Shown here piece after piece: positions 1 to 64,000 of a stretch of DNA of 64,000 bases (within the stretch, counting starts at the first letter, position 1; each line of letters opens with the position of its first letter). The notes beneath the pieces are model-generated. The model was not told where the DNA came from. It saw only the letters and a list, made by a program, of their open reading frames with translations, and ran no database searches. The DNA lies in the NCBI RefSeq assembly GCF_018860505.1, contig NZ_JAHKPU010000002.1, forward strand, positions 29,805 to 93,804, given 5' to 3'. The stretch comes from Pacificibacter marinus. GTDB taxonomy: Bacteria > Pseudomonadota > Alphaproteobacteria > Rhodobacterales > Rhodobacteraceae. Made by a program: the position numbers and the translations under genes.

Positions 1-77
1 AAGTTCCGCACGGCCTCTTCTTCAAGCCAGGCTTTCACGTCCGCTGGTAGGTTCAGTTTGAATTGGGTTGTCTTCAT
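1..77 (-). CDS. Arc-family ribbon-helix-helix DNA-binding protein, 5' part only
   Basis: The gene starts with an ATG whose complement is at 75-77 and runs off the left edge of the window. The visible N-terminus reads M-K-T-T-Q-F-K-L-N-L-P and then a helix rich in Glu and Ala, which is the beta strand plus first helix of Arc/MetJ-type repressors. It is divergent from a second Arc-like gene, and the space between them holds two palindromes that such dimeric repressors typically bind. The family assignment rests on 25 residues and the context only. Confidence 0.6.
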   Translation of the reverse strand, partial: MKTTQFKLNLPADVKAWLEEEAVRN

Positions 78-95
78 ATTTACACCTCAACAAAA

Positions 96-135
96 GGACA
101 TTAAATGTCCATATCATTGAGGACAAATATTGTCC
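96..135. promoter_or_regulatory. Tandem palindromic operators between divergent Arc-like genes
   Basis: Two 15-bp palindromes share the form GGACA-N5-TGTCC. The one at 96-110 is perfect (GGACATT-A-AATGTCC); the one at 121-135 has one mismatch. Their centres are 25 bp apart, so they lie on roughly opposite faces of the helix. They fill the gap between the two divergent ribbon-helix-helix genes, which suggests autorepression of both. An ATG at 105 lies inside the first operator, one reason to prefer the start at 147 for the rightward gene. Confidence 0.65.
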
Positions 136-146
136 ATCATGGAATC

Positions 147-452
147 ATGAAAGATGAAGCCTTGGTCCAATTCAAACTCTTGCTTCCTGCCGCGCTGAAG
201 AAGCGTCTGGAAACACATGCCACCCTGAACCGGCGCAGCCTGTCGCAGGAAATCGTCGTCGCCCTAGAGGATAAGTATCCGGCCACAGAACCGGATGCGA
301 CGTCTGATCCAGCAGCCCGGCTGCTCTTCTGGCTTGCCAAACGCATCCGCCGAAGGAACCCGAAGCCTGGCTCTCCTAGGGACAAGCAAGCCGCCCTGTA
401 TGAGCGTATTGCGGGCGACATTGCTGAGCGCATGAAGGACATCGGCGAATAG
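147..452 (+). CDS. Arc-family ribbon-helix-helix transcriptional regulator
   Basis: A 101-residue protein. Residues 1-45 form the ribbon-helix-helix unit: a short strand (VQFKLLLP), then helices with the family pattern LKKRLETHA and RRSLSQEIVVALE. The rest is a basic, helical extension not seen in minimal Arc proteins and probably serves in oligomerisation or another contact. An upstream ATG at 105 would put the start inside an operator and add fourteen residues before the strand, so 147 is preferred. It is divergent from a related partial gene, implying a paired regulatory switch. Its targets beyond the shared operators are unknown. Confidence 0.75.
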   Translation: MKDEALVQFKLLLPAALKKRLETHATLNRRSLSQEIVVALEDKYPATEPDATSDPAARLLFWLAKRIRRRNPKPGSPRDKQAALYERIAGDIAERMKDIGE

Positions 453-454
453 CC

Positions 455-1096
455 CTAGTAGGCCACCCACTCATATCCGTGGGTGCCTTCGTGATCCTCC
501 CATTCAACACCGACCCCGCGACGCCAGCTTGACGACGAACAGCGCCGCGACGGCAGAACCCATTGCGGAGCGGCCGCTGGTGTCATGCGTTGCCAACCGA
601 ATTCACCCTGCGTTCCATAGGTCCCGAGGCGCATGTTGTAACTTTCAGAGCAATCATCATCACGGCCACGTTCGCGATGACTATAGTACCGCACATCCCA
701 GACGCGGATCGAGCGCACGAAATCGAATTCCAGACCACTGATGTCGATATCGGCACCGCCTTCAGCCACCTGAGCCAGAATGACTTCGCCGAGTGCCTGA
801 CCATTTCGGTAGCTGGCCTCCCAGATTCTAGGGGCCGTAATTTGCAACGGAGCGGGCTCAGAAACACCCATCGGGCAGCGCCAGATTTGCAACGGCGGCT
901 CAATCGGCCAGGGCGTAATCCTGCGGATAAACACAGCACGGGCATGGGCGCATTCTGCTGACGCGGGCCACCCACCGGCCAGGCAAAGCAGAATGGCGCA
1001 GTCCACCTGATAGGCTTTCGCCGCTTGTGGAGCCACGGTTGAAAGCAAAGCCATAGCGACCCCGCCGAGCCAATTCCTGATGAATCTGCACCGCAT
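455..1096 (-). CDS. TrbM/KikA-like secreted conjugation-associated protein
   Basis: A 213-residue protein with a signal peptide (basic start, hydrophobic core near residues 9-22, AxA-type cleavage before residue 29). The mature start has the pattern D-C-A-I-L-L-C-L-A-G-G followed by a Cys about ten residues later, which is the signature of TrbM/KikA/MpfK proteins encoded with conjugation genes and thought to act in the periplasm. More cysteines follow, suggesting disulphides. The C-terminal half matches nothing I recognise. It is convergent with the Arc-like gene, ending two bases after that gene's stop. The family call is by motif and is moderately sure. Confidence 0.55.
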   Translation of the reverse strand: MRCRFIRNWLGGVAMALLSTVAPQAAKAYQVDCAILLCLAGGWPASAECAHARAVFIRRITPWPIEPPLQIWRCPMGVSEPAPLQITAPRIWEASYRNGQALGEVILAQVAEGGADIDISGLEFDFVRSIRVWDVRYYSHRERGRDDDCSESYNMRLGTYGTQGEFGWQRMTPAAAPQWVLPSRRCSSSSWRRGVGVEWEDHEGTHGYEWVAY

Positions 1097-1206
1097 ATCA
1101 ATTCATGCCTTTTGATTACATTATTGCACTATTGTTACCCTACCGCCACTCTCTGCCTTTACACCATATGCGAGCATGCTCTTTGTGAGGCTCGCGCGCG
1201 TTTTGT

Positions 1207-1218
1207 GGAATATATTCC
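1207..1218. promoter_or_regulatory. Palindrome upstream of XRE regulator
   Basis: GGAATATATTCC is a perfect 12-bp palindrome 36 bp before the ATG of the XRE regulator at 1255. Its position fits an autoregulatory operator. No other copy upstream of the conjugation genes was noticed. Confidence 0.4.
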
Positions 1219-1254
1219 GTAGAGCGGTTCTTGTGATCTGGCCGAATACAGGCC

Positions 1255-1467
1255 ATGAAATTTCGAGAACGAGTAGGGTTAAATATCCGGAATCTAAGAA
1301 ATTCCAGAGGATTGAGCCAAGAACAACTAGGCTTAGCTGCGGAAGTCGATCGCAGCTATATCAGCGAGATCGAACTCGCTAGGAATTCAGCATCGCTCGA
1401 TGTTCTGGAGAGGATCGCAGATGCTCTCGGCGTCGATCCCAAGGAATTGTGTAACGAGAGGGGCTAG
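1255..1467 (+). CDS. XRE-family helix-turn-helix transcriptional regulator
   Basis: A 70-residue protein that is essentially one HTH_3 domain. Helix 2 (SQEQLGLAAEV), the turn (DRS) and helix 3 (YISEIELARN) occupy residues 20-43 and match the Cro/C1 family closely; the tail SLDVLERIADALGV is the usual fourth and fifth helix. Size and sequence resemble small regulators that accompany mobile elements and restriction-modification C proteins. It is followed after two bases by a 66-residue gene, so the two are probably co-transcribed. A palindrome at 1207-1218 is its likely own operator. Its regulon is unknown. Confidence 0.85.
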   Translation: MKFRERVGLNIRNLRNSRGLSQEQLGLAAEVDRSYISEIELARNSASLDVLERIADALGVDPKELCNERG

Positions 1468-1469
1468 TT

Positions 1470-1670
1470 ATGCCCGAACATGAAAGTGTTCGCTTAACGG
1501 CCGAAGCCATCGGCCGCATTACGTGTATAAAGACAGGCGAAGAAATCGGCCTGCTGTATCGGTGGGACAATGGCGAGACGCAGGCAGCGATCTATGAGAA
1601 CGGCTCGATCGAGTTGCCAGACTACCAAAATCAGGTCAGGGAACCAAGCCTTTCCGCAAAGCGCAGCTAA
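1470..1670 (+). CDS. Small hypothetical protein in operon with XRE regulator
   Basis: A 66-residue acidic to neutral protein starting two bases after the regulator's stop. It has no signal peptide or transmembrane segment. A CIKTGEEIGLLYRWDNGE stretch suggests a small beta-rich fold, and the last ten residues are polar. No family is recognised. Tight coupling to the XRE gene argues that it is real and perhaps modulates that regulator or acts as its partner. The insertion sequence begins very close to its stop, so its C-terminus may have been changed by that insertion. Confidence 0.5.
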   Translation: MPEHESVRLTAEAIGRITCIKTGEEIGLLYRWDNGETQAAIYENGSIELPDYQNQVREPSLSAKRS

Positions 1671-1850
1671 CGGCCGGTAGACCCATTTCGACCGATTCTG
1701 CGCTTGGCATGAGTGGGTGAGAACCACAGCGCGTTGCTGACATTGGCCGTGGCAAGGACGGCCCAAAGCATGCGTAATTGGGCTGCCCTCTGTTCTGAGG
1801 TCGAGCTCCCGATAAGATCACAGGATGACTGTGAACAAGGGAGATGAGAA

Positions 1851-2885
1851 ATGGATTACTTTGCTGGAATAGACGTATCGCTGCGATCCTGTGCGCTTTG
1901 CATTGTTGATGGCAAGGGAACAGTGCTGCTTGAGCGAGAGCTACCTTGCGAGGTCAGCTACATCGTTGAGTGCCTTGGAACGTTTCCCCATCCGATTGAA
2001 CGGGTTGGTTTTGAGGCGGGCACGATGAGCCAACATCTGTTTTTTGGCTTGAAGGCAGCGGCCCTTGACGTCGTTTGTATGGAGGCGCGTCAGGTCAATG
2101 CCGCGCTGTCAGCAATGCGCAACAAAACAGACAAGAATGATGCGCGCGGCATTGCTCAGGTACTGCGCACCGGTTGGTTCAGCCCTGTTCACATGAAGAG
2201 CCGCGAAGCGCATGGCGTCCGTGCGTTGCTGAGTACCCGCAAAGCGCTCCTGAAGAAGACAATGGATCTCGCCAACGAGGTACGTGGTCTGTTGAAGATC
2301 TTTGGCATTCGCCTGCCCACGACTGTGAAGCACGGCAGTTTTGACGGTGTTGTTCGACCGTTGATCGAGATGGACGACGTTCTGGTCCATGCTTTGGTGC
2401 CGCTGCTGGATGCACGCGTGGTTTTGTATCAGCACTTTTTGGAACTGGATCGCAGGGTCAAACGCGCTGCCAGCCAAGATGACGTGTGCATGCGGATGAT
2501 GACGGTCCCAGGCGTTGGTCCGATTGCATCCCTGACTTTCAAAGCCGCTGTGGACGATCCGACGCGCTTTAAACGATCTCGCACTGTTGGCGCGCATTTT
2601 GGGCTGACCCCGCGACGATACCAGTCTGGTGAGCACGACAATCCTGGCCGCATCTCGAAAGCGGGGGACAGGGATGTCCGCGCAACATTGTACGCAGCCG
2701 CCAACGCTTTGCTGATGCGAACGATGGCCGGGTCCCAGATCAAATCCTGGGGTATGAGGCTGGTGCGGACCAAAGGACGTCGCCGCGCCGTTGTCGCCGT
2801 CGCTCGCAAACTCGCCGTCTTGCTCCACCGGATGTGGATTGATGGCACGGAATTTCGTCAGGATCAGGTGGGAGGCAAAGCATGA
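1851..2885 (+). CDS. IS110-family DEDD transposase/recombinase
   Basis: A 344-residue protein of normal length for the family. The N-terminal RuvC-like DEDD domain is visible: GIDVS at residues 6-10 (first Asp), a Glu in VGFEAG, and DKNDARGIA around residue 90. The C-terminal Transposase_20 domain has the helix-hairpin-helix VPGVGPIAS and the segment GLTPRRYQSG followed by RISKAGD, where the serine is the expected catalytic nucleophile. These residues are intact. Enzymes of this family use a bridge RNA to pair donor and target DNA and cut without conventional inverted repeats. The ATG follows a good ribosome-binding site (GGGAGATGAGAA). Confidence 0.93.
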   Translation: MDYFAGIDVSLRSCALCIVDGKGTVLLERELPCEVSYIVECLGTFPHPIERVGFEAGTMSQHLFFGLKAAALDVVCMEARQVNAALSAMRNKTDKNDARGIAQVLRTGWFSPVHMKSREAHGVRALLSTRKALLKKTMDLANEVRGLLKIFGIRLPTTVKHGSFDGVVRPLIEMDDVLVHALVPLLDARVVLYQHFLELDRRVKRAASQDDVCMRMMTVPGVGPIASLTFKAAVDDPTRFKRSRTVGAHFGLTPRRYQSGEHDNPGRISKAGDRDVRATLYAAANALLMRTMAGSQIKSWGMRLVRTKGRRRAVVAVARKLAVLLHRMWIDGTEFRQDQVGGKA

Positions 2886-3180
2886 TCTAAAACGCCAACA
2901 CCAAACCTGACGGGGTCGTCCCTCACCGGACGAGGTTCGTGGAAGAAGCCGAAAATGGCTGCTGCGCCTCTTGAAGCGCGTCTCAAAGCAAGGCTCTCCA
3001 CTGCCGATCCGACATATGCGTGCAGCGGTGCCAGCACGGCATCAACCAGACTGCGAAGAGAAGCGTGACCCGGATGAGTGACAAAGACCCGAAAGAAAGA
3101 AGGAAAATGAGCTTGACCCAAACACCCAATTAGAGAAGCCGCCATTGACAGACCTTGCAGCGAAGGGCAGAATTGAGTTC
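2886..3180 (+). ncRNA. Possible bridge RNA region of the IS110-type element
   Basis: About 300 bp without a convincing gene follow the transposase. A clear hairpin (TCGTCC, six-base loop, GGACGA) is at 2916-2933. Bridge RNAs lie upstream of the transposase in the IS110 subgroup and downstream in the IS1111 subgroup; both flanks are long enough here, so the placement is tentative and no RNA boundary is claimed. Confidence 0.22.
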
Positions 3181-3355
3181 AAATTGAACAAATTTTGGCA
3201 AAGCAGCGCATGTCTCCTATCACGGTAGTGACAAAAGTCGCTCAGCAGGCTCCGAGGCTATGAACGGGCTTTTTTGATGCATCAAACGGCGTTTATTTTC
3301 AAAATGCTAAAAGAAGTTTTTTTGGGTAAGGAGCATTTTCTATGAACGCATTAAA

Positions 3356-4090
3356 ATGAACCGACAAATGTTAAATCAAAACACTCTCGACACTTTCATG
3401 AATACTTTCATCGGCTATGGCGATTTCAATGCTGACACTTGGTTCATTGGTATGGAAGAAGGTGGGGGCAATAGCCTTGAGGATGTCCAGACCCGCATCG
3501 GCATATGGGCGGAGCGTGGAGGACGTATCCTTGAGGACTGCGCAGAGTATCATCACGCGATTGGAGTGGGTCATTTATTCACTCCTCCAGTGCGTGCCGC
3601 ACAACGCACATGGGATTGGCTTATGCGGGCACAACTTCTATCCGAGGGTAAGGCTCATGACATTACTACATCAAAAGTGATGCAGGGCGAGCGTTGGTTG
3701 CGAAGTGGGTCTAAGACCTGCGGAATTGAGTTGTTGCCACTTCCTTCACCCAAGACAAGTGTTTGGCACTACAACCAATTCTCAAATGATCCGATCCTGC
3801 GCAATCGGGCCAGCTATAAAGCTGCGATGTTGCCAACGCGGATCACGGCGATCAAAAATGCTATTAACACCCACAAGCCGCGTAACGTAGTGTTCTACAG
3901 CAAACAATATCAAGCTCATTGGCAACAGATTGCGGGTAAGGATTTTGTCGAAGTCGACGGCCTGCAGGTCACGCATTCACGCGACACTAGTTTTTTTTGC
4001 ACCATGCATCCGGCGGCGCAAATAAAAGGTGCCGGCAAAAAAATTGCCTATTGGGAAAACATCGGTAGGCGGCTGGCGGGCTCAGAATAG
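3356..4090 (+). CDS. Hypothetical protein with uracil-DNA-glycosylase-like motifs
   Basis: A 244-residue protein of no family I can name with certainty. Residues 29-37 (WFIGMEEGG) sit where uracil-DNA glycosylase superfamily proteins have their first motif, and a late FFCTMHPAA segment near residues 215-221 resembles their HPSP motif; between them is an alternating alpha/beta pattern. A remote UDG-fold protein is therefore plausible, but the usual catalytic residues are not evident. A good ribosome-binding site (AAGGAG near 3329) serves an ATG at 3342 that opens a five-codon frame M-N-A-L-K, whose stop overlaps this start codon (ATGA); translation may be coupled. The base composition is AT-richer than the conjugation genes. 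Confidence 0.6.
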   Translation: MNRQMLNQNTLDTFMNTFIGYGDFNADTWFIGMEEGGGNSLEDVQTRIGIWAERGGRILEDCAEYHHAIGVGHLFTPPVRAAQRTWDWLMRAQLLSEGKAHDITTSKVMQGERWLRSGSKTCGIELLPLPSPKTSVWHYNQFSNDPILRNRASYKAAMLPTRITAIKNAINTHKPRNVVFYSKQYQAHWQQIAGKDFVEVDGLQVTHSRDTSFFCTMHPAAQIKGAGKKIAYWENIGRRLAGSE

Positions 4091-4396
4091 CATCTTAGTG
4101 TCCGAAAGATTTTCGGCGAAAAACGACCCGTTGTTGATCCAATGGATAGCAGCAATTAGTGCGTCGATAGCAAAAGCACACTTTACCCGCATAGCTGACC
4201 TTGGTGCAAACCGCAGCGAAGGTCCGGTTTCCGCCCAAGGTGTCTATCGACACGAACGGCCCTTAGCGGCCCCTGATCAGGCCACCAAGCGCTGCGCCAC
4301 AGCTTTCGCATTGCGGACATTGAGGCAAAGCATCTTTCAAGTGTAGTTCGTGGTAGATGAGCGCACTGTGATTGAGCAATTCAGTATGAGGTCAGT
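4091..4396. other. Intergenic stretch with no recognised feature
   Basis: About 300 bp between the UDG-like gene and the HNH gene. I see no convincing gene. The segment near 4300-4330 (GCATTGCGGACATTGAGG) resembles degenerate filler also seen near 5300 and 6930 and common between genes in roseobacters. Confidence 0.4.
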
Positions 4397-5284
4397 ATGA
4401 TTGAACACGTCAAAATCCTATGTTGTCGAATCTCATGGATGAAAGAATATAGATCAAGGGAAGAGCGTCCATTTTCTTATCACAGCTACATCCGTGACGG
4501 AAACACCCCAGCAGAGGCTCTGAATTTTCGAGCTTGCGATGACAACCTGTTTAGAGGCTACGTTCCTGTTGGGGACGACAAGAGCGGCAACTACGGAAAG
4601 ATAGCAATCGAACGGCTTGGTGCATCAAAAAACGCTGAACGAACGTCACCAGTTGTTGTCGTTTTTTGTGCTCCCCATGAACAGAATGGTGGCCTTCGAA
4701 TTGTAGGTTTCTACCCAAGTGCCACCGTTCTTCGAAAGCCTGAAATTTCTGAACTTCCTGATCGAACGCCAATCACGCGAGTGATTGCAGATAGCGCGGT
4801 TCTTATCCCTGAAGCAGAGCGTCACTTTGCAATTCCCGGTCGAAAAGAAGGTGGATTTGGTCAGTCAAGTTTGTGGTATGGCTTAAATGAAGAGACGCCG
4901 TTACGCTCTGACGTTCTCAAGTATGTTCAAAATCAAACTGCCCTACCTGGCGATCAACCAAGCGTAATTGAGTATCGCCGAAAGAGACTTCACGAACGAT
5001 GGGAAGGTCGGGCAAACTCGCGCCACCTAATTCACGAAAAGGGTTACTGTTGCGATGCATGTAACTATTCCATTTCAGAAGCGGACCAACCGATTTGGGG
5101 TAGTGGATTTGAGTTGCACCACCTCCTTCCTTGGGCAGATTTGAATGAAGGAGACGAACGAGCGCTAAATGCCAGCGACTTTGCCGTATTGTGCTCGACC
5201 TGCCATCGCGCAATCCATCGGTCTCTGTATGTTTCGGACGTCGCAACATTTCGAACAAAGGTTTTGGCAAAACGAGGATTCTAG
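4397..5284 (+). CDS. HNH endonuclease with N-terminal recognition-like domain
   Basis: A 295-residue protein. The C-terminus is a zinc-supported HNH nuclease: a CxxC pair at Cys219/Cys222, the His-His of ELHHLLPW at 241-242, a second CxxC (CSTC, 266-269) and His270/His274. The N-terminal two thirds contain a beta-rich region with VVVVFCAPHEQ and LRIVGFYPSATV, reminiscent of small readers fused to modification-dependent HNH nucleases such as McrA relatives; that part is inference. A role in restricting modified foreign DNA would fit the context between two other cargo genes. The ATG at 4397 follows GAGGTCAGT. Composition is AT-richer than the virB region, suggesting separate acquisition. Confidence 0.75.
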   Translation: MIEHVKILCCRISWMKEYRSREERPFSYHSYIRDGNTPAEALNFRACDDNLFRGYVPVGDDKSGNYGKIAIERLGASKNAERTSPVVVVFCAPHEQNGGLRIVGFYPSATVLRKPEISELPDRTPITRVIADSAVLIPEAERHFAIPGRKEGGFGQSSLWYGLNEETPLRSDVLKYVQNQTALPGDQPSVIEYRRKRLHERWEGRANSRHLIHEKGYCCDACNYSISEADQPIWGSGFELHHLLPWADLNEGDERALNASDFAVLCSTCHRAIHRSLYVSDVATFRTKVLAKRGF

Positions 5285-5438
5285 TTAGTCTCGGCCCATT
5301 GCCGACATTGGCTCGTCGTTGGGCATGCTGCGGTGCGGCCTGTCAAACTGGTCATTCGCTTTGAATAATACTGTTCCTCCCAGCCTTGTCCCGTGGTAGT
5401 TAAGTGGGTGCTTTTGATCAGATTTATTGGGCTAGGTT

Positions 5439-6872
5439 ATGACAGATATTCTCTACAAGTACCGTGCGGATGGCAAATTTACGGAGAGCATAATAACGAC
5501 TAAGAAAGCTTATTTGGCTACGGCCCATCAACTAAACGACCCGTTTGAATGCACTCTCCAGGAAGTGGCCCCAGCTTGGTTTGAGAAAAATATCCAAGAA
5601 GGAATGAGCGCGTCAATCTTGGGCTTCATGATGGAAGCTCAAAGGGCGGCGTCTAATGGCGAAGATTTCTTTGGATATACATCTGATAAGATCTCCTTTG
5701 TGACTGAGAAAATAGCTTCGTCGGAAAATTTAGATACAAAGTACAATGCTTGGAGAGCTTTTATGCTGGACCACACCGGCCATGAACCGTCCGACATTCG
5801 AAAAACACTCTATCAAATGGACACTCAACTCACGGAAACTGGTATCCTTAGCTTATCCATAAATCCCGTTCAGGACTTGATGTGGGCTCACTACGGCGAC
5901 AACCATTATGGCGTCTGTTTCGGCTTCAAGCGGGCTGCTGGATCAAAGCTAGCTGATCCAAATCACTGTCTACCTGTACGGTATTCGGATAAACTACCAG
6001 AGATGGCCGATGATGGACTGCAGACCGCTTTGACCTTGGCGGTTGATGAGAACGGGCAGCCGTATACTTCAAGTCTCAAGATGGCCTTTACAGATAAGAC
6101 ATTTCAACGTGTCATTTCGACGAAACCAACTTCGTGGGCCTATGAGGAGGAAGTTAGGTACGTCGAACCATATTCTGGTCTCTGCGATCTACCCGGCCCT
6201 TTGATAGAAGTCATTTTTGGTCTCAGGTGTTCAGCGGAACGACAGGAGCACTACATAGAGCTGTTGCGTGATCATTCAGACAACGAAGTCCGATTGTTCA
6301 AGATTAAGAAACGTGATGGCGGAAACACTCTTGAGCGGGTCGAACTGGAGCCCCCGATCTTGCAACCGCGAGCAAGATCGTTGCCAGACAATAAGCTTGA
6401 GCAACCTAGGGAGATGTCCGAAAAGGAGCTTGCGGCATGGATGGAACAACTTATCCAGAAAGAAATGTACGGAGAGGTGATTTTTCAAACTGCCGAGAAC
6501 CTGTCAAGATCGCCTGACTCTCCTCTTTTACGTCACATAAAGGCCACTGCCCATGGGCTCGCCGGAGAACACGACAAAGCGCTTATCGAATACAAGACGC
6601 TCTCTAATAGCTTTCCCGAAGTTGCCGCTGGTTGGTATGGCATGGCATGCGCCTACGAGGCGATGGGACAGTTAGAGAAAGTGGTCGCGCTTCTGCGAAC
6701 AGCATACAACTTGAACGAAACAGACCCAAGCATCACATTAAACTTGGGAGTTCACCTGGTCTCCGACAAGCAAACCCTCGAAGAAGGCATGACGCTATTG
6801 CGCAAAGCTGATGAGTTGGGCCACCGACGGGCACGACAAATTATCAACAGTTATTCCCAGAGAAAATTATAA
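5439..6872 (+). CDS. DUF2971 protein with C-terminal TPR repeats
   Basis: A 477-residue protein in two parts. Residues 1-270 match DUF2971: LYKYR near the start, LNDPFEC near residue 33, SLSINPVQDLMWAHYGD followed by HYGVCFGF around 135-165. DUF2971 proteins are frequent in phage-defence islands, though their activity is not settled. From about residue 330 the sequence becomes helical, with tetratricopeptide units (for example GWYGMACAYEAMGQLEKVVALLRTAY near 405-430). Such TPR tails often sense or bind partners. It stands alone with its own upstream region (5285-5438), in the same AT-richer cargo block as the HNH gene. Confidence 0.75.
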   Translation: MTDILYKYRADGKFTESIITTKKAYLATAHQLNDPFECTLQEVAPAWFEKNIQEGMSASILGFMMEAQRAASNGEDFFGYTSDKISFVTEKIASSENLDTKYNAWRAFMLDHTGHEPSDIRKTLYQMDTQLTETGILSLSINPVQDLMWAHYGDNHYGVCFGFKRAAGSKLADPNHCLPVRYSDKLPEMADDGLQTALTLAVDENGQPYTSSLKMAFTDKTFQRVISTKPTSWAYEEEVRYVEPYSGLCDLPGPLIEVIFGLRCSAERQEHYIELLRDHSDNEVRLFKIKKRDGGNTLERVELEPPILQPRARSLPDNKLEQPREMSEKELAAWMEQLIQKEMYGEVIFQTAENLSRSPDSPLLRHIKATAHGLAGEHDKALIEYKTLSNSFPEVAAGWYGMACAYEAMGQLEKVVALLRTAYNLNETDPSITLNLGVHLVSDKQTLEEGMTLLRKADELGHRRARQIINSYSQRKL

Positions 6873-7135
6873 TACTCCCGGCCCTGAGCTGCAATTCGAC
6901 TTTTTAGGTCAATGCTGCGATTGCAGCCCGCATTGTTGACATTCGCTATGGGGCGGACGACGCGCGGTGATGCCCGCTGGTTATGGCTCAGCACACCCCC
7001 ACGGCTAAGCGTTTCTGTCTTATACGTCTAGCGTCGGATCTCTTCGCTGGTATGACGCTTACTTGGACGGGGCAGCAGGCGCCATACATTCCATGCAGAG
7101 ACTTTGCGCCACGGCATTTACCGCAGTGCAAAGGT

Positions 7136-8626
7136 TTAGGCGTTGACCACGATGTGATCGAGTGTAATGCCCGTATCACCGTCCAAGCGGATCACCACGG
7201 GGACCTCTTGGCTCGAATAATCGGGTTCATAGACCACGATCACGTCAGAATAGCTCCCGTCGTCTGCATGAGTGATTTCAATGCGATCGATACTGTCTAA
7301 ATCTCCGTTGTCGATCATCAAGACGTCCTCAGTGATGTCAAAGTCGGTGATCCGCACAAAGGCGTTCTCGTTCTCGACAGAGTAAGCTCTTGGGCTCACA
7401 TGAATCGTGTCCGCGCCCTCTCCGCCGGTGATCACGGTGGTTTCGTCATCGGCGTTGAAGTGATCATTTACGGTAAACGTATCATCGCCGGCCCCGCCAA
7501 AGCTCGTGGTGCCTGCATCGACCTGAAGATTGTCATTGCCATCGCCACCATAGCCCGTCGCGCCATAGTCTAGGCTCACAAAGTCATCTCCAGAGCCACC
7601 GTGGGCCTCGGAATTTTCACCGCTGACAATAAGACTATCATCGCCCGTGCCGCCCATTGCGGTGCCCGCGCTGATGCTGATCCTATCATCGCCTTCGCCG
7701 CCATCAACGGTATCGACGATGAACCCGGTAATATCATCGTCGCCCGCGCCGCCTTCGATGACGATACCAGTGTCAAGATCGGTGCCGTCATCGGGCCAAT
7801 TGAAACCCAAACTATCAGTCCCCAACCGTGTGACGCCGGGGCCATAGGCGTTGATATCATCATCCCCATCACCGCCAATAAGGGTCACATCGAAATTATC
7901 TGTTTCGAGACGGTCATCCCCGTCACCACCCTCAACTGTGATGTTGTCTTCGTCTGTGCTGATCCAATCAAAGCCGTCGCTGCCAACTGTGTCTTCGGTG
8001 ACGATCGTTTCTGGAATACCATTAATCGTGACTACATAATCCGTTGGAAGAAACCCCACTATATCATCCCCGTCCGTATTCGCAGTGAGGTAATAGCTGT
8101 CGATGGGCGTGTTTGTCTCGATATCGCCGACGCGGGCGCTTGGGTCTTCGTTGGCCTCAACCTGCGAAAGATCAACAACCCCCAGAAGTTCAAGATCATG
8201 GGCCTCTTCAAAATCATCAAGCTCGAAATAGCCGCCGTCATCGCCAGGGATATCAGTACGATTTTCCCAGTTTTGACCGGACCAATCCACGCCCTCGGGC
8301 ACCAGATAAAAGCGCGCCTCGTCCCGTTCGAACTCATCTGAGTTGGGTTCGGTATCAGTATAGTACATGACGGCGATGCGGCCGGTTTCATCTTCGCCAA
8401 GCTCAATAGACACGCCCGTTTCCGTTAACGAAAATGACGCCCCAAGATCAGCGTCTGCGTCTGCGTCTGCGTCGATTGTGTCGTCGTCGCTTTGGTAAAG
8501 GACCCCGACGTCGCTTTCGTCGTTAGCGCGATTGGTGTCGCCTGAGGCGTTCTCGTCGTCATCGGGCAAAAGGCTATCTATTGCTAAGCCTGTTCCTAAC
8601 ATTGATAATAAAATAAGTGCGAGCAT
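7136..8626 (-). CDS. RTX-type calcium-binding repeat protein
   Basis: A 496-residue, very acidic protein. It begins with a hydrophobic segment (LALILLSMLGTGLAI, residues 2-16), then a low-complexity acidic stretch with an alternating Asp-Ala run near residue 53. The C-terminal half carries about nine glycine-rich nonapeptide units (GGDGDDRLE, GGDGDDDIN, GGAGDDDIT, GGEGDDRIS, GGTGDDSLI and so on), the Ca2+-binding beta-roll of RTX proteins, usually exported by type I secretion. No secretion ABC transporter is nearby. Similar proteins are common surface or secreted proteins in roseobacters. A link to conjugation, such as adhesion between mating cells, is only speculation. Confidence 0.85.
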   Translation of the reverse strand: MLALILLSMLGTGLAIDSLLPDDDENASGDTNRANDESDVGVLYQSDDDTIDADADADADLGASFSLTETGVSIELGEDETGRIAVMYYTDTEPNSDEFERDEARFYLVPEGVDWSGQNWENRTDIPGDDGGYFELDDFEEAHDLELLGVVDLSQVEANEDPSARVGDIETNTPIDSYYLTANTDGDDIVGFLPTDYVVTINGIPETIVTEDTVGSDGFDWISTDEDNITVEGGDGDDRLETDNFDVTLIGGDGDDDINAYGPGVTRLGTDSLGFNWPDDGTDLDTGIVIEGGAGDDDITGFIVDTVDGGEGDDRISISAGTAMGGTGDDSLIVSGENSEAHGGSGDDFVSLDYGATGYGGDGNDNLQVDAGTTSFGGAGDDTFTVNDHFNADDETTVITGGEGADTIHVSPRAYSVENENAFVRITDFDITEDVLMIDNGDLDSIDRIEITHADDGSYSDVIVVYEPDYSSQEVPVVIRLDGDTGITLDHIVVNA

Positions 8627-8993
8627 GACGCCCCCTAAAAAAAATAAAAAAATGGTTACACTTTAAACTGTAGAGTCGCGCTTACTCTCTGTCTACCCGC
8701 CCCCACACATGCGCAGCTTTTATCCTGCGGCGTTGGTCAATGCGGGTTAGAAGCGGACGTTTGCTGCGGTTGAAAGTGCCGCGTGCCGCCGAATGTCTGC
8801 TTTCTCATTCGGTTGGACTATATTTCGCACGCGCAGCGAATTCACACTTTCCGCCCTTGGTGTTTTTCGCTGCGGTCGCAATACTCAGAAAGCGGTTGTT
8901 GAGGCCGGCGCGGCGAATTCACACTTTACCCCGCATGGGAGACCTTCGCCGCAGCTTTGTTGAGCGCCAGCTTTCCCTACTCGAGGACCGGTG
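8627..8993. other. Intergenic region with roseobacter-type filler
   Basis: About 370 bp between two leftward genes with no convincing coding sequence. It includes an A-rich run just upstream of the RTX gene (8636-8652), degenerate segments of the kind GAATGTCTGCTTTCTCATTC, and the direct repeat listed at 8831-8927. Confidence 0.45.
8831..8927. repeat. Direct repeat of 20 bp, 77 bp apart
   Basis: Positions 8831-8850 and 8908-8927 share GCGC(A/G)GCGAATTCACACTTT with one difference. They lie in non-coding DNA. This may be relic intergenic repeat material rather than a regulatory site. Confidence 0.6.
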
Positions 8994-9281
8994 TCATTTC
9001 CTCACGCCGTCCAGAAGCTCCAAAACGCGCGCGTAGTCTTCGGTGAAGTCCCTAACCTGCTCAAAAACCTCCCGTCGCTCCTGATCCAGGCAACGGAAGT
9101 ACCGCTCGACATCGGTAAAATACGTCTCCGCATCACGCTGCAACAGATCTGCATAGGCCTGCACGTCATGTGCATTGGTCGGCATCCAGGGCGGCACAGG
9201 CGGCAGACAACTGCCCGCGATCGAGGCAGAACTCCAGCTCAGAACGATCATAACCGCCAATGTTTGTTTCAAAAGCGCCAT
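8994..9281 (-). CDS. Small secreted protein divergent from the virB operon
   Basis: A 95-residue protein with a signal peptide (residues 1-22, cleavage likely after ASIAG) and two or three cysteines in the mature part, which is otherwise helical and charged. The pattern SCLPPVPPWMP followed by a helix beginning AYADLLQRDAETYF is what I expect of small periplasmic proteins found beside VirB operons in Rhodobacteraceae, but I cannot name a family. It is transcribed away from virB1 and shares its upstream region, which holds the AT-rich palindromic element at 9358-9385. It may be co-regulated with conjugation. Confidence 0.6.
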   Translation of the reverse strand: MALLKQTLAVMIVLSWSSASIAGSCLPPVPPWMPTNAHDVQAYADLLQRDAETYFTDVERYFRCLDQERREVFEQVRDFTEDYARVLELLDGVRK

Positions 9282-9357
9282 ATTATCTTGGCTCAGCCAC
9301 TCCGTTGCAGTAAATTCGTTTCAACGCATGAATGGCGCAATAACGCAAATTGCACCT

Positions 9358-9385
9358 ATTGATTGCATAATTATAATATTGTATC
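9358..9385. promoter_or_regulatory. AT-rich element shared with the mob promoter
   Basis: This site contains ATTGATT, one variable base, an ATA-rich stretch, the 12-mer ATTATAATATTG and then one base plus ATC. The same arrangement, one base shorter, occurs at 31466-31492 upstream of mobC. It lies between the divergent secreted-protein gene and the virB operon. A site shared by the two halves of the transfer system is a good candidate for a common regulator or for IHF-like binding. Confidence 0.55.
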
Positions 9386-9444
9386 GGTTCGGTAGTCCAT
9401 GAGGGACTGCCGGGCTCATGCGAAATTCTGCAAGGCTCGATCCT

Positions 9445-9771
9445 ATGAATTTGATGCAAGACGCCCCAAATGTTGTCAGCGAAGAAGGGCTGCGCACACT
9501 GCTCGCCGAAGGACATTCGGCGGATGTCGTGTGCCGAGTTACGCCCAAACGTACAGGTGCTCAGTGGTCCGGAGTTTGGACCGTGCATTGCGTCTCGCCA
9601 GATGGCGAGACGCGCCGCCTGCTTGTCACCGCGCGCAACAACATGGCTGCTCGGGAATTCAAGACGATCAACGGCTTATCCAGCTTCCTTGCGGGCCTTG
9701 GTGTTTCGATCGTCTCAATCCCCATGCTCGAAGGCAAGGTTGCCTCGCACAAGCTGCACGACGCGGGCTAA
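9445..9771 (+). CDS. Conserved-type small protein opening the virB operon
   Basis: A 108-residue soluble protein without signal peptide, first gene of the T4SS operon. The sequence shows a helix (SEEGLRTLLAEG), then beta strands with VCRVTPKRTG, WTVHCVSPDGETRRLLVTARN, and a final helix NGLSSFLAGLGV. I recall similar short proteins at the head of virB operons in Rhodobacteraceae, but no function is established. The start at 9445 has AAGG nine bases upstream; an ATG at 9418 in frame is possible. Its end overlaps the start of virB1 by about 30 bases, so translation of the two is probably coupled. Confidence 0.65.
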   Translation: MNLMQDAPNVVSEEGLRTLLAEGHSADVVCRVTPKRTGAQWSGVWTVHCVSPDGETRRLLVTARNNMAAREFKTINGLSSFLAGLGVSIVSIPMLEGKVASHKLHDAG

Positions 9772-10414
9772 GCCACTTGCCGTCCTCGCAGCATTCCTTG
9801 CTGCACCCGCCTATTCTGAAGGCTTCGTGCTTTCCATGCGGGCCGATGGCCAGCTGGAAACCAAAGCACCCCAATCAGGGTTTGCACAAAGCTATGTCGA
9901 CGGGATTGGCGCAAACCCACCAGAGCTGATTGTTTTTGCAGCGCCAGAGCCTGAAGCTCCCCCACCTGCACCCGCCCGCGCAGTTCCCCGCCCCGAAATC
10001 CTCGCTGCCATTGAAAGCACCGCGCACCGTTATGGTGGGCATCCTGCACTACGCCGCGCCGGGCTCTCAGTGACGGAATGGCAGACGCTGTTCCAGGCCA
10101 ATATCGAAATCGAAAGCGCCTATCGCCCGAATGCGCGTAGTCCCGTAGGCGCGATTGGCCTCGGACAGTTGATGCCAGCGACGGCCGCGCAGCTCGGCGT
10201 GGATCCGCATAACTGGCAGGCCAATCTGGATGGCTCTGCCCGTTACCTTCTGATGATGTTGGCGCAGTTCGGCACGCCCGAACTCGCGCTTGCCGCCTAC
10301 AACGCGGGGCCTGACGCGGTCGCTCGCCATGGCGGCATCCCTCCCTACCGAGAAACCCAAAATCACGTGCGCCGCGTCATGGCCGTGCGTGATCGACTGA
10401 CTGGAGCCTCATGA
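9740..10414 (+). CDS. virB1: VirB1-like lytic transglycosylase
   Basis: A periplasmic peptidoglycan-cleaving enzyme that opens the wall for the secretion channel. The SLT domain covers roughly residues 90-215: IEIESAYRPNARS with the catalytic Glu, GAIGLGQLMPATA, and the C-terminal AAYNAGPDAV. A proline-rich linker precedes it. I place the start at a TTG (9740-9742) because it gives a clean signal peptide (RAKPLAVLAAFLAAPAYS) and has AAGG just upstream; the frame is open further upstream but would encode implausible residues that overlap the previous gene. The stop overlaps the ATG of virB2. Confidence 0.85.
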   Translation: MPRTSCTTRAKPLAVLAAFLAAPAYSEGFVLSMRADGQLETKAPQSGFAQSYVDGIGANPPELIVFAAPEPEAPPPAPARAVPRPEILAAIESTAHRYGGHPALRRAGLSVTEWQTLFQANIEIESAYRPNARSPVGAIGLGQLMPATAAQLGVDPHNWQANLDGSARYLLMMLAQFGTPELALAAYNAGPDAVARHGGIPPYRETQNHVRRVMAVRDRLTGAS

Positions 10415-10704
10415 TGCACATTCAATTCCGCACGATCCTGTCGCTGGCTCTGGTCAGTTTGATGATTGCCAATCCCGCGCTCGCGCAAAGTATCGACCTC
10501 TCACCGGTGCAAAACCTTCTCCAAGGCATCGTCGACACGATCACCGGCCCCTTGGGTATTGTCATCGGCACGCTGGCTTTGATCGGTGTGTTCCTCTCCT
10601 GGCTCTTCGGAATCCTCGACTTCCGCCAAGCCCTCTGGGTGCTGGTCGCTATCGCAGGCATCGCAGCTGCGCCGACCATCGTGACCGCCATCTGGGGCGC
10701 GTAA
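10411..10704 (+). CDS. virB2: VirB2/TrbC major pilin subunit
   Basis: A 97-residue pilin precursor. A signal sequence (residues 1-25, ending NPALAQ) is followed by a short polar loop and two hydrophobic helices separated by a small loop (GPLGIVIGTLALIGVFLSWLF and FRQALWVLVAIAGIAAAP), the standard VirB2 topology. The start ATG overlaps the virB1 stop. Mature pilin length would be about 72 residues. It is followed after seven bases by virB3. Family size and order in the operon make this assignment firm. Confidence 0.9.
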   Translation: MMHIQFRTILSLALVSLMIANPALAQSIDLSPVQNLLQGIVDTITGPLGIVIGTLALIGVFLSWLFGILDFRQALWVLVAIAGIAAAPTIVTAIWGA

Positions 10705-10711
10705 ATCCGGC

Positions 10712-10990
10712 ATGGCAACTCAAACCCGCCTCTTCCTGGGCCTGATCCGGCCGCCAAAGCTCATCGGCTTGCCGATCATGTATGCCATGGTTTGGCTCTT
10801 CGGGTTTGTGTTGCTGTTTCTCTGGGTCCAGAGCTGGCCGGTGATCATCATCGCCGCTCTGGCCTATCCTGTGCTGTGGAAAGCCGCTGACTGGGACCCG
10901 GCCTTTCTTGAGGTGATGGTCACCGCGCTGCAGGAAACGCCCCCGACGCCAAATCGCAAGATCCATTCGGGGGACAGCTATGCTGCGTGA
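10712..10990 (+). CDS. virB3: VirB3 inner-membrane protein
   Basis: A 92-residue inner-membrane protein that accompanies VirB4 in the channel base. The family motif is clear: RPPKLIGLPIMYAMV near residues 13-27, then a hydrophobic segment (FGFVLLFLW) and a second one (VIIIAALAYPVLW), ending in a polar tail. The stop lies inside the start of virB4 (11-base overlap), indicating translational coupling, and these two proteins are fused in some systems. Confidence 0.92.
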   Translation: MATQTRLFLGLIRPPKLIGLPIMYAMVWLFGFVLLFLWVQSWPVIIIAALAYPVLWKAADWDPAFLEVMVTALQETPPTPNRKIHSGDSYAA

Positions 10991-13346
10991 CCCCTCAGAT
11001 GATCTTGCGATGCTACCGGACTGGGCGCGCAAAGAGCGTCCAATGGCCAGCATGCTGCCCTATGTCAGCCTCGTGAATGACGTGACGATCCGCACACGCG
11101 GCAACGCACTGTTCCAGTGCATCCGCCTCGATGGCGTCAACAGCATGACAAGCGATGACGCACATCTAGAAAAGATCCGCGCGCTCTTCGCGGCGATCAT
11201 TGCGCAGATTGGGCCAGAGTTCAGTTTCTACGTCCACAAGGTTTCAAAAGCGATCGAGACGGCCTTGCCACCGGTTCGCGAGGAAGAGTTCGCGCAAGCG
11301 CTGGACACCCGCTGGCAATCGGCCATGGCTCGGGCGGGCCTGCGGGACAAAACGCTCACGCTGACAGTGCTGAAACGTCCTCCCCTCGGCGCGCGGCTAC
11401 GCCTGAAGCGTTCAGACTCAATCGAACAGATGAAAGACCAGACAGCCAAGCAGCTGCGCAAGCTCGAGGAGGTCGTCGGGTTTCTGCTGTCGTCCTTTGC
11501 AGAGATGAACCCGCGCCTTCTTGGAGCCGAAAGCGGCGAACTGCTTGGTTTCCTCGGGGCGCTCAACATTGGTCAGGAACGGCCGCTTTTCGCAAAATCG
11601 CGATTTGGCGTCATTGCCGAAGATGTGGCCAACACGCGCGTCACGTTTCAGGGGCGAGGCTTTACGCTGGACGACGGAACGGCGGGAAAGCGGTTTGGCA
11701 CCAGCTTTGCGATCAAGACCTATCCAGCCAAAACCAGCTGCACCATGTTCGATGAGCTGAACCTGCCCGTCGACATGGTCGTCACCCATTCCTTCACGCC
11801 GATCAACAGCAACATCATGGCCAGTCGGATCAAGCGGCAACAGCGTCTGATGAAGGCCAGCGATGACGGCGCGATTTCCCTCGCAGAAGAACTGGTCGAC
11901 GCGCTGGACGATCTGGAATCCAAGCGGCTCAGCTTTGGCGATCATCACATGACGGTGACGGTGTTCGCCGAGACCGAGGAAAAGTTGGAAGCGATCGCCG
12001 CCGAGGTGCGCAACATCGCGATCGGTGAAGGCGTCAATCTGGTGAACGAGAGCTTTGCGGCCCGAACCCATTATTTCGCGCAACACCCGGGCAATGGACA
12101 GATGCGCAGCCGCAAGGCCGCCATCACCAACACGAACTTTGCCGACCTCGCGGCGCTTCATCGCAGTCAATTGGGCAAACCCGGAGACAATGTACCTTGG
12201 GGCAAGCCGATAAGCATGTTTCCAACGCCTGAACGCTCGGGCTTCCTCTTCAACTACCACGAGGCCGGACAGCCAGACAAAGAACCGACTGGTGGTCATA
12301 CTTTGATCCTCGGCCGCCCTGGTTCTGGCAAATCAGTGCTGTCGGCCTTCCTCATGACCCAAGCGCGTCGCTGCGACGCGCGCGTGTTTGTCTTCGACTA
12401 TCGCACGGGCATGGAAATGGCGGTCCGCGCCAATTGCGGGCGCTACAGTGCCATCAAGGCAGGTGAAGCAACCGGTCTCAACCCGCTGCGCACCGAAATC
12501 GATGGGCGCGGTCAAGCCTGGCTCTCCGATTGGCTGGCGACGCTGCTGAATCGCACCGACAAGCCCCTGAGCCCAGTTCAGGTCAACCGGATCCAAGAGG
12601 TGGTGCGACAGAACGCTGGGGCGAACAATGCCGCCCTGCGCAACTGGCAGGATTTGGCCTCACTCTTTGTGGCTGGGGCAGATGAAGGGGATCTGTTCGA
12701 ACGGATCCAGGAATGGACGGCGGATGGCCGCTTTGGCTGGATCTTTGGACAAAGCTCTGAAGATACCTTCTCGCTCGATGGTAATGTCGTGGGGTTCGAC
12801 CTCACCGGCATTCTCGACAGCGAAAGCGAGAAAGAGCGCATGGCGGTCCTGTCCTACCTGTTTCGGCGGGTGGAGCGCGTGATCGAGGATCGCAAGCCGA
12901 CGCTGATCATCATCGATGAGGCCTGGAAGGCGCTCGACAACCCGTATTTCGCAGACCGGCTCAGCAACTGGCTGGTCACGGCACGCAAACAGAATGCCGT
13001 CGTTGTGATGATGACCCAATACGCAAGCCAGCTCGAGAAAACACGAACCGGCAAAACGATTTTCGAGGCCGTGCCGACACAGCTCCTGCTTCCCAACATC
13101 CGCGCCTCAGCCACCGATTACACCATGCTCGGTCTCACCGAAAAAGAGCTCAGCGTTTTGCTCGGCACAGGCAGCAACTCTCGCCTAGCGCTGGTGCGCG
13201 ACGATCAAGGCTCGGTGGTGGTCGACGCTGATTTAAGCGCCCTTGGCCCTTATCTCACGATCCTTGGCGGCATGGAAAAAGGCGAAGCGCTGGTTGGCGC
13301 GGATTACCGCCAAAACCCCGATTTTTGGAGACAGATTGATGCGTAG
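10980..13346 (+). CDS. virB4: VirB4 conjugation ATPase
   Basis: A 788-residue ATPase that energises assembly and substrate transfer at the inner-membrane base. The N-terminal CagE/TrbE region spans about 1-400. The C-terminal ATPase has Walker A GRPGSGKS near residues 444-451 and Walker B LIIIDEAWKAL near 640-650, followed by the arginine-rich motif region and a conserved MTQYASQL segment. Length is normal. It overlaps virB3 at the front and the small virB7-like lipoprotein gene at the end by eight bases. Confidence 0.96.
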   Translation: MLRDPSDDLAMLPDWARKERPMASMLPYVSLVNDVTIRTRGNALFQCIRLDGVNSMTSDDAHLEKIRALFAAIIAQIGPEFSFYVHKVSKAIETALPPVREEEFAQALDTRWQSAMARAGLRDKTLTLTVLKRPPLGARLRLKRSDSIEQMKDQTAKQLRKLEEVVGFLLSSFAEMNPRLLGAESGELLGFLGALNIGQERPLFAKSRFGVIAEDVANTRVTFQGRGFTLDDGTAGKRFGTSFAIKTYPAKTSCTMFDELNLPVDMVVTHSFTPINSNIMASRIKRQQRLMKASDDGAISLAEELVDALDDLESKRLSFGDHHMTVTVFAETEEKLEAIAAEVRNIAIGEGVNLVNESFAARTHYFAQHPGNGQMRSRKAAITNTNFADLAALHRSQLGKPGDNVPWGKPISMFPTPERSGFLFNYHEAGQPDKEPTGGHTLILGRPGSGKSVLSAFLMTQARRCDARVFVFDYRTGMEMAVRANCGRYSAIKAGEATGLNPLRTEIDGRGQAWLSDWLATLLNRTDKPLSPVQVNRIQEVVRQNAGANNAALRNWQDLASLFVAGADEGDLFERIQEWTADGRFGWIFGQSSEDTFSLDGNVVGFDLTGILDSESEKERMAVLSYLFRRVERVIEDRKPTLIIIDEAWKALDNPYFADRLSNWLVTARKQNAVVVMMTQYASQLEKTRTGKTIFEAVPTQLLLPNIRASATDYTMLGLTEKELSVLLGTGSNSRLALVRDDQGSVVVDADLSALGPYLTILGGMEKGEALVGADYRQNPDFWRQIDA

Positions 13347-13497
13347 ACTTTGCGTGCTGACCCTCACCCTTTTGACCCTGACAGCCTGCTCGGAATACCG
13401 GCCGTCCGAAGCTGAATGCTTCACCTTCTTTGCCGAAGTCAGCCGCAGCAATTGCAATTTCGAGCTGCTCGGGCCGATTGGTTCGCTGCATGAATAG
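13339..13497 (+). CDS. virB7: VirB7-like small lipoprotein
   Basis: A 52-residue lipoprotein. The start at 13339 gives a signal peptide RRLCVLTLTLLTLTAC whose lipobox (LTAC) places the lipidated cysteine at residue 17. The short mature peptide has two more cysteines (residues 27 and 39), as in VirB7 proteins that pair with VirB9 at the outer membrane. Longer in-frame starts would extend into virB4 and lose the signal peptide. It overlaps virB4 by eight bases and the next gene by eight bases. Sequence similarity alone is weak in this family; position and lipobox carry the call. Confidence 0.75.
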   Translation: MRRLCVLTLTLLTLTACSEYRPSEAECFTFFAEVSRSNCNFELLGPIGSLHE

Positions 13498-14638
13498 CCT
13501 CCGCCCGCATATCCTTGCGGGTTTGGTGTCGCTCGCCGCACCGGTGGCTTTTGCCCAAGGCGTGCCCACATTTGATGCGGGCATGTTCCTGCAGCGTGAA
13601 CGCGTGTTGCAGCAAGGCGAACAAGATCTGGCGCTGCAGCGAGATCGGCTGACCAAAGAAGAAGAGCTTGAGGCGATCGAGCAAGAACAACTCCAGGCGC
13701 TGGAAGACATCCTCAATGCCACGACGTTGACCAGCGGGAGTTCAGGCGCGCTGGTTGCGAGCTTGGAAGCTGGTTCATCACCTGAAAGCGCCGCAGAAAC
13801 GCTTTACGATCCTGTCGACCCAAATCTCGGCGCGGCCCAGTTGTTCGGCGATGCGTCCGGCTCGATCGAACAGCTGATCATTCGCGCCGCGCAGGAAACG
13901 CACCATATGTCCGGCGTGGGCACGGCGGGCCTTTCGCCCAAGCAATGGCGTTGCCTTCTGCAGGCGCTGATCTGGCAGGAAAGCCGCTTCACCATCGGCG
14001 CGCGATCCCCGGTCGGCGCGTTTGGCCTGACCCAGATCATGCCCGGTACGGCGCAGGATCTCGGGATTTACCCAGCCTATTATGAAAACCCCTACATCCA
14101 GGTCACCGGCGGCGCGCGCTATCTGGCACAGATGCTGGCCATGTTTGATGGCAACATCATTCACGGGCTAGCTGCCTACAATGCCGGTCCCGGCAACGTG
14201 CAGCGCTACAGCGGCGTGCCCCCTTTCGCTGAAACCCAGCACTACGTTCAGGTCATCCCCGAACGCTACAATCTCTACCTTGCCCGCGTCGGTGGCGTCG
14301 ATGCGCTTGGCACGATTGATCCCGTCTTGCTTGCCAACTCCACGATGAGCCTGACCTCTTTTGGGGCGGGGGTCTATGGCGACTACTCATTGGTCTCGGT
14401 GCAAGCGGCCGCGCTGCGCGTGCAGGACATCATCACCCGCATCGGCGAAACCGACGACATTCACGCGGCCATGTCGCTCAACACCTACGCGCGGGCCGAA
14501 CTCGCCCGCCTGATCGCCATCCGTACGCGCCTAAAGGCCGCCCATACCCGCCCGCTTAGCTCGGCCGAGCTGGCCATGGCGGCCGCACAGGCCCGCGAAC
14601 AAGACTTCATGCAATTCGATCTGGAGGCATTCCGATGA
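13490..14638 (+). CDS. VirB5-like/lytic transglycosylase fusion protein
   Basis: A 382-residue secreted protein joining two T4SS functions. After a signal peptide ending VAFA-Q, residues 22-80 show the AQGVPTFD opening and long coiled helix typical of VirB5 minor pilins; the next gene begins the same way. Residues about 120-260 form an SLT transglycosylase domain (WQESRFTIGARSP with the catalytic Glu, GAFGLTQIMPGTA, AAYNAGPGNV). The last 120 residues are helical again, like the VirB5 tail. The operon therefore has two transglycosylases, this one and virB1. The start at 13490 overlaps the virB7-like stop and its own stop overlaps the next ATG (ATGA). Confidence 0.8.
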   Translation: MNSLRPHILAGLVSLAAPVAFAQGVPTFDAGMFLQRERVLQQGEQDLALQRDRLTKEEELEAIEQEQLQALEDILNATTLTSGSSGALVASLEAGSSPESAAETLYDPVDPNLGAAQLFGDASGSIEQLIIRAAQETHHMSGVGTAGLSPKQWRCLLQALIWQESRFTIGARSPVGAFGLTQIMPGTAQDLGIYPAYYENPYIQVTGGARYLAQMLAMFDGNIIHGLAAYNAGPGNVQRYSGVPPFAETQHYVQVIPERYNLYLARVGGVDALGTIDPVLLANSTMSLTSFGAGVYGDYSLVSVQAAALRVQDIITRIGETDDIHAAMSLNTYARAELARLIAIRTRLKAAHTRPLSSAELAMAAAQAREQDFMQFDLEAFR

Positions 14639-15414
14639 TCCGCTTTCTTTCTAACGTTGCCACTTGCGCGCTGTTGGTTGCGTCACCCGTATCTGCCCAA
14701 GGTGTTCCGACTGTCGACACACGCAACATCGCCCAGGAAATTCGCCAACTGCAGCAGATGCTGAAGGATTTCGGGATCCAAACTGACCAGCTCGACACGC
14801 TTCTCGAACAACTCGACCTGGTTCAGCAGCAACTCGACACGCTCAACGAGACTTACGCAGCCCTGACCGGCGCGACGGATATCATCGAAATGGCCATGGG
14901 CGGCGACCTTGACGGCCTGCTCGATCAGGAATTCGGCGATCTCCTTGGCACCATCCGGCAAATCCAGAGCGGTGACTTCAGTGGCCTGATCGGCAATGCG
15001 GCCCCACAGATGGAAGGCCGCATGACGCAAGCCTTGGAGGACGCAGGTTTTGACCAAGATACCCTGTCCGACATGGCCAGCAGCGGCAATCCGGGTGCAG
15101 AACGCGTTGCTAGCCAGGCGGGCACTGGGGCGGTGATGTCGGCGGCGGCCGAGAACAGCTATGACGAAGCCGCGCAGTCCCTCGAGCGGGTCGAGCAGCT
15201 TGTGTCGCTGATCCCGGACATGGAAACGCTCAAGGAAGCCGTGGATCACAATACCCGCGTCACGGCCGAACTGGCGATTGCCATGACCCGCATGTGGGAG
15301 CTCGAGGCCATTCAGACCGTGGGTGCGGGCCAATCCGGCGTGGTGGATGCCGCCACGCTGGCCGAAGAGCGCCGCTACATGGACTTCACCCTGCCAGACC
15401 TGCGCGCGGACTGA
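14635..15414 (+). CDS. virB5: VirB5 minor pilin
   Basis: A 259-residue periplasmic/pilus-tip protein. A signal peptide (cleavage after PVSA) precedes the opening QGVPTVDTRNIAQEIRQLQQM, then long amphipathic helices with heptad spacing (QLDTLLEQLDLVQQQLDTLNE), a middle insertion rich in Gly and Asp, and a C-terminal helix. This is the usual VirB5/TraC arrangement. It starts in a four-base overlap with the preceding VirB5-transglycosylase fusion, with which it shares its N-terminal pattern, suggesting that the two arose by duplication. Confidence 0.85.
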   Translation: MIRFLSNVATCALLVASPVSAQGVPTVDTRNIAQEIRQLQQMLKDFGIQTDQLDTLLEQLDLVQQQLDTLNETYAALTGATDIIEMAMGGDLDGLLDQEFGDLLGTIRQIQSGDFSGLIGNAAPQMEGRMTQALEDAGFDQDTLSDMASSGNPGAERVASQAGTGAVMSAAAENSYDEAAQSLERVEQLVSLIPDMETLKEAVDHNTRVTAELAIAMTRMWELEAIQTVGAGQSGVVDAATLAEERRYMDFTLPDLRAD

Positions 15415-15418
15415 TCCC

Positions 15419-16069
15419 ATGAAAAGTGAGGCAGAAGTCATCGAAGAAGAGCTCGTCTACGGCGCACGACGACGCGAGCTCATGTGGCAGAAACTGGGGC
15501 TGACAGGCATGGGCTTTGGCATGGCAGGTTGCCTCGCCGCTGCCCTCGTTGCCCTGTTCGACGTGGACCCGCCGCCCATGATCGTGCCCTTTGATTCTGA
15601 GACCGGCATGGCCCTCCCCAATGCCGTTGTTGAAGCGGTCTCACTCACGGAACGCCCCGCTATCATTGAGGCACAGGTCTACCGCTATGTTATTGATCGA
15701 GAGACGTATAATCAGCTCGACAATGACGTGCGGGTGCGGCGGGTCCTGGACCAGTCGGACGGCGCTGCTGCCGCTGGTCTGCGCGCGCTATGGACCAGCG
15801 GCCATGAGACCTATCCGCCGGACAGCTACGGTACAGATGCCCGGCTTGATGTCGAGGTTCTGTCGATCACCCATATCAGCGCAAATCGTGCCCAGGTGCG
15901 CCTGCGCAAGCGGCTCAACTCGCCGCGCGGCAGTCAAAACGGGCTCTTCACCGCAACGCTGATGTTTGAGTTTCGGCCCGAGAATAGCCGGTCGATCGAC
16001 GATGTCTGGCAGAACCCCTTCGGCTTCACCGTCACCGAATATGCGATCCGTTCGGATCGCTTGGAGTAA
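15419..16069 (+). CDS. virB8: VirB8 inner-membrane assembly factor
   Basis: A 216-residue bitopic protein. A short cytoplasmic segment (KSEAEVIEEELVYGARRREL) leads to a transmembrane helix (residues about 25-48, GMGFGMAGCLAAALVALF), then a periplasmic NTF2-like domain with the VirB8 features RVRRVLDQ and NPFGFTVTEYAI near the end. VirB8 bridges the inner-membrane complex to VirB9/10. The ATG at 15419 lies four bases after the virB5 stop; the frame is open upstream but only as overlap with virB5. Confidence 0.9.
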   Translation: MKSEAEVIEEELVYGARRRELMWQKLGLTGMGFGMAGCLAAALVALFDVDPPPMIVPFDSETGMALPNAVVEAVSLTERPAIIEAQVYRYVIDRETYNQLDNDVRVRRVLDQSDGAAAAGLRALWTSGHETYPPDSYGTDARLDVEVLSITHISANRAQVRLRKRLNSPRGSQNGLFTATLMFEFRPENSRSIDDVWQNPFGFTVTEYAIRSDRLE

Positions 16070-16072
16070 CCC

Positions 16073-16768
16073 ATGCACCGCCTGTTCCTGATCCTCGCAT
16101 TCCTCGTACCTCTTGCTGGCACCGCCAATGCCGAAACGCAGCCGCGCCAAGGCCCCTATGATGCCCGCGTCCGGCTGGCCACCTATCAAGATGGGCAGGT
16201 CTACCGCATCAGAACCAGCCTGACCCACGTGACCAGCATCGAATTCGGCCAAGGCGAGACCATACGCTCGATCATTGCAGGTGACACAGAAGGGTTCCTT
16301 CTCGACGGCGTGCCCGGTGGCCAGGCCTTTGCAATCAAGCCCGTCACGCGCGGCGCGCATACTAACATCACCGTCTACACCAACCGGCGCAGCTATTACT
16401 TCAACGTGACCGAGGCGAGCTCGCCGACCTTCTATGTCATTCGCTTCAACTATCCAGAAGCGGCACCACGGCAATCGCGGGTGGCGACAAACCAGCCAGC
16501 AAACCACGCTTATGGCGTCAGCGCGCGATCCGAGATCACCCCACGAGAAATCTGGGACGATGGCACCTTCACTTATTTCCGCTTTGCCGCGAATGCCCCA
16601 TTGCCCGCGATCTTTCGATTGTCCGGTGGCAATGAGCGCAGCGTGAACGCGCTCGCACGGCCAGATGGCGTGATCCGCGTGTCAGGTGTCAGCACTCGAT
16701 GGGTTCTCAGGCTCGGTGATGACGAGATCTGCGTCCAAGAGATGAACGAGGCAAACCACGATGAGTGA
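16073..16768 (+). CDS. virB9: VirB9 outer-membrane core component
   Basis: A 231-residue secreted protein with a signal peptide ending GTANA. The N-terminal domain (SIEFGQGETIRSIIAGDTEGF) and the C-terminal beta-sandwich (WDDGTFTYFRFAANAPLPAIF, then VNALARPDGVIRVSGVSTRWVLRLGD) are diagnostic for VirB9/TrbG/CagX. It forms the outer-membrane core ring with VirB7 and VirB10. A cysteine near residue 223 (EICVQE) could link to the lipoprotein. Its stop overlaps virB10 by eight bases. Confidence 0.95.
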   Translation: MHRLFLILAFLVPLAGTANAETQPRQGPYDARVRLATYQDGQVYRIRTSLTHVTSIEFGQGETIRSIIAGDTEGFLLDGVPGGQAFAIKPVTRGAHTNITVYTNRRSYYFNVTEASSPTFYVIRFNYPEAAPRQSRVATNQPANHAYGVSARSEITPREIWDDGTFTYFRFAANAPLPAIFRLSGGNERSVNALARPDGVIRVSGVSTRWVLRLGDDEICVQEMNEANHDE

Positions 16769-18074
16769 AACAGCCGAGCTTAAGAAACGCCTCGAAGCGC
16801 TTGAAGAAAAAACACAAAAGCCAATTGCACGTCCGTCTGCTGTCGCTATTGCCCTGGGTATTGGGGCAATCGCAGCCCTTGGTGGTCTCTTGCTGTTGTT
16901 CTCTGACAGCTCTGAACCCGACAGCCTGGAAACCGCCTCCCCAGATGAATTCCAAGCGGCGGGACCGGGCTTTGGTGCGCTCGAGCCCACGCCTGCACCG
17001 ATAGACACAATCCCGCCGCCGGAGCCGCAAGCAGACAGCGAAACAGAAGAGCTGCGCGCGCGAATGGATGCACTGCGGAGCGAGCTTGAGGCCCTTCGCA
17101 ACGCGCCTGCGCCGGAAGCCCCAACCGTCGATACACAAGCATTGGATGCTCTGGGCGCAGAGATCGATACCCTTCGTAGCGAGGCAGCAGCAACGCAAGC
17201 CGCCTTGCGCGAGGAACTGGAAGAACGTGCACGACAAATCCAGCGACTGCAGAATGATCTGGAGCTTGCACGACTGGAAACTCCGCGCTCCCCCACACCG
17301 ACAGGCCCAACGGCCGAAGAACTGCGTCTTCAAGAGCTCGAGCGGCGGCGGCAAGCCGAACTTGAGGAGCTGCAAGCCCGAATCGCCAGCCCGATCATCG
17401 CCTTTGGCGGCACCGGAGGCGGCAACAATGAAACCGCCGCGCGGCAGCGGCGGCTTTATGGCGAGACAGACTTTGTCCGCAACGGCGCTGAACCCGCCGA
17501 GGTGACGCAGGCCCAGGTGATTGTGAACCCGTCAAACACGGTCGTTCAGGGCACGATGATCCAGGCGGTGTTGGAGACAGCGATCGACAGCTCGCTCGTC
17601 GGTCAGGTCCGCGCGATGGTGTCTGAAGATGTTCATGCCTATGACGGCTCGCAGATCCTGATCCCGCGCGGCGCGCGTCTGATCGGGCGGTATCAATCCG
17701 GCCTCGACATCGCACAGCAACGCGTGACCATCGCCTGGGACCGGATCATTTTGCCTAGCAACCAGACCGTCGAAATCAGCGCTTTCGGGGGCGATGAACT
17801 GGGCCGCTCCGGCACGACCGGTTTCGTCGACAGCCGCTTTGGCACGCGGTTCGGGTCAGCCGCGCTAATATCGCTGATCGGGGCATTGCCTGCTGTGGCA
17901 GCCCAGAACACCGAAGACGAGATCACCTCTGATGTGCTCGAGGGCATTGGGGAAGACCTGCAAGACAGCGCACAAAGCGTGATCGGCGAATATCTCTCTG
18001 TCTCGCCGGTGATCTATGTGGATCAGGGTGCCCGCGTCACCGTGATGGTCGACCGTGATCTGGAGATTTTCTGA
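16761..18074 (+). CDS. virB10: VirB10/TrbI channel-spanning protein
   Basis: A 437-residue protein spanning both membranes. A short cytoplasmic start is followed by a transmembrane helix (residues about 29-50, VAIALGIGAIAALGGLLLLF), a proline-rich periplasmic segment, a long coiled coil (about 90-220), and the TrbI/VirB10 domain from about 250 (VVQGTMIQAVLETAIDSSL, then IPRGARLIGRY and FGTRFGSAALISLIG). Energised by VirB4/B11/D4 it gates the outer-membrane pore. The coiled-coil part is longer and richer in Glu/Arg than in the Agrobacterium protein. Confidence 0.95.
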   Translation: MSETAELKKRLEALEEKTQKPIARPSAVAIALGIGAIAALGGLLLLFSDSSEPDSLETASPDEFQAAGPGFGALEPTPAPIDTIPPPEPQADSETEELRARMDALRSELEALRNAPAPEAPTVDTQALDALGAEIDTLRSEAAATQAALREELEERARQIQRLQNDLELARLETPRSPTPTGPTAEELRLQELERRRQAELEELQARIASPIIAFGGTGGGNNETAARQRRLYGETDFVRNGAEPAEVTQAQVIVNPSNTVVQGTMIQAVLETAIDSSLVGQVRAMVSEDVHAYDGSQILIPRGARLIGRYQSGLDIAQQRVTIAWDRIILPSNQTVEISAFGGDELGRSGTTGFVDSRFGTRFGSAALISLIGALPAVAAQNTEDEITSDVLEGIGEDLQDSAQSVIGEYLSVSPVIYVDQGARVTVMVDRDLEIF

Positions 18075-18076
18075 TT

Positions 18077-19072
18077 ATGGCGGCCAGCTATTTGCAAAGC
18101 TCGATGGACAAGATCCCCGAGGCGCGTGATCCAAAGCTGATCGAGCTTTGCATCAACCCCGACGGCACGCTGTGGGCTGAGTTTCAGGGGGATCACTTCA
18201 TGCGATCCGTCAATCGGCGGCTCTCACCGAACGAGATCAAAGACTTGGGCAATCAGGTTGCTTCCGCCGCGAACACCACTCTGAGCCGGACCAAGCCGAT
18301 TGTATCAGTCAGCATCACCTACCGTGACCGCCCGATCCGCGCGCAAGTCATCCAGCCTCCCGCCGTTGATGGCGGTTACGCGATTTCCCTGCGGTTCTTC
18401 GCCGACCTGCCATTGGAGCGGATCAAGCTGTCCTTTCTCTTCGGAAAAGAGCGCAGCAACGAGGGTGCACGCCGCAAACGCAATGCCGAGCTGCGCGATG
18501 TCGTGGCCACGGGCGACATCGACGCTGCGATCAAGTTCTGCGTCAGGCACAAGCTCAATATGATCGTGTCCGGCGGGACCTCCACCGGCAAGACCGTCAC
18601 AGCGCGCAAGATCCTCTCCTTCGTGCCCGCCGACGAACGCATCATCACGATCGAAGAAGCTGCCGAGCTACGTCCGACGCAACCCAATGTGGTCACGCTG
18701 ATGTCTGACCGCAACGAAGCCTCACGAAGCGCTGATGTCCTGCTGACCTCTACCCTGCGCATGCGGCCGGACCGCATCGTCTTGGGCGAAGTACGCGGCA
18801 AAGAGGCCATGACCTTCCTTGAGGCCATCAACACCGGGCATGGTGGCTCGCTAACTACGCTGCACGCTGAGACGCCGCAGCTGGCGGTCCAGCGCCTGGC
18901 GATTGCGGCCCTGAAGACCGACGTGCCTATGACCTACCAGGACATGAACGACTACATCACCCGCTCGATCGATGTGATCATCCAAGCCGGTCGCTATGAA
19001 GGCGCGCGCGGCATCACCGAATTCTACCTGCCGGTTGATCCGGCCCAGCAAAGGAAAGCATCCCATGTTTGA
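18077..19072 (+). CDS. virB11: VirB11 traffic ATPase
   Basis: A 331-residue hexameric ATPase of the GspE/VirB11 class. The N-terminal domain has GTLWAEFQGDHFMR; the ATPase domain has Walker A GGTSTGKT near residues 165-172, the Asp box ERIITIEEAAEL, Walker B RPDRIVLGEVRG, and the His box GHGGSLTTLHAE. It powers pilus assembly and DNA transfer together with VirB4 and VirD4. The gene starts two bases after virB10 and overlaps the following DUF4177 gene by eight bases. Confidence 0.96.
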   Translation: MAASYLQSSMDKIPEARDPKLIELCINPDGTLWAEFQGDHFMRSVNRRLSPNEIKDLGNQVASAANTTLSRTKPIVSVSITYRDRPIRAQVIQPPAVDGGYAISLRFFADLPLERIKLSFLFGKERSNEGARRKRNAELRDVVATGDIDAAIKFCVRHKLNMIVSGGTSTGKTVTARKILSFVPADERIITIEEAAELRPTQPNVVTLMSDRNEASRSADVLLTSTLRMRPDRIVLGEVRGKEAMTFLEAINTGHGGSLTTLHAETPQLAVQRLAIAALKTDVPMTYQDMNDYITRSIDVIIQAGRYEGARGITEFYLPVDPAQQRKASHV

Positions 19073-19256
19073 GTACAAGATTGAACAGATCAACACCGCC
19101 AAGACAAAGCCGCCGAAGATCGAAGCACTGCTGACGGCCCTTGGTCAGGATGGTTGGGAGCTGGTGTCGGTGGTGCCAGATTTCGACGGCGAGCACATCC
19201 TGAAGGCCTTCCTGAAACGCGACATCTGGCGTGTCAAACCGACCGAGAAAGCATAG
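19065..19256 (+). CDS. DUF4177-type small protein in the virB operon
   Basis: A 63-residue protein starting at 19065, within the last bases of virB11. The order strand-helix-strand with NGWELVSVVP-like wording (DGWELVSVVP near residues 29-38) is the DUF4177 signature. There is no signal peptide, so it is probably cytoplasmic. Its insertion between virB11 and virB6 with overlapping translation implies a conserved role in this T4SS subtype, but none is known. Longer in-frame starts lie inside virB11 and were not used. Confidence 0.7.
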   Translation: MFEYKIEQINTAKTKPPKIEALLTALGQDGWELVSVVPDFDGEHILKAFLKRDIWRVKPTEKA

Positions 19257-19265
19257 GAGCACATA

Positions 19266-20264
19266 TTGGGCGTCGTCACCTGGATGGTTGAGACAACCGA
19301 CAACTTTCTGGACGACGCGGCCCAAACCACCTTTGGCAACGTCGCCAGTCAGCTTGGCGGCGTCATCGCCGTGGCCTCGACGCTGGCTGTGATCGGCGTC
19401 TTCCTCAACATGGTGTTTCAGTACAAGTCCATGGATGGGCGGACCGCGTTCTGGTTCGCGCTCAAACTCATGCTCATCTCGCTGTTTGCGATGAACTGGG
19501 TCCAATTCAACGCGGTGGCCAGCGCCCTCATCAACGGGCTCGACCAGCTTGCGGGCGGCATGGTTGCAGGGCTTGGCGGCGGCGGTGCAGGTGCATCCTA
19601 CTTTGCTGGGGCCTTCGACGATCTCATCGAGGAATTTGGCGACTACTTGAACGCGGCCGGTGACAACATGCATTGGATGGCCGGTGCCCTCATCGGTGCG
19701 ATTGGCGCGTTCCTTTTGGGCGTCATCGGCGCGCTCTGCGGCCTTGTCCTGATCTTCGCCAAGATCATGCTCGCGTTCATGATCGGCATCGCCCCCATCA
19801 TGATCGCGCTTTCGCTGTTCGACGTCAGCAAAGACTATTTCCACCGCTGGCTGTCCAGCACAGTGTCCTACGCGCTCTATCCTCTCGTGATCGCGGGCGT
19901 GTTTTCAACCGTCGTTGGCATGTCGCGCTCGCTGATGACAGAACTTGGAGATCCCTCCGGCGCAAGCAACATCGGCGCGCTGGTGCCCTTCTTCATAATG
20001 ATGTTCCTCGCAGGCGGCATGATCATCGCCACCCCGCTGATTGTGCGCTCAATCTCCGGCAACTTCATGATGGCCGGACCGCCGAGCATACCTGGACCTA
20101 GCGGGTTCGCGAAGGGCTTGATTGGCACCAAGGGGTCACGGGCACGGGCGCGGTTTGGGACAAGGTCGAATGCTGAGATCGCTGGGGCTGGAATACGTCA
20201 AGCAGGTGGTGCGACTGTCTCGATGGTTCAGCGGGTGGCTGAGCGTGCGAAGCGGTTGGACTAA
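19266..20264 (+). CDS. virB6: VirB6/TrbL polytopic membrane channel protein
   Basis: A 332-residue protein with six or more hydrophobic segments, among them VIAVASTLAVIGVFLNMVF, LMLISLFAMNWV, ALIGAIGAFLLGVIGALCGLVLIF, IMLAFMIGIAPIMIALSLF and VPFFIMMFLAGGMIIATPL. The family motif around FAKIMLAFMIGIAPI with the conserved Trp in YFHRWLSST matches VirB6. It starts with TTG (19266) preceded by TAGGAG. It is the last gene of the operon, which is an unusual place for virB6 but seen in Rhodobacteraceae-type systems. The C-terminal tail is basic and polar. Confidence 0.92.
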   Translation: MGVVTWMVETTDNFLDDAAQTTFGNVASQLGGVIAVASTLAVIGVFLNMVFQYKSMDGRTAFWFALKLMLISLFAMNWVQFNAVASALINGLDQLAGGMVAGLGGGGAGASYFAGAFDDLIEEFGDYLNAAGDNMHWMAGALIGAIGAFLLGVIGALCGLVLIFAKIMLAFMIGIAPIMIALSLFDVSKDYFHRWLSSTVSYALYPLVIAGVFSTVVGMSRSLMTELGDPSGASNIGALVPFFIMMFLAGGMIIATPLIVRSISGNFMMAGPPSIPGPSGFAKGLIGTKGSRARARFGTRSNAEIAGAGIRQAGGATVSMVQRVAERAKRLD

Positions 20265-20349
20265 ACGTCTCGGTTAAATTCAAACCTCGTCGCTTCATGC
20301 CATGCATTTCAGCTTGGGTAGCCACTGGCGTCGCGGCCTTCCCTCGCAT

Positions 20350-22080
20350 TTATGTGCCCTTAGAGGTGGCCGCGACCAAAACATCAGAGCAAGTTTCATC
20401 TCGTCCACAAAGCGCCAAAATGGATTTTGCACGCGAAATCCCAACGTAGAGCGTCTCGCGCTTTTCTTCACCAGGCAAATCGTCGAGGCCCCACAAGATC
20501 AGAATTTCACCCTCTAGGCCCTTGAACCTTGCGACAGTCTCCACTGTGACACCGTGTTTTCCAGTGCTCGCGAGATCTTTCCAACCAAGCCCAGACGGTA
20601 GCAACATGCCTTGTAAAGCGTTTTCGTATTCCTTGCGTCTAATTCTGTCAGCGATCAATACGACGATGGAAGCGTTCGGCAACTTTTCAACAGTGATCAG
20701 CCGGGATACGAACTCTTGGATTTTCTTGGCCTGGCTGCGCAAATCTGGGGCTGCTAATATCTGGATATCGTCGCCAACAATCTCCGGCGGATCGATCGAA
20801 GGCCCCTTGTAGTAATGGTAGGCAGCTTCATGGATGGCCCGGGTATTACGGCAGTTGAAGGAAAGTGTGATTGGCGAGGCGTCGGCGGGAAAGGTGCTCG
20901 CTCGCGTGTAAACGTCTTGGTTCTCATCGTGAAAAATATAGAGTGGTGAAGTATTGCCGTCCCGCAGCAGCATTTCGATTGGAAGCCAATACTCTTCTCC
21001 AAAATCTTGGCCTTCATCGACGACGATGGCGTCGTAGCGAACATCGACGACATCGAGCGCATACGCTAGTGCGATCGGAAAATAGTGATCCCAAAGTTCC
21101 AATCCAGGGAAGGACACCTTGGCCTCGGCGATCAGATCTCGCCCGCTCTGCCGACACGCGTCATCCACGATACGCTTACAGAGTTTGTGAAAACCAAAGA
21201 CATCAAGGTTTTCTTGGCCGCTACAAACGTCCTCCAAATGGCTTGCCAATGGGACGTTGTAGCAGGTCAGTAGTGTTTTGAAGCCTTCATCTGCAAGCCG
21301 CTTAGCTTTCTCGACTGCTAGAACCGTCTTCCCAGTTCCTGCGCCACCGCTGATCGCGACCCGCCTTTGCCTGGAGAGCAGATCTAGAGTTTGAATCTGC
21401 CGATTGGTCAAGCTCAGTCGCTGACTTTCCTCTAGCTCGATTTGAGCGGACAAGAGCGGCCGAGCTTGCACGACGCGAGCAAATATCCGCTGCATCAGCT
21501 GCACACCACCAGCACCTAAAGAGTTGGTCCAAGAATTTGCACCGTCGCTGGACCAATAGTCGAAAGCTTGCTCCAACCAAGCTTCGAGATTGGCAAGATC
21601 CGACCGATCTCCGATGATTTCCGGTGGGGCATTGGGGCCCTTCAAAGCCCGTCCATCATCCACGTCCGGAAAGAATGCTGCGTGCCCCGCCGAAATCTTC
21701 TTGAGGCCCAAGCGCGTCCAGTCCCGGTGTTCCCTGAGCTTTGACAGGACATTGAACTTTCCCGTCATGGATTGGCGAAATGGATCCTTGATTTTGTGCT
21801 CTCGACCATTTCGATCGATTGATGACCACTCGCCTGATGTGTAGTCCGCACGAATGCGCCCCCCCTTGACCTCCACGACCAAAAATCCGCGATCCGGGTG
21901 ACATACGAGAAAATCAGCTTCACCGTCCCGAGCACTACCCTCGGTTCTGGAAATCCAGCCGACAGAATGGAACATGTGGTAATCGCCTTCTAGGGAGGCG
22001 CAAGCTTCGTAGAATTTGATTTCAGCGGAGGGTACGTCTTCCCCGTAGTTCCCTCGATAGTCTGGATAAAGTCTCACCAC
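20350..22080 (-). CDS. NERD-domain UvrD-like helicase
   Basis: A 576-residue protein joining a nuclease-related domain to a superfamily I helicase. Residues 35-105 contain the NERD core (GEADFLVCHPDRGFLVVEVKGG, with the D...EVK nuclease-like triad). Walker A GGAGTGKT is near residues 246-253, Walker B DEGQDFGEEYW near 352, and later helicase motifs include FNCRNTRAIHEAAYHY and the C-terminal YVGISRAKSIL. The GTG start at 22078-22080 has GGAGG ten bases upstream and lies four bases after the stop of the giant GHKL gene, so the two form an operon. They sit as a cargo block between the virB and mob operons. Likely antiphage; exact activity unknown. Confidence 0.85.
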   Translation of the reverse strand: MVRLYPDYRGNYGEDVPSAEIKFYEACASLEGDYHMFHSVGWISRTEGSARDGEADFLVCHPDRGFLVVEVKGGRIRADYTSGEWSSIDRNGREHKIKDPFRQSMTGKFNVLSKLREHRDWTRLGLKKISAGHAAFFPDVDDGRALKGPNAPPEIIGDRSDLANLEAWLEQAFDYWSSDGANSWTNSLGAGGVQLMQRIFARVVQARPLLSAQIELEESQRLSLTNRQIQTLDLLSRQRRVAISGGAGTGKTVLAVEKAKRLADEGFKTLLTCYNVPLASHLEDVCSGQENLDVFGFHKLCKRIVDDACRQSGRDLIAEAKVSFPGLELWDHYFPIALAYALDVVDVRYDAIVVDEGQDFGEEYWLPIEMLLRDGNTSPLYIFHDENQDVYTRASTFPADASPITLSFNCRNTRAIHEAAYHYYKGPSIDPPEIVGDDIQILAAPDLRSQAKKIQEFVSRLITVEKLPNASIVVLIADRIRRKEYENALQGMLLPSGLGWKDLASTGKHGVTVETVARFKGLEGEILILWGLDDLPGEEKRETLYVGISRAKSILALCGRDETCSDVLVAATSKGT

Positions 22081-22084
22081 GGCA

Positions 22085-25000
22085 TCAATCCTCCAGCAAT
22101 TCCATAGTGGTCGCATTGAAGGTAATTGATTTCGTTCCCCAATCTTTGAATTCGATTTTGAGCTGGGTCATGACGCCGATTTTCTTGATTTCGAGGATTG
22201 TTCCAACACCAAAGCCTTCTACTTGGATACGGCGGCCAGCTACGAATTGTGCTTTGTAGTCCCCTCCCTTTTCTTCCGCGACCTCTCGCCAAACCCGATC
22301 GAACCAAAATTCATCTGCTTTGAAAAATGGATTTTTGATCGCATTGATCTTTCTCTTCTTTGGCTCCAAAGCGTGTTCGACGACGTAGAGCCAAGCTTCA
22401 TCTGGATGATCCTGGGCGAATGAAATCTGAGTTCTTGAGAGCTTCACCCCTCTGTCGGTCCATTCACCGTCCAAACCTTTCACCTCGATGAGGCGCTTCT
22501 CGTCAGCATTTTTCGATCGGGACATTACATCGTAGCCTGGATTGAAATGCGGCTGACGTTCGGGCAGGAAATCTCGGTTCAGCTCGTAATCCATCACTGC
22601 TTTCATGGCCGCCTCGTCGATTGCCGAAATCCGCTCACGACTAGGTCCAGATCCTTTCCCGGCTTCTCCTGGCTCGCCTTTCTCGGGTTTGACGTAAGAC
22701 CTCATCCATTCGGTTCTTGCCTTCCTAGTGGTTTTTGCGGGGTCCTTGTCTATGGATGACGATCCAGAGCTTGAGCCTGGAGTTTCGCTCGTTGCAGATC
22801 CAGACGACCCTTCACTTCGCTTGCGGCCAGGCTCTTGGGTTCCTGAAGATTCAACACCAGTTGCCTTTTTGTTGGCTTCCGCTGCGATATGCGCGTCGGA
22901 TGCGGCTTTCTCTGCACCTATGTCTGGGTCGTCGATCACCTCGTCGTCTTCAATATCCCAATCGGCTGGATCTTGCTCAGATCCCGTTCCAAAACCGAGC
23001 TCCCCGACTTCGTCTTCAGGCAGCACTTCCGTTGGAAATTCTTCTGTCTCTGGCGTGTCGTAGCCGGCTTGCCTGAGTTCGCAAGCCGCATCTTCGCGAG
23101 AATTTGCACTCAGTACCAACTTGGCAATCAGAGCAAGCTGGCCGATTGACGCTTTGCTTTCCCCAGCCAATAGCGTTGAGAATATCGCTCGAAAGGCCGG
23201 AATCCAGTAGTTGCCAAACAAGTCTAGAAGCACATAAACCCTCGCCTCGTCGGAATCGAAGACCACTTCGTCATTTCGTGGCGGCGACGCGAACGGAACA
23301 TCATCCAACTCGAAGATAGAACGAGCGGTCAGAGCATCCGTCCGAACCAGTTCGATATTTCGCAGTGTCTTTTCTAGACGTTTCCTTGTTTCCCTGCGTA
23401 GATCGATGCATAGCCATCCAAGGAGATCACTTCGTTCTCGCACCAACTGCGTCGCATATTCGTCGTCGATCACTTCGCCCAATTCAACGATTTCCAGCCG
23501 AGTCACCAGAGATAGCGGTCGTATCTTAAACCAATCGATGAGCTCTACCGTCTCAGCAGACGAGCGCACCAAACGTGCGTCCAGATCTCCTCCGAACGGC
23601 TGTGCCAGCCAATCACTGTCCTGTATGGCGACTTCGTCGACGAAAGCGAGTGTTCCAGCGAGGGTGAATAGAAACGGATGCTCCCGAAGTCGTTCCAGTT
23701 GCAGAGATGTGCCCGCGGGATCGTCGCGTAGCTTCTCTGAAAGGGTTTTGGTGCAAACATCATGAACCAGCGAGATTTCACCGGGCAAAAGCGACGCGTC
23801 GCCACCAAACTCGTCTGCTATGTCGATCAAGACGTCTACGTATGTTTCGGTGGAGGGCTCTTCAGTTACACCAAGAAAATCGAATAGCTCCTTGTATTCA
23901 TGCATCCATTCTGGTGCCTTGAAACAGTACCGTGCCAGATGCGGTTTGCTCCAAAAGAAACGATCGGTTCCGATGAACTCCTTCCTCTTGGGGGCGTAGA
24001 TGCATTTCTCGTTCTTCAATCGCTCGATGAAGAACTGGTCGTCTTCTTTCTTCAGGCGCTCACTCAATATCTGATAGCTGTGCTTGCTCGGCTCCACTCC
24101 TCGTTCGATACAGTCTTCGAGATGGTCGACGATGATCGACGTGTCCGGTTCTGCCGGCATTTCGAGAAATTCCAGGAATTCCCTATTCAGCCGACGCCCC
24201 ATACCAGTTACACCTAGCACTGCCACCTGTGACGAAAACCCTCCCGCCCGGAATGGCTGATGCAATTCATGTGGGGCATACCAATACTCGGTATCCAGCT
24301 GGCCTTCTTTCTCGGCGGGAAGCCAATCCGTATGCCGCATTCTTGATATTTCGGCCTCGAACTGCTCCTCATTCTTAGCCAAACTCTCGTCTTGATAGAC
24401 TTCGAGTATGAAACCAAAGATTTTGGAAACCGCGCCTCGTGTTTTCTCTGAGGGCGGATCTGCCACGACCGCTTCGATCCTATCCATGGCGTGCGTCAGC
24501 GAAGGCCTGGATCGCATGCCAAGTGACCGAAAGAAGCCCAGATAGAGTTCCTTTCTCGACTCGCCGAAGATGCTTTCGTCGACCCATAGTGCATCATCGG
24601 CTCCTAGAATTTCGGCGAGCGCATCGGTCTTCGCGTAACAATCTCTGGCAGCTCTCAGGAGGCCATCCTTGGTTTTTACCAAAGGCAGAGCAGCCAAGGT
24701 CTCCTTCGTGCTTTCTTTATTGAGCAAGTCCTTCTTTGATACGAACACATCGAGCAGGGCAACGTAATGCTCTTTTGAGAGGTCTTCGTCCAGAATGTCT
24801 GCCAAATGCTCTTCGATGTAGGCCTGGAGCGTCAACGTTTCGACTTCCAAGACCTCTTTGAGGAACTTTCGCGCCCTATCCCCGAAGTAATCGAGATCCA
24901 AAGTATCGAAGCGACCAATCGGATCGTCAAAACCTCCGGGTAAGACGGCCAGTCGTGGCGTCAAAAAACGTCCATGGCCTGCCAGAAATGGCGTCGAAGC

Positions 25001-26890
25001 CACATTTGCAGAGTAATCATGGTCCTCATCGCGGGGATACTCGACTAGAAAATCATAGAACGCACGTACCCGTTTTTTATCGCGAGACAAGAATGAAACG
25101 GCAGTCTCTTCATCTTGCACCCATTCTGCCAGTTCCCCCAGGAGATCCTCGAAGACGAACGCAGGAGCGAGTGAGAAAAGCTGTGGGAATTGTTGGAATT
25201 CTTCCGACGCCATCGGCAATTCAGGGAAAAAATTGCGAACATCTTCTACTTTTGCCTGGGCAGGCAGCCTTTTCAATTCGGACAGCTTAGCCAATCGGCC
25301 GTCGAAACTTGGGGCAATCCGCAAATTACACAGTTCTACTTTTTGCCGTCGCAGTTCGATCTCCGGTCCGCTAATCACTCGTGACTTCTGCCTCGGTTTT
25401 TCTGGCAGTGAACTTTCCAAGAAATCTTCTAAGATACGCCATAGAGGAGAGACGGTATTGTGCAGACTGGGCCAATCCGGTTCGGAATCATGGTCAAATT
25501 CGGCCTGATCCCAGGACGTCAGAGAGCCCACGAGTCTCTTTAGGGTCAAATCAGACACACCCGCCGCTCGTACGACAGATTTGAATGACAGCAATGACGA
25601 GTTGACTGTCGGTATTCCTATTTTTTGCAACGACCTTTCTTGGTCAACCCCGAATTGCGCCGACAAAATCCAGCAATCCGACCGCCCAACCCACTCGTTG
25701 GCACTCGTCAAATAAATATCAGCGACTATGGCCGCTTTAGAAATCTCCGCCCAGAACACCCCGAAGTTGTCACTGTTTCGATTTTGGTGCGCCTCGTCTA
25801 TGAGCCTCCAAAGCCCCTTGGGACCGAGAACATCCCTCAAGCTTTCGAGACGCCCAGCGATTTCCTGGGCAGCATACGCCAAAAGCATCTCGTTCCAATG
25901 TCGTTCGTGCTGCTCACCAGTGAGAACGAGAGCTTTTCGAGTCTGCTCAGGAAAAAAGTCCGCGTTGATGTGGCAGGGTACCGGCGAATCCTGTTCGGTG
26001 GGAAGGTACGCAAAAAGTCGTCCCGTACGTTCCTCGTGATCGTCGAGCCGAAAGGCGATTTGAGCGGTAGTTTGTCGGTCCAACCTCTCTATGACCACGA
26101 ATTTCTCTTTCAGCGGGCGCGCTGCCTCTTCGGCATCCAAGTGGATGACGTACCACTTTTCGCGCTTATTCTTTCTTTCGAAAAAAAGTTCTAGGTGGTT
26201 TTCATCGTCGACGGACTTCTGAACGAAGCTAACTCTTTTTCCGTTCCGTAGGATCTCTATCGAACCCAGGTTTTTCAAGAATAGAAGGCAATCTTCGGCG
26301 GTGGTCACCAGATCGTCTTGAAGTGGCTTTAAGCTCTCCAACGAAAAAGCAGAAGCGCTGAGAGCCTCCCTAATTGGGCTTCGGTCATCCAGCGCCCACG
26401 TTATCTGAATCTCCGATCCATCGACCGGATCGATCGTTCGGATCTGGTTCTTTTCGGACAGAGGGTTGAGCGTTAGTTCGACGTCCCCAGAGCGAATGAT
26501 CGGTTGATCCGTCAATTGATAAACCGAGACGAACCCGATCCCGAACCTACCGATCAATCCCGGCTGATTATATTTGTTTCCGCTCCCGACCTTGCTGATC
26601 GCATGGAAATCACATGCCTTTCTTTTGCCGAGCTGCGGGCTGCCATCTCTCGTCCAAAGGCACTCATCCGAGTTCAATCCACAGCTGAGGAACACTGCGT
26701 CGTTCCACACGATCAGTGCGTTGTCTGTGATGTCGAAACGAATGTTTTTAGCACCCGCATCGTCCGCATTCTGGATAATCTCGCGGGCCATCGAATCGAA
26801 ACCCTGTAGACCCGTCAATATTTGCCGGATGTTGCTTATCAGCGGTGCAGAGTAGGAAAGTTCTCTTACTCTTTGGGCATTGGACGGCAT
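22085..26890 (-). CDS. Sacsin-type GHKL ATPase with C-terminal DUF3883 domain
   Basis: A 1,601-residue protein. Residues 1-250 are a GHKL ATPase of the sacsin/Hsp90 kind: N-box EIIQNADDAGA (38-47), then GLIGRFGIGFVSVYQL (111-125). The long middle is helical with no family I can name. A low-complexity linker (about 1330-1410, Ser/Gly/Glu rich) leads to DUF3883 (about 1420-1540) with the nuclease-like D...EVKG pattern in EKRLIEVKGLDGEW. The last 50 residues (VEGFGVGTILEIKKIG) resemble the Tudor-like tail of UvrD helicases. It is followed directly by a NERD helicase. This pairing looks like a two-gene DNA-targeting defence system; I do not know an established name for it. Confidence 0.85.
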   Translation of the reverse strand: MPSNAQRVRELSYSAPLISNIRQILTGLQGFDSMAREIIQNADDAGAKNIRFDITDNALIVWNDAVFLSCGLNSDECLWTRDGSPQLGKRKACDFHAISKVGSGNKYNQPGLIGRFGIGFVSVYQLTDQPIIRSGDVELTLNPLSEKNQIRTIDPVDGSEIQITWALDDRSPIREALSASAFSLESLKPLQDDLVTTAEDCLLFLKNLGSIEILRNGKRVSFVQKSVDDENHLELFFERKNKREKWYVIHLDAEEAARPLKEKFVVIERLDRQTTAQIAFRLDDHEERTGRLFAYLPTEQDSPVPCHINADFFPEQTRKALVLTGEQHERHWNEMLLAYAAQEIAGRLESLRDVLGPKGLWRLIDEAHQNRNSDNFGVFWAEISKAAIVADIYLTSANEWVGRSDCWILSAQFGVDQERSLQKIGIPTVNSSLLSFKSVVRAAGVSDLTLKRLVGSLTSWDQAEFDHDSEPDWPSLHNTVSPLWRILEDFLESSLPEKPRQKSRVISGPEIELRRQKVELCNLRIAPSFDGRLAKLSELKRLPAQAKVEDVRNFFPELPMASEEFQQFPQLFSLAPAFVFEDLLGELAEWVQDEETAVSFLSRDKKRVRAFYDFLVEYPRDEDHDYSANVASTPFLAGHGRFLTPRLAVLPGGFDDPIGRFDTLDLDYFGDRARKFLKEVLEVETLTLQAYIEEHLADILDEDLSKEHYVALLDVFVSKKDLLNKESTKETLAALPLVKTKDGLLRAARDCYAKTDALAEILGADDALWVDESIFGESRKELYLGFFRSLGMRSRPSLTHAMDRIEAVVADPPSEKTRGAVSKIFGFILEVYQDESLAKNEEQFEAEISRMRHTDWLPAEKEGQLDTEYWYAPHELHQPFRAGGFSSQVAVLGVTGMGRRLNREFLEFLEMPAEPDTSIIVDHLEDCIERGVEPSKHSYQILSERLKKEDDQFFIERLKNEKCIYAPKRKEFIGTDRFFWSKPHLARYCFKAPEWMHEYKELFDFLGVTEEPSTETYVDVLIDIADEFGGDASLLPGEISLVHDVCTKTLSEKLRDDPAGTSLQLERLREHPFLFTLAGTLAFVDEVAIQDSDWLAQPFGGDLDARLVRSSAETVELIDWFKIRPLSLVTRLEIVELGEVIDDEYATQLVRERSDLLGWLCIDLRRETRKRLEKTLRNIELVRTDALTARSIFELDDVPFASPPRNDEVVFDSDEARVYVLLDLFGNYWIPAFRAIFSTLLAGESKASIGQLALIAKLVLSANSREDAACELRQAGYDTPETEEFPTEVLPEDEVGELGFGTGSEQDPADWDIEDDEVIDDPDIGAEKAASDAHIAAEANKKATGVESSGTQEPGRKRSEGSSGSATSETPGSSSGSSSIDKDPAKTTRKARTEWMRSYVKPEKGEPGEAGKGSGPSRERISAIDEAAMKAVMDYELNRDFLPERQPHFNPGYDVMSRSKNADEKRLIEVKGLDGEWTDRGVKLSRTQISFAQDHPDEAWLYVVEHALEPKKRKINAIKNPFFKADEFWFDRVWREVAEEKGGDYKAQFVAGRRIQVEGFGVGTILEIKKIGVMTQLKIEFKDWGTKSITFNATTMELLED

Positions 26891-27128
26891 TGGGGTAACC
26901 TCTATTGGGAACGAACTAGCTAAGCTGCTCGAAAGATGTTTTGTTGAATTCGATGCTGCAAAATTTGAATATTGCAGTTATGTATTGTGATTGTTCTTAT
27001 TGCAATCGTTCCATATTTTTTTGACCCCTTTAAGCCTACCTGTCACCTACCGCTTCTGCAGCATTCCAAGCGCGGCTATGCAATATGCAATCGTGAATCT
27101 CCTGCCACCCAATTGGTGCTTCGTGCCC

Positions 27129-29021
27129 TCAGCCATTGTACGCGCTCTCCAAAAACCGTTCCACCCGATCTGTTCCTGCCTGATACTCGTCCAAACTGGG
27201 CTTGTCTTCGTTCGGCTCACCCTGCTCTTTGCTGGCCAAGTCGTTGATCTCCTCACGCTGCTTCCCGCTACTTTCAAATCCCGCAGCAGGTATCACCTTC
27301 GGCACCTCCAGCGCCCCAATCTTCGCCTCCAGCGCCTTAATCTGCCCTTGCAGGCCGCGCATCTGATCTCCCGCTGAGGGATATGGCAAATCGCCAGTCT
27401 GCTTGTCGAAGATCTGCTTAAAGAAGCGATCCTCATAGTATTTGATCCGCTTGGCGCGGACAGGCATTTGCGCGTCAACCACCAAGACGATGTCATCCAG
27501 ATCCATGCGCCGCGCCTCATCCTCAGGCAGCAATGCGGTTTCTTCCGTTCGTTCAGACATACTGCGCCCGGCGAAGGGGTTGCGGCCGACCGAGCGCGAG
27601 CGAGTCACAACACGCTTGGTGGTTTTGCCGACGGCCTTGCTCAGCTCCTCGATGGTCTTCTCATCTGAGGGGGTCAGATAGAGCTTGATGCCCGCGTTGC
27701 CCTGCAAGGCACGTCGGGCATTTTCGCCGTAGATTTCATCGAGCACAGGGATGGTCTGGGTGACGATCGCGAGATTGGCGCGGTAGGATCGCAGCGTCTC
27801 GATACTGTCGAGCACGATCGGCATTTTGCCCAAGCGATTGAACTCATCGAGCATGATCATCACCGGCCAAGGCTCGTCCTTGCCGGGTTCATGGTCCTGC
27901 AGAGATGCCAGCAAGTCCGAGAAAAACAGGCGGATCAGTGGCGCGAGCGGTTTCACCATGAGCGGTTCGACCACGAGATAGATCGAAAACGGCGTCTTTC
28001 GGATATCGCGAAAATCGAAGTCTGAAGTTGCGGTTGCCCGATCGATTGCGGGGTTCGACCACTGCTTGAGGCCAGATGTCATCAGAAGCGACAGGTAAGA
28101 CGTCAGCGTGTCGTTGTTGGTCGAGGCCATGCGCATGAAAATCAGCTTGGCGGCTGGATTGACCACTTCATCAGCGCGGCGGCGATATTCCTTCTGCTTG
28201 TCCCCGCCTGATGCGGTGATGCGGTAGATCTCGCCCAGGGTCGGCCGCTTTCGCTCAAAGGCCAGAAGCCCTGCCGCAACAAACAGATCGATGCCGCCAT
28301 CGAGGAGCCCCTGAACCCGATCGTTGTCAGCTTGAAGAAACAGCGAGGCCAGGAGCTGCAGCTCCATCTGCTGGCGGTCGACGTTTTCCAGCGCCGATAT
28401 GCGCAACAAAGGATTGTAGCGATGCGAGCGGCCGTCTGTCCAATCAGTGGGCGCAAACCGGAACACTTTGTCGCCCTGCGCGGCCCTGTGGCGTGCTGTT
28501 GCTTCGAAGTTTTCGCCCTTCACGTCCAGCACCACGGCACTGCCCCGATAGGTCAAAAGGTTCGGGATGACGAACCCTGTAGTCTTACCTCGCCCGGTCG
28601 GGGCCACGATCAGAGCATGGGGGAAGACCTTGGACATGACAAAGGGTTTGCGGCTCTTGGGCTTGCCCATTTTGCCGAGGACAAAGCCGTGGCCGGGCTT
28701 GCCGAAAAAGCCGTTCCGCCTCATCTCAGACATGTGCTGCCAGTGGGTTTCTCCGAACTTGGTCAGTGCGTCATTCATCAGGACGGCACTGAGCAAGACA
28801 CCGGCACCGGTGCTGATCCCGACAATCAAGTGAACGATCTGCATATCGTCCGGATGGGTCGTTCGAAGAACCCCATAGCTGCGTGCCAGCATCAAGAAAT
28901 CGATCTCCGCCCCAACCCCGAACCAGCGGAACGACAGAAAGGCCGACGCCAGAACATACCCCAGCACCGCGCCGAGAAGAGCAAAGCTCAAGACGCCGAG
29001 TGCGATCCGCGTCTTACCCAT
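27129..29021 (-). CDS. virD4: VirD4/TraG type IV coupling protein
   Basis: A 630-residue ATPase that delivers the relaxase-DNA complex to the secretion channel. Two N-terminal transmembrane helices (residues about 8-32 and 62-83) are followed by the ATPase domain: Walker A PTGRGKTT at 141-148 and Walker B MIMLDEFNRLGKM around 390. The TraG/TraD C-terminal part has the usual LAIVTQTIPVLDEIYG. The last 70 residues are acidic and variable, as expected for the tail that contacts substrates. Its start overlaps the relaxase stop by eight bases, so it belongs to the mob operon, separate from virB1-11. Confidence 0.95.
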   Translation of the reverse strand: MGKTRIALGVLSFALLGAVLGYVLASAFLSFRWFGVGAEIDFLMLARSYGVLRTTHPDDMQIVHLIVGISTGAGVLLSAVLMNDALTKFGETHWQHMSEMRRNGFFGKPGHGFVLGKMGKPKSRKPFVMSKVFPHALIVAPTGRGKTTGFVIPNLLTYRGSAVVLDVKGENFEATARHRAAQGDKVFRFAPTDWTDGRSHRYNPLLRISALENVDRQQMELQLLASLFLQADNDRVQGLLDGGIDLFVAAGLLAFERKRPTLGEIYRITASGGDKQKEYRRRADEVVNPAAKLIFMRMASTNNDTLTSYLSLLMTSGLKQWSNPAIDRATATSDFDFRDIRKTPFSIYLVVEPLMVKPLAPLIRLFFSDLLASLQDHEPGKDEPWPVMIMLDEFNRLGKMPIVLDSIETLRSYRANLAIVTQTIPVLDEIYGENARRALQGNAGIKLYLTPSDEKTIEELSKAVGKTTKRVVTRSRSVGRNPFAGRSMSERTEETALLPEDEARRMDLDDIVLVVDAQMPVRAKRIKYYEDRFFKQIFDKQTGDLPYPSAGDQMRGLQGQIKALEAKIGALEVPKVIPAAGFESSGKQREEINDLASKEQGEPNEDKPSLDEYQAGTDRVERFLESAYNG

Positions 29022-30822
29022 GCGTCACACCCTTTTCGCCATCGCTATCGACATGCCGCTCGCGTTGAACATCAATTTCTTCATTGGCGATTTTGTCGAG
29101 GACATGCTCCATCGCTATACTATTCGCCATAGCGGCATCGCTCTGGAGATAGGCCTTGGCCGAATAGAGCCGGTCCAGGCGATCTTCGATATGTTCCTCC
29201 AGAGTGGCCTCATCGCCAATTGCCAAGTCCGGGGTATTTTCTTCGCCGACCAGTTCCTCCAGCTCGATCCGCAAGCTCTCGCGCTCCAGATCGCTGCGGA
29301 ATGGATCTGCGGTTGGGTCGTCCCTCATGCGGCTCAGGATGTCAGCCGTGGTCGGCGGCAGCCGGTCGATGATGGCTTCCTGCCGGTCGGTCTCCACCGT
29401 CCCACTGTCTTTAAGAACCTCAGCATCTGCCAACAAGAGGCCCAGATCGCTGTGAACCTGGTCGAGACGATCGATCGCTTTTTCGAGCTCATCGGCGCGC
29501 GACAGGTCAAAGCCCTCCTTCTCGGCAATCGCCTTCAGATCCTGTCCAAGCCATTGCCGCTCGAGCGCGGCATTGCCCGCGCCGATTTCGACACGACGTG
29601 TCACCTCTTGCGCGTCAATGCTGGTGCCTTTCAAAGCCTGCTGGAAACGTTCTGCCAGAGCTGGATCCTGCAAGGCTTCTTGAGCTTCGGCCCGTATATT
29701 CACAGCAGAATAGATCCCACTCTTGGATGCGTCTTCGAGCAACGTGTGGGACTGCGTTCCCATGGGGCTCAGATGTGACAGTGAACGATAGATGTCGTTC
29801 AGCTCATGCTCCAGCGCCGCACGCCGCTCCACCGGGGCGTCAGCGACAATGCGTTCGGCTTGGTTGATCTTGTCGTGAAAGGCATCCACGACCTCATCAA
29901 ATGAATGCTGTTCTTCGGCCATGCCATATACCTTTCCATCTGCTTCAATCGGTTTGCCCTGCGCCAAAAGCGTCGCGGCCTTGTCCAAGGCTGCTGCAAT
30001 GTCATGCTGGTTCTCGCGCGAGGCCTCGGCCGCCAGGCCGCGATAAAGCCGCGCGTTCAGCGCCAAATCAGCCAAGGCACGGTCAAGCTCCGGCCCCACG
30101 CGGTCACGTTCGGCCAGCTTCTGCCCCGTAGCTTCTGCACGACGTCGGTCCACGTCGCTCGGCCTCTTCGTCGTGATTCCACGCTCGAGCTTTCGGGTCG
30201 CTTCGAGGCGCAGCCCATAGCGATCCGACACCTCGACCATGGCCTCGCGAAAACTGTCGTAGTTGAAATGGTGCCCTTCTTTCAGAAAGAAGAATTCACC
30301 GTCCTTGCTGCGCCGGTTTAGGACGATGTGGGCGTGCGGGTGATCCCGGTCCTCATGCACGGCCGCGATGTAGTCAAAATGGCTGCCTTCGCCTTGAAAG
30401 AACCGCTCGCAAATCTCGCGGGTGATCTCGGCCACGTCCGCGCCGCGCGTGCCAATCGGGAAAGCCATTAAGAGGTGCGAGGTATGCCCCAGCTTCGGGT
30501 GGAACCCCTCATTCCACTGTGCGGAAAACCGGCGCGTGACTTGTTCGATCTCTTTGGTCGACAGGACGGTTTGGCCGTCATAGGTGCCACGGCTGTCGAT
30601 GATGAAGCTCGACTTGGTGGTCAGGTATTCCAGCTGGTTGCGCAGCTGCGCTTTGCTGTGCGTGCCGCCGTCGCGAATGCCTTTGAAGATCGCAGGCGAA
30701 TGCCCCATAGCAGCGCGTGCCATCTGCTTTTGACGCTGGCGCGGCGCGCTCCCGCGTATGCGACTCCAGTCGCGGTCGAAGAAGGCATCTTGGGCTGCGA
30801 CAACGGTGCTATTCCGGGCCAT
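29014..30822 (-). CDS. MOBP-type relaxase (VirD2-like)
   Basis: A protein of about 602 residues that should nick oriT and pilot the strand. In the N-terminal domain, Tyr68 in NQLEYLTTKSS (numbering from an ATG at 30828) is the likely catalytic tyrosine, and the three-histidine motif HEDRDHPHAHIVLNRR (158-173) matches MOBP relaxases. A long helical C-terminal half may carry the secretion signal and coiled coils. Two ATGs two codons apart (30828 and 30822) are possible; the second is used here. The start overlaps the mobC-like gene and the end overlaps virD4, giving the order mobC-relaxase-virD4. Confidence 0.92.
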   Translation of the reverse strand: MARNSTVVAAQDAFFDRDWSRIRGSAPRQRQKQMARAAMGHSPAIFKGIRDGGTHSKAQLRNQLEYLTTKSSFIIDSRGTYDGQTVLSTKEIEQVTRRFSAQWNEGFHPKLGHTSHLLMAFPIGTRGADVAEITREICERFFQGEGSHFDYIAAVHEDRDHPHAHIVLNRRSKDGEFFFLKEGHHFNYDSFREAMVEVSDRYGLRLEATRKLERGITTKRPSDVDRRRAEATGQKLAERDRVGPELDRALADLALNARLYRGLAAEASRENQHDIAAALDKAATLLAQGKPIEADGKVYGMAEEQHSFDEVVDAFHDKINQAERIVADAPVERRAALEHELNDIYRSLSHLSPMGTQSHTLLEDASKSGIYSAVNIRAEAQEALQDPALAERFQQALKGTSIDAQEVTRRVEIGAGNAALERQWLGQDLKAIAEKEGFDLSRADELEKAIDRLDQVHSDLGLLLADAEVLKDSGTVETDRQEAIIDRLPPTTADILSRMRDDPTADPFRSDLERESLRIELEELVGEENTPDLAIGDEATLEEHIEDRLDRLYSAKAYLQSDAAMANSIAMEHVLDKIANEEIDVQRERHVDSDGEKGVTHG

Positions 30823-31399
30823 CAGCAAAGCCTCCTAGAACGCGGGCAACCTCGCCGGACAAAGCACTGCGGCGACGCTGCGCCATGTCCTGAACCTGGT
30901 CTGCGATGTTGAAGATCAATCCCGCCAAGGCGCGAACCTGCCCATGTGCAGAGTTGCCATAGGGTGGCGTCTTGCCCTTGCGCTTCGCCTCGTTCAGGCG
31001 CTGCGCAATCTGGTTGATATTGTTACCGGTGCGATTGAGCGAGGCCGACAATCCCTGCATCTGTTCGGCCAACTCGTCATCGGGAACAAACAGGTCATTC
31101 GATGCATAGATGAGCCTCCGCAGCCCCTCCGCGCGGCTGGCGATATCATGCCGCGTGAGAGCCGCATCAAAGCCTAAGAGCTCTTTAGGTGTGAGCCGAA
31201 CATTCACCAATTCAGACCGCACGCGCCCGTCCAGTTTGCGGCTTTGGTCGGCCTTCAATGTGTAGAAGATGCTGCGGGGCGTGACGCCGAATTCACGGGC
31301 CAGATCCTCGATCGGCACCCCTTCGGCACGCTTGCGCACGATCACAAAACGCTGGTTTTGCGTCAGTCGCTTGTGCCGTGGTGCGCGCGGTCGGCCCAT
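30809..31399 (-). CDS. mobC: MobC-like relaxosome accessory protein
   Basis: A 196-residue DNA-binding accessory protein. Residues 12-55 form a helix-turn-helix-like start (EDLAREFGVTPRSIFYTL). The MobC segment follows: strand VNVRLTPKELLGFDAAL, then the classic GNNINQIAQRLNEAKRKGK near residues 126-145. MobC proteins bind near nic and open the DNA for the relaxase. It is the first gene of the mob operon; the putative oriT lies directly upstream. The joined HTH plus MobC architecture is longer than the minimal plasmid MobC. Confidence 0.85.
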   Translation of the reverse strand: MGRPRAPRHKRLTQNQRFVIVRKRAEGVPIEDLAREFGVTPRSIFYTLKADQSRKLDGRVRSELVNVRLTPKELLGFDAALTRHDIASRAEGLRRLIYASNDLFVPDDELAEQMQGLSASLNRTGNNINQIAQRLNEAKRKGKTPPYGNSAHGQVRALAGLIFNIADQVQDMAQRRRSALSGEVARVLGGFADGPE

Positions 31400-31604
31400 G
31401 TGAAGTAATCCCCCCTATTTCTTGCCAGCATCATACAGGCAGCCTTGTTATGGCACTTCGCCATAATTGATTCAATATTATAATATTGCATCAACTGCCT
31501 GTATTCCGTTTGGAGCAGCCATAGGCTGCGACCCCTAGGGAATACTTTTGCATCAACACAAACTCCGTTTGCCAAACAAACGGCCAATCAACTAACAATA
31601 GCCT
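31400..31604. other. oriT: Candidate origin of transfer (oriT)
   Basis: A 205-bp gap upstream of mobC packed with symmetry. Inverted repeats: TTATGGC-ACTTC-GCCATAA at 31448-31466; the 16-bp palindrome at 31473-31488; GCAGCC-ATA-GGCTGC at 31515-31529, nested inside outer arms GTATTCC (31501-31507) and GGAATAC (31539-31545); and CCGTTTG/CAAACGG at 31565-31583. A direct repeat of TTGCATCAAC followed by TCCGTTTG starts at 31486 and again at 31548. Position next to mobC/relaxase and this architecture fit oriT. The nick site is not identified. Confidence 0.65.
31466..31492. promoter_or_regulatory. AT-rich palindrome shared with the virB promoter
   Basis: ATTGATT is followed by a perfect 16-bp palindrome (CAATATTA/TAATATTG, 31473-31488) and CATC. 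The virB upstream region has nearly the same sequence at 9358-9385, including the 12-mer ATTATAATATTG. It lies about 70 bp before mobC and probably controls the mob operon. Confidence 0.55.
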
Positions 31605-32246
31605 ATGAATAGACAAACTACATTTTCCGTCATGGCAGTTGCCATAATCCTCCCGATGTCAGTGTTTGGGCAAGGCACTAGCGACTGTTCTGCACCTCGC
31701 ACGGAATTGTCCCGCGATGCGCTGACGTCCTGCTTCGGCGCGGAAGTCGCTGCCGATAAAAATATCCTCGCGGTCGTTGCGCCAATTTGGCAAAGCTTCG
31801 GCGATGAACAAAAGGGGGCTGCTGTTGATCGTTACAGAGACGGCATGCCAGCCGCCTCCTCAATCGTCCTCAATGCCTTTCCTCGGACATCAGCCACGAT
31901 GCGCATCTTACATGCTGATGCCATTACGATTGGTGAGCAGGAATTTTTGAGCAATATCCGACGGGACCCGGAGCTTGAAGGTCTCACAGACGAAGATTTC
32001 ATCGCTTATCGCGATGAGATATTGGACGCCTTCCTTGATGGCACAGACAATTCAACGTTAATTGAATTTGTGACCTACGCACCTTCTTTCACCGAGTACG
32101 TTTTGACGTTCTCAAACGATTTCGTGTTCGCGGAAGATTTGCCGCGAGTAGTGAACATTGCAGAGAGCGAGCGCAAAATCGCGGAGCAAAACGCAAGGCA
32201 AGCTGCATTGGCTAGACTAATTAACAATATCAAACGGGGCTTATAA
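31605..32246 (+). CDS. Secreted hypothetical protein beside oriT
   Basis: A 213-residue protein with a signal peptide (residues 1-22, cleavage near VFG-QG). The mature part is helical and acidic, with two cysteines (29 and 43 by my count) close to the start. Its length and helical pattern recall DUF2059-like periplasmic proteins, but I do not see a clear match. It is divergent from mobC across the putative oriT, so its promoter overlaps that region. It might act in the leading or lagging side of transfer; no function can be given. Confidence 0.55.
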   Translation: MNRQTTFSVMAVAIILPMSVFGQGTSDCSAPRTELSRDALTSCFGAEVAADKNILAVVAPIWQSFGDEQKGAAVDRYRDGMPAASSIVLNAFPRTSATMRILHADAITIGEQEFLSNIRRDPELEGLTDEDFIAYRDEILDAFLDGTDNSTLIEFVTYAPSFTEYVLTFSNDFVFAEDLPRVVNIAESERKIAEQNARQAALARLINNIKRGL

Positions 32247-32318
32247 ACTTCGATGCACAGAAAGCCGAACGGTCGGTAATCCATGCTAGGTTATTTGGCA
32301 ACCTAATCTCCTCCAAAG

Positions 32319-32522
32319 TCATCGCAACGCCTCCTCAAGGATTGCGAGAGCCCCAAGACAATCGTCGATATAGGGCTGCTCCTCGCCGTCCAGATCGTTC
32401 ATCTCCAGCCGGTTCAAGACCGCGTAGAGCGTGGCACGCGCTTCACGGGCCGCGCTTCGCAAGCTGACGGTGTCTTCCAGACGTGCGGTCGCAAAATCAT
32501 CGCTGTGATAGTCGGGAGTCAT
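32319..32522 (-). CDS. Small hypothetical protein downstream of ardC
   Basis: A 67-residue acidic, helical protein. Its ATG overlaps the ardC stop (ATGA), so it is translationally coupled. The sequence (LEDTVSLRSAAREARATLYAV, then CLGALAILEEAL) suggests two long helices. No family is recognised. Being in an antirestriction operon, it could assist ArdC, but that is inference. Confidence 0.55.
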   Translation of the reverse strand: MTPDYHSDDFATARLEDTVSLRSAAREARATLYAVLNRLEMNDLDGEEQPYIDDCLGALAILEEALR

Positions 32523-33397
32523 GCTGCCACCTCCTTGCTTTGACCTGCTGCTTGCAAAGCAAAGTCTGTGGCTTTCTGCGCTTCAGATGCCGCACGAAAA
32601 ATCGCCCGCTTGTCTTCTTTGAGAGCCTGTAACCATCCTTCGACATAGGCGGCGCTTTGACCGAACTCAGGCGCCACGCCAATCTGAGCCCCAAGGAAAC
32701 AAGCACCGATTTCCGCCACCAGCTCTTCAAAGGCATAGGCTTCGCGGTTCGCAAATTTCTTGATCCGCTCAAGCCGCTTTTCGCTGCCAGTCCAATGGAT
32801 CACCTCATGGGCCAACGTCCCATAATAGCCTGCCGCATCGTGAAACGTGGCAATCGGCGGCATGTGGATGTGATCTTTGGCAGGGCTGTAATAGGCACGC
32901 GGGTCGTCGCTGGTGAGGATCTCCGCCCCTGTCCGGCCGAAAAACGCTTCAAGGTCCGGATCTCCCGCCGTGCCAAGATCGCGCGGGGCCTCGGGCCGGA
33001 TGTAGTAATCCTCCGGCAAACCTTCGATCTGATCAGCATTGAAGACGCGGTATGCGCGCGCATAGGGCAGCTCTTCCTCGATGCCCAACTCGTTCTCTCT
33101 GGTGAACGTCCCGTATTTGACCACGGTCGAGGACGTTTCGCCTTTGCGGACCTGACCGCCAAGCTCCTGCGCCTGTTTGTAGGTCATCCAGCGGCTGGAC
33201 ACACAACCATGCTTGGCCGCCATAATCCAGAGCATCAGGATATTAATCCCGCGATACTCCTCGCCGTTGTGTCGGGTCGGCAGTGCAATGCCAGACGCGC
33301 TTCCGGTCCACGGCTTGCGCCATGGCGGCGTGCCCGCCTCGATCTCTGAAATAATGGTGTCGGTGACATGGGCATAAACATCAAACTTCGGTGCCAT
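32519..33397 (-). CDS. ardC: ArdC-like antirestriction protein
   Basis: A 292-residue protein. The N-terminal ssDNA-binding domain (DUF1738) shows PPWRKPWTG near residue 25, RGINILMLW and the YKQAQELGGQVRKGE segment. The C-terminal zincin-like domain contains the HExxH motif in LAHEVIHWTG near residue 194 and the later FEELVAEIGACFLG with the third ligand. ArdC proteins protect incoming ssDNA or dsDNA from host restriction during conjugation. A strong GGAGG precedes the ATG. A large hairpin about 190-265 bp upstream may provide single-stranded promoter activity when DNA first enters the recipient. Confidence 0.92.
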   Translation of the reverse strand: MAPKFDVYAHVTDTIISEIEAGTPPWRKPWTGSASGIALPTRHNGEEYRGINILMLWIMAAKHGCVSSRWMTYKQAQELGGQVRKGETSSTVVKYGTFTRENELGIEEELPYARAYRVFNADQIEGLPEDYYIRPEAPRDLGTAGDPDLEAFFGRTGAEILTSDDPRAYYSPAKDHIHMPPIATFHDAAGYYGTLAHEVIHWTGSEKRLERIKKFANREAYAFEELVAEIGACFLGAQIGVAPEFGQSAAYVEGWLQALKEDKRAIFRAASEAQKATDFALQAAGQSKEVAA

Positions 33398-33902
33398 TTG
33401 TGGCCTCCTTGATCAAAGTGATGCGGGTAAGGCTTCGCGCCCCCTTCCGCCGATGGGCTGCGCCTCGGCCACCTGATCTGACCGAATACGCATGTATTCG
33501 GCGGAACAGAGTGGGAGAGGGCAAAGCCCGACCCACGGCCCTGAACGGGGCTGTCAATCGGCCACATTTGCGAAGAAAATGTCTGCGCCAAAATCAGACA
33601 CCAATTTGCCGCGCGAGGAATGGCTCGCGCGCGAGACAGGGGAAATTGGTGGCTGATTTTGGGGATGGACTAAGGTTGACCGCCCCGGTCAGGGATGTTG
33701 GGCGGACCAAATAAAAGGAATGATGCCTGGATCGGGGTGAGCGGGCCAACGGCCCGTTGAGCCCCGGTCTAGTCGATTGAAATCATAGTCCGCGCGCCAA
33801 TGCGCGGTTCCTTAGATCGGAGATCCCGCATAATACTGACGCCAAACCAGACTATAATAGCGGCGACTAAACAAGCGTTACCTTGACGCAAACCACAGAA
33901 AG
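33398..33902. other. Hairpin-rich intergenic region upstream of ardC
   Basis: About 500 bp with no gene but several strong inverted repeats: CCGAATAC-GCAT-GTATTCGG at 33482-33501, the long nested hairpin at 33588-33662, and CGGGCC-AAC-GGCCCG at 33742-33756 inside a further weak outer stem. It also contains the ends of two facing leftward operons (the PLD gene stops at 33903). Such structure suggests a DNA-level role in addition to the ardC promoter. Confidence 0.6.
33588..33662. repeat. Large nested inverted repeat, possible ssDNA promoter
   Basis: Twenty-base arms at 33588-33607 and 33643-33662 pair with a single mismatch. The 35-base loop holds a second perfect hairpin (CGCGCGAG, six bases, CTCGCGCG; 33610-33631). 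On single-stranded DNA this would fold into a long duplex, as in Frpo/ssi-type promoters in plasmid leading regions. It sits about 190 bp upstream of ardC. Confidence 0.6.
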
Positions 33903-34739
33903 CTAGTCGCGAAGAAAAACCACCGAAGATATGTTTGGCTTCTCAACGAACACCCCATCGGGCTGAAACGCGACAACAAGATCGAGCAGATTTCTCAAAA
34001 GCTCTTTGATGTTGCGCCTGTAGGGCGCAGGATCATCATATACGTCTGTGTGAAGTTTTTGCGAAAGCCAACCAAATGAAGCCGACCCACCATTCTCCTC
34101 AACAGAACGCATGAGCCATAAATATGCAGGACTTACTTTCAACTTTTCGATGTCGTTCCACCTAAAACTGTCTGCGGTTGTGTTTTGAGGGAAGTCGGAA
34201 CAGTATAAATCCCTTTCTTCAACAAAGATCGATTCAGGCCAGCTAGAAAGAGTGTTGTTAGAATCAGCATCTAGCTGTTCGATGAATTCCTGCATTGCAA
34301 TCAGTCGAGCATGATTGATCTCTGTTCCTTGGGCCCACAGATTTTCGGCTATCTCTTCATCGCGAGCTGTAGGCTTACCTTCCGTGCTAAGTTCATCATT
34401 ACAATACCCAACTAGAGCCAAACCTTTGCCAGTGAGGTTGGCACTCCCCACAAACAGCTTCTCATCAAAAAAATACAACTTTACGTGCAGCGCAGATGAC
34501 AACCTAACTTCAAAACCGGCATCAAGAGCAATTTTCAACGCTGCGAGCGAACAAGCACCCGTCACCACGTCTCTGAGATCACATCGCACTAGCAAGCGAT
34601 CGGAGCTGAACTCATGACGATGTCCAAGTACAAAATCAATACCGGGTTGAGATACGAAGGCACTGTAAATCCAGCACCTTCGTGAACTCGAAAACTGTAG
34701 CTTGAGCCTACTTTTCAGTTCTGCAGTCGGGAGAAGCAT
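33903..34739 (-). CDS. PLD-family nuclease, last gene of the ssp operon
   Basis: A 278-residue protein with one phospholipase D motif: HVKLYFFDEKLFVGSANLTGKGL around residues 84-106 (H-x-K, then G-S-x-N). One motif per chain is usual for PLD-type nucleases that act as dimers. The C-terminal 130 residues are helical and unassigned. The start codon lies one base after the stop of the GHKL gene, so it belongs to the six-gene operon sspB-C-D-helicase-GHKL-PLD. In the proposed SspFGH-like restriction module it would be the DNA-cutting part. Which letter it corresponds to is not certain. Confidence 0.75.
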   Translation of the reverse strand: MLLPTAELKSRLKLQFSSSRRCWIYSAFVSQPGIDFVLGHRHEFSSDRLLVRCDLRDVVTGACSLAALKIALDAGFEVRLSSALHVKLYFFDEKLFVGSANLTGKGLALVGYCNDELSTEGKPTARDEEIAENLWAQGTEINHARLIAMQEFIEQLDADSNNTLSSWPESIFVEERDLYCSDFPQNTTADSFRWNDIEKLKVSPAYLWLMRSVEENGGSASFGWLSQKLHTDVYDDPAPYRRNIKELLRNLLDLVVAFQPDGVFVEKPNISSVVFLRD

Positions 34740-34740
34740 A

Positions 34741-36504
34741 CTATGAGTTGTTTAACTGCGTCAAAAGCTTCTTAATCCAGCCCCCCCACTTTTCTCTGAA
34801 TTCTTCAAGAATTTCTTGTGATTTATCATCCCAGAGCTCGTCTTCAGCCCGGGCAGCGGCTATTAAAAATAAGTTCATAGCTAGCGCCTCCTGCGTATCC
34901 GTGCCCTTGCAAATCTTATCGTATAACTCTGCTTGGAATGGATGCTGAGCATTCAGCGCAATTGTCATTATCTCACCTGGACGTTCAATTGTGTAGAATT
35001 GATTTCCAGGCCAAGCCTTCTCAATAATTGTCACACCGGTAAGTTTGATCTCCTCAACAATCCTATTTAATTCATCGTCTGACAGGTCATTCCCATGCTC
35101 TTGGATCAGCATATCTTTTAGTTTTGCGTCCTGTTCTTCATCAGGAACGGTGTCTTTCTCGACTTTTGTCTTTGTCTTTGTTGGATCGTTTTTAAAGTTC
35201 TGGCCTGCTAGTTCCGCACTCTGGGTTGCCGGATCAGTTTTACGGCCCACGACAGTACTTCCCTTCTCAGGCTTAAGGCCAGAAATGCGGGCCATCATCC
35301 CTTTGCGAGCATTTTTGAAGTTTTTCCCTAACTCGCCTCTAAGAGCGATTTTGTGATCAAAATCCTCATCGTCTTCGTTCAACCCCTCGTGAAGTTGCTC
35401 TACTTCTTCTCTCTCTATGTAATCAATATCGCGGACGGCCTGCTTATTGTTGGTTACGCCAAACAGCTCATCGAGCTCTGGCTCGAAACGAATTTCACAT
35501 CCCCAATAACGTTCAGGTAATTCTTGGGGGTTAAAGTACCCAAAAGAGCCGAAGTCTATCTCCCTTCCTGCTCGAACGAAAGAAATTCCGGTATTAGTCT
35601 TGTAATGATCCACGACAGACGCTGTGTCAGAATTCCTTGTCCACCTAGCGATTTCAGGCCGGATAATCGAATACCTTACCTCAACCACTGATTTCTTGCC
35701 TTTGTTTCCGTACTTGACAGGAATTTTTTGCACTTCTCCGTAAGCTTCGTTGGTAGCTTCATTTTCAAAACCTGGAAGATTGTGCGGCGTCATCAAGTAT
35801 AGGGGGTCATTTGGTAGCAATTTCACGATTTCAACTTTATCAGCGTCCGGCTTTACTATCAGAATTCGGATATCTCTTTTGCGCCCATAAGTATTATCGT
35901 CGTCGAGAAAATGACGGTATATCCGGCAGAAACTTGCCTCCATGCGCTTAACTAGTGTATTTGTTCTCCTAAGGTCTAGCCTATCACAATCTTCCCATAC
36001 AATCAGAGAGCCTTGTTCCTTTACAGGGACGTCAAGGTGCCGCAGTATCTCGCCGGGAATTTCACATTCCTTTACATCATTGGTCATTTGTTGGCCCGAC
36101 TTTTTGACTTCGTCTATGTCGAGATGAGTGGTAAAACATTTGCCTTTTTGCCACGAATAGGCTGTCACTCGCTTGCACTGACTGATTGAGGCGAGCGGAA
36201 GTCCAACACCAAAGCGACCTATACCGGAGCGCGTATTTAGTCTCGTGCCTTGCGCGAACGCCAAGCAGATCTCCAAAACGTCTGGGGCCATACCATGGCC
36301 ATCGTCATAGACCGCCAATGAGCCTACATTGGCAACGGTTCTCTGCACACTGACGTTTTCTTCGATGGCAAGAATTCGAATGTTGTCAGCTTCCGCCTGA
36401 ATCGAGTTGTCAACGAGTTCCGCCAAAGCCATCGAAGTATCGCGATAACCTGCATCTCGGAACGACTCAATTGCTGTGGATGCAGGAAAAAGGTACGTTG
36501 TCAT
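34741..36504 (-). CDS. MORC/MutL-like GHKL ATPase of the phosphorothioation locus
   Basis: A 587-residue protein. The N-terminal GHKL ATPase motifs are complete: N-box AELVDNSIQA (28-37), DDGHGM (67-72) and GIGRFGVGLPLAS (94-106). This version resembles bacterial MORC/MutL ATPases reported beside restriction-type helicases and nucleases. The S5-like domain follows; a charged, disordered linker lies near 400-440, and the rest is helical. It overlaps the helicase gene by four bases (ATGA) and is followed by the PLD gene after one base. Probable role: an ATP-driven clamp or sensor of unmodified DNA in an SspFGH-like module. Confidence 0.75.
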   Translation of the reverse strand: MTTYLFPASTAIESFRDAGYRDTSMALAELVDNSIQAEADNIRILAIEENVSVQRTVANVGSLAVYDDGHGMAPDVLEICLAFAQGTRLNTRSGIGRFGVGLPLASISQCKRVTAYSWQKGKCFTTHLDIDEVKKSGQQMTNDVKECEIPGEILRHLDVPVKEQGSLIVWEDCDRLDLRRTNTLVKRMEASFCRIYRHFLDDDNTYGRKRDIRILIVKPDADKVEIVKLLPNDPLYLMTPHNLPGFENEATNEAYGEVQKIPVKYGNKGKKSVVEVRYSIIRPEIARWTRNSDTASVVDHYKTNTGISFVRAGREIDFGSFGYFNPQELPERYWGCEIRFEPELDELFGVTNNKQAVRDIDYIEREEVEQLHEGLNEDDEDFDHKIALRGELGKNFKNARKGMMARISGLKPEKGSTVVGRKTDPATQSAELAGQNFKNDPTKTKTKVEKDTVPDEEQDAKLKDMLIQEHGNDLSDDELNRIVEEIKLTGVTIIEKAWPGNQFYTIERPGEIMTIALNAQHPFQAELYDKICKGTDTQEALAMNLFLIAAARAEDELWDDKSQEILEEFREKWGGWIKKLLTQLNNS

Positions 36505-38309
36505 TGCTGTGTACTCCAGACATTATTAAAGTAGTTGTAGGCCATGTTTTCGGACGGCATTCCGTTCAAGTTATCGACCACATCAATAACTCTCGCGCGT
36601 TCGTTCCCACCATTCTTTGGCCCCCTAATAGCCCTACCGATCATTTGGGAATAGAGAACGACAGATGCTGTCGGCCTAGTAATGAAAACGGTATCGGTAT
36701 TGGGGGCGTCAAATCCAGTTGTCAAAACACCATAGTTAATAAGTAGCTGCACTTTGCCATCTTTGTATTCAGCGATGTATCTTGCTCGATCTTTTGGATC
36801 AGTTTGTCCAGTAACCAAGCGGGCAGCTATGTTCCGTGCAACACATAAATCACTTAGCAATTCTGCATGGGCAATGGAGCAAGCGAACAAAATGACTTGC
36901 CGCTTGGCGTCTGACAACTCCATCATGCGATTGAAAATCAACAAGTTTCGCTCGTGTTGCCCTCCAAGACGTCTCAAGAAACTCTCTGGGAGTTCCATGA
37001 GCTCTGAAAGCTTGGCCACTTCACTCTCGCTTAGGTCAATTGAGACGTCTGTTTCAATTTTCTCGCGATCAAGACGAGCCAATACACCCATGTCTTGTAG
37101 GTAACCGATACCATCCTCCAGCTCCCTACCGCTATCGTCGCACAAACCGATTTTGGTATTGTTAAAAAAACCAGACAACTCTTTGTTTTCTTGACGGTTT
37201 TCGCTGCGACCTGGTGTTGCCGATAGACCAACCAATTTTGGTGGAATACTTGCCATAGATAGGGAATTAATGGCTATTTCATAGGTTGGCGCAATAGCTT
37301 TATGTGCCTCATCGATAACGATCATCTTGGTGGAGGCCCCTATTTCTCTTAGCAGGCTTAAATCTTTTGATGCAGACGTTAGAAGGGCGTGGATTGACTG
37401 AAAACTGGCCACCACGAATCCTCTCAGCGGCGCATCCGAAGGTCGTTCAAACCCACCCCAAATTCTAGTAACAGATGCTTGATGATCACCTTTGGTTGAC
37501 CAGCTTCTTTCAATTGCCTCAACTGCCTGTGTGCAAAGTTCTTCCGAGTGAGCGAGCCATACAATCAAAGCGGGGCCGGGAGGCTCAGCCCTCAACGCAT
37601 CAACCATCAACTCACAGGCCGTTCTAGTTTTTCCCGCGCCGGTTGGCATGTGCAATAATATTCGGGAGCTAGGGAGTTTCAGCGCAGCAATGGCTCTTGC
37701 TTTAACATTATACTGATACTCATGCAGCGGTGTCGAAACGGGAATAGAATTACTTGCCGGAGGGCTCACCTCTGCGACAGGCGGGAGGAATTCGGGGCCC
37801 AACTCAAGAGTCTCCACTAGGCGTTGAGCACTGCTGGAGCTGCTTGACCAAATTACTTTAGAGCTAGTCCCTAAGATGTGCTTTCGGTCGAAGTCATCAA
37901 CATGGTTCAGCACCATTTTCCTTATCTGGGCGTTCCCAAGTATTGATGAGCCGTATCTTTGAAGAAGAATATCAATCAGTTTAGGTGCGGTAACACGGAC
38001 ACGGAACCACTTTTCCATGTTCTCGAGCGTTTCCATACCTACAAGCTCTGATAGCTTTGCTACACCGAACCTACTAAGCACAGATTTCAGCTTACCCGTT
38101 CCCAATTGTTTGATCCCCCGAGGTTTTTTTTCGTTCCTAATCGTGTTGGATTTCTGCATAAAAAGCCAGCCCTTGCTGCTTTCTTTTGGACACATTTTCA
38201 CTGTTTCCAAATCTGAACCGCACAATCCATCAGAAGCGTTATCTCCAATTTTTGGAAGCTGCTCATTTATGGCAGGCCAAACACACCTTTTGCTGGCCGT
38301 AAATGTCAT
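36501..38309 (-). CDS. DEAD/DEAH superfamily II helicase of the phosphorothioation locus
   Basis: A 602-residue helicase. Motifs: Q-like YQYNVKARAI (198-207), Walker A MPTGAGKT (221-228), DEAH (333-336), SAT (363-365), and motif VI MIGRAIRG in the C-terminal RecA-like domain; TGFDAPNTD is motif V. Residues 60-150 form a helical N-terminal domain with helix-hairpin-like repeats (KLKSVLSRFGVAKLSELVGM). The start at 38309 would overlap sspD by 47 bases; a later start within the first 51 residues is possible. Directly followed by the GHKL ATPase gene, it is likely the motor of an SspFGH-like restriction module. Confidence 0.8.
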   Translation of the reverse strand: MTFTASKRCVWPAINEQLPKIGDNASDGLCGSDLETVKMCPKESSKGWLFMQKSNTIRNEKKPRGIKQLGTGKLKSVLSRFGVAKLSELVGMETLENMEKWFRVRVTAPKLIDILLQRYGSSILGNAQIRKMVLNHVDDFDRKHILGTSSKVIWSSSSSSAQRLVETLELGPEFLPPVAEVSPPASNSIPVSTPLHEYQYNVKARAIAALKLPSSRILLHMPTGAGKTRTACELMVDALRAEPPGPALIVWLAHSEELCTQAVEAIERSWSTKGDHQASVTRIWGGFERPSDAPLRGFVVASFQSIHALLTSASKDLSLLREIGASTKMIVIDEAHKAIAPTYEIAINSLSMASIPPKLVGLSATPGRSENRQENKELSGFFNNTKIGLCDDSGRELEDGIGYLQDMGVLARLDREKIETDVSIDLSESEVAKLSELMELPESFLRRLGGQHERNLLIFNRMMELSDAKRQVILFACSIAHAELLSDLCVARNIAARLVTGQTDPKDRARYIAEYKDGKVQLLINYGVLTTGFDAPNTDTVFITRPTASVVLYSQMIGRAIRGPKNGGNERARVIDVVDNLNGMPSENMAYNYFNNVWSTQQ

Positions 38310-39102
38310 CTAGATCAACTGCGCCTTTTTCCGGCCGTAGAGGATCAACCTTCCTCTTCGCCCTAGCTCTTTCGACGCGCTTTTCATGATCTGCGCGGAT
38401 TTGAGCAATGCGTTCAGGCTTTTCCAGTTCAAGCAGTGTCTCCCCTTCGCTCCATGAAAACGGCGACCCATGGTCGAGAGAGGTTTTCTCCATTTGCTTA
38501 GCCCTCTCGAAGGCTTCAGGGTGACGTTCCTTGAGTCCAACCCACTCAATTTTTTGCTGAAAGAAACAAAACGTGCAGCCACTCCTGGAACGCCAGTCAT
38601 AGTAAGCTGGAAGGCCAAGTCCCGAGTTCTCAAGAATTTCAAAAACGCCTGCCTTGTCGATCCCATCATCTTTGAATGGCAGCTTGGTTATCAAATTTCC
38701 ATTTTTCGAGTTCAAACCCTGGCGAAAATCTTCGTCAGCCCGGATCGCCACATAACTATAGACTGTATACCCCTGCTCGGTAAATTCTGATTTCACCCAC
38801 TTCTCAAAGGGCTTGATCTTTAGGTCTTTCGTACACCAACGCGTCTGGGCTGACGGGAGGAATTGATTATATTGGGCAAGGTAGAACTTAAAATCTCGCC
38901 CAGGGTCCAAGTACCGGATCTTCTTGCCAAGGAAACCCTCAAGCATTGCAAGATACTCATACACCTCGTCTAGCTCTTCACCCGTGTCAGTAAAGAAATA
39001 CTCGATATCGAGTTCTGGGTGAGCCTGGCTCATGTAGATCGCGAGGGCTGAACTATCTTTGCCCCCTGACAAGCCCAATACATGTTTAGTTTTGTCAGCC
39101 AT
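38263..39102 (-). CDS. sspD: SspD/DndC-like ATP pyrophosphatase (PAPS-reductase family)
   Basis: A 279-residue enzyme of the PAPS reductase/ATP pyrophosphatase class. The PP-loop SGGKDSS is at 12-18. Cysteines at 90 (RWCTKDLKI), 176 and 179 (SGCTFCFFQQ), and a C-terminal CLACHK (274-279) are arranged to bind an iron-sulphur cluster, as in DndC and SspD. The family activates the DNA backbone with ATP so that sulphur can be inserted. It overlaps sspC by eight bases. Together with the divergent cysteine desulphurase gene and DUF4007 gene it defines an Ssp-type phosphorothioation system. Confidence 0.9.
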   Translation of the reverse strand: MADKTKHVLGLSGGKDSSALAIYMSQAHPELDIEYFFTDTGEELDEVYEYLAMLEGFLGKKIRYLDPGRDFKFYLAQYNQFLPSAQTRWCTKDLKIKPFEKWVKSEFTEQGYTVYSYVAIRADEDFRQGLNSKNGNLITKLPFKDDGIDKAGVFEILENSGLGLPAYYDWRSRSGCTFCFFQQKIEWVGLKERHPEAFERAKQMEKTSLDHGSPFSWSEGETLLELEKPERIAQIRADHEKRVERARAKRKVDPLRPEKGAVDLDDIYGQQKVCLACHK

Positions 39103-42100
39103 CTAATTCCTCACTCGCGTTTGATTGTTTGATCCTCGCGGCCCCAACTTTGGCCAAAGCAGCAAGGATTACGTTTCTACCAGTGCCTTCTGCAGCTTGC
39201 TGCAACACTTCTTCAATCTTTCTACTGAGTTTGTTCACCTGCGCATTGTCGGAATCCAAAATGTCAAATTCCTCCATCACAGGGGTTGGCCGATCATCAA
39301 CGCTGACAATCAATGCCATTGCGGACCGCTTATCTTTTCGCCCAGCGACACGAGCGACAGATTCGTGTTGGTTGAACTGCTGCGCAAGCAAGGTGAGTTC
39401 CACATTTGCTCGGTCAATGTCGCTATCGATCCAAGCTTTGACGGGTTTGTTGATACCAAGCCCTGCGAGTGCTTCTATCGATTGCAGGTCATCTCCGAAG
39501 CTTGTGAGCTGGGTGATGAAAGATCGAAGCCGCAAGTCACCTGCAACATCTCGGATATTCTTCGCGCGCTCGTTCAGCTCTCGGTACGCTTTCGCAGTGC
39601 GTCCATGAACTTGCAGCTCATCCAGAATGTGTTCGCGCATTCTGGTGAGCATCGCAGGATATGCCGCGCGGATTTCAATTAGCCCTTCTTTGATGTTTTG
39701 AGCGATCTCAGAGATCCCTTGATCTGTTAGAATATCGATGTCCTTTCCGTAGAGGCCAGGAATGTCATCAAAGGCGAACTTTTGTGGATCATTGGAACGC
39801 TTGAAGAGCGCTCTTACTTTTTTTGCATGCTCAGGCAGACGCGCGGTTCGTTGAACCCAAGGGGCTGATGTTTCATATGCCGCAATGAGTGCGCGCCCAA
39901 CTTCCAGCGGACTTAACGTTGAGACTCGATCGTCAACAACTTCACCAACCGCGTTTGCCAACTCAGTGAGGAGTCTCTTCGTCGTTTGGTTCATTTCGAT
40001 CCAGCGCAGCTGGACCATTTGCGGCGCTCTCAGAACATAGTCCACATCAACATCCGAAATGGTCGATAGGAAAATACCTTCTCGGTAGTGTGACAGATTC
40101 CGACGCTCAGCGAGCATGAACAACACAGCAAGGAATGGCATCAAACCATCCTTCAGTCCAAAGGGAGGTGCCCGCCAGAGGTCGTAAACATCGGTGAGTT
40201 GCACATTGCGGTTGCCTCGCTTCTTCAAGAAATCTTTCGTTGCTTTCCAGATAGGTATCAGATTTGCGCTGTCATCACCTGATGGTGGTACAAACTTCCA
40301 TTCGTCGCCTTCTTCTGCGTACAGTCCGTTAGCTTCGACGAGCGAAACAAACAAAGCTCTTTCAGCAGGAAATTTCTCGAATCCAAGCCCCGGAGTGCCT
40401 TCTTTAAGGACGGCGGCATGCAGTAGCAACTTCAGCGCTGAATTGGCAGAAGCCGATGGCTTGGTTCGGTTTAGCAGTTCGTTGTTTAACTTTGGCGACA
40501 TTGAAAATCGACGGTCTGCCATCTCTGAGGCTAAAACTGTGAGGTTTCGGTGCGCGGAAATCCGGAGATCATCAATTCCGGTTTCCCATTCTGCGCTTGC
40601 GATCAATTGCCAGACTTCATGCTCAATCCTACCCCCAATCGCCTCGATACGATCGGTAAGCTCTCTGCGCGCGACTTTGTCTCGATGAATCTCGGGGTTC
40701 GATGCCAAGATATCCTTCAAGGCGGAGTGCTCTCGTGCAAGTGCCACAAGGTTCTTCGATTTTTCGGACCTCACAACCGCAAAGTCGCCCCCCCCCCCAT
40801 ACTCACCAAAATCTTCAACAATGCTTGACGTCGCATTGTCCAGTGAAATGATGAATGCGCCAAAGCATCCATTTGTAGGTGTAAAGCTAGTAACATAGTT
40901 CTCGACTTGGCTTTCGAGCAGTACCTTGAGTTCGCACCAGCGCAGAGCACCAGTTTCACGGTAGTGCCGCTTCGCGACGATATTGGGTGAAGATAAAGCG
41001 TTTGAGATTGAGCTGAGATCGAAGTCTAATCTTTCTCTCAATGCCTCATCCAACGCCACTTCAATGTCAAAGTCGCTCCCGTCAAAGAGAGAGTAAGTGC
41101 CCCTGAACTTTCGAAAAACAACAATCGACGCCGCCTCAAGTTCTGACAAGAGCCCCTCTACCGCAGCACTTGTTTGATTTATTGCCAGGCTAAGTGCGCC
41201 CAGCGTCGCACCTACTCCGGTCTGCTTTTGTGTCAGTTCCAAAATGGCTAGCGACTTTAGCAGCTGCACACCGATCTCACCGCCATCTTTCGCTTCCCAC
41301 CGCGCAATTGCATCCCTTGCATTTGCAAAGTGATGGCTGTCCAAAGACACGGCGATTGCAGCTTGCAGATTGAAATCTAGATAATCCCAAAAATCAGCCA
41401 ATCCGTAGCCCTTCGGATCTTCTTTGCTCGCCTTCTCAAGGTAGTCCTGAAAGCCGAACAGCTCGGAAGAGCCCAGGAAACTGAAGATGCTACGCTGGTT
41501 TTGCCCATAGCTCCGACGCGATGCAGGCCCTAGCACCAATGTTACAAGCGGGTTGAGTGGCCAAGCGCTAGTAAGCAACTCTTTCGAAACTACGGACGCG
41601 CCACGTCGAACATCGGCAAGTAGCTCCGTGGCTGCCTCTGCGTTCCGTCTAGCGCTATCCGGCTGCTCTGAAGCGATAATCGCCTTGCTCACCAATTCAA
41701 TCTGCTCATCGCCAGATACATTGACGGGAATGTCGATGAAGCGACCCTGGATCTTTCCCCACTCATCTTTGATGTCGCGTGCCAAGCGGCTCGCATATTC
41801 TTGGAAGGATTGATGAAGGATACCCACAACGATAAGGCGGCCACCGCTCCTCGACGCCGCTTCACCAAGCAGTTGGAAGAAATATGCATCTCCTGTTGAG
41901 GATGCCGCGTGCTCAAGTAGCTTCCCCATTTCATCCAAAAAGAGGACTAAACCTCCAGAATGTTCGCGGTCGTCAGCCGCCAAATACTGCAAGTATTCAA
42001 TGACTTTTTCTGGCGTATCAAACTTCCTTTGGCGTGCCGCAAGACCTGCATCCTTGATACCATCACCGATCAACTGGAAGGGCTCCATGCTGCGCCCAAC

Positions 42101-42445
42101 GACCGACACACATTTCCAGCCATCTCTCTTCGGAGGGAGTAACTTCCATAGTTCCTTTGCAAACTCCGGGTCAGCCTTGCTCGCAGCCGTCGCGCGTTCT
42201 TGCTTACTACCACTCAACAAAGCGGATAGAGCGAGTGCGAGGCTCGACTTCCCGCTTCCATACGGGCCAGTCCAAGTGAAGGCACCTTGCCCGCTCTCAA
42301 ATTGCTGATGTGAAAAGTTTTTGAGGATTTCCCGTACTGATGATGAAAAGACAAAACCCTCGAGGGCTTCATTGCGGTCATCTTGATCAATTCGAACAGA
42401 TCGCAGGAAGCGTCCATTCACCGAGACAATTTCGTTAAGCGGCAT
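39095..42445 (-). CDS. sspC: SspC-like P-loop ATPase of DNA phosphorothioation
   Basis: A 1,116-residue ATPase. Walker A GPYGSGKSS is at 60-68 and Walker B LVLFLDEMGKL near 167-176. The remaining 900 residues are mainly helical with no domain I can name; large ATPases of this kind accompany DUF4007 and PAPS-reductase genes in Ssp-type loci and resemble BREX/DNA-modification ATPases in overall build. A run of eleven G on the coding strand (40788-40798) encodes Gly-Gly-Gly-Gly near residues 550-553; loss of one G brings a stop a few codons later. The start overlaps sspB by eleven bases. Required for modification in known Ssp systems. Confidence 0.8.
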   Translation of the reverse strand: MPLNEIVSVNGRFLRSVRIDQDDRNEALEGFVFSSSVREILKNFSHQQFESGQGAFTWTGPYGSGKSSLALALSALLSGSKQERATAASKADPEFAKELWKLLPPKRDGWKCVSVVGRSMEPFQLIGDGIKDAGLAARQRKFDTPEKVIEYLQYLAADDREHSGGLVLFLDEMGKLLEHAASSTGDAYFFQLLGEAASRSGGRLIVVGILHQSFQEYASRLARDIKDEWGKIQGRFIDIPVNVSGDEQIELVSKAIIASEQPDSARRNAEAATELLADVRRGASVVSKELLTSAWPLNPLVTLVLGPASRRSYGQNQRSIFSFLGSSELFGFQDYLEKASKEDPKGYGLADFWDYLDFNLQAAIAVSLDSHHFANARDAIARWEAKDGGEIGVQLLKSLAILELTQKQTGVGATLGALSLAINQTSAAVEGLLSELEAASIVVFRKFRGTYSLFDGSDFDIEVALDEALRERLDFDLSSISNALSSPNIVAKRHYRETGALRWCELKVLLESQVENYVTSFTPTNGCFGAFIISLDNATSSIVEDFGEYGGGGDFAVVRSEKSKNLVALAREHSALKDILASNPEIHRDKVARRELTDRIEAIGGRIEHEVWQLIASAEWETGIDDLRISAHRNLTVLASEMADRRFSMSPKLNNELLNRTKPSASANSALKLLLHAAVLKEGTPGLGFEKFPAERALFVSLVEANGLYAEEGDEWKFVPPSGDDSANLIPIWKATKDFLKKRGNRNVQLTDVYDLWRAPPFGLKDGLMPFLAVLFMLAERRNLSHYREGIFLSTISDVDVDYVLRAPQMVQLRWIEMNQTTKRLLTELANAVGEVVDDRVSTLSPLEVGRALIAAYETSAPWVQRTARLPEHAKKVRALFKRSNDPQKFAFDDIPGLYGKDIDILTDQGISEIAQNIKEGLIEIRAAYPAMLTRMREHILDELQVHGRTAKAYRELNERAKNIRDVAGDLRLRSFITQLTSFGDDLQSIEALAGLGINKPVKAWIDSDIDRANVELTLLAQQFNQHESVARVAGRKDKRSAMALIVSVDDRPTPVMEEFDILDSDNAQVNKLSRKIEEVLQQAAEGTGRNVILAALAKVGAARIKQSNASEELDG
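40788..40798 (-). repeat. Homopolymer G11 tract inside sspC
   Basis: Eleven C on the plus strand are eleven G in the sspC reading frame. Loss of one base shifts to a frame reading A-T-L-R-L and then a stop at 40771, truncating the protein at about half length; gain of one base also breaks the frame. This makes a possible phase-variation switch. Confidence 0.7.
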
Positions 42446-43376
42446 ATGACCCCCTCAAGGCGGAAATGTCGGAGGACCACAGGTTTTCTGCAAAACCTGG
42501 GGGAAATTCCCCACGCCTAAGGAGCTGCTTCAATCCGGCTGTCTCAGACCAGGAAATCAATCCGTCGGTCACGTCAGCGACATCTGCCAACCGATCAATC
42601 AACTCCCACTCTTCAAGCACGAAAACCCTTCCGGGAGACCCGGGCTCTAGTAGCATTGATTGGACCCCAAGTGTGTTTGCAGAAGACGTTCGCTCCCAAA
42701 AATCGCACACCGCATAGAGGAACACGCCGTTAGACAGGCCTGGCTTTCGCCCTAAGTTCATACTGAATTTTCCATTTGAGCGTCGCCGTATTAATCCCAG
42801 CTCGGTCAGCGGCGAATTGAATGCCTCTTCGCTAGGGCCTCGCTTCGGGACGCTAGGCACGTAGTTAGCCAATAAGACGCTTACATCGTTTGATAACGTC
42901 TTCTCTGATGGCAATTTCCAACCACGCTGACCAATAAATTCCATCAGCCTTCGTAGAACAGTATCGCGGTCAAAGTTGGGTTCATTGAAAACATTGAACA
43001 ACCAATAGGTGACTGTATGCTTAGGATTGGAGGCAATATCCCAGTGAATTTTCCAAAGAGACGAAGCGCTTTCAAGGTATGGATCGCGCCCATTGGGGCC
43101 AAGTAACTGCTGACCAAATTCGGTCGTTCTTACGTCCTTCCCATCCGCTGTGAGAATACCTGCGACCTGTGCCCAAAATCGAATTGCCGCCACCATGTTC
43201 TTGCCCACGCCAAAATGCGCAATCGCCTCGCTCTCTGAAAAAATCTTGTTGTTATTCAGGCCACTAGAATCAACAGCTTCGAAAGCCTTTTCCAACCATC
43301 CGTAGCGCAACGGAAAGGTCTCGTGGCCGGAGAACTGCGGCTTGTAATCCTGTGTAAATGTTGTTTGCTTTTTCAT
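42435..43376 (-). CDS. sspB: SspB-like DUF4007 protein
   Basis: A 313-residue DUF4007 protein. The diagnostic opening is FSGHETFPLRYGWLEKA (residues 15-31), followed by SEAIAHFGVGKNMVAAIRFWA and later WKIHWDIAS and a helical C-terminal half. SspB is the DNA nickase of Ssp-type single-strand phosphorothioation; this protein has the family's usual length. It heads the operon sspB-C-D-helicase-GHKL-PLD, all overlapping or nearly so. The start ATG follows a 126-bp region shared with the divergent sspA. Confidence 0.88.
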   Translation of the reverse strand: MKKQTTFTQDYKPQFSGHETFPLRYGWLEKAFEAVDSSGLNNNKIFSESEAIAHFGVGKNMVAAIRFWAQVAGILTADGKDVRTTEFGQQLLGPNGRDPYLESASSLWKIHWDIASNPKHTVTYWLFNVFNEPNFDRDTVLRRLMEFIGQRGWKLPSEKTLSNDVSVLLANYVPSVPKRGPSEEAFNSPLTELGLIRRRSNGKFSMNLGRKPGLSNGVFLYAVCDFWERTSSANTLGVQSMLLEPGSPGRVFVLEEWELIDRLADVADVTDGLISWSETAGLKQLLRRGEFPPGFAENLWSSDISALRGSYAA

Positions 43377-43502
43377 AAATCTGCTACCCCGCTTAGTGGT
43401 TGTTATAGCGATCTTCCGAGGGGATGGTCAACGACGACCTGGTGCTTGACCCCAGGATCAAGGTTGGTCTATAGATAACCTTCGATTTGGCAGGAAAACC
43501 CT
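43377..43502. promoter_or_regulatory. Divergent promoter region of sspA and the sspB operon
   Basis: The 126 bp between the sspB and sspA starts must hold both promoters. The base composition is AT-rich near sspB. No strong palindrome was seen, and no dedicated regulator gene lies in the cluster. Confidence 0.5.
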
Positions 43503-44645
43503 TTGACCATATACCTTGATCATCAAGCAAGCACTCCGATGCTGCCAACAGTTCGGGCCGCAATGCAGCCGTTTTGGACTGAGTTCCATGGCAACCCGCA
43601 CTCCTCCGAACATTCCATAGGGTGGTCCGCGAATAAGGCTACCGAGACTTCGAGGACCAAAGTGGCCAACCTCCTTGGAGTCGATCCGGATGAGATCATT
43701 TTTACATCCGGCGCTACAGAGGCGAACAATCTTGCAATCAAGGGTCTGAGCACTCCGGAGCAACGGCAAAGTCAGCGCACGACAATCCTTGTTTCAGCGA
43801 CAGAGCATAAGTGCGTTTTGGAAAGTGCCGCCTATGTAGCTCAGACAAAAGGATGTGCGGTTCGAGAGATTCCGGTCAACGGGAAAGGCCACATCGACCT
43901 CGACAAACTGAGAGACATGCTAAGCGAGAATGTTCTTTTGGTAAGCGTGGCATTAGTCAACAATGAAATCGGGACCATCCAAGATCTTGCTTCAATATCA
44001 GCACTTTGCCGTGATATGGGAGCAATCCTCCACTCCGACTTCGCGCAGGCACCAAGCGCAGTAAACCTCCAAGAATATGCAGATATGGCTGACATGGTTA
44101 GTCTGTCGGGGCATAAATTTGGTGGGCCAATGGGTGTTGGGGCGCTCTATGTGAGCCGAGAGCTGAAGGACCGGATTGAACCTCTGTTTCACGGAGGTGG
44201 GCAAGAGGGTGGGCTTCGGTCCGGCACACTGCCCCTTCCCTTGTGTGTTGGTCTTGGCTCAGCGGCGGAGTTCCATTTTTCTGAAGCCGGATCTGCTTTG
44301 AGAGCGCGGGTTGCAGGTCTACGAGATCTCTTCGTAGACAAACTGCAATCGAACCGCGACCATATTGGATTGAATGGAGATAAGCTTTGCTCCCGTCATC
44401 CTGGCAATGTGAATCTAAGGTTCGAAGGACGCGATGCGGGAGAAATGCTCCAACGACTACAACCCATCGTGTCAGCTTCTACAGGTTCGGCCTGCTCATC
44501 GGGAATGTCGGAACCAAGCTACGTCCTCCGTGCAATTGGGCTCACATCGGATGAAGCGCAAGCCTCCATACGCTTTAGTTTTGGGCACACCAATACATCG
44601 GATGAAGTTCTAGAAGCCGCAGAGGCCATTATAGCAGTACTCTAG
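43503..44645 (+). CDS. sspA: SspA/IscS-like cysteine desulfurase
   Basis: A 380-residue PLP enzyme that takes sulphur from cysteine for DNA phosphorothioation. Start: TTG at 43503, giving the family N-terminus IYLDHQASTPM. The PLP lysine is in LSGHKFGG (Lys205), and the catalytic cysteine in ASTGSACSSG (Cys331). The SGATEANNLAIKG motif is at 69-81. It is divergent from sspB, the arrangement known for Ssp loci. Dnd systems use a similar enzyme (DndA), but absence of dndB, D and E and presence of DUF4007 favour the Ssp assignment. Confidence 0.88.
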   Translation: MTIYLDHQASTPMLPTVRAAMQPFWTEFHGNPHSSEHSIGWSANKATETSRTKVANLLGVDPDEIIFTSGATEANNLAIKGLSTPEQRQSQRTTILVSATEHKCVLESAAYVAQTKGCAVREIPVNGKGHIDLDKLRDMLSENVLLVSVALVNNEIGTIQDLASISALCRDMGAILHSDFAQAPSAVNLQEYADMADMVSLSGHKFGGPMGVGALYVSRELKDRIEPLFHGGGQEGGLRSGTLPLPLCVGLGSAAEFHFSEAGSALRARVAGLRDLFVDKLQSNRDHIGLNGDKLCSRHPGNVNLRFEGRDAGEMLQRLQPIVSASTGSACSSGMSEPSYVLRAIGLTSDEAQASIRFSFGHTNTSDEVLEAAEAIIAVL

Positions 44646-44717
44646 ATCGATCGCCCTTCGGTCAGGTAGGATGTTTCAAAAGAGCCTTTAGAAAGATCCA
44701 AACCCGAGGGATAAAAC

Positions 44718-46745
44718 TTGAAAAACAATAAATCTCTCAAAAATGCGGTTGGAAAAAAGGTAGGCCAGGCGATCTACGTGCACCGTAGCGCGGTCGATCA
44801 CCTTCAGACGAGCGCAAAGGATAAGCTAAGCCTTGCACTGCAAAGGGTACCGGAAAATTTCCAATGGTCAGTGTTGAAGATCTCGGGGCAAAACGACCAG
44901 ACCTTCTCGTTTTTGGACTATCAAGACTTCAGCGCCGTGGCTTTTCCAGAGCTGCGGGCAAGCCTACTCGTCAACCTCTCGGAAGAAGGCGCAAAACTGA
45001 GAAAATATTCTGACGCAAACCCACCCATTCTCCACAGAAAGGAGCTACTCCTAGCCCCGGATCATCCGCTAAGAAAGGACTTTGCAATGCTGACGCAGTC
45101 CTTAGAGAGCAAGGGACTTTTTAAGAACATGGCAAACAAGGGAACGCGGCGAATTTGGATGGAAACACTGGCTGAAGCCGGATTGACGGTCGAAGGTCCA
45201 AACATCGTGAAGAGCGGTTTAATCTCAGAAGAGTCCCCCAAGGCTTCAACCGATGACATGAATGGCCTAGAGAAAAACAATGTTGAGCGACACAAAACGG
45301 CGATCACGCGAACTGCGCTCTCAGCGCCAATGTACCTGCTGTTTACAAGTGGTCTGATCCGTCACGATAGAACCGTTTTGGACTATGGATGCGGACAAGG
45401 TGATGACATCCGAGCCCTACAGTCTGATGGCTATACCGTCGAAGGTTGGGATCCCCACTATCAACCAGATCCTAGTGCTCTGAAAAAGAGCCAAGTCACC
45501 AATCTTGGATTTGTTCTCAACGTTATCGAAGATCCTGAAGAGCGGGCGGAGGCACTTAGACGCGCCTTCAGCCTAACGGAACTCTGCCTAGCCGTATCCG
45601 TCATGCTGTACGGCAAGGCTGACCTGAGTGGCGCGCGGCCCTACCGCGACGGATACTTGACGTCCCGACAGACATTCCAAAAGTACTATACCCAGGCTGA
45701 ACTCAGAGACTTCATCAGCAGCGTTTTGAATGTCGAACCCTTGGCCGTAGGCCAAGGTATATTTTTGGTCTTTCGGGACGAGTTAGAAGAGCAAAGATAT
45801 CTGCTAAGGCGTCAAATAGGCTTCAAAGGGCGTGAGTACCGCTCCGTTCCAAAACCAAGTGCACCGCAAAAAGGCACACCAAATAAACCCAACGAAAAGC
45901 TCAATAAAACAACCATCCGAGACCTTGCTGCTGAGATCAGGGCCTTTGGCCGTCAGCCCGACATCTCAGAACTTCCCAAAAGTCTTGCGACAAAGCTTTC
46001 GCGCTCGAAACAAGGCCTTCAGTATGCGGCAAGTCATGCAATTGCGGACATAGGTCAGAAAGAGCTTGAAGAAATCGTAGCTACGAGAACCGAAGATCTA
46101 AGCCTCCACTTCGCAATGCATGCATTCTCACAAAGAAAATCGTATGGCTCATTTCCTCCTGAACTAAGGCGCGACATTCGGGCTTTCTTTGGCAGCCACA
46201 AAAGAGCCCAGGAATCTGGACAAACGCTCCTCTATTCAATCGGCAACCAAAACCTTCTCCTAGAAGATGCCGAAGCGGCAGCCGTTGCTGGAATCGGACA
46301 TTTAGAACAGGGCAGATTTCAATTTCCCGCTTATAGGCTCCAAGAACTGTCCGTCAGGCTTCGAGGGTTCGTGGCACTCGCTGAAAGACTGGCGGGGGAT
46401 CTGTCCGAAACAACTCTGCTGAGAATACACATTACCAGCCGCAAGTTGACTGCCCTAACCTATGCCGATTTTGAGACATCATTTCTGCCGCGTTTGATGA
46501 CCCGGGTGAAAGTCGAGTTCGACACCTTCGATGTTTCCATCATCGACCATTCAGCAGACAATGACGTCCGACTTCTGTACCTAAAATCCCGCTACATGAA
46601 AGAGACTGATCCTCGACAAGCGGCACAGAAAGCATTTGATCAGGAAGTCTTAGACTTGAATACTCTCAATTTCAGCCATGAGGGACCGACTTTTCGGGAG
46701 TTTGCTCAGACCCTCCTCAAGGCTGGCGTGAGAATTCCCAGCTAG
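44718..46745 (+). CDS. DNA phosphorothioation-associated putative methyltransferase
   Basis: A 675-residue protein starting with TTG (44718) after CCGAGGG. A class I methyltransferase core is present: motif I VLDYGCGQGDDIRALQ at about 220-235, then VEGWDPHYQPD and NLGFVLNVIED (about 240-275). The N-terminal 200 residues and C-terminal 300 residues are unique to the family annotated as phosphorothioation-associated methyltransferases, which occur next to dnd or ssp genes. It is probably co-transcribed with sspA. Whether it methylates DNA in addition to the sulphur change or has another substrate is not known. Confidence 0.8.
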   Translation: MKNNKSLKNAVGKKVGQAIYVHRSAVDHLQTSAKDKLSLALQRVPENFQWSVLKISGQNDQTFSFLDYQDFSAVAFPELRASLLVNLSEEGAKLRKYSDANPPILHRKELLLAPDHPLRKDFAMLTQSLESKGLFKNMANKGTRRIWMETLAEAGLTVEGPNIVKSGLISEESPKASTDDMNGLEKNNVERHKTAITRTALSAPMYLLFTSGLIRHDRTVLDYGCGQGDDIRALQSDGYTVEGWDPHYQPDPSALKKSQVTNLGFVLNVIEDPEERAEALRRAFSLTELCLAVSVMLYGKADLSGARPYRDGYLTSRQTFQKYYTQAELRDFISSVLNVEPLAVGQGIFLVFRDELEEQRYLLRRQIGFKGREYRSVPKPSAPQKGTPNKPNEKLNKTTIRDLAAEIRAFGRQPDISELPKSLATKLSRSKQGLQYAASHAIADIGQKELEEIVATRTEDLSLHFAMHAFSQRKSYGSFPPELRRDIRAFFGSHKRAQESGQTLLYSIGNQNLLLEDAEAAAVAGIGHLEQGRFQFPAYRLQELSVRLRGFVALAERLAGDLSETTLLRIHITSRKLTALTYADFETSFLPRLMTRVKVEFDTFDVSIIDHSADNDVRLLYLKSRYMKETDPRQAAQKAFDQEVLDLNTLNFSHEGPTFREFAQTLLKAGVRIPS

Positions 46746-46823
46746 ATGAAGCATCCATAGGCTTTCGTCGCTGCGGCCGGTAGGAATTGGACTTTGGCAG
46801 AAGAAGGCAGGTAATAGTCACGT

Positions 46824-48191
46824 ATGTTCGCATTTTACGACCTTGAAACCACTGGGACGTCACCCGCTTTCGACCAACCCTTGCAGTTTGCGGCGATCCT
46901 GACGGATGACGACTTTAACCAAGTTGAGCGCGTGGATATTCGCTGCAGGCTCGCGCCGCACATTCTGCCAGCCCCTTGGGCTCTCGCTGTGACGGGCGTA
47001 TCGCCAGATCAGCTGATGGACCCTGCACTTCCATCCTGGTTTGAGTTTTCACATCAGATTAGCGACCTGATCAAACGCTGGGCTCCGGCGACATGGACCG
47101 GATATAACACGCTTGCTTTTGACGAAGAGTTTCTTAGGCAGTCATTCTATCAAAACCTTCATCCCAACTTGTATCAAACCCAGTTTGACAACAATGACCG
47201 CCTAGACCTCATGAAGGTGATCTACGCAGTCCGGGATCTAGAGCCAAACGCCCTCGAATGGCCACTTGATGATTTGGGGCGAGAAAGTTTCAAACTGGAT
47301 CGCCTTGCCCCTGCAAATGGCTTTGCCAATCATGACGCCCACGATGCCCTCGGGGACGTAGAGGCAACGATCCATGTGGCATCACTCGTTCGTAAGCGTG
47401 CCCCTGCGGTCTGGGAACAATGCTTGTTGAACCGCGACAAACACCAGGTTGGCCGGTTGCTGCAAAGCGGGCATCCCGTGTGCCTAATTGAGAGATTTGG
47501 CGCGGCACCACCACGATCCTATTTCGGTGCTTATGCAGGCACAAACCCGCAGAACAAGAACTCAGTGGCATTCCTCGACCTGGACCTCTGCGACGCGTCT
47601 ATCATCGATGCCAACGATCGAGATCTTGCCAAAGCTGTCGCTGCATCACCCAAGCTGATACGAACGATTGCGATAAACAAAGCCCCGAACCTTTTCCCAG
47701 TTGCCAACCCCAGCTCTGCGCATAGTTCGCTCGCCCAGCTAGTTTCTGCCCACTCTGAATTTCATAAACGAGTGGGGCAGGCTTTGGCCGATCGCTATGC
47801 GGGTAAAGAGCCCGCCCAACACGTCGAACAGTTGATCTATGACGGCTTCTACAGCGCCGAGGACAAGCGTGTCCTTGAAGATTTCACCGCAGGCGATTGG
47901 CGGAACCGCGCTCGAATTGTCGCTCAATTGGATGACATCCGCCTCAAGCAACTGGGTATGCGACTTATCTTCTCCAATGCCCCAGAGTTTGTATCCATGA
48001 ACTACCGATCAGCAGCAAGCGCTGCGATCCGGGACCGCTGGCTGACCAACGAGCCATCCACGCCATGGACGACCAAGGCAACGGTAGATGAGCAACTCGA
48101 CGAGATTATGAGTGGTGAGGTGTTAGACCGGGGTCGGATTTGTGCACTTCAAGACTTCTATCAAGCAAGAGTTTCAGAAATTGACACCTGA
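46824..48191 (+). CDS. Exodeoxyribonuclease I-like DEDDh exonuclease
   Basis: A 455-residue protein of the ExoI (SbcB) family. The DEDDh exonuclease motifs are seen: YDLETTGT at the start (Asp6, Glu8), the second-Asp region TGYNTLAFDEEFLRQ near 93-107, and the final NHDAHDALGDVEAT near 171-184 with the catalytic His and Asp. A SH3-like middle part and helical C-terminal domain follow, giving nearly the E. coli enzyme's size. It is on the sspA/methyltransferase strand 78 bp downstream. An additional ExoI next to a phosphorothioation system may process broken or invading DNA. Confidence 0.88.
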   Translation: MFAFYDLETTGTSPAFDQPLQFAAILTDDDFNQVERVDIRCRLAPHILPAPWALAVTGVSPDQLMDPALPSWFEFSHQISDLIKRWAPATWTGYNTLAFDEEFLRQSFYQNLHPNLYQTQFDNNDRLDLMKVIYAVRDLEPNALEWPLDDLGRESFKLDRLAPANGFANHDAHDALGDVEATIHVASLVRKRAPAVWEQCLLNRDKHQVGRLLQSGHPVCLIERFGAAPPRSYFGAYAGTNPQNKNSVAFLDLDLCDASIIDANDRDLAKAVAASPKLIRTIAINKAPNLFPVANPSSAHSSLAQLVSAHSEFHKRVGQALADRYAGKEPAQHVEQLIYDGFYSAEDKRVLEDFTAGDWRNRARIVAQLDDIRLKQLGMRLIFSNAPEFVSMNYRSAASAAIRDRWLTNEPSTPWTTKATVDEQLDEIMSGEVLDRGRICALQDFYQARVSEIDT

Positions 48192-48502
48192 GTTTGCATC
48201 ACCTGTCATGGCGCGTCATCTAGTCCGGCCCCTGATCTTTCGTATGGGTCTTGGCTCACTAGAATCATTGTAGTGAATTGATCCCAAATACAAAAACGGT
48301 AGAGCGCTCATCGCCATCGTGCTAAAGCTCTGCTCTTTAGTTCAGATCACCACTCACGCCTTGAATGATGTTGAAATCTTCACATTCGGTCACCTTAGCT
48401 TTGATCGGTATACCCATGAAATTTCGAGGGAAATCCGATTTAATGCTTAGCTCTATCGTACTTGCAATAAGCCAGGGCGGGAAACCCGCCCCGGCGCACC
48501 GT
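48192..48502. other. Intergenic region after the exonuclease gene
   Basis: About 310 bp. A leftward frame here encodes ELSIKSDFPRNFMGIPIK-like wording but no plausible start or partner, so it may be a gene relic. The terminator hairpin at 48475-48491 is at its right end. Otherwise nothing was recognised. Confidence 0.4.
48475..48491 (-). terminator. Hairpin terminator for the small leftward gene
   Basis: GGGCGGG-AAA-CCCGCCC is a perfect seven-base-pair stem starting 12 bases after the stop of the 65-residue gene. Downstream on the minus strand there is only a weak T-rich stretch, so termination may be partial. Confidence 0.5.
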
Positions 48503-48700
48503 TCACTCGGTGACCGGGTCTTCATCGCGGCGCGGGAAAGCGACCATTTCGACATCGGGGAACATGCTGTGTTTGACGTTGATCGACGTGATGTTGCCGC
48601 TGTCGTCGGTGTTGACGAAGAGGACGCCGCAGCGGTCCAAGTAGTTCTTGCCGTCTTTTTCGCCGGATTTGACGTTCAGTTTCAGAGTTTGAGTAGCCAT
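48503..48700 (-). CDS. Small hypothetical protein
   Basis: A 65-residue protein preceded by a GAGGATC ribosome-binding region and followed by a GC-rich hairpin. It begins MATQTLKLNVKSG and alternates short strands with turns (FVNTDDSGNITSINVKHSMF), implying a small beta-sheet fold. The C-terminus is acidic. It reminds me of short proteins on mobile elements of Rhodobacteraceae, but no family or function can be assigned. It lies downstream of hipA on the same strand, with about 300 bp between them. Confidence 0.65.
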   Translation of the reverse strand: MATQTLKLNVKSGEKDGKNYLDRCGVLFVNTDDSGNITSINVKHSMFPDVEMVAFPRRDEDPVTE

Positions 48701-49007
48701 TTCTTGATCCTCACTTTGAGTGTTTCGATGAACATGACCAAAGCTGGCACCAAGGGGCTGTCAGCGAGAAACTTGCCTCGCGAAGAATGCGCTGGCGCAG
48801 GGGGATTTTCTTGTTGAAGCGGGGCTTGCACCGCGCCTGCTACGGCTGCCCGCTTATGTTCAGCAATCAGAAACACGGCGTTGAGGATCTGAGTTCGGCA
48901 CTCCAAAATCGACTGCCACGTCGTAACGCATCAGAATGGCCAAGGACCTCAAAATCTCGCTGCAGCCAAACGGCTTTCGGTCAATCCAATTCAACAGCGG
49001 CCCCAGT

Positions 49008-50228
49008 TCACGCGCGCGCCAGATCCGCTTCCTCGTGCTCGAAGGCTGTTGCCATCTCCCTGATCTCTCGCTCCGGAGCCCCCAAGGCACGGGCAACATC
49101 ACGCCAAGCCATAGTCGCTTCGGCCACCTCGGCAATGATGCGATCTGCCTCGGCGCGCTCCAGAAGATAGGCTTCATGTTGTGCGCGGTGCAGGGCGATA
49201 CTGGCATCCGGATTGTCATCATCAACGTAGCTTTTGAGCATGCGTGGTTGGTTCGGAACAGGGTTGATGTCGTAGGCCGGTGAGAGGTGCCATCCGCCAC
49301 GCCCCCGCAGAAATCCGTGATTGCGCATGTGATCATCGAGGTTCGTGACGAGAATGGAAAAGGCAACCCGCCGGTAAAGCTCCTCGCGATCTTGGTCGGG
49401 CGTTACGCTTTCTGAGGTGATGATATCGGCCAGGTCCAAATAGCTGTAGCTTTCGCCATCCTTGCCGCCCAGCATCGCCATAGCTGAGATGAACGGGATC
49501 CTGCCGTCCTCGTTCCGGTCAAACCGATGGGACAAGAAAACAGGCTTGTCGCCCGCCATCTCAAGCGTGTGATCCGAGACCGTAATTCCGGCGCATCTTG
49601 CCAATTCCAGTGCAATGGCTTCCCAGCGTTCCACGCAATAGGCGTCCGTCTCTTTTGGGAACTTGGCGACAGAAAGACGACCATGCTGGTCAAGGATGCT
49701 AGCCTTCGGCCGAGCGCCGCCCAGAGAACTTCCCGGTGCAAACAGCATCTTGAGGTCCTCAGCAGTCTCTTCACCGCGCAGAACGCGCTGAGACGCATGA
49801 AGCAAATCCCCGAGGTTCACGAGCGCAGGCACGCCAATGCCTTCGCGGGCTTGAAACTCGCCATCAACCTTGAAGCGCAGCGCACCCAAACGGGTCTCAT
49901 CATTCACCCCAAGTAGGTAGTCGGTTTCTTGCAGCACTCTTGGACGTCGCCCCTCGGCCTCTGCCACTCGCCCCTCATAGCGCCGCATCACCGTTCTGCC
50001 CCAGGTATCAGGGGCAGAATCCCCAAGCGGTGCGAGCATGTCTTGCCCAGCTTCCGGGACGAATTGCCCTTTAACGAGAGGCATGTTTGGCGAAAGCCCG
50101 AAGGCATTTTCGTCGGCAAGCCAATCGTCATGATAGGTAAAGGATACCCGCTCTCGGCCACGCCCCGCTGTGCGGTGGAGCGTACCGACCTGTTTCAGCC
50201 CCTTCCAGTCGATCCAAACCTCAACCAT
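49008..50228 (-). CDS. hipA: HipA-type serine/threonine kinase toxin
   Basis: A 406-residue kinase toxin. The N-terminal subdomain (DWKGLKQVGTLHR) and the LPLVKG-like MPLVKGQF segment are followed by GGARPKASI (ATP-binding lysine), the catalytic TNLDDHMRNHGFL and the Mg-binding SPAYDINP near residue 310. E. coli HipA phosphorylates Glu-tRNA synthetase and halts growth; this one keeps the catalytic residues. Its start overlaps hipB by eight bases, and the order hipB-hipA is standard. Function here may be plasmid/ICE maintenance or defence. Confidence 0.93.
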   Translation of the reverse strand: MVEVWIDWKGLKQVGTLHRTAGRGRERVSFTYHDDWLADENAFGLSPNMPLVKGQFVPEAGQDMLAPLGDSAPDTWGRTVMRRYEGRVAEAEGRRPRVLQETDYLLGVNDETRLGALRFKVDGEFQAREGIGVPALVNLGDLLHASQRVLRGEETAEDLKMLFAPGSSLGGARPKASILDQHGRLSVAKFPKETDAYCVERWEAIALELARCAGITVSDHTLEMAGDKPVFLSHRFDRNEDGRIPFISAMAMLGGKDGESYSYLDLADIITSESVTPDQDREELYRRVAFSILVTNLDDHMRNHGFLRGRGGWHLSPAYDINPVPNQPRMLKSYVDDDNPDASIALHRAQHEAYLLERAEADRIIAEVAEATMAWRDVARALGAPEREIREMATAFEHEEADLARA

Positions 50229-50523
50229 TTTTTAGTCTCGCACGCTGCGGGAGGTCATCCAGGGCCATTTGCTCACCAACCGGGTCATCGAGATCCCCCC
50301 AGCCTTTCAGAAGGCCGAGCGCCTGCAGGACTGCCACATAAGTGCCGATCTTGACTGCAGGGTTCCCGCTTTCGATCTTGGCGATGGTCTGCCGCGTTGT
50401 GCCAGCACGCTGCGCGACAATCTCAGCGGTTAACTTGCGGCGCAGTCGTGCAACGCGAATGTTTTCCCCAAGTGTCACGAGCTCCTTGCGCGCCGACCTG
50501 GGCATTTTGATCGGAACAGCCAT
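50221..50523 (-). CDS. hipB: HipB-type antitoxin and autorepressor
   Basis: A 100-residue XRE protein. The HTH spans about 20-60: LGENIRVARLRRKLTAEIVAQRAGTTRQTIAKIESGNP. The tail DLDDPVGEQMALDDLPQRAR is the usual HipB C-terminal part that contacts HipA. I prefer the ATG at 50523 because TTGGAG lies just before it; a GTG at 50544 would add seven residues. Two copies of TGTTA-N8-(T/A)AACA upstream resemble the TATCC-N8-GGATA operators of E. coli hipBA in their spacing. Confidence 0.88.
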   Translation of the reverse strand: MAVPIKMPRSARKELVTLGENIRVARLRRKLTAEIVAQRAGTTRQTIAKIESGNPAVKIGTYVAVLQALGLLKGWGDLDDPVGEQMALDDLPQRARLKNG

Positions 50524-50556
50524 AATGATATCTCCAAGCGACACTAAGCTCTCATA

Positions 50557-50653
50557 TGTTACGCTGAGAAAACATTAATGTCAAACCTCATCGCTCAACC
50601 TGACGATCCAACGCCCCTGCTCGCACCACGATCTATGTTACATCAGCATAACA
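50557..50653. promoter_or_regulatory. Two hipBA operators
   Basis: TGTTA-N8-AAACA at 50557-50574 and TGTTA-N8-TAACA at 50636-50653, centres 79 bp apart. The half-site spacing equals that of E. coli hipB operators (N8 between five-base halves), though the half-site sequence differs. They lie 34 and 113 bp upstream of the hipB ATG. Confidence 0.5.
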
Positions 50654-50790
50654 CTAAGGGCATTAAAGTCACCTTTAAGAAACATAACCCGTTCATCCGA
50701 TTGCACATTCAGGCTCAGCATCCTGCGTCACACGCGCTGAGAACATAAAACGCAGCGACTTCACGGCTGTCACTCCGTCGCTGAAAAACT

Positions 50791-51045
50791 TCAGTCGAAT
50801 ATGTTGTCAAAATCAGATGTGGAGCCCTTACTGCGTGTGCTGATCAAAAGCTCTAGATCGAGGGCTGCCAACAGCGCCAAGACCGTATCGAGCTTTGTGC
50901 CACCCCGCCCGGCCTCAACTTTCGATATCGTTTCCTGCCATACACCGCTGCGCGTAGCGAGATCGGCCTGCGTCAAGTTTTTCTCTCGACGAGCCTGACG
51001 GATCGCATGCCCAAGATCACGGGGAATTCGAACGAAGTTCTGCAA
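50791..51045 (-). CDS. Orphan HipB-like XRE regulator
   Basis: An 84-residue XRE protein: helix-turn-helix at about 15-50 (IRQARREKNLTQADLATRSGVWQETISKVEAGRGG) followed by LDTVLALLAALDLELLI, typical of HipB antitoxins, and a short acidic tail. No hipA-like gene follows it on its strand: the next leftward gene is the complete hipBA pair 270 bp away. It may act as a solitary regulator or second antitoxin. Two palindromic sites lie just upstream. Confidence 0.85.
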   Translation of the reverse strand: MQNFVRIPRDLGHAIRQARREKNLTQADLATRSGVWQETISKVEAGRGGTKLDTVLALLAALDLELLISTRSKGSTSDFDNIFD

Positions 51046-51064
51046 GCCTGCCTCCAGCGCCGCC

Positions 51065-51109
51065 TATGATGCCTAGATCATAAAACCTCTGTATGATCTA
51101 AAGATCATA
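51065..51109. promoter_or_regulatory. Paired palindromic operators of the orphan HipB-like gene
   Basis: TATGAT-GCCTAG-ATCATA at 51065-51082 and TATGATCT-AA-AGATCATA at 51092-51109, each 18 bp, with centres 27 bp apart and 20-64 bp upstream of the gene's start. The second is a perfect palindrome. Position and symmetry indicate autoregulation. Confidence 0.65.
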
Positions 51110-51314
51110 GACGCAGCAGTCTAGCCCACGACAACTTACGCTGCAGCGTTATTTTCCGAATTTTGCGCTGTAGCGTAGATTTCACACCAGAGCTTTTTTC
51201 GCCCGCCGCTGTCTGCACCGACTTAGGTGTGAGCCTTCAAGCTGCCCGATCCAGATCCAGGCTATGCACGAGTCCTCTGCCTTATTGCAAAATTAGGGAA
51301 AAACAGCTATCTAC

Positions 51315-51602
51315 ATGGACAGAGAAAAGGAGAAAGCAGAAGTGTCCGCAGTGGCTTCCAAGGTATTGGGAACTGTGAACGCGCCTTACGGCGCGAACCT
51401 TTCTGCACATCAACTTGCCAGCTGCGTGTCCAACCTAGACGCGATGAAAGAGGCGTTTGGCCCGGTTTTTTCTTTCTTTACAGAGGTTAAGACCGACCTT
51501 CAGTTGGACTTTGTGAAGGAGATGGGCGTGGAAGACGGGGCGAAGACTGTCGCGGCCTATCTTCAGACCCAATGCGCAAACTCCATCCCTCTCGCGGTTT
51601 AA
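51315..51602 (+). CDS. Small protein partner of the AbiEii-type gene
   Basis: A 95-residue helical, soluble protein with no recognised family. It ends 11 bases before the nucleotidyltransferase gene and is on the same strand, the usual layout for a small antitoxin followed by its toxin, although it lacks the wHTH of AbiEi. A second helix begins NLSAHQLASCVSNLDAMKEAF. The start ATG has no strong ribosome-binding site. Confidence 0.55.
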   Translation: MDREKEKAEVSAVASKVLGTVNAPYGANLSAHQLASCVSNLDAMKEAFGPVFSFFTEVKTDLQLDFVKEMGVEDGAKTVAAYLQTQCANSIPLAV

Positions 51603-51612
51603 GCACCTCAGG

Positions 51613-52281
51613 ATGAATACGCCTTCCCCGAGTCGCTGGAGCGATCTCTTCAACATCGCCATTTCCATCATTGAACAGGCAAACAAAGACGCACTCATCA
51701 TCGATCGTTGGACGTTGGGTGGTGGTACCCCGCTGATGCTACAGATCGATCACCGCGAGAGCCATGACATCGATCTCTTCGTCGATGATCCTCAGCTCAT
51801 GCCGTTTATGAATCCAGAAACGCAAGACTTCGCCCTCGACCTGCATCCCAGCAGCTATACCTCTGACGGTACGCAGTCTCTAAAGATCGTTTTTGACGAG
51901 GTCGGCGAGATCGATGTCATCTGCTGCGGCTGGCTCACCGACGGCTATGCCAACACCACCGAGGTCAACGGCCATAGAATTCTGCTTGAAAACCCAAGCG
52001 AAATTATTGCCAAGAAGGTTTTCCACAGGGGATGGAACCTGCAGCCACGTGATATGTTCGACATTGCAGCGGTTCAGAAAGTCTTCGGCGACGACTATGT
52101 CCTCAATGCTCTTTCAGCTTTTCCCAAGGAAGTGGGGCTTGCAAAAAATGTTGCTGAGAAAATGAGCCCTGCGCTCGCGCAGGGCGTCCTTTCGGGTTTA
52201 ACTGTTCGCGAAGATTTCTCAGACTTGACCAAGACGGCTCAGACATCGGCGATTGAACTGTTTTCAAAAATCACTCGATAG
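51613..52281 (+). CDS. AbiEii-type nucleotidyltransferase
   Basis: A 222-residue protein with the nucleotidyltransferase fold of AbiEii/MenA-like toxins. The GGGTP motif is at 36-40 and the metal-binding HDIDLFVDD at 51-59 (Asp52 and Asp54). Further C-terminal residues include VICCGWL and a basic ENPSEIIAKKVFHRG, as in this family. Such enzymes can add nucleotides to tRNA or other substrates and stop growth during phage infection. The adjacent 95-residue gene is the likely antitoxin. Confidence 0.75.
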   Translation: MNTPSPSRWSDLFNIAISIIEQANKDALIIDRWTLGGGTPLMLQIDHRESHDIDLFVDDPQLMPFMNPETQDFALDLHPSSYTSDGTQSLKIVFDEVGEIDVICCGWLTDGYANTTEVNGHRILLENPSEIIAKKVFHRGWNLQPRDMFDIAAVQKVFGDDYVLNALSAFPKEVGLAKNVAEKMSPALAQGVLSGLTVREDFSDLTKTAQTSAIELFSKITR

Positions 52282-52334
52282 CAGGTTTTTTAAGCACAGC
52301 TCCGTCCGCAGCGGCCGGAAAACTTCTCTGAACG

Positions 52335-54665
52335 CTAAACTCTCAGCCTATCCCTCGCCAGGTCCGCAATCCTCTGGAACCCCTTGCGTCCAGCGATTTC
52401 GTATCCCTGAATTGCATATGTCTTGCGCTTTGCCTTAAAATCCTCCGCGGATTCCTGCGCCAGCTTGTGTGCCTCCTCAAGCTCGCTACTGCCCATTTGA
52501 TATGCCGAACATGCCAATCTCATCTCAAAGATCGTAGCCCGCCCAAATTCTGCGGCAAAAATGGCAGGTGTCTTTCCGGAGAAGGTCTTAAGTGTCGGGT
52601 TGGCACCAGCGGCAAGGAGGATCTCAAAGCATCGATCAGCTCCAACCTTAGCGGCTGCATGCAATGCGGTCCGGCCGATCACGTCCTGCGCATCGATGTC
52701 CACATGACGGTCAACGAGTGCTTTGATCATCTCTACATCTTTTCGCTCGGCCGCCAGCATCAGCGCAGTCTGTTTCAAATAGTCCCGCGCATTCAGAACA
52801 TCCGTGGGAAGCAAGCTAACTAGCTTCAAATGCGTTGCGGCCATCGAGTTGGCCAATTCAGAGGGTTCTGTAGGGAGCCCGGAATAGGTTGGCATTTGCC
52901 GCATCACACGCACAAGATCCGGCACAATCTTTGATGCCACGGTGAAGAACGTGTCGCCGCGCACATCTCGCAACTTGTGCTTCAGCTGGCCGCCAAACTT
53001 CTTTTTGAAGGCACGCACCTCCACCTCCGAAGCGCCAGAGAAAAGCAAACCTGCGTATGCGCGAATGATCTCGGATTCTTGTTGAAGCGGCGCTTCGATT
53101 TCCACACCTTCATACGGGCGAACAATGTTGTCCCAGAACCAAGCCGCGTGATCAGCGGCAGCCAACCGCATCGAATAATCGATCGGGCCTTCGCCGAGAT
53201 TCCAGCGAGCTGCATCTTGAGGTTGGACTGATTTGCAAAGAATTCGAAAACTGCGCTCCGCACTGCCACGGTTGAACGCATCCTGAGCAACAGCCAGTGA
53301 GAAGTTGAGCCGTGCAATATCCAGTTTCAGTGGACCGACGGATCGCGTCAAACAGAGCTCGAGAGCATTTTCGGCATATTGACGCGCTTCATTAAAATCA
53401 CCCGATGACAGTGCGTTGAGGGCGCATAGGTAGGCGAAATCTGCTTCGAACTCGTCAATGCGGGGCAATTTTCGAAGTTTTTCAAGACCCGAGGCGACAT
53501 AGAACTGACGCGCAGGCTCATCGCCGCCCCACATCACGAGCACGTTCTCAATGGTTGCTTGAACTGCTTCTCGCTCTCCAAGTCGTTCCTGGTTGGGCAT
53601 CCACATTTTGGGTGACCTGGCCTGCAAGTTTTCAAATAGATCAGGCAAAACGTTGTCATCCGGCATAGACATCAACATCAGTGATAAAAACTGACCAATG
53701 GTTTCGGGTGCTGGCAAGTCACCGTTTTCGTTGGCTGTAATGGCCGAGAAAACGCTGGCCTTTACCCACTTGGGGAAGGCGGCAGAGAATTTCGTTCTCT
53801 CTCGTTCTACCGAAGGGTCGTGGCTGGCCAAAGTGGCCTCGTAGCTCCACCTAAAGAGCTCGATCAATTGCAAAGCCTTGTTGCGTATCGGATCAGTGTC
53901 GTTCGGTGAGCAACCTGGCGTCAAGAAACCAACGAGATCCTTGTAGGCTTGCTCGATCGCACGCGCCCAAAGCAACAGCGAGCGAAACTGCGTTGTCGAC
54001 AGTCGAGCTTCGTCTGAACTCTTGTATGAAAATTGATGATCGTCACCGAACCACTCAATGATCCTGGAAAGCGCTGGCGTTGTTCGGCCTGACTTCCAGT
54101 TGTCGAGGGTACGTCTTCTTTCGTCGTCGTATTCCCCCCAAACCCGATCTAATGGGCCTTCAAATTGCTCTAACCACCATGAAAGAACTGTCTCGACGGG
54201 CAAAATCAAACGATCTGGGTTCGCAGGATCTTGATGCGGTAAAAACCAAAGGTTGTCTTCGGGCATCTGAGGCAAAAGCGCCTCATCCTGGCACCAAAAG
54301 CCCCACGTTCTGCCAAGGGAAGGCATAACGTCGAACGCAAGAAGCACCCAAAGTGCCTGCTGCGGAGTTGCCGAATAGGTAGGCGTGTGGAGTTCGAGCG
54401 CATCCAGGGAAATCCCAAGCCTTAGGAACTGTTCAACTGCATCTCCCCAAAGAGTTGACGCTTGGTCCTGGCTCAACGACTGCCTAAGCAGGTCAATTAA
54501 CTCAATCGTTCGGTCAGCCCCTCCCTCCAAACGCATCTCCGAGCGTGCGTAGCGGCGGCGTTCTGAGTGTTGCCATTTGGGCGCGCAAAACAATGATACA
54601 GCGTAGAGGAGTGCTGAGTTTGACGTCGGGAGTTGAGCAATCGGCTGAGTGTCGGACACGGTCAC
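52335..54665 (-). CDS. Large helical protein with C-terminal ankyrin repeats
   Basis: A 776-residue protein. Residues 640-740 contain ankyrin units (LKQTALMLAAERKDVEMIKALVDRHVDIDAQDVIG, then RTALHAAAKVGADRCFEILLAAGANPTLK, and KTPAIFAAEFGR). The first 600 residues are helical and rich in Trp/Leu, with no domain I recognise; a DRTIELIDLLRQS region may form solenoid repeats. It starts with GTG (54665) overlapping the stop of a 69-residue HicA-like gene, so both are one operon. Defence islands often contain ankyrin effectors with unknown activities; this is a candidate. Confidence 0.7.
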   Translation of the reverse strand: MTVSDTQPIAQLPTSNSALLYAVSLFCAPKWQHSERRRYARSEMRLEGGADRTIELIDLLRQSLSQDQASTLWGDAVEQFLRLGISLDALELHTPTYSATPQQALWVLLAFDVMPSLGRTWGFWCQDEALLPQMPEDNLWFLPHQDPANPDRLILPVETVLSWWLEQFEGPLDRVWGEYDDERRRTLDNWKSGRTTPALSRIIEWFGDDHQFSYKSSDEARLSTTQFRSLLLWARAIEQAYKDLVGFLTPGCSPNDTDPIRNKALQLIELFRWSYEATLASHDPSVERERTKFSAAFPKWVKASVFSAITANENGDLPAPETIGQFLSLMLMSMPDDNVLPDLFENLQARSPKMWMPNQERLGEREAVQATIENVLVMWGGDEPARQFYVASGLEKLRKLPRIDEFEADFAYLCALNALSSGDFNEARQYAENALELCLTRSVGPLKLDIARLNFSLAVAQDAFNRGSAERSFRILCKSVQPQDAARWNLGEGPIDYSMRLAAADHAAWFWDNIVRPYEGVEIEAPLQQESEIIRAYAGLLFSGASEVEVRAFKKKFGGQLKHKLRDVRGDTFFTVASKIVPDLVRVMRQMPTYSGLPTEPSELANSMAATHLKLVSLLPTDVLNARDYLKQTALMLAAERKDVEMIKALVDRHVDIDAQDVIGRTALHAAAKVGADRCFEILLAAGANPTLKTFSGKTPAIFAAEFGRATIFEMRLACSAYQMGSSELEEAHKLAQESAEDFKAKRKTYAIQGYEIAGRKGFQRIADLARDRLRV

Positions 54666-54871
54666 ACTTCGGCCTGTTGGCGATGTATCCTGGATAGTTC
54701 AGCCTTCACGTTCCGAAACGCACGTCGATCACTCGGCGTTCGGGAAAATACCAACAATCCACCACCTGCCAAGAAAAGCTTGGCATGCTTCTTTCCGGAG
54801 ACATACCGCGCCCCGGACTTCACTTCCTCTGCAATCACTTTGTTCAACTCTTTGTCTTTGGAATAATACAC
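54662..54871 (-). CDS. HicA-like small protein
   Basis: A 69-residue basic protein starting with GTG at 54871 after a GAGG ribosome-binding site. GKKHAKLFLAGGG followed by LVFSRTPSDRRAFRNVKAEL is the dsRBD-like HicA pattern, with the histidine of HicA mRNA interferases at residue 29. No HicB antitoxin is found next to it; instead its stop overlaps the ankyrin gene. It could be a mobile-element accessory protein of the same fold rather than a toxin. Confidence 0.6.
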   Translation of the reverse strand: MYYSKDKELNKVIAEEVKSGARYVSGKKHAKLFLAGGGLLVFSRTPSDRRAFRNVKAELSRIHRQQAEV

Positions 54872-54993
54872 TTTGCACCTCGATAACGGGATGGCGGTAC
54901 AACCACCATCCCAATCAGTTTTTCAGTAGCTTTCGTGGCGGTGCCTTTTGCAGCAGCTTTTGTGCATCCTGCACACGGCGGGCCGCAGGCTCC

Positions 54994-55083
54994 TTATTTT
55001 CCCTTGGGCGGATTGTTTCCGCGACCAGGACCAGATTTATTTCCGGTGGTGGACGGGCCGTTCGTGGGGCGTGGGTTTGACAT
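54994..55083 (-). CDS. 29-residue basic, proline/glycine-rich small protein
   Basis: A short gene starting at 55083 with an excellent ribosome-binding site (GAAGAGGAGACGAT before ATG). The product is disordered and basic, rich in Asn, Pro, Gly and Lys. I recall similar short sequences on mobile elements, but no function. The strong initiation signal is the main reason for calling it. Confidence 0.5.
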   Translation of the reverse strand: MSNPRPTNGPSTTGNKSGPGRGNNPPKGK

Positions 55084-55233
55084 ATCGTCTCCTCTTCGGT
55101 GTTCGATTTTCCACCTCGCAACTGAATGTCGCCAGGCATATGAAAGAGATAATTGCAGCCGCCCCCATACGTGAGGAAATCGGGGATACAGTTGCAAAAC
55201 TGATTTTATGGGCAGCGAGAATTGGTCGTAAGA

Positions 55234-56097
55234 TCACGCCTGCAGACCTGCCGCGCGCACTTGCTCAGGCGTCACCAGCTTTGACGCGATCAAGTCCTCG
55301 ATCTGCCGGTTGGTGATGTGACGGCACAAGGGATGGCGCTCGTGGATCCACTCGGCGAGGCTGGCGCGCCCTTTGGCTTCGGCCACTCGCGCCTTCTCCC
55401 GGTCGGCCTGTATCTGGGCGAGCCTGTTTTCCCAACGCCGCATCTTGAACCAGTTGTCCGAGAAACAGACCTTGCTGCGCGTGTAGCCTTCGCTTTCCTT
55501 GGCATAGGCTTTGATCGCTTGCATCAGGTCATCAGGCTCTACCCCTGCCTTCAGGGCCGCTGCGATTAGGCGCAGACTGGTTCGCCGGTCTCGGATCCTG
55601 TCCTCGGGGTAAGCAGCCAGGATCTTCTCAACTTCAAGATCTTCAACCTCCTCCGCCGCCTCGCGCCTGCGCGTAGGTGGTTTATGGATGGTTTTAGGAT
55701 GGTTTGGGGTCCACCGTGAACCCCGTACCCCGTTCACCGTGGACCCCGTACCGGGTTCAGGCTGGACGGGGTTCACAGTGACCCCCGTCTCAATCTCGGG
55801 CTCGGCCGTGGACTCAAACGCGGCCACGCGCTCCAGAACGATGCGGTAAATGACCGTGTAGCCGTTCTTGCATTGTCGCCGCCCGGTCTCGATCAAGATG
55901 CCTTCGCGTAGGAAGTCGATGATGGTGCGCTTGACCGTGCTCTCACTAAGCTCTGTGTGACGCTGGATGGTCCCCTTCGAGCACCAGATGCCTGAGCCGT
56001 CATCGCTCGCCTTGTCGGCCAGGAACATGATGATCTGCTTGCGCGCAGCGCTGCCAAAGCGACGCTCGGCGCATTCATTTGCGATACGCCAGCTCAT
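55234..56097 (-). CDS. Replication-initiator-like wHTH protein
   Basis: A 287-residue protein built like lambda O-type initiators. Residues 10-75 are a winged helix (ARKQIIMFLADKASDDGSG, then TIQRHTELSESTVKRTIIDFL). Residues 95-140 form a linker whose coding DNA contains a repeat array. The C-terminal half (from about 150) is helical, with YPEDRIRDRRTSLRLIAAAL and DDLMQAIKAYAKESEGY, typical of helicase-loading parts in such proteins. It is the last gene before the tRNA attachment site. Autonomous replication of the excised element would need such a gene; alternatively it is a phage-type regulator. Confidence 0.65.
   Translation of the reverse strand: MSWRIANECAERRFGSAARKQIIMFLADKASDDGSGIWCSKGTIQRHTELSESTVKRTIIDFLREGILIETGRRQCKNGYTVIYRIVLERVAAFESTAEPEIETGVTVNPVQPEPGTGSTVNGVRGSRWTPNHPKTIHKPPTRRREAAEEVEDLEVEKILAAYPEDRIRDRRTSLRLIAAALKAGVEPDDLMQAIKAYAKESEGYTRSKVCFSDNWFKMRRWENRLAQIQADREKARVAEAKGRASLAEWIHERHPLCRHITNRQIEDLIASKLVTPEQVRAAGLQA
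55706..55788. repeat. Iteron-like array inside the initiator-like gene
   Basis: The 83-bp linker-coding segment repeats the element TGAACCCCGT in both orientations about six times with small changes (CCGTGAACCCCGTAC, CCCGTTCACC, GGACCCCGTAC, CGGGTTCA, GGGGTTCAC, GTGACCCCCGTC). The density of half-sites is far above chance and recalls ori iterons within lambda O. Confidence 0.55.
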
Positions 56098-56333
56098 GAT
56101 CTCACCGCCAATTGGGTTGAGGTCAGACCGGAAATGCCATATGTTTGGAAACGGAAATATTCTTCTATGCCGTTGAGGTGGGTGGCCGCCCCCTCAGCGG
56201 TTTTTCTTTGCCTTTTCGCCAGAGCGGGAGACTGTGAAAAACCGTTTACTTGGGCCTCGTAACCTATTGAAAAGTGACCCTGAACGAAACAAGTCCGTTT
56301 ACAATTATTCTCTTTGAAATTAGCAAAATTTTC

Positions 56334-56381
56334 CGGATTGCAAATCCGTGTACACCAGTTCGATTCTGGTACTCGCCTCCA
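56334..56381 (+). other. Attachment site: 3' fragment of tRNA-Cys(GCA)
   Basis: The sequence from CGGATTGCAAATCC to the terminal CCA is the 3' half of a tRNA-Cys: anticodon loop TTGCAAA with GCA, then the T arm ACCAG-TTCGATT-CTGGT, and the acceptor end with encoded CCA at 56379-56381. No 5' half precedes it. Tyrosine recombinases commonly insert at tRNA 3' ends and leave such a fragment at the far end; this should be attR of the element to the left, with the full tRNA at the unseen left end. Confidence 0.85.
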
Positions 56382-56541
56382 ATACTTAGCCGATTTCGGC
56401 AAAGTATTCTCAACATGGTTCTCAACATTCTTGATTTATCCTTGATTTGTTCCGAGCTTGTTGACGGCACTTGAAACAACCAACCTTGATCTGGGCCTGT
56501 AACGTTTTTGTGCCGTTCCAAATGCTTGTGTACAGCCTGTT
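56382..56541. repeat. Short direct repeats beside the attachment site
   Basis: After the tRNA fragment there is a hairpin (GCCGA-TT-TCGGC near 56390) that could be the original tRNA terminator, then TTCTCAACAT twice (56407-56416, 56419-56428) and CTTGATTTAT/CTTGATTTGT (56430-56439, 56441-56450). Repeats like these resemble arm sites of tyrosine recombinases, but no integrase is adjacent. Confidence 0.45.
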
Positions 56542-59500
56542 CTAGTTACCGGCATCGTTCTGCATCAAATCATAAATTGTATTCATAAACTGTCCAAATT
56601 TGTCTGACTTGGAAAGCAATGTCATCATCTGTTTTTGCTGAGCTGCGTTGCTGTTCAGAATGGCCTCTTCCACGGCGCTAGGGAAATCCCCCAAAAGGGC
56701 TTGATCGCGAGTATTGTTCGCGATTTGAGCAATTACCTTTTGATTTTCCTTAACTTTCTCTTTGATTGTCCTCGCATAGCTAAGCATATCTGACTCGGTC
56801 AGTCCATCACCGGCGAAAACTTCGTTGAGGCGTTCTATAATCTGTGACAAGAATTCTTCTTGTTTGTCTCTGGCTTTACCACTGCCCAAGCCACTCCCAG
56901 GCTGAAGTCCTTCTGCGGCATCTGACGCAAGTTGAAGGTTTTGCTGCTTGATCTTCGACAAGCGATAATGGCTGAGCGCAATATCACCTAAATCCAATTC
57001 GTCTTCATCAATGTTTGCTTCGCGCAGAAGCGGGCCGAGTTGTCGCGCATAGATGCTAAGCTTCTCGAGATCCTTGTCGTCATAGTCCACGATTTGAGAA
57101 ATGAATTCGTAAAAACGAACAAAGGTCCCAAGATCTTTCTTGAAGAGCTCTAAGGCATCCTTTTCCGTTGTGCATTGTTTCAGGGTCTGATCCGTGTTGG
57201 CGATCAAAACCGCATCGCCACTTTTCTTAGCCCGCTCAAACATTTCAAGGGCCATCTTATGAGCCTCTGTGGCGGACTTGTAGCGCGCCGTCCATCGATC
57301 AACTGCCGGTTTACAGATATTGGCGACAGCTGCGTTGCTCATGGTTTTCTTGAGGAATGCTTCACAAAACCTTTCAACTTCTGACCAGGTAAAAATACCA
57401 AAAGCCCGTATTTTTTCCGACAAGTCAAAAACGAGATTGGGATTTGAAACATCGATCAACTCTGCGGTCTGATAATATTCTTGGAAGGCCGCCAAAACCT
57501 CTTCTGGCTCATTGAAAAAGTCGAGCACATATGTGCCCGTGATGTCCTTACCCGGATACGTCCTATTCAGCCGCGACAGAGTTTGAACGCATTCCACGCC
57601 TGCCAATTTTTTATCGACGTACATCGCACACAGCTTAGGTTGATCAAAGCCAGTCTGAAACTTATTGGCGACGATCATGACCTGATAGTCTTCGGTGTCA
57701 AAAGCTTTGCGCATATCGCGACCTTTGAGATTGGGGTTCATATTCCCCTCAGTGAACTTTTCACCAAGCAGACCTTGGCTATTTGGATCACTGGTCCCAA
57801 ACTCGACCTCACCCGAAAAGGCGACCATCGCATGCACTTTATCATAGCCTTTCTCGGTGATGTACTTGTCGAATGCCAGCTTATAGCGAACAGCTTCTTT
57901 GCGCGAACTGGTCACGACCATCGCTTTGGCCTGCCCGCCCAAAAGACCGCTGACGTTGTCTTTAAAGTGTTCCACAATCACACGCACCTTTTGCGATATG
58001 TTGTAGTCATGCAGCCGAACCCATTGGTTCAACCTGACCTTGGCCTTTTTGCTATCGACCTCTGCGTCCGCCTCTTGCGCCTTGAGCGCCAGATTGTAGG
58101 CCACTTTGTAGCTCGTATAATTCCGAAGCACGTCCAAAATGAACTTTTCTTCGATCGCTTGCCGCATGGAATAGACATGGTAGGCAACGGGCAGGTTCGT
58201 TTTTGATGGCGGCTCAGCTGGGTTCGGCACACGGCCAAACAACTCAAGCGTCTTAGTCTTGGGCGTCGCGGTAAAGGCAAAGTAACTCAGGTTCGTGGCC
58301 TTGCGCTTTGCCGCGACGGCCGCATCCAGAATATCCTCTGAGCTCAATTCCGTGTCATCATCATGCCCTTCCATCATCAACACAGCCTTGAGCTTGCCCG
58401 CTGTTGAGCCCGTCTGCGATGAATGCGCCTCATCTGCTATGATCGCGTAATTGCGCTCTTTCAGATTGGTGCTGTTCTCAATCGCCTTCAGAACATGAGG
58501 GAACGTTTGAATGGTCACGATGATGATCGGCTGCGATCCCTCCAACGCGGCGGCCAGCTTTTCTGACTTAGACCCGTCGCCTTCTGCGTGGTTGATACGC
58601 CCGACAACGCCGTCTTGATGTTCGAACTGATAGATCGTTTCTTGCAACTGATCATCCAACACCGTGCGGTCTGTTACGATGATCACGCTATCAAACACCT
58701 TCTTGGTGCCGTCAAACAGCGATGACAGTTGATGTGCTGTCCATGCGATCGAGTTCGACTTACCCGACCCCGCACTGTGCTGGATCAAATACTTATTGCC
58801 TGGCCCCTCGTCCCTGCCCGCCTTCATCAATTTTCCAACCACATCCCACTGGTGATACCTTGGAAAGATCATCGTTTCTTTCTTGAACTTGCGCCCCTCA
58901 AAGTCCTCGCGATCTTCGATCTGCAAATGCATGAACCGCGCGAGAATGTTTAGCAGCGCGTCAGGCTGCAGCACCTCGTTCCACAGATACCCCGTGGCGT
59001 AGCTGTTCTCATCTTCGGGCACGTCATTGCCTGCGCCACCCTCACGGGTGCCTTTGTTGAACGGCAAGAAATACGTGTCAGCCCCGTCCAGCTTGGTCGC
59101 CATATAGACCTCAAACTGGCTCACCGCGAAATGCACCAAGGCCCCGCGTTTGAAGGTCAACAGCGGCTCTGGCTTTTTGGTGGCCGGATCAATCGGCAGT
59201 CGGGTTTTCTTGTATTGTGTGATTGCGTTTTGCACCGATTGCTTGAACTCTGATTTCAGCTCAAGCGTCACAATCGGCAGACCGTTCACGAACAACACCA
59301 GATCGATGCGCCATTTCTTGGCCTGTGTGCCTTCCTCTGCCAGATGTTTGTCTGTGGCATAGGGGCTATAGACCAGCTCTGGCACGATGCGCAGGCGGTT
59401 TTGTTCGTAGCGCGCCAATGTGTCTGGGTTCAGGTCGTGTTCGGGCTTGAACTGGCACAGGCTGAACTTGGCGTTGCGGTCTTTGACACCGTGGCGCAGC

Positions 59501-59799
59501 ACACCCAGCGTACCGAATGTGCGCAGGTCTTTGGACGTGGCGTTGGGGTCGGCTTTGTTGAGCTGACTGGCCACACGGTCCAACAGCTTGGCCTCTGGGT
59601 CATTTGGGTAATTCTTGCAGTGTTTTTGCCAAGCCTCATCTTGGGTGTCTTTGACAAAGCCGATCAGGTCTTCGGAATAGATCGCCAGCTCGCGATTATA
59701 ACCGCTGGGCGTGCCAAGCTGCCAACCGCTGGCCACCATCTGGGCAATCATTTCGTTTTGAAAAATAACTTCTTGGGTCACGCCATGGGAAATGCTCAC
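56542..59799 (-). CDS. hsdR: Type I restriction enzyme HsdR subunit
   Basis: A 1,085-residue motor nuclease of normal length. The N-terminal PD-(D/E)xK nuclease has IDLVLFVNGLPIVTLELKSE near residues 165-184. Superfamily II motifs include SAGSGKS near residue 345, DEAH in IADEAHSSQTG near 458, and later FTATPKT. A helical C-terminal domain binds HsdM/HsdS. The start overlaps hsdS by four bases (ATGA). It lies right of the tRNA fragment, so probably outside the conjugative element proper. Confidence 0.96.
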   Translation of the reverse strand: MSISHGVTQEVIFQNEMIAQMVASGWQLGTPSGYNRELAIYSEDLIGFVKDTQDEAWQKHCKNYPNDPEAKLLDRVASQLNKADPNATSKDLRTFGTLGVLRHGVKDRNAKFSLCQFKPEHDLNPDTLARYEQNRLRIVPELVYSPYATDKHLAEEGTQAKKWRIDLVLFVNGLPIVTLELKSEFKQSVQNAITQYKKTRLPIDPATKKPEPLLTFKRGALVHFAVSQFEVYMATKLDGADTYFLPFNKGTREGGAGNDVPEDENSYATGYLWNEVLQPDALLNILARFMHLQIEDREDFEGRKFKKETMIFPRYHQWDVVGKLMKAGRDEGPGNKYLIQHSAGSGKSNSIAWTAHQLSSLFDGTKKVFDSVIIVTDRTVLDDQLQETIYQFEHQDGVVGRINHAEGDGSKSEKLAAALEGSQPIIIVTIQTFPHVLKAIENSTNLKERNYAIIADEAHSSQTGSTAGKLKAVLMMEGHDDDTELSSEDILDAAVAAKRKATNLSYFAFTATPKTKTLELFGRVPNPAEPPSKTNLPVAYHVYSMRQAIEEKFILDVLRNYTSYKVAYNLALKAQEADAEVDSKKAKVRLNQWVRLHDYNISQKVRVIVEHFKDNVSGLLGGQAKAMVVTSSRKEAVRYKLAFDKYITEKGYDKVHAMVAFSGEVEFGTSDPNSQGLLGEKFTEGNMNPNLKGRDMRKAFDTEDYQVMIVANKFQTGFDQPKLCAMYVDKKLAGVECVQTLSRLNRTYPGKDITGTYVLDFFNEPEEVLAAFQEYYQTAELIDVSNPNLVFDLSEKIRAFGIFTWSEVERFCEAFLKKTMSNAAVANICKPAVDRWTARYKSATEAHKMALEMFERAKKSGDAVLIANTDQTLKQCTTEKDALELFKKDLGTFVRFYEFISQIVDYDDKDLEKLSIYARQLGPLLREANIDEDELDLGDIALSHYRLSKIKQQNLQLASDAAEGLQPGSGLGSGKARDKQEEFLSQIIERLNEVFAGDGLTESDMLSYARTIKEKVKENQKVIAQIANNTRDQALLGDFPSAVEEAILNSNAAQQKQMMTLLSKSDKFGQFMNTIYDLMQNDAGN

Positions 59800-61238
59800 G
59801 CGGAGGCCTCCTTGGTTTGGTCAATCTCTTGTTTGGAAATATCTTGAGCAATAGAATTTTGCGCCCCCTCAGGCGCTTGCCAATCGCGCAGATCAATCTT
59901 GCCCGTCACCGCGGCAGAGATCAGCGCCGTGCGGCGTTCTTTGAGGAGGGTGATGGCGGATTGGGCTTTGTTATCTATTTGGTCAAAATAGCGGGACCTT
60001 AGCTTGACAGTATCGCATATCATTTTTTGTTCTTCATATGGTGGAATTGTGAGATTCATCCTAGCGAGAATGGAAATATAGATATGCTTGATAGTTGTGC
60101 CACCGGCATCAAATATCATCTTTTTTTGATAGATTTCAGCAGAAAGCAGCGATTCCAAATATTCGGGAAATATCTCATCAGGATCGACGCGTAGAAGAGC
60201 AATCGATTGGCTGATACATATCTCCTCTTCATCGCGAACTAATGCTACGCGCCCCAAGGTGCCATCTTTTGTAATAAGAATGTCTCCGATTTCTGGTTTG
60301 CTTTTTGGAGACAATTTAGTTCGGAATGCAAGGTCACTCGTTCTTCGTGCTGATTGGTAATTCACTGCACCAAACTCAATATCCGCTGCGGTCAACATAT
60401 AGGGCCCTGCATCGGTGGTAGGCATTGGGTTCGTGAATCCATATGAGATATAGCTGCAAACCAGCCCAACTCGGCCAATCCGCCAATGCGCGGGAACATC
60501 GCCGAGCCAGTCGATGCCGGAGGGGCGCAGGGGGGCGGATTTGTCGAGACCCTTGGTCACGGCATGGCTGATCACCGCTTGGCGCTTTTCCTCAAGCAGC
60601 GCGATCAACCGCTCCTGCTTGGCAATCAACCCATCAATCTTGGCCGTCTCATGATCCAAAAAAGCCGCGATTTTGGTTTGTTCGGAGAGAGGGGGGAACG
60701 TCCATGTCTCAGATAGGTATGCGTTGCTATCTAAGTTCTGGATTCCCGTACTTTGCTTGACAGAACGCAAATTCAGATTGATCGAATAAGCAGTATGGAA
60801 CGCATATGTTAGGAAGCTGCTATCAAAGTGTTCAAGAGGGGACATCTTTGCCACAAAATTTGATGTAACTGCTTCAAACGTTTTTTGGAACTGTACAACC
60901 TGACCAACCAAAGTTTTTTCGCCGCCACCGGATTTCTCAATGAGTAGATCCCCATAGCTCAGCTTGCGGTTCGCTTTTTCAGAAGGTCGTATGCTTCGAA
61001 CTGAATATCCGTCGTCAACGAGCGATAATTTTGGTCGATCAAAATCTGCGACGCGAACTACGATAGTATCATTTGTCCCGCCGTCGGGATTATCGCCCCA
61101 AAATCCATTCACGCATCCATCAACAGTGCGCTTGAACTGAAATGTCCCCCACCCCTCAGGAATATCTCCCAGCCACTCCACACCAGAGGGTTTATACGCC
61201 GGATAGGGCCGATATTTTGCTTGTCCTGCGGCCATCAC
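59796..61238 (-). CDS. hsdS: Type I restriction-modification specificity subunit HsdS
   Basis: A 480-residue specificity protein with two target-recognition domains. The first follows [11 protein letters not shown] near residue 21, the second [12 protein letters not shown] near 243; each ends with a conserved helix ([39 protein letters not shown] and its C-terminal counterpart). These helices space the two half-sites. Sequence between is variable, as expected. It overlaps hsdM and hsdR by four bases at each end. Confidence 0.95.
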
Positions 61239-63538
61239 ACATGCACCTCTTGCAGCAGCACCATGATCTCGGCGCTGACAGCGTCCAGTTCGGCGTCAAT
61301 CTCGGCCAGATCGCGCGGCGGGGTGTAGGTATAGAAATGCCGGTTGAACGGGATTTCATAGCCAACGATGCCAATACCGCCATCAATCGCATCCACCTTG
61401 CCCGCGTCAATCCACGCATCTGGCACATGGGGTGCGACCTCTGCTGTAAAATACGCTTCGTTCAGCGCGTTCACAGGCCGCATTGGGTCCAGCGGCACGT
61501 TCTCATTATCGCGCAGATCGCCGTCGGGTTTGTATTCCACGACCTGCCCATCCACCGCGAACAGCCCATACAGCGGATTTGCGGCGGTGTTTTTGTGCAC
61601 CTTCTTGACGACCTTTTCGGCCTTTGGGTTCTTCCAGCTAACCGCAGTGGTGATTTGTTTCTTGGCTGCGGTGTCCAGCTTGATCCCCGTCGCTTTGATC
61701 GCCGCGTCATAGCCGTTCATATCGTCATGCTGATCCGTGCCGATCTTGGCCTGCAAGGCCCGCGCCGTTTGCAAAATCGCCAGTTGGTCGCGCCATGTCT
61801 TTGGGTCCAGCGCATCTTTGATCTGTTTCTCTTTCAGCTCGGGGAACTCTGCCTTGATATGGGTGCGGATGTCGATTTCGTGATCGCTCAGCACGCCGTA
61901 ATCCGCGCCGTTCTCATCCCAGCCTGTGCCATACTGTTCGTAAATCCACTCTGTGATGGCGTGCAGCGGTTTGGGCGCAAAGCGCAGAGGGGCGATACGA
62001 TCATCGCTGAACTGATAGCTTTCGCGCAAGGGCCGCTCGATCGTTAAACGCCGGTAGCCAAACTCATGGGTGTGGAAGATCTTAGAGGCAAAGGTCTTGG
62101 GCGTGACCGCTTTAGGGGTCGCAGATTGCCGCCCCCGATTGCTTTTGGCGTCCTCGGGTTTGTCGAGCGTTTCCGCCTCGACAGGTTCGAAGTTTCCAAA
62201 GCAGCGGGTGATCGTGGCGATGTCGCCCTCATCCATCCATTTGCGTTTGGACCCCAGAGATTTGCGCATCTTGCTATACAGGTCAGTGCCATTGACCAGC
62301 TGCACCTTGCCCTTGCGTTCCGGTGCCTTCTTGTTCGTCAGCACCCAGACATAGGTCGAGATGCCAGTGTTGTAGAACATGTCCGTGGGCAAGGCGACGA
62401 TGGCCTCAAGCAAATCGGTTTCAAGAATATGACGACGAATTTCGCTTTCGCCCGATCCAGCGCCCCCCGTGAAGAGCGGTGATCCATTGAGGATGATGCC
62501 AATGCGCCCGCCGCCTTCGTCCGTGTCGCGCAGTTTTGAGATCAGGTGCATCAGGAACAAAAGCGAGCCATCAGAGACGCGCGGCAAGCCAGGGCCAAAG
62601 CGTCCATCAAAGCCTTTGATCGCGTTCTCGTCCTTGATGTCTTTTTCGATCTTTTTCCAATCCACACCAAAGGGCGGGTTGGACAGCATGTAATCGAATT
62701 TGTCGTTGCCCAGTTGGTCCTGCGACAGGGTATTGCCCAGTTTGATATTGGTGACGTCTTGGCCCTTGATCAGCATATCCGCTTTGCAGATCGCATAGCT
62801 TTCTGGGTTCAATTCCTGCCCAAACGCCCGCATGACCGCTGCAGGGTTGAGTTGCATAACATATTCCATACCAGCGGATAGAAACCCGCCGGTGCCCGCT
62901 GTGGGGTCATAGATGGTGCGAATGATGCCGTCTTGGGAAAGACCCTTGTCGTCTTCCATGAACGCAAGGGATGTGGTGAGATCGACAATATCGCGGGGCG
63001 TAAAGTGTTCCCCTGCCGTTTCATTGGACCCTTCGGCAAAGCGGCGGATAAGCTCTTCGAACACCAGCCCCATGTCGTGGTTTGAAACAGCGTCAGGCCG
63101 AAGATCAGCGCCTTTGACCTGTTGCACGGCTTTGTAAAGCAAATTCGCATCACTCAGTTGCGCGATGAATTCCCCAAACTTGAAGTGCTCGAAGATTTCG
63201 CGTGCATCGGTTGAAAAGCTCTGAATGTAGCTTTCAAGGTTGTCTTTGATACCGCTGGCACCCAACGTCGCGAGATCCATTTTCGAAGTGTTGTAAAACG
63301 ATAACGTCGAGGCGCGGAGCAATAGCTTTTCTTTGGCCTCTTCCGGCAACCCCATGCTTTCAATGCGATCAGCTTCTGCAAGAACATCTGCCTTGTGTGA
63401 AGCCAGCACACATTCAAGGCGGCGCAGCAGAGTGAATGGCAGAATAATACGGCCATATTGGCTCTGCTTGAAATCCCCGCGCAAGAGATCCGCAAGTGAC
63501 CAAATGTAGGAAGCGAGATTGTTAGTAGATTGAGTCAC
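61235..63538 (-). CDS. hsdM: Type I restriction-modification methyltransferase HsdM
   Basis: A 767-residue N6-adenine methyltransferase. Motif I is [14 protein letters not shown] near residue 208 and motif IV SNPPFG near 284; the HsdM N-terminal helical domain (residues 5-140) has the typical [14 protein letters not shown] start. A C-terminal extension of about 200 residues makes it longer than E. coli HsdM (529), as in a subgroup of type I enzymes. First gene of the operon hsdM-hsdS-hsdR. Confidence 0.96.
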
Positions 63539-64000
63539 GTTTTCCGCCCATATATAAATGCATTTTTGGTTAAGATCACCGTAGGTTGAAGACCATTTTT
63601 TGTATAGTCACTTACCGCTTACGGTTTGAACCTGCCATGAGGGCATGGGTTGAACATCACAAAGCGCTATTAGGCGATGGACAGGCCTGATTTTTGAGAT
63701 TCTCGATATCTAAATGGGCGTCCCATATTGGCGCATAACGCCAGCAAGATTTGGAAAACAATTCCCGATTCAGTACGTGATGTTCAAGCAACACTAATAG
63801 CCCCTAATTTCGAGCGGCGTGAACGGCCCTGACCTGCTAATCATCAGTAACGCCTTCGCCTCAGTGGCGCTACGCCAAAGCAGCCATTCGTGCATCCCGC
63901 AGCATTTTCGGAGGATGAAGGTCTGTTGTGCGGACGAAGCCGCCGTTCATGATGAGATGAGTACCGTCAGAACTTGATCATTGTCCGTCGTCATATAAAG
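63539..64000. other. Upstream region of hsdM, no further gene seen
   Basis: About 460 bp to the window end. The hsdM promoter must lie in the first 150 bp, which include an AT-rich stretch (63551-63606). The remainder has roseobacter-type filler such as GCAGCCATTCGTGCATCC near 63880 and no convincing gene or RNA. Confidence 0.4.

What the first reader, a model, noticed from the sequence alone, without database searches (positions are those of the whole stretch)
40788..40798. G11 tract could phase-switch DNA phosphorothioation
Eleven G in the coding strand of sspC lie near residue 550 of 1,116. Loss of one G leads to a stop at 40771, about eight codons on. Such tracts slip readily and are used to switch surface and restriction genes in other bacteria; I am not aware of one in a phosphorothioation gene. 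Switching off modification while the restriction module stays on the same operon would be hazardous, unless polarity also lowers it.
Basis: partly seen in the sequence, partly recalled or inferred. Interest (0 to 1): 0.75.

Follow-up and report, generated by a model that had tools for sequence, protein, structure and literature searches.

The report
Slip-prone G-tract in phosphorothioation gene sspC
A run of eleven Gs sits inside sspC, a bacterial gene of a predicted DNA-sulfur-tagging anti-phage system; losing or gaining one G would cut the protein short, so the run likely acts as a young, accidental off-switch hotspot, and two other sspC genes carry such runs at other places, one of them out of frame in its assembly.

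Summary
In detail: G11 on the coding strand at 40788-40798, codons 550-553 of an intact 1116-aa sspC in a complete sspBCD/sspA locus. Loss of one G gives a stop at 40773-40771 (557 aa), gain of one gives 605 aa. It is the only G/C run over 7 in the window.

None of 7 close sspC relatives (91-96% aa) has the tract. It differs from them by one to four substitutions and no length change, in a variable loop. Where G/C tracts of this genome and a genus relative could be aligned, 9 of 11 differ by substitutions only. No length variant was found; no reads could be examined.

Against pure accident: of 43 distinct sspC genes, 3 carry G11-G12 at three different places and none a G/C run of 8-10. In one (L178) the frame stops at the tract and the C-terminal part lies in another frame. 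The genome of another (L179) also has a type III methyltransferase apparently split at a G13.

Verdict: most likely a young mutational hotspot, not a conserved switch; recurrent slippage switching of sspC stays open and testable.

The parts
40788..40798 (-). G11 homopolymer (C11 on + strand), codons 550-553 of sspC (Gly-Gly-Gly-Gly)
40771..40773 (-). stop codon reached if one G is lost (557-aa product), predicted
40629..40631 (-). stop codon reached if one G is gained (605-aa product), predicted
39095..42445 (-). sspC, P-loop ATPase of the SspBCD modification module, 1116 aa, intact in the assembly
   Evidence: PADLOC SspC PDLC02780, 1132 bits; a BrxC model also matches, 318 bits
42435..43376 (-). 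sspB (DUF4007), overlaps the sspC start by 11 nt
   Evidence: PADLOC SspB 3e-98; Pfam DUF4007
38263..39102 (-). sspD (PAPS reductase family), start overlaps the sspC end by 8 nt
   Evidence: PADLOC SspD 3.8e-128
36501..38309 (-). SF2 helicase (matches the helicase part of PbeA and RadD), predicted effector component
34741..36504 (-). GHKL ATPase (MzaB/MutL-like N-terminus), predicted effector component
33903..34739 (-). PLD-family nuclease (DrmC/ZacB-like, weak), predicted effector component
43503..44645 (+). sspA, cysteine desulfurase, divergent from sspB
   Evidence: PADLOC SspA 8.8e-121
44718..46745 (+). DNA phosphorothioation-associated putative methyltransferase
   Evidence: NCBIfam TIGR04096, 489 bits, cut-off 150
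46824..48191 (+). exonuclease I / SbcB-like protein

Best explanation
The G11 run is a homopolymer private to this sspC, differing from its relatives by substitutions and not by length and lying in a variable loop, and it likely works as a young mutational hotspot at which replication slippage would now and then truncate SspC and shut the sspBCD operon down. Shown: the tract, the frames, the absence from 7 close relatives, the unchanged length, the excess of synonymous differences in the gene, the overlapping genes downstream. Inferred: that the tract slips often; that truncation at 557 or 605 aa abolishes modification; that loss of translational coupling to sspD and the helicase gene lowers the effector as well, so that the off state is tolerated; that the switch was not selected for. 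A slip would be reversible in principle, so this is a possible starting point for a contingency locus and not an established one.
For: Close relatives: 7 distinct sspC genes (L021, L022=L041, L023, L024=L027, L025, L026, L040) are open over 1116 codons, all read TGG at codon 551, and none has a G/C run above 7. L021 and L025 read GGG TGG GGG GCC, L026 GGG TGG GGG GGC, the window GGG GGG GGG GGC: same length. Among 20 proteins of 75-96% identity, residue 551 is W in 7 and L, E, R, D, A, Q, N or K in the other 13, and P0002 lacks four residues in the loop. Genus background: of 20 other G/C9+ tracts of this genome (9) and its nearest genus relative G009 (11), 11 could be aligned; 9 differ by substitutions within an equally long stretch, 2 involve gaps. 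6 of 11 tracts of G009 (G9-G10) lie in stop-to-stop frames of 300 aa or more, not checked against gene models. 181 codons differ synonymously and 45 non-synonymously from L021. Full-length (1000 aa or more) SspC relatives with four or more consecutive Gly or Pro: 0 of 218, from lists capped at 120 per search. In mismatch-repair-deficient Vibrio lines the single-base indel rate rises with homopolymer length (passages of PMC5854121).
Against: Three of 43 sspC genes carry G11/G12 and none G8-G10, far above a composition model, and one is out of frame at the tract (L178); a chance hotspot would hardly be expected three times. Against a genome-wide rate of about 0.46-1.4 G11+ tracts per Mb (my tally) about 0.06-0.19 would be expected in 134 kb, so the two unascertained cases are suggestive only. 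Trp551 is kept by all 7 nearest relatives held as DNA. The rate of slippage in this organism was not measured and its mismatch-repair genes were not looked for. The 83 members behind the cluster P0001 (96% identical) could not be seen one by one, so a relative with the tract may exist.
Confidence: 0.58

Rival explanations
1. sspC is a recurrent phase-variable gene: poly-G tracts arise repeatedly in it and are kept, because switching the modification operon off and on by slippage spares the cost of the system or lets subpopulations differ in phage resistance.
For: 3 of 43 distinct sspC genes have G11-G12, at codons 340 (L031/L179, in frame), 550 (window) and 747 (L038/L178, out of frame, C-terminal part in another frame, sspB, sspD and sspF beside it). 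The genome of L179 also has a type III DNA methyltransferase apparently broken at a G13 (L072; the piece upstream of the tract matched no model) and a lipoprotein-like gene at a G13 (L084), the picture expected of contingency loci. 7 of 121 shortened SspC proteins end within 60 residues of a Gly4+ or Pro4+ run against 0 of 218 full-length ones; P0225 and P0202 (88% identical) have 10 and 5 Gly at the same place. BREX is said to undergo phase variation through a homopolymeric tract in brxX (one passage of PMC6326788).
Against: No tract is shared between relatives held as DNA; no pair of records with an on and an off form of one tract was found (P0225 has no full-length relative above 57% among the 120 of 2388 hits listed); the shortened proteins are mostly from metagenome sources, where homopolymer errors would look the same; two broken sspC genes have no tract at the break (L035, L036).
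Confidence: 0.25
2. Sequencing or assembly artefact: the true sequence is interrupted, as in the relatives, or the tract length is wrong.
For: The difference from L021 is two bases both read as G next to a G run; 51-contig draft; no reads available.
Against: The assembled frame is intact, which a wrong length by one or two would break; the same kind of substitution is seen in both directions between two genus members; L026 also shows GGC where most relatives show GCC or GCT.
Confidence: 0.12
3. Neutral Gly-rich loop with no consequence: the tract is stable enough, thanks to mismatch repair, that it switches nothing.
For: G9-G10 tracts inside other long open frames of the genus relative G009.
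Against: Eleven exceeds those lengths; indel rate rises with length in repair-deficient Vibrio (PMC5854121 passages).
Confidence: 0.05

Closest known systems
SspABCD-SspE / SspABCD-SspFGH phosphorothioation defence (PMC8092258)
   Same: sspA, sspB, sspC, sspD all present with family-level matches
   Different: no SspE or SspFGH match beside it; a helicase-GHKL-PLD triple in their place; poly-G in sspC is not mentioned in the parts of the paper that I read
BREX with a homopolymeric tract in brxX (PMC6326788, one passage)
   Same: homopolymer inside a modification gene of a defence operon; SspC is a BrxC homologue (PMC12839542 passage)
   Different: there the methyltransferase gene carries the tract, here the ATPase of a sulfur-modification module; no switching shown here
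Phase-variable type I/III restriction-modification (PMC12707154 passages)
   Same: slippage in a coding homopolymer would disable the modification enzyme
   Different: length variants between isolates or within populations are documented there (recalled); none found here

Membership tests
SspBCD phosphorothioation module | SspB, SspC, SspD homologues side by side, with a cysteine desulfurase | tested here: met
   PADLOC E-values 3e-98, 0, 3.8e-128, 8.8e-121
SspBCD phosphorothioation module | single-stranded phosphorothioate in host DNA | not testable with these tools
   needs LC-MS/MS of genomic DNA
SspE or SspFGH effector | SspE or SspF/G/H homologue next to sspBCD | tested here: not met
   the three genes downstream of sspD match neither SspE nor SspF/G/H; L024 has SspE and L178 SspF
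Phase-variable (contingency) locus | simple repeat placed so that a length change alters the frame | tested here: met
   G11 in frame; +/-1 truncates
Phase-variable (contingency) locus | repeat kept in orthologues at the same place | tested here: not met
   0 of 7 close relatives
Phase-variable (contingency) locus | length variants among isolates or within a population | not testable with these tools
   one genome per species held, no reads; no other copy of this allele found
Phase-variable (contingency) locus | reversible change of phenotype | not testable with these tools
   needs culture

The most novel reading that the evidence does not exclude
DNA phosphorothioation is phase-variable: in this bacterial family poly-G tracts arise again and again in sspC, at different codons, and slippage flips the whole modification-plus-effector operon off and on; the L178 allele is an off state caught in an assembly, the window and L179 are on states.
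Probability: 0.27. Interest if true: 0.78.

Novelty: new variant of a known kind. Interest (0 to 1): 0.5.

Why it matters
Slippage switching of methylation-based modification genes is well known; it would be new for a sulfur-based one. My searches for phosphorothioation with phase variation (20 of 30 papers listed), with phase-variable (14 of 14), with slipped-strand mispairing (6 of 6), and for SspC with frameshift (1 of 1) brought up no paper whose listing, or whose passages where I looked, describes it; the library lacks most subscription papers. If true, it would offer one answer to how cells live with a modification whose loss can be toxic: the tract sits upstream of the effector in an overlapping operon, so both would go down together. 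It would also be easy to test by amplicon sequencing.

Tried and rejected
Conserved contingency locus at codon 550: rejected, 0 of 7 close relatives have the tract. Tract born by slippage: not supported, the length equals that of the relatives. Genome with an unusual load of poly-G: rejected, counts are ordinary for the genus. Off forms of this very allele among truncated proteins: none seen; the N-terminal half as query gave 450 hits, of which 120 were listed, at 40-47% identity but for one 638-aa fragment (P0033, 85%) on a 2.2-kb contig that begins inside the gene. Viral contigs: no relative. Solved structures: no sequence match. A structure model to place the loop was tried and did not finish, so the statement that the loop is variable rests on alignment alone. 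Breaks of sspC in L035 (integrase-like gene at the break, my reading of the translation) and L036 (frameshift without homopolymer) are not tract-related. Thirteen G11+ tracts of six genus genomes were looked at; several lie in long open frames, some in GC-rich DNA where such frames are common, and I did not resolve which are genes.

Post hoc caution: the comparison of sspC tract counts with background was made after the tracts were seen; some of the 43 genes are distant (below 30% identity) and were not each checked against SspC models; several gave only part of the gene.

Full report
What is there. The + strand reads C11 at 40788-40798; on the - strand it is G11 within the 1116-aa frame 39095-42445, starting at codon 550. 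The frame is SspC by its PADLOC model (1132 bits), with SspB before it, SspD after it and SspA divergent. Neighbouring frames overlap (sspB/sspC 11 nt, sspC/sspD 8 nt, sspD/helicase 47 nt, helicase/GHKL 4 nt; coordinates), so translation is likely coupled. Losing one G ends the protein at 557 aa, gaining one at 605 aa.

Is it more than chance? Within the window the next longest G/C run is 7. The genome has 10 runs of 9 or more, two of them of 11; only the sspC one is deep in a long intact frame. All 20 genomes of the genus searched have such runs, with 2 to 34 overlapping 9-mer matches each, this one 19. So the tract is unlikely by composition but not odd for the genus. Only this genome of the 20 has sspC.

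Where it came from. After removing duplicates (L041=L022, L027=L024) there are 7. All are open over 1116 codons; all have Trp551 (TGG); none has the tract; the site has the same length in all, with one to four base differences in its 12 bases. The window differs from L021 there by T to G and C to G. L026 shares the second; the tree joins the window with L021 and L026 with L025, so that change probably happened twice. Among 20 proteins of 75-96% identity residue 551 is Trp in 7 and one of eight other residues in 13, and P0002 lacks four residues in the loop. The tract thus lies where the protein tolerates change. The gene itself is constrained: 181 synonymous against 45 non-synonymous codon differences to L021.

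The same process elsewhere in the genus. Besides the sspC tract this genome has 9 tracts of 9 or more and its nearest genus relative G009 has 11. For 11 of these 20 I could align the matching site in the other genome. In 9 the length is unchanged and one to five bases differ; in one (L126) the run is C10 against C5; in one (L006) there is a 3-base gap in a poorly alike stretch. For the other 9 no clean match was obtained. 6 of 11 G009 tracts lie in stop-to-stop frames of 300 aa or more. This is homopolymer turnover by point change and argues against both an error peculiar to this assembly and a special role of every coding tract.

Other sspC genes with tracts. Among 43 distinct sspC genes held as DNA (134 kb matched), G-run lengths fall steadily to 7, skip 8-10, and then come three long ones: window G11 at codon 550, L031/L179 G12 in frame at codon 340, L038/L178 G11 at codon 747. 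In L178 the frame ends right after the tract and the C-terminal part of SspC continues in another frame (a piece of it still matches the SspC model weakly, 1.9e-5); sspB precedes, sspD and an SspF gene follow and the contig then ends. The genomes of L179 and L178 have 10 and 5 tracts of G11 or more (distinct places). In that of L179 one apparently splits a type III DNA methyltransferase (L072: the N6_N4_Mtase part follows the tract in one frame; the piece before it lies in another frame and matched no model, so the join is my reading) and one a lipoprotein-like gene (L084; the lipobox is my reading). Among proteins, 0 of 218 full-length SspC relatives have Gly4+ or Pro4+, while 8 of 121 shortened ones do, 7 of them within the last 60 residues (lists capped at 120 per search). 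Two related ones, P0225 (13 members) and P0202, have 10 and 5 Gly at the same place. Most are from metagenome sources, where homopolymer length errors would give the same picture; I count them as weak support.

How it likely works. A slip in the run would give a 557- or 605-aa SspC with the ATP-binding part (P-loop near residue 60) but without the rest, which holds 48 of 117 invariant columns of a 68-sequence alignment. The modification would likely stop. Because the downstream genes overlap, sspD and the effector would likely fall too. Whether the off state is harmful depends on the effector: SspFGH damages cells lacking the modification, SspE is inactive without it (PMC8092258, first of five parts of the text and passages), and PbeABCD without intact dndCDEA was not toxic (PMC6459918 passages). 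The helicase-GHKL-PLD triple here is none of these by whole-length match; its helicase resembles the helicase part of PbeA. Close relatives show that the effector is exchangeable: L022 and L025 have the same triple at 87-94% identity, L021 a distant version at 26-39%, L023 the same distant type up to its contig end, L024 SspE.

Judgement. The tract is real in the assembly and slip-prone by its length; the phase switch is unproven. I take it as a young accidental hotspot (0.58), with recurrent phase variation of sspC as the main rival (0.25).

Noticed in passing
window 33903-38309: A three-gene set (SF2 helicase, GHKL ATPase, PLD-family nuclease) stands where SspE or SspFGH would be, downstream of sspBCD; a distant version in the same order follows near-identical sspBCD in L021, while L024 has SspE. 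Looks like an uncharacterised, exchangeable effector module.
   Followed up: partly
   Followed up: partly
   Followed up: partly
L072:859-3010 (G121): Type III DNA methyltransferase apparently split between two frames at a G13: an ordinary candidate phase-variable restriction-modification gene.
   Followed up: partly
L084 (G121), around base 1501: Lipoprotein-like gene with a G13 just after the presumed lipobox, rest of the frame in another phase; L087 has a similar sequence next to its C15 at a contig end.
   Followed up: no
L010 (window genome) against L171 (G009): A C10 tract sits where about 595 bases present in G009 are missing in this genome.
   Followed up: no
window 46824-48191: Exonuclease I-like gene matching PADLOC's RTasSbcB model (7.7e-138), next to sspA and the phosphorothioation-associated methyltransferase; also present in L022 and L025.
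   Followed up: no
window 27129-29021: Weak match to a candidate defence protein model (mad8, 3.6e-6).
   Followed up: no
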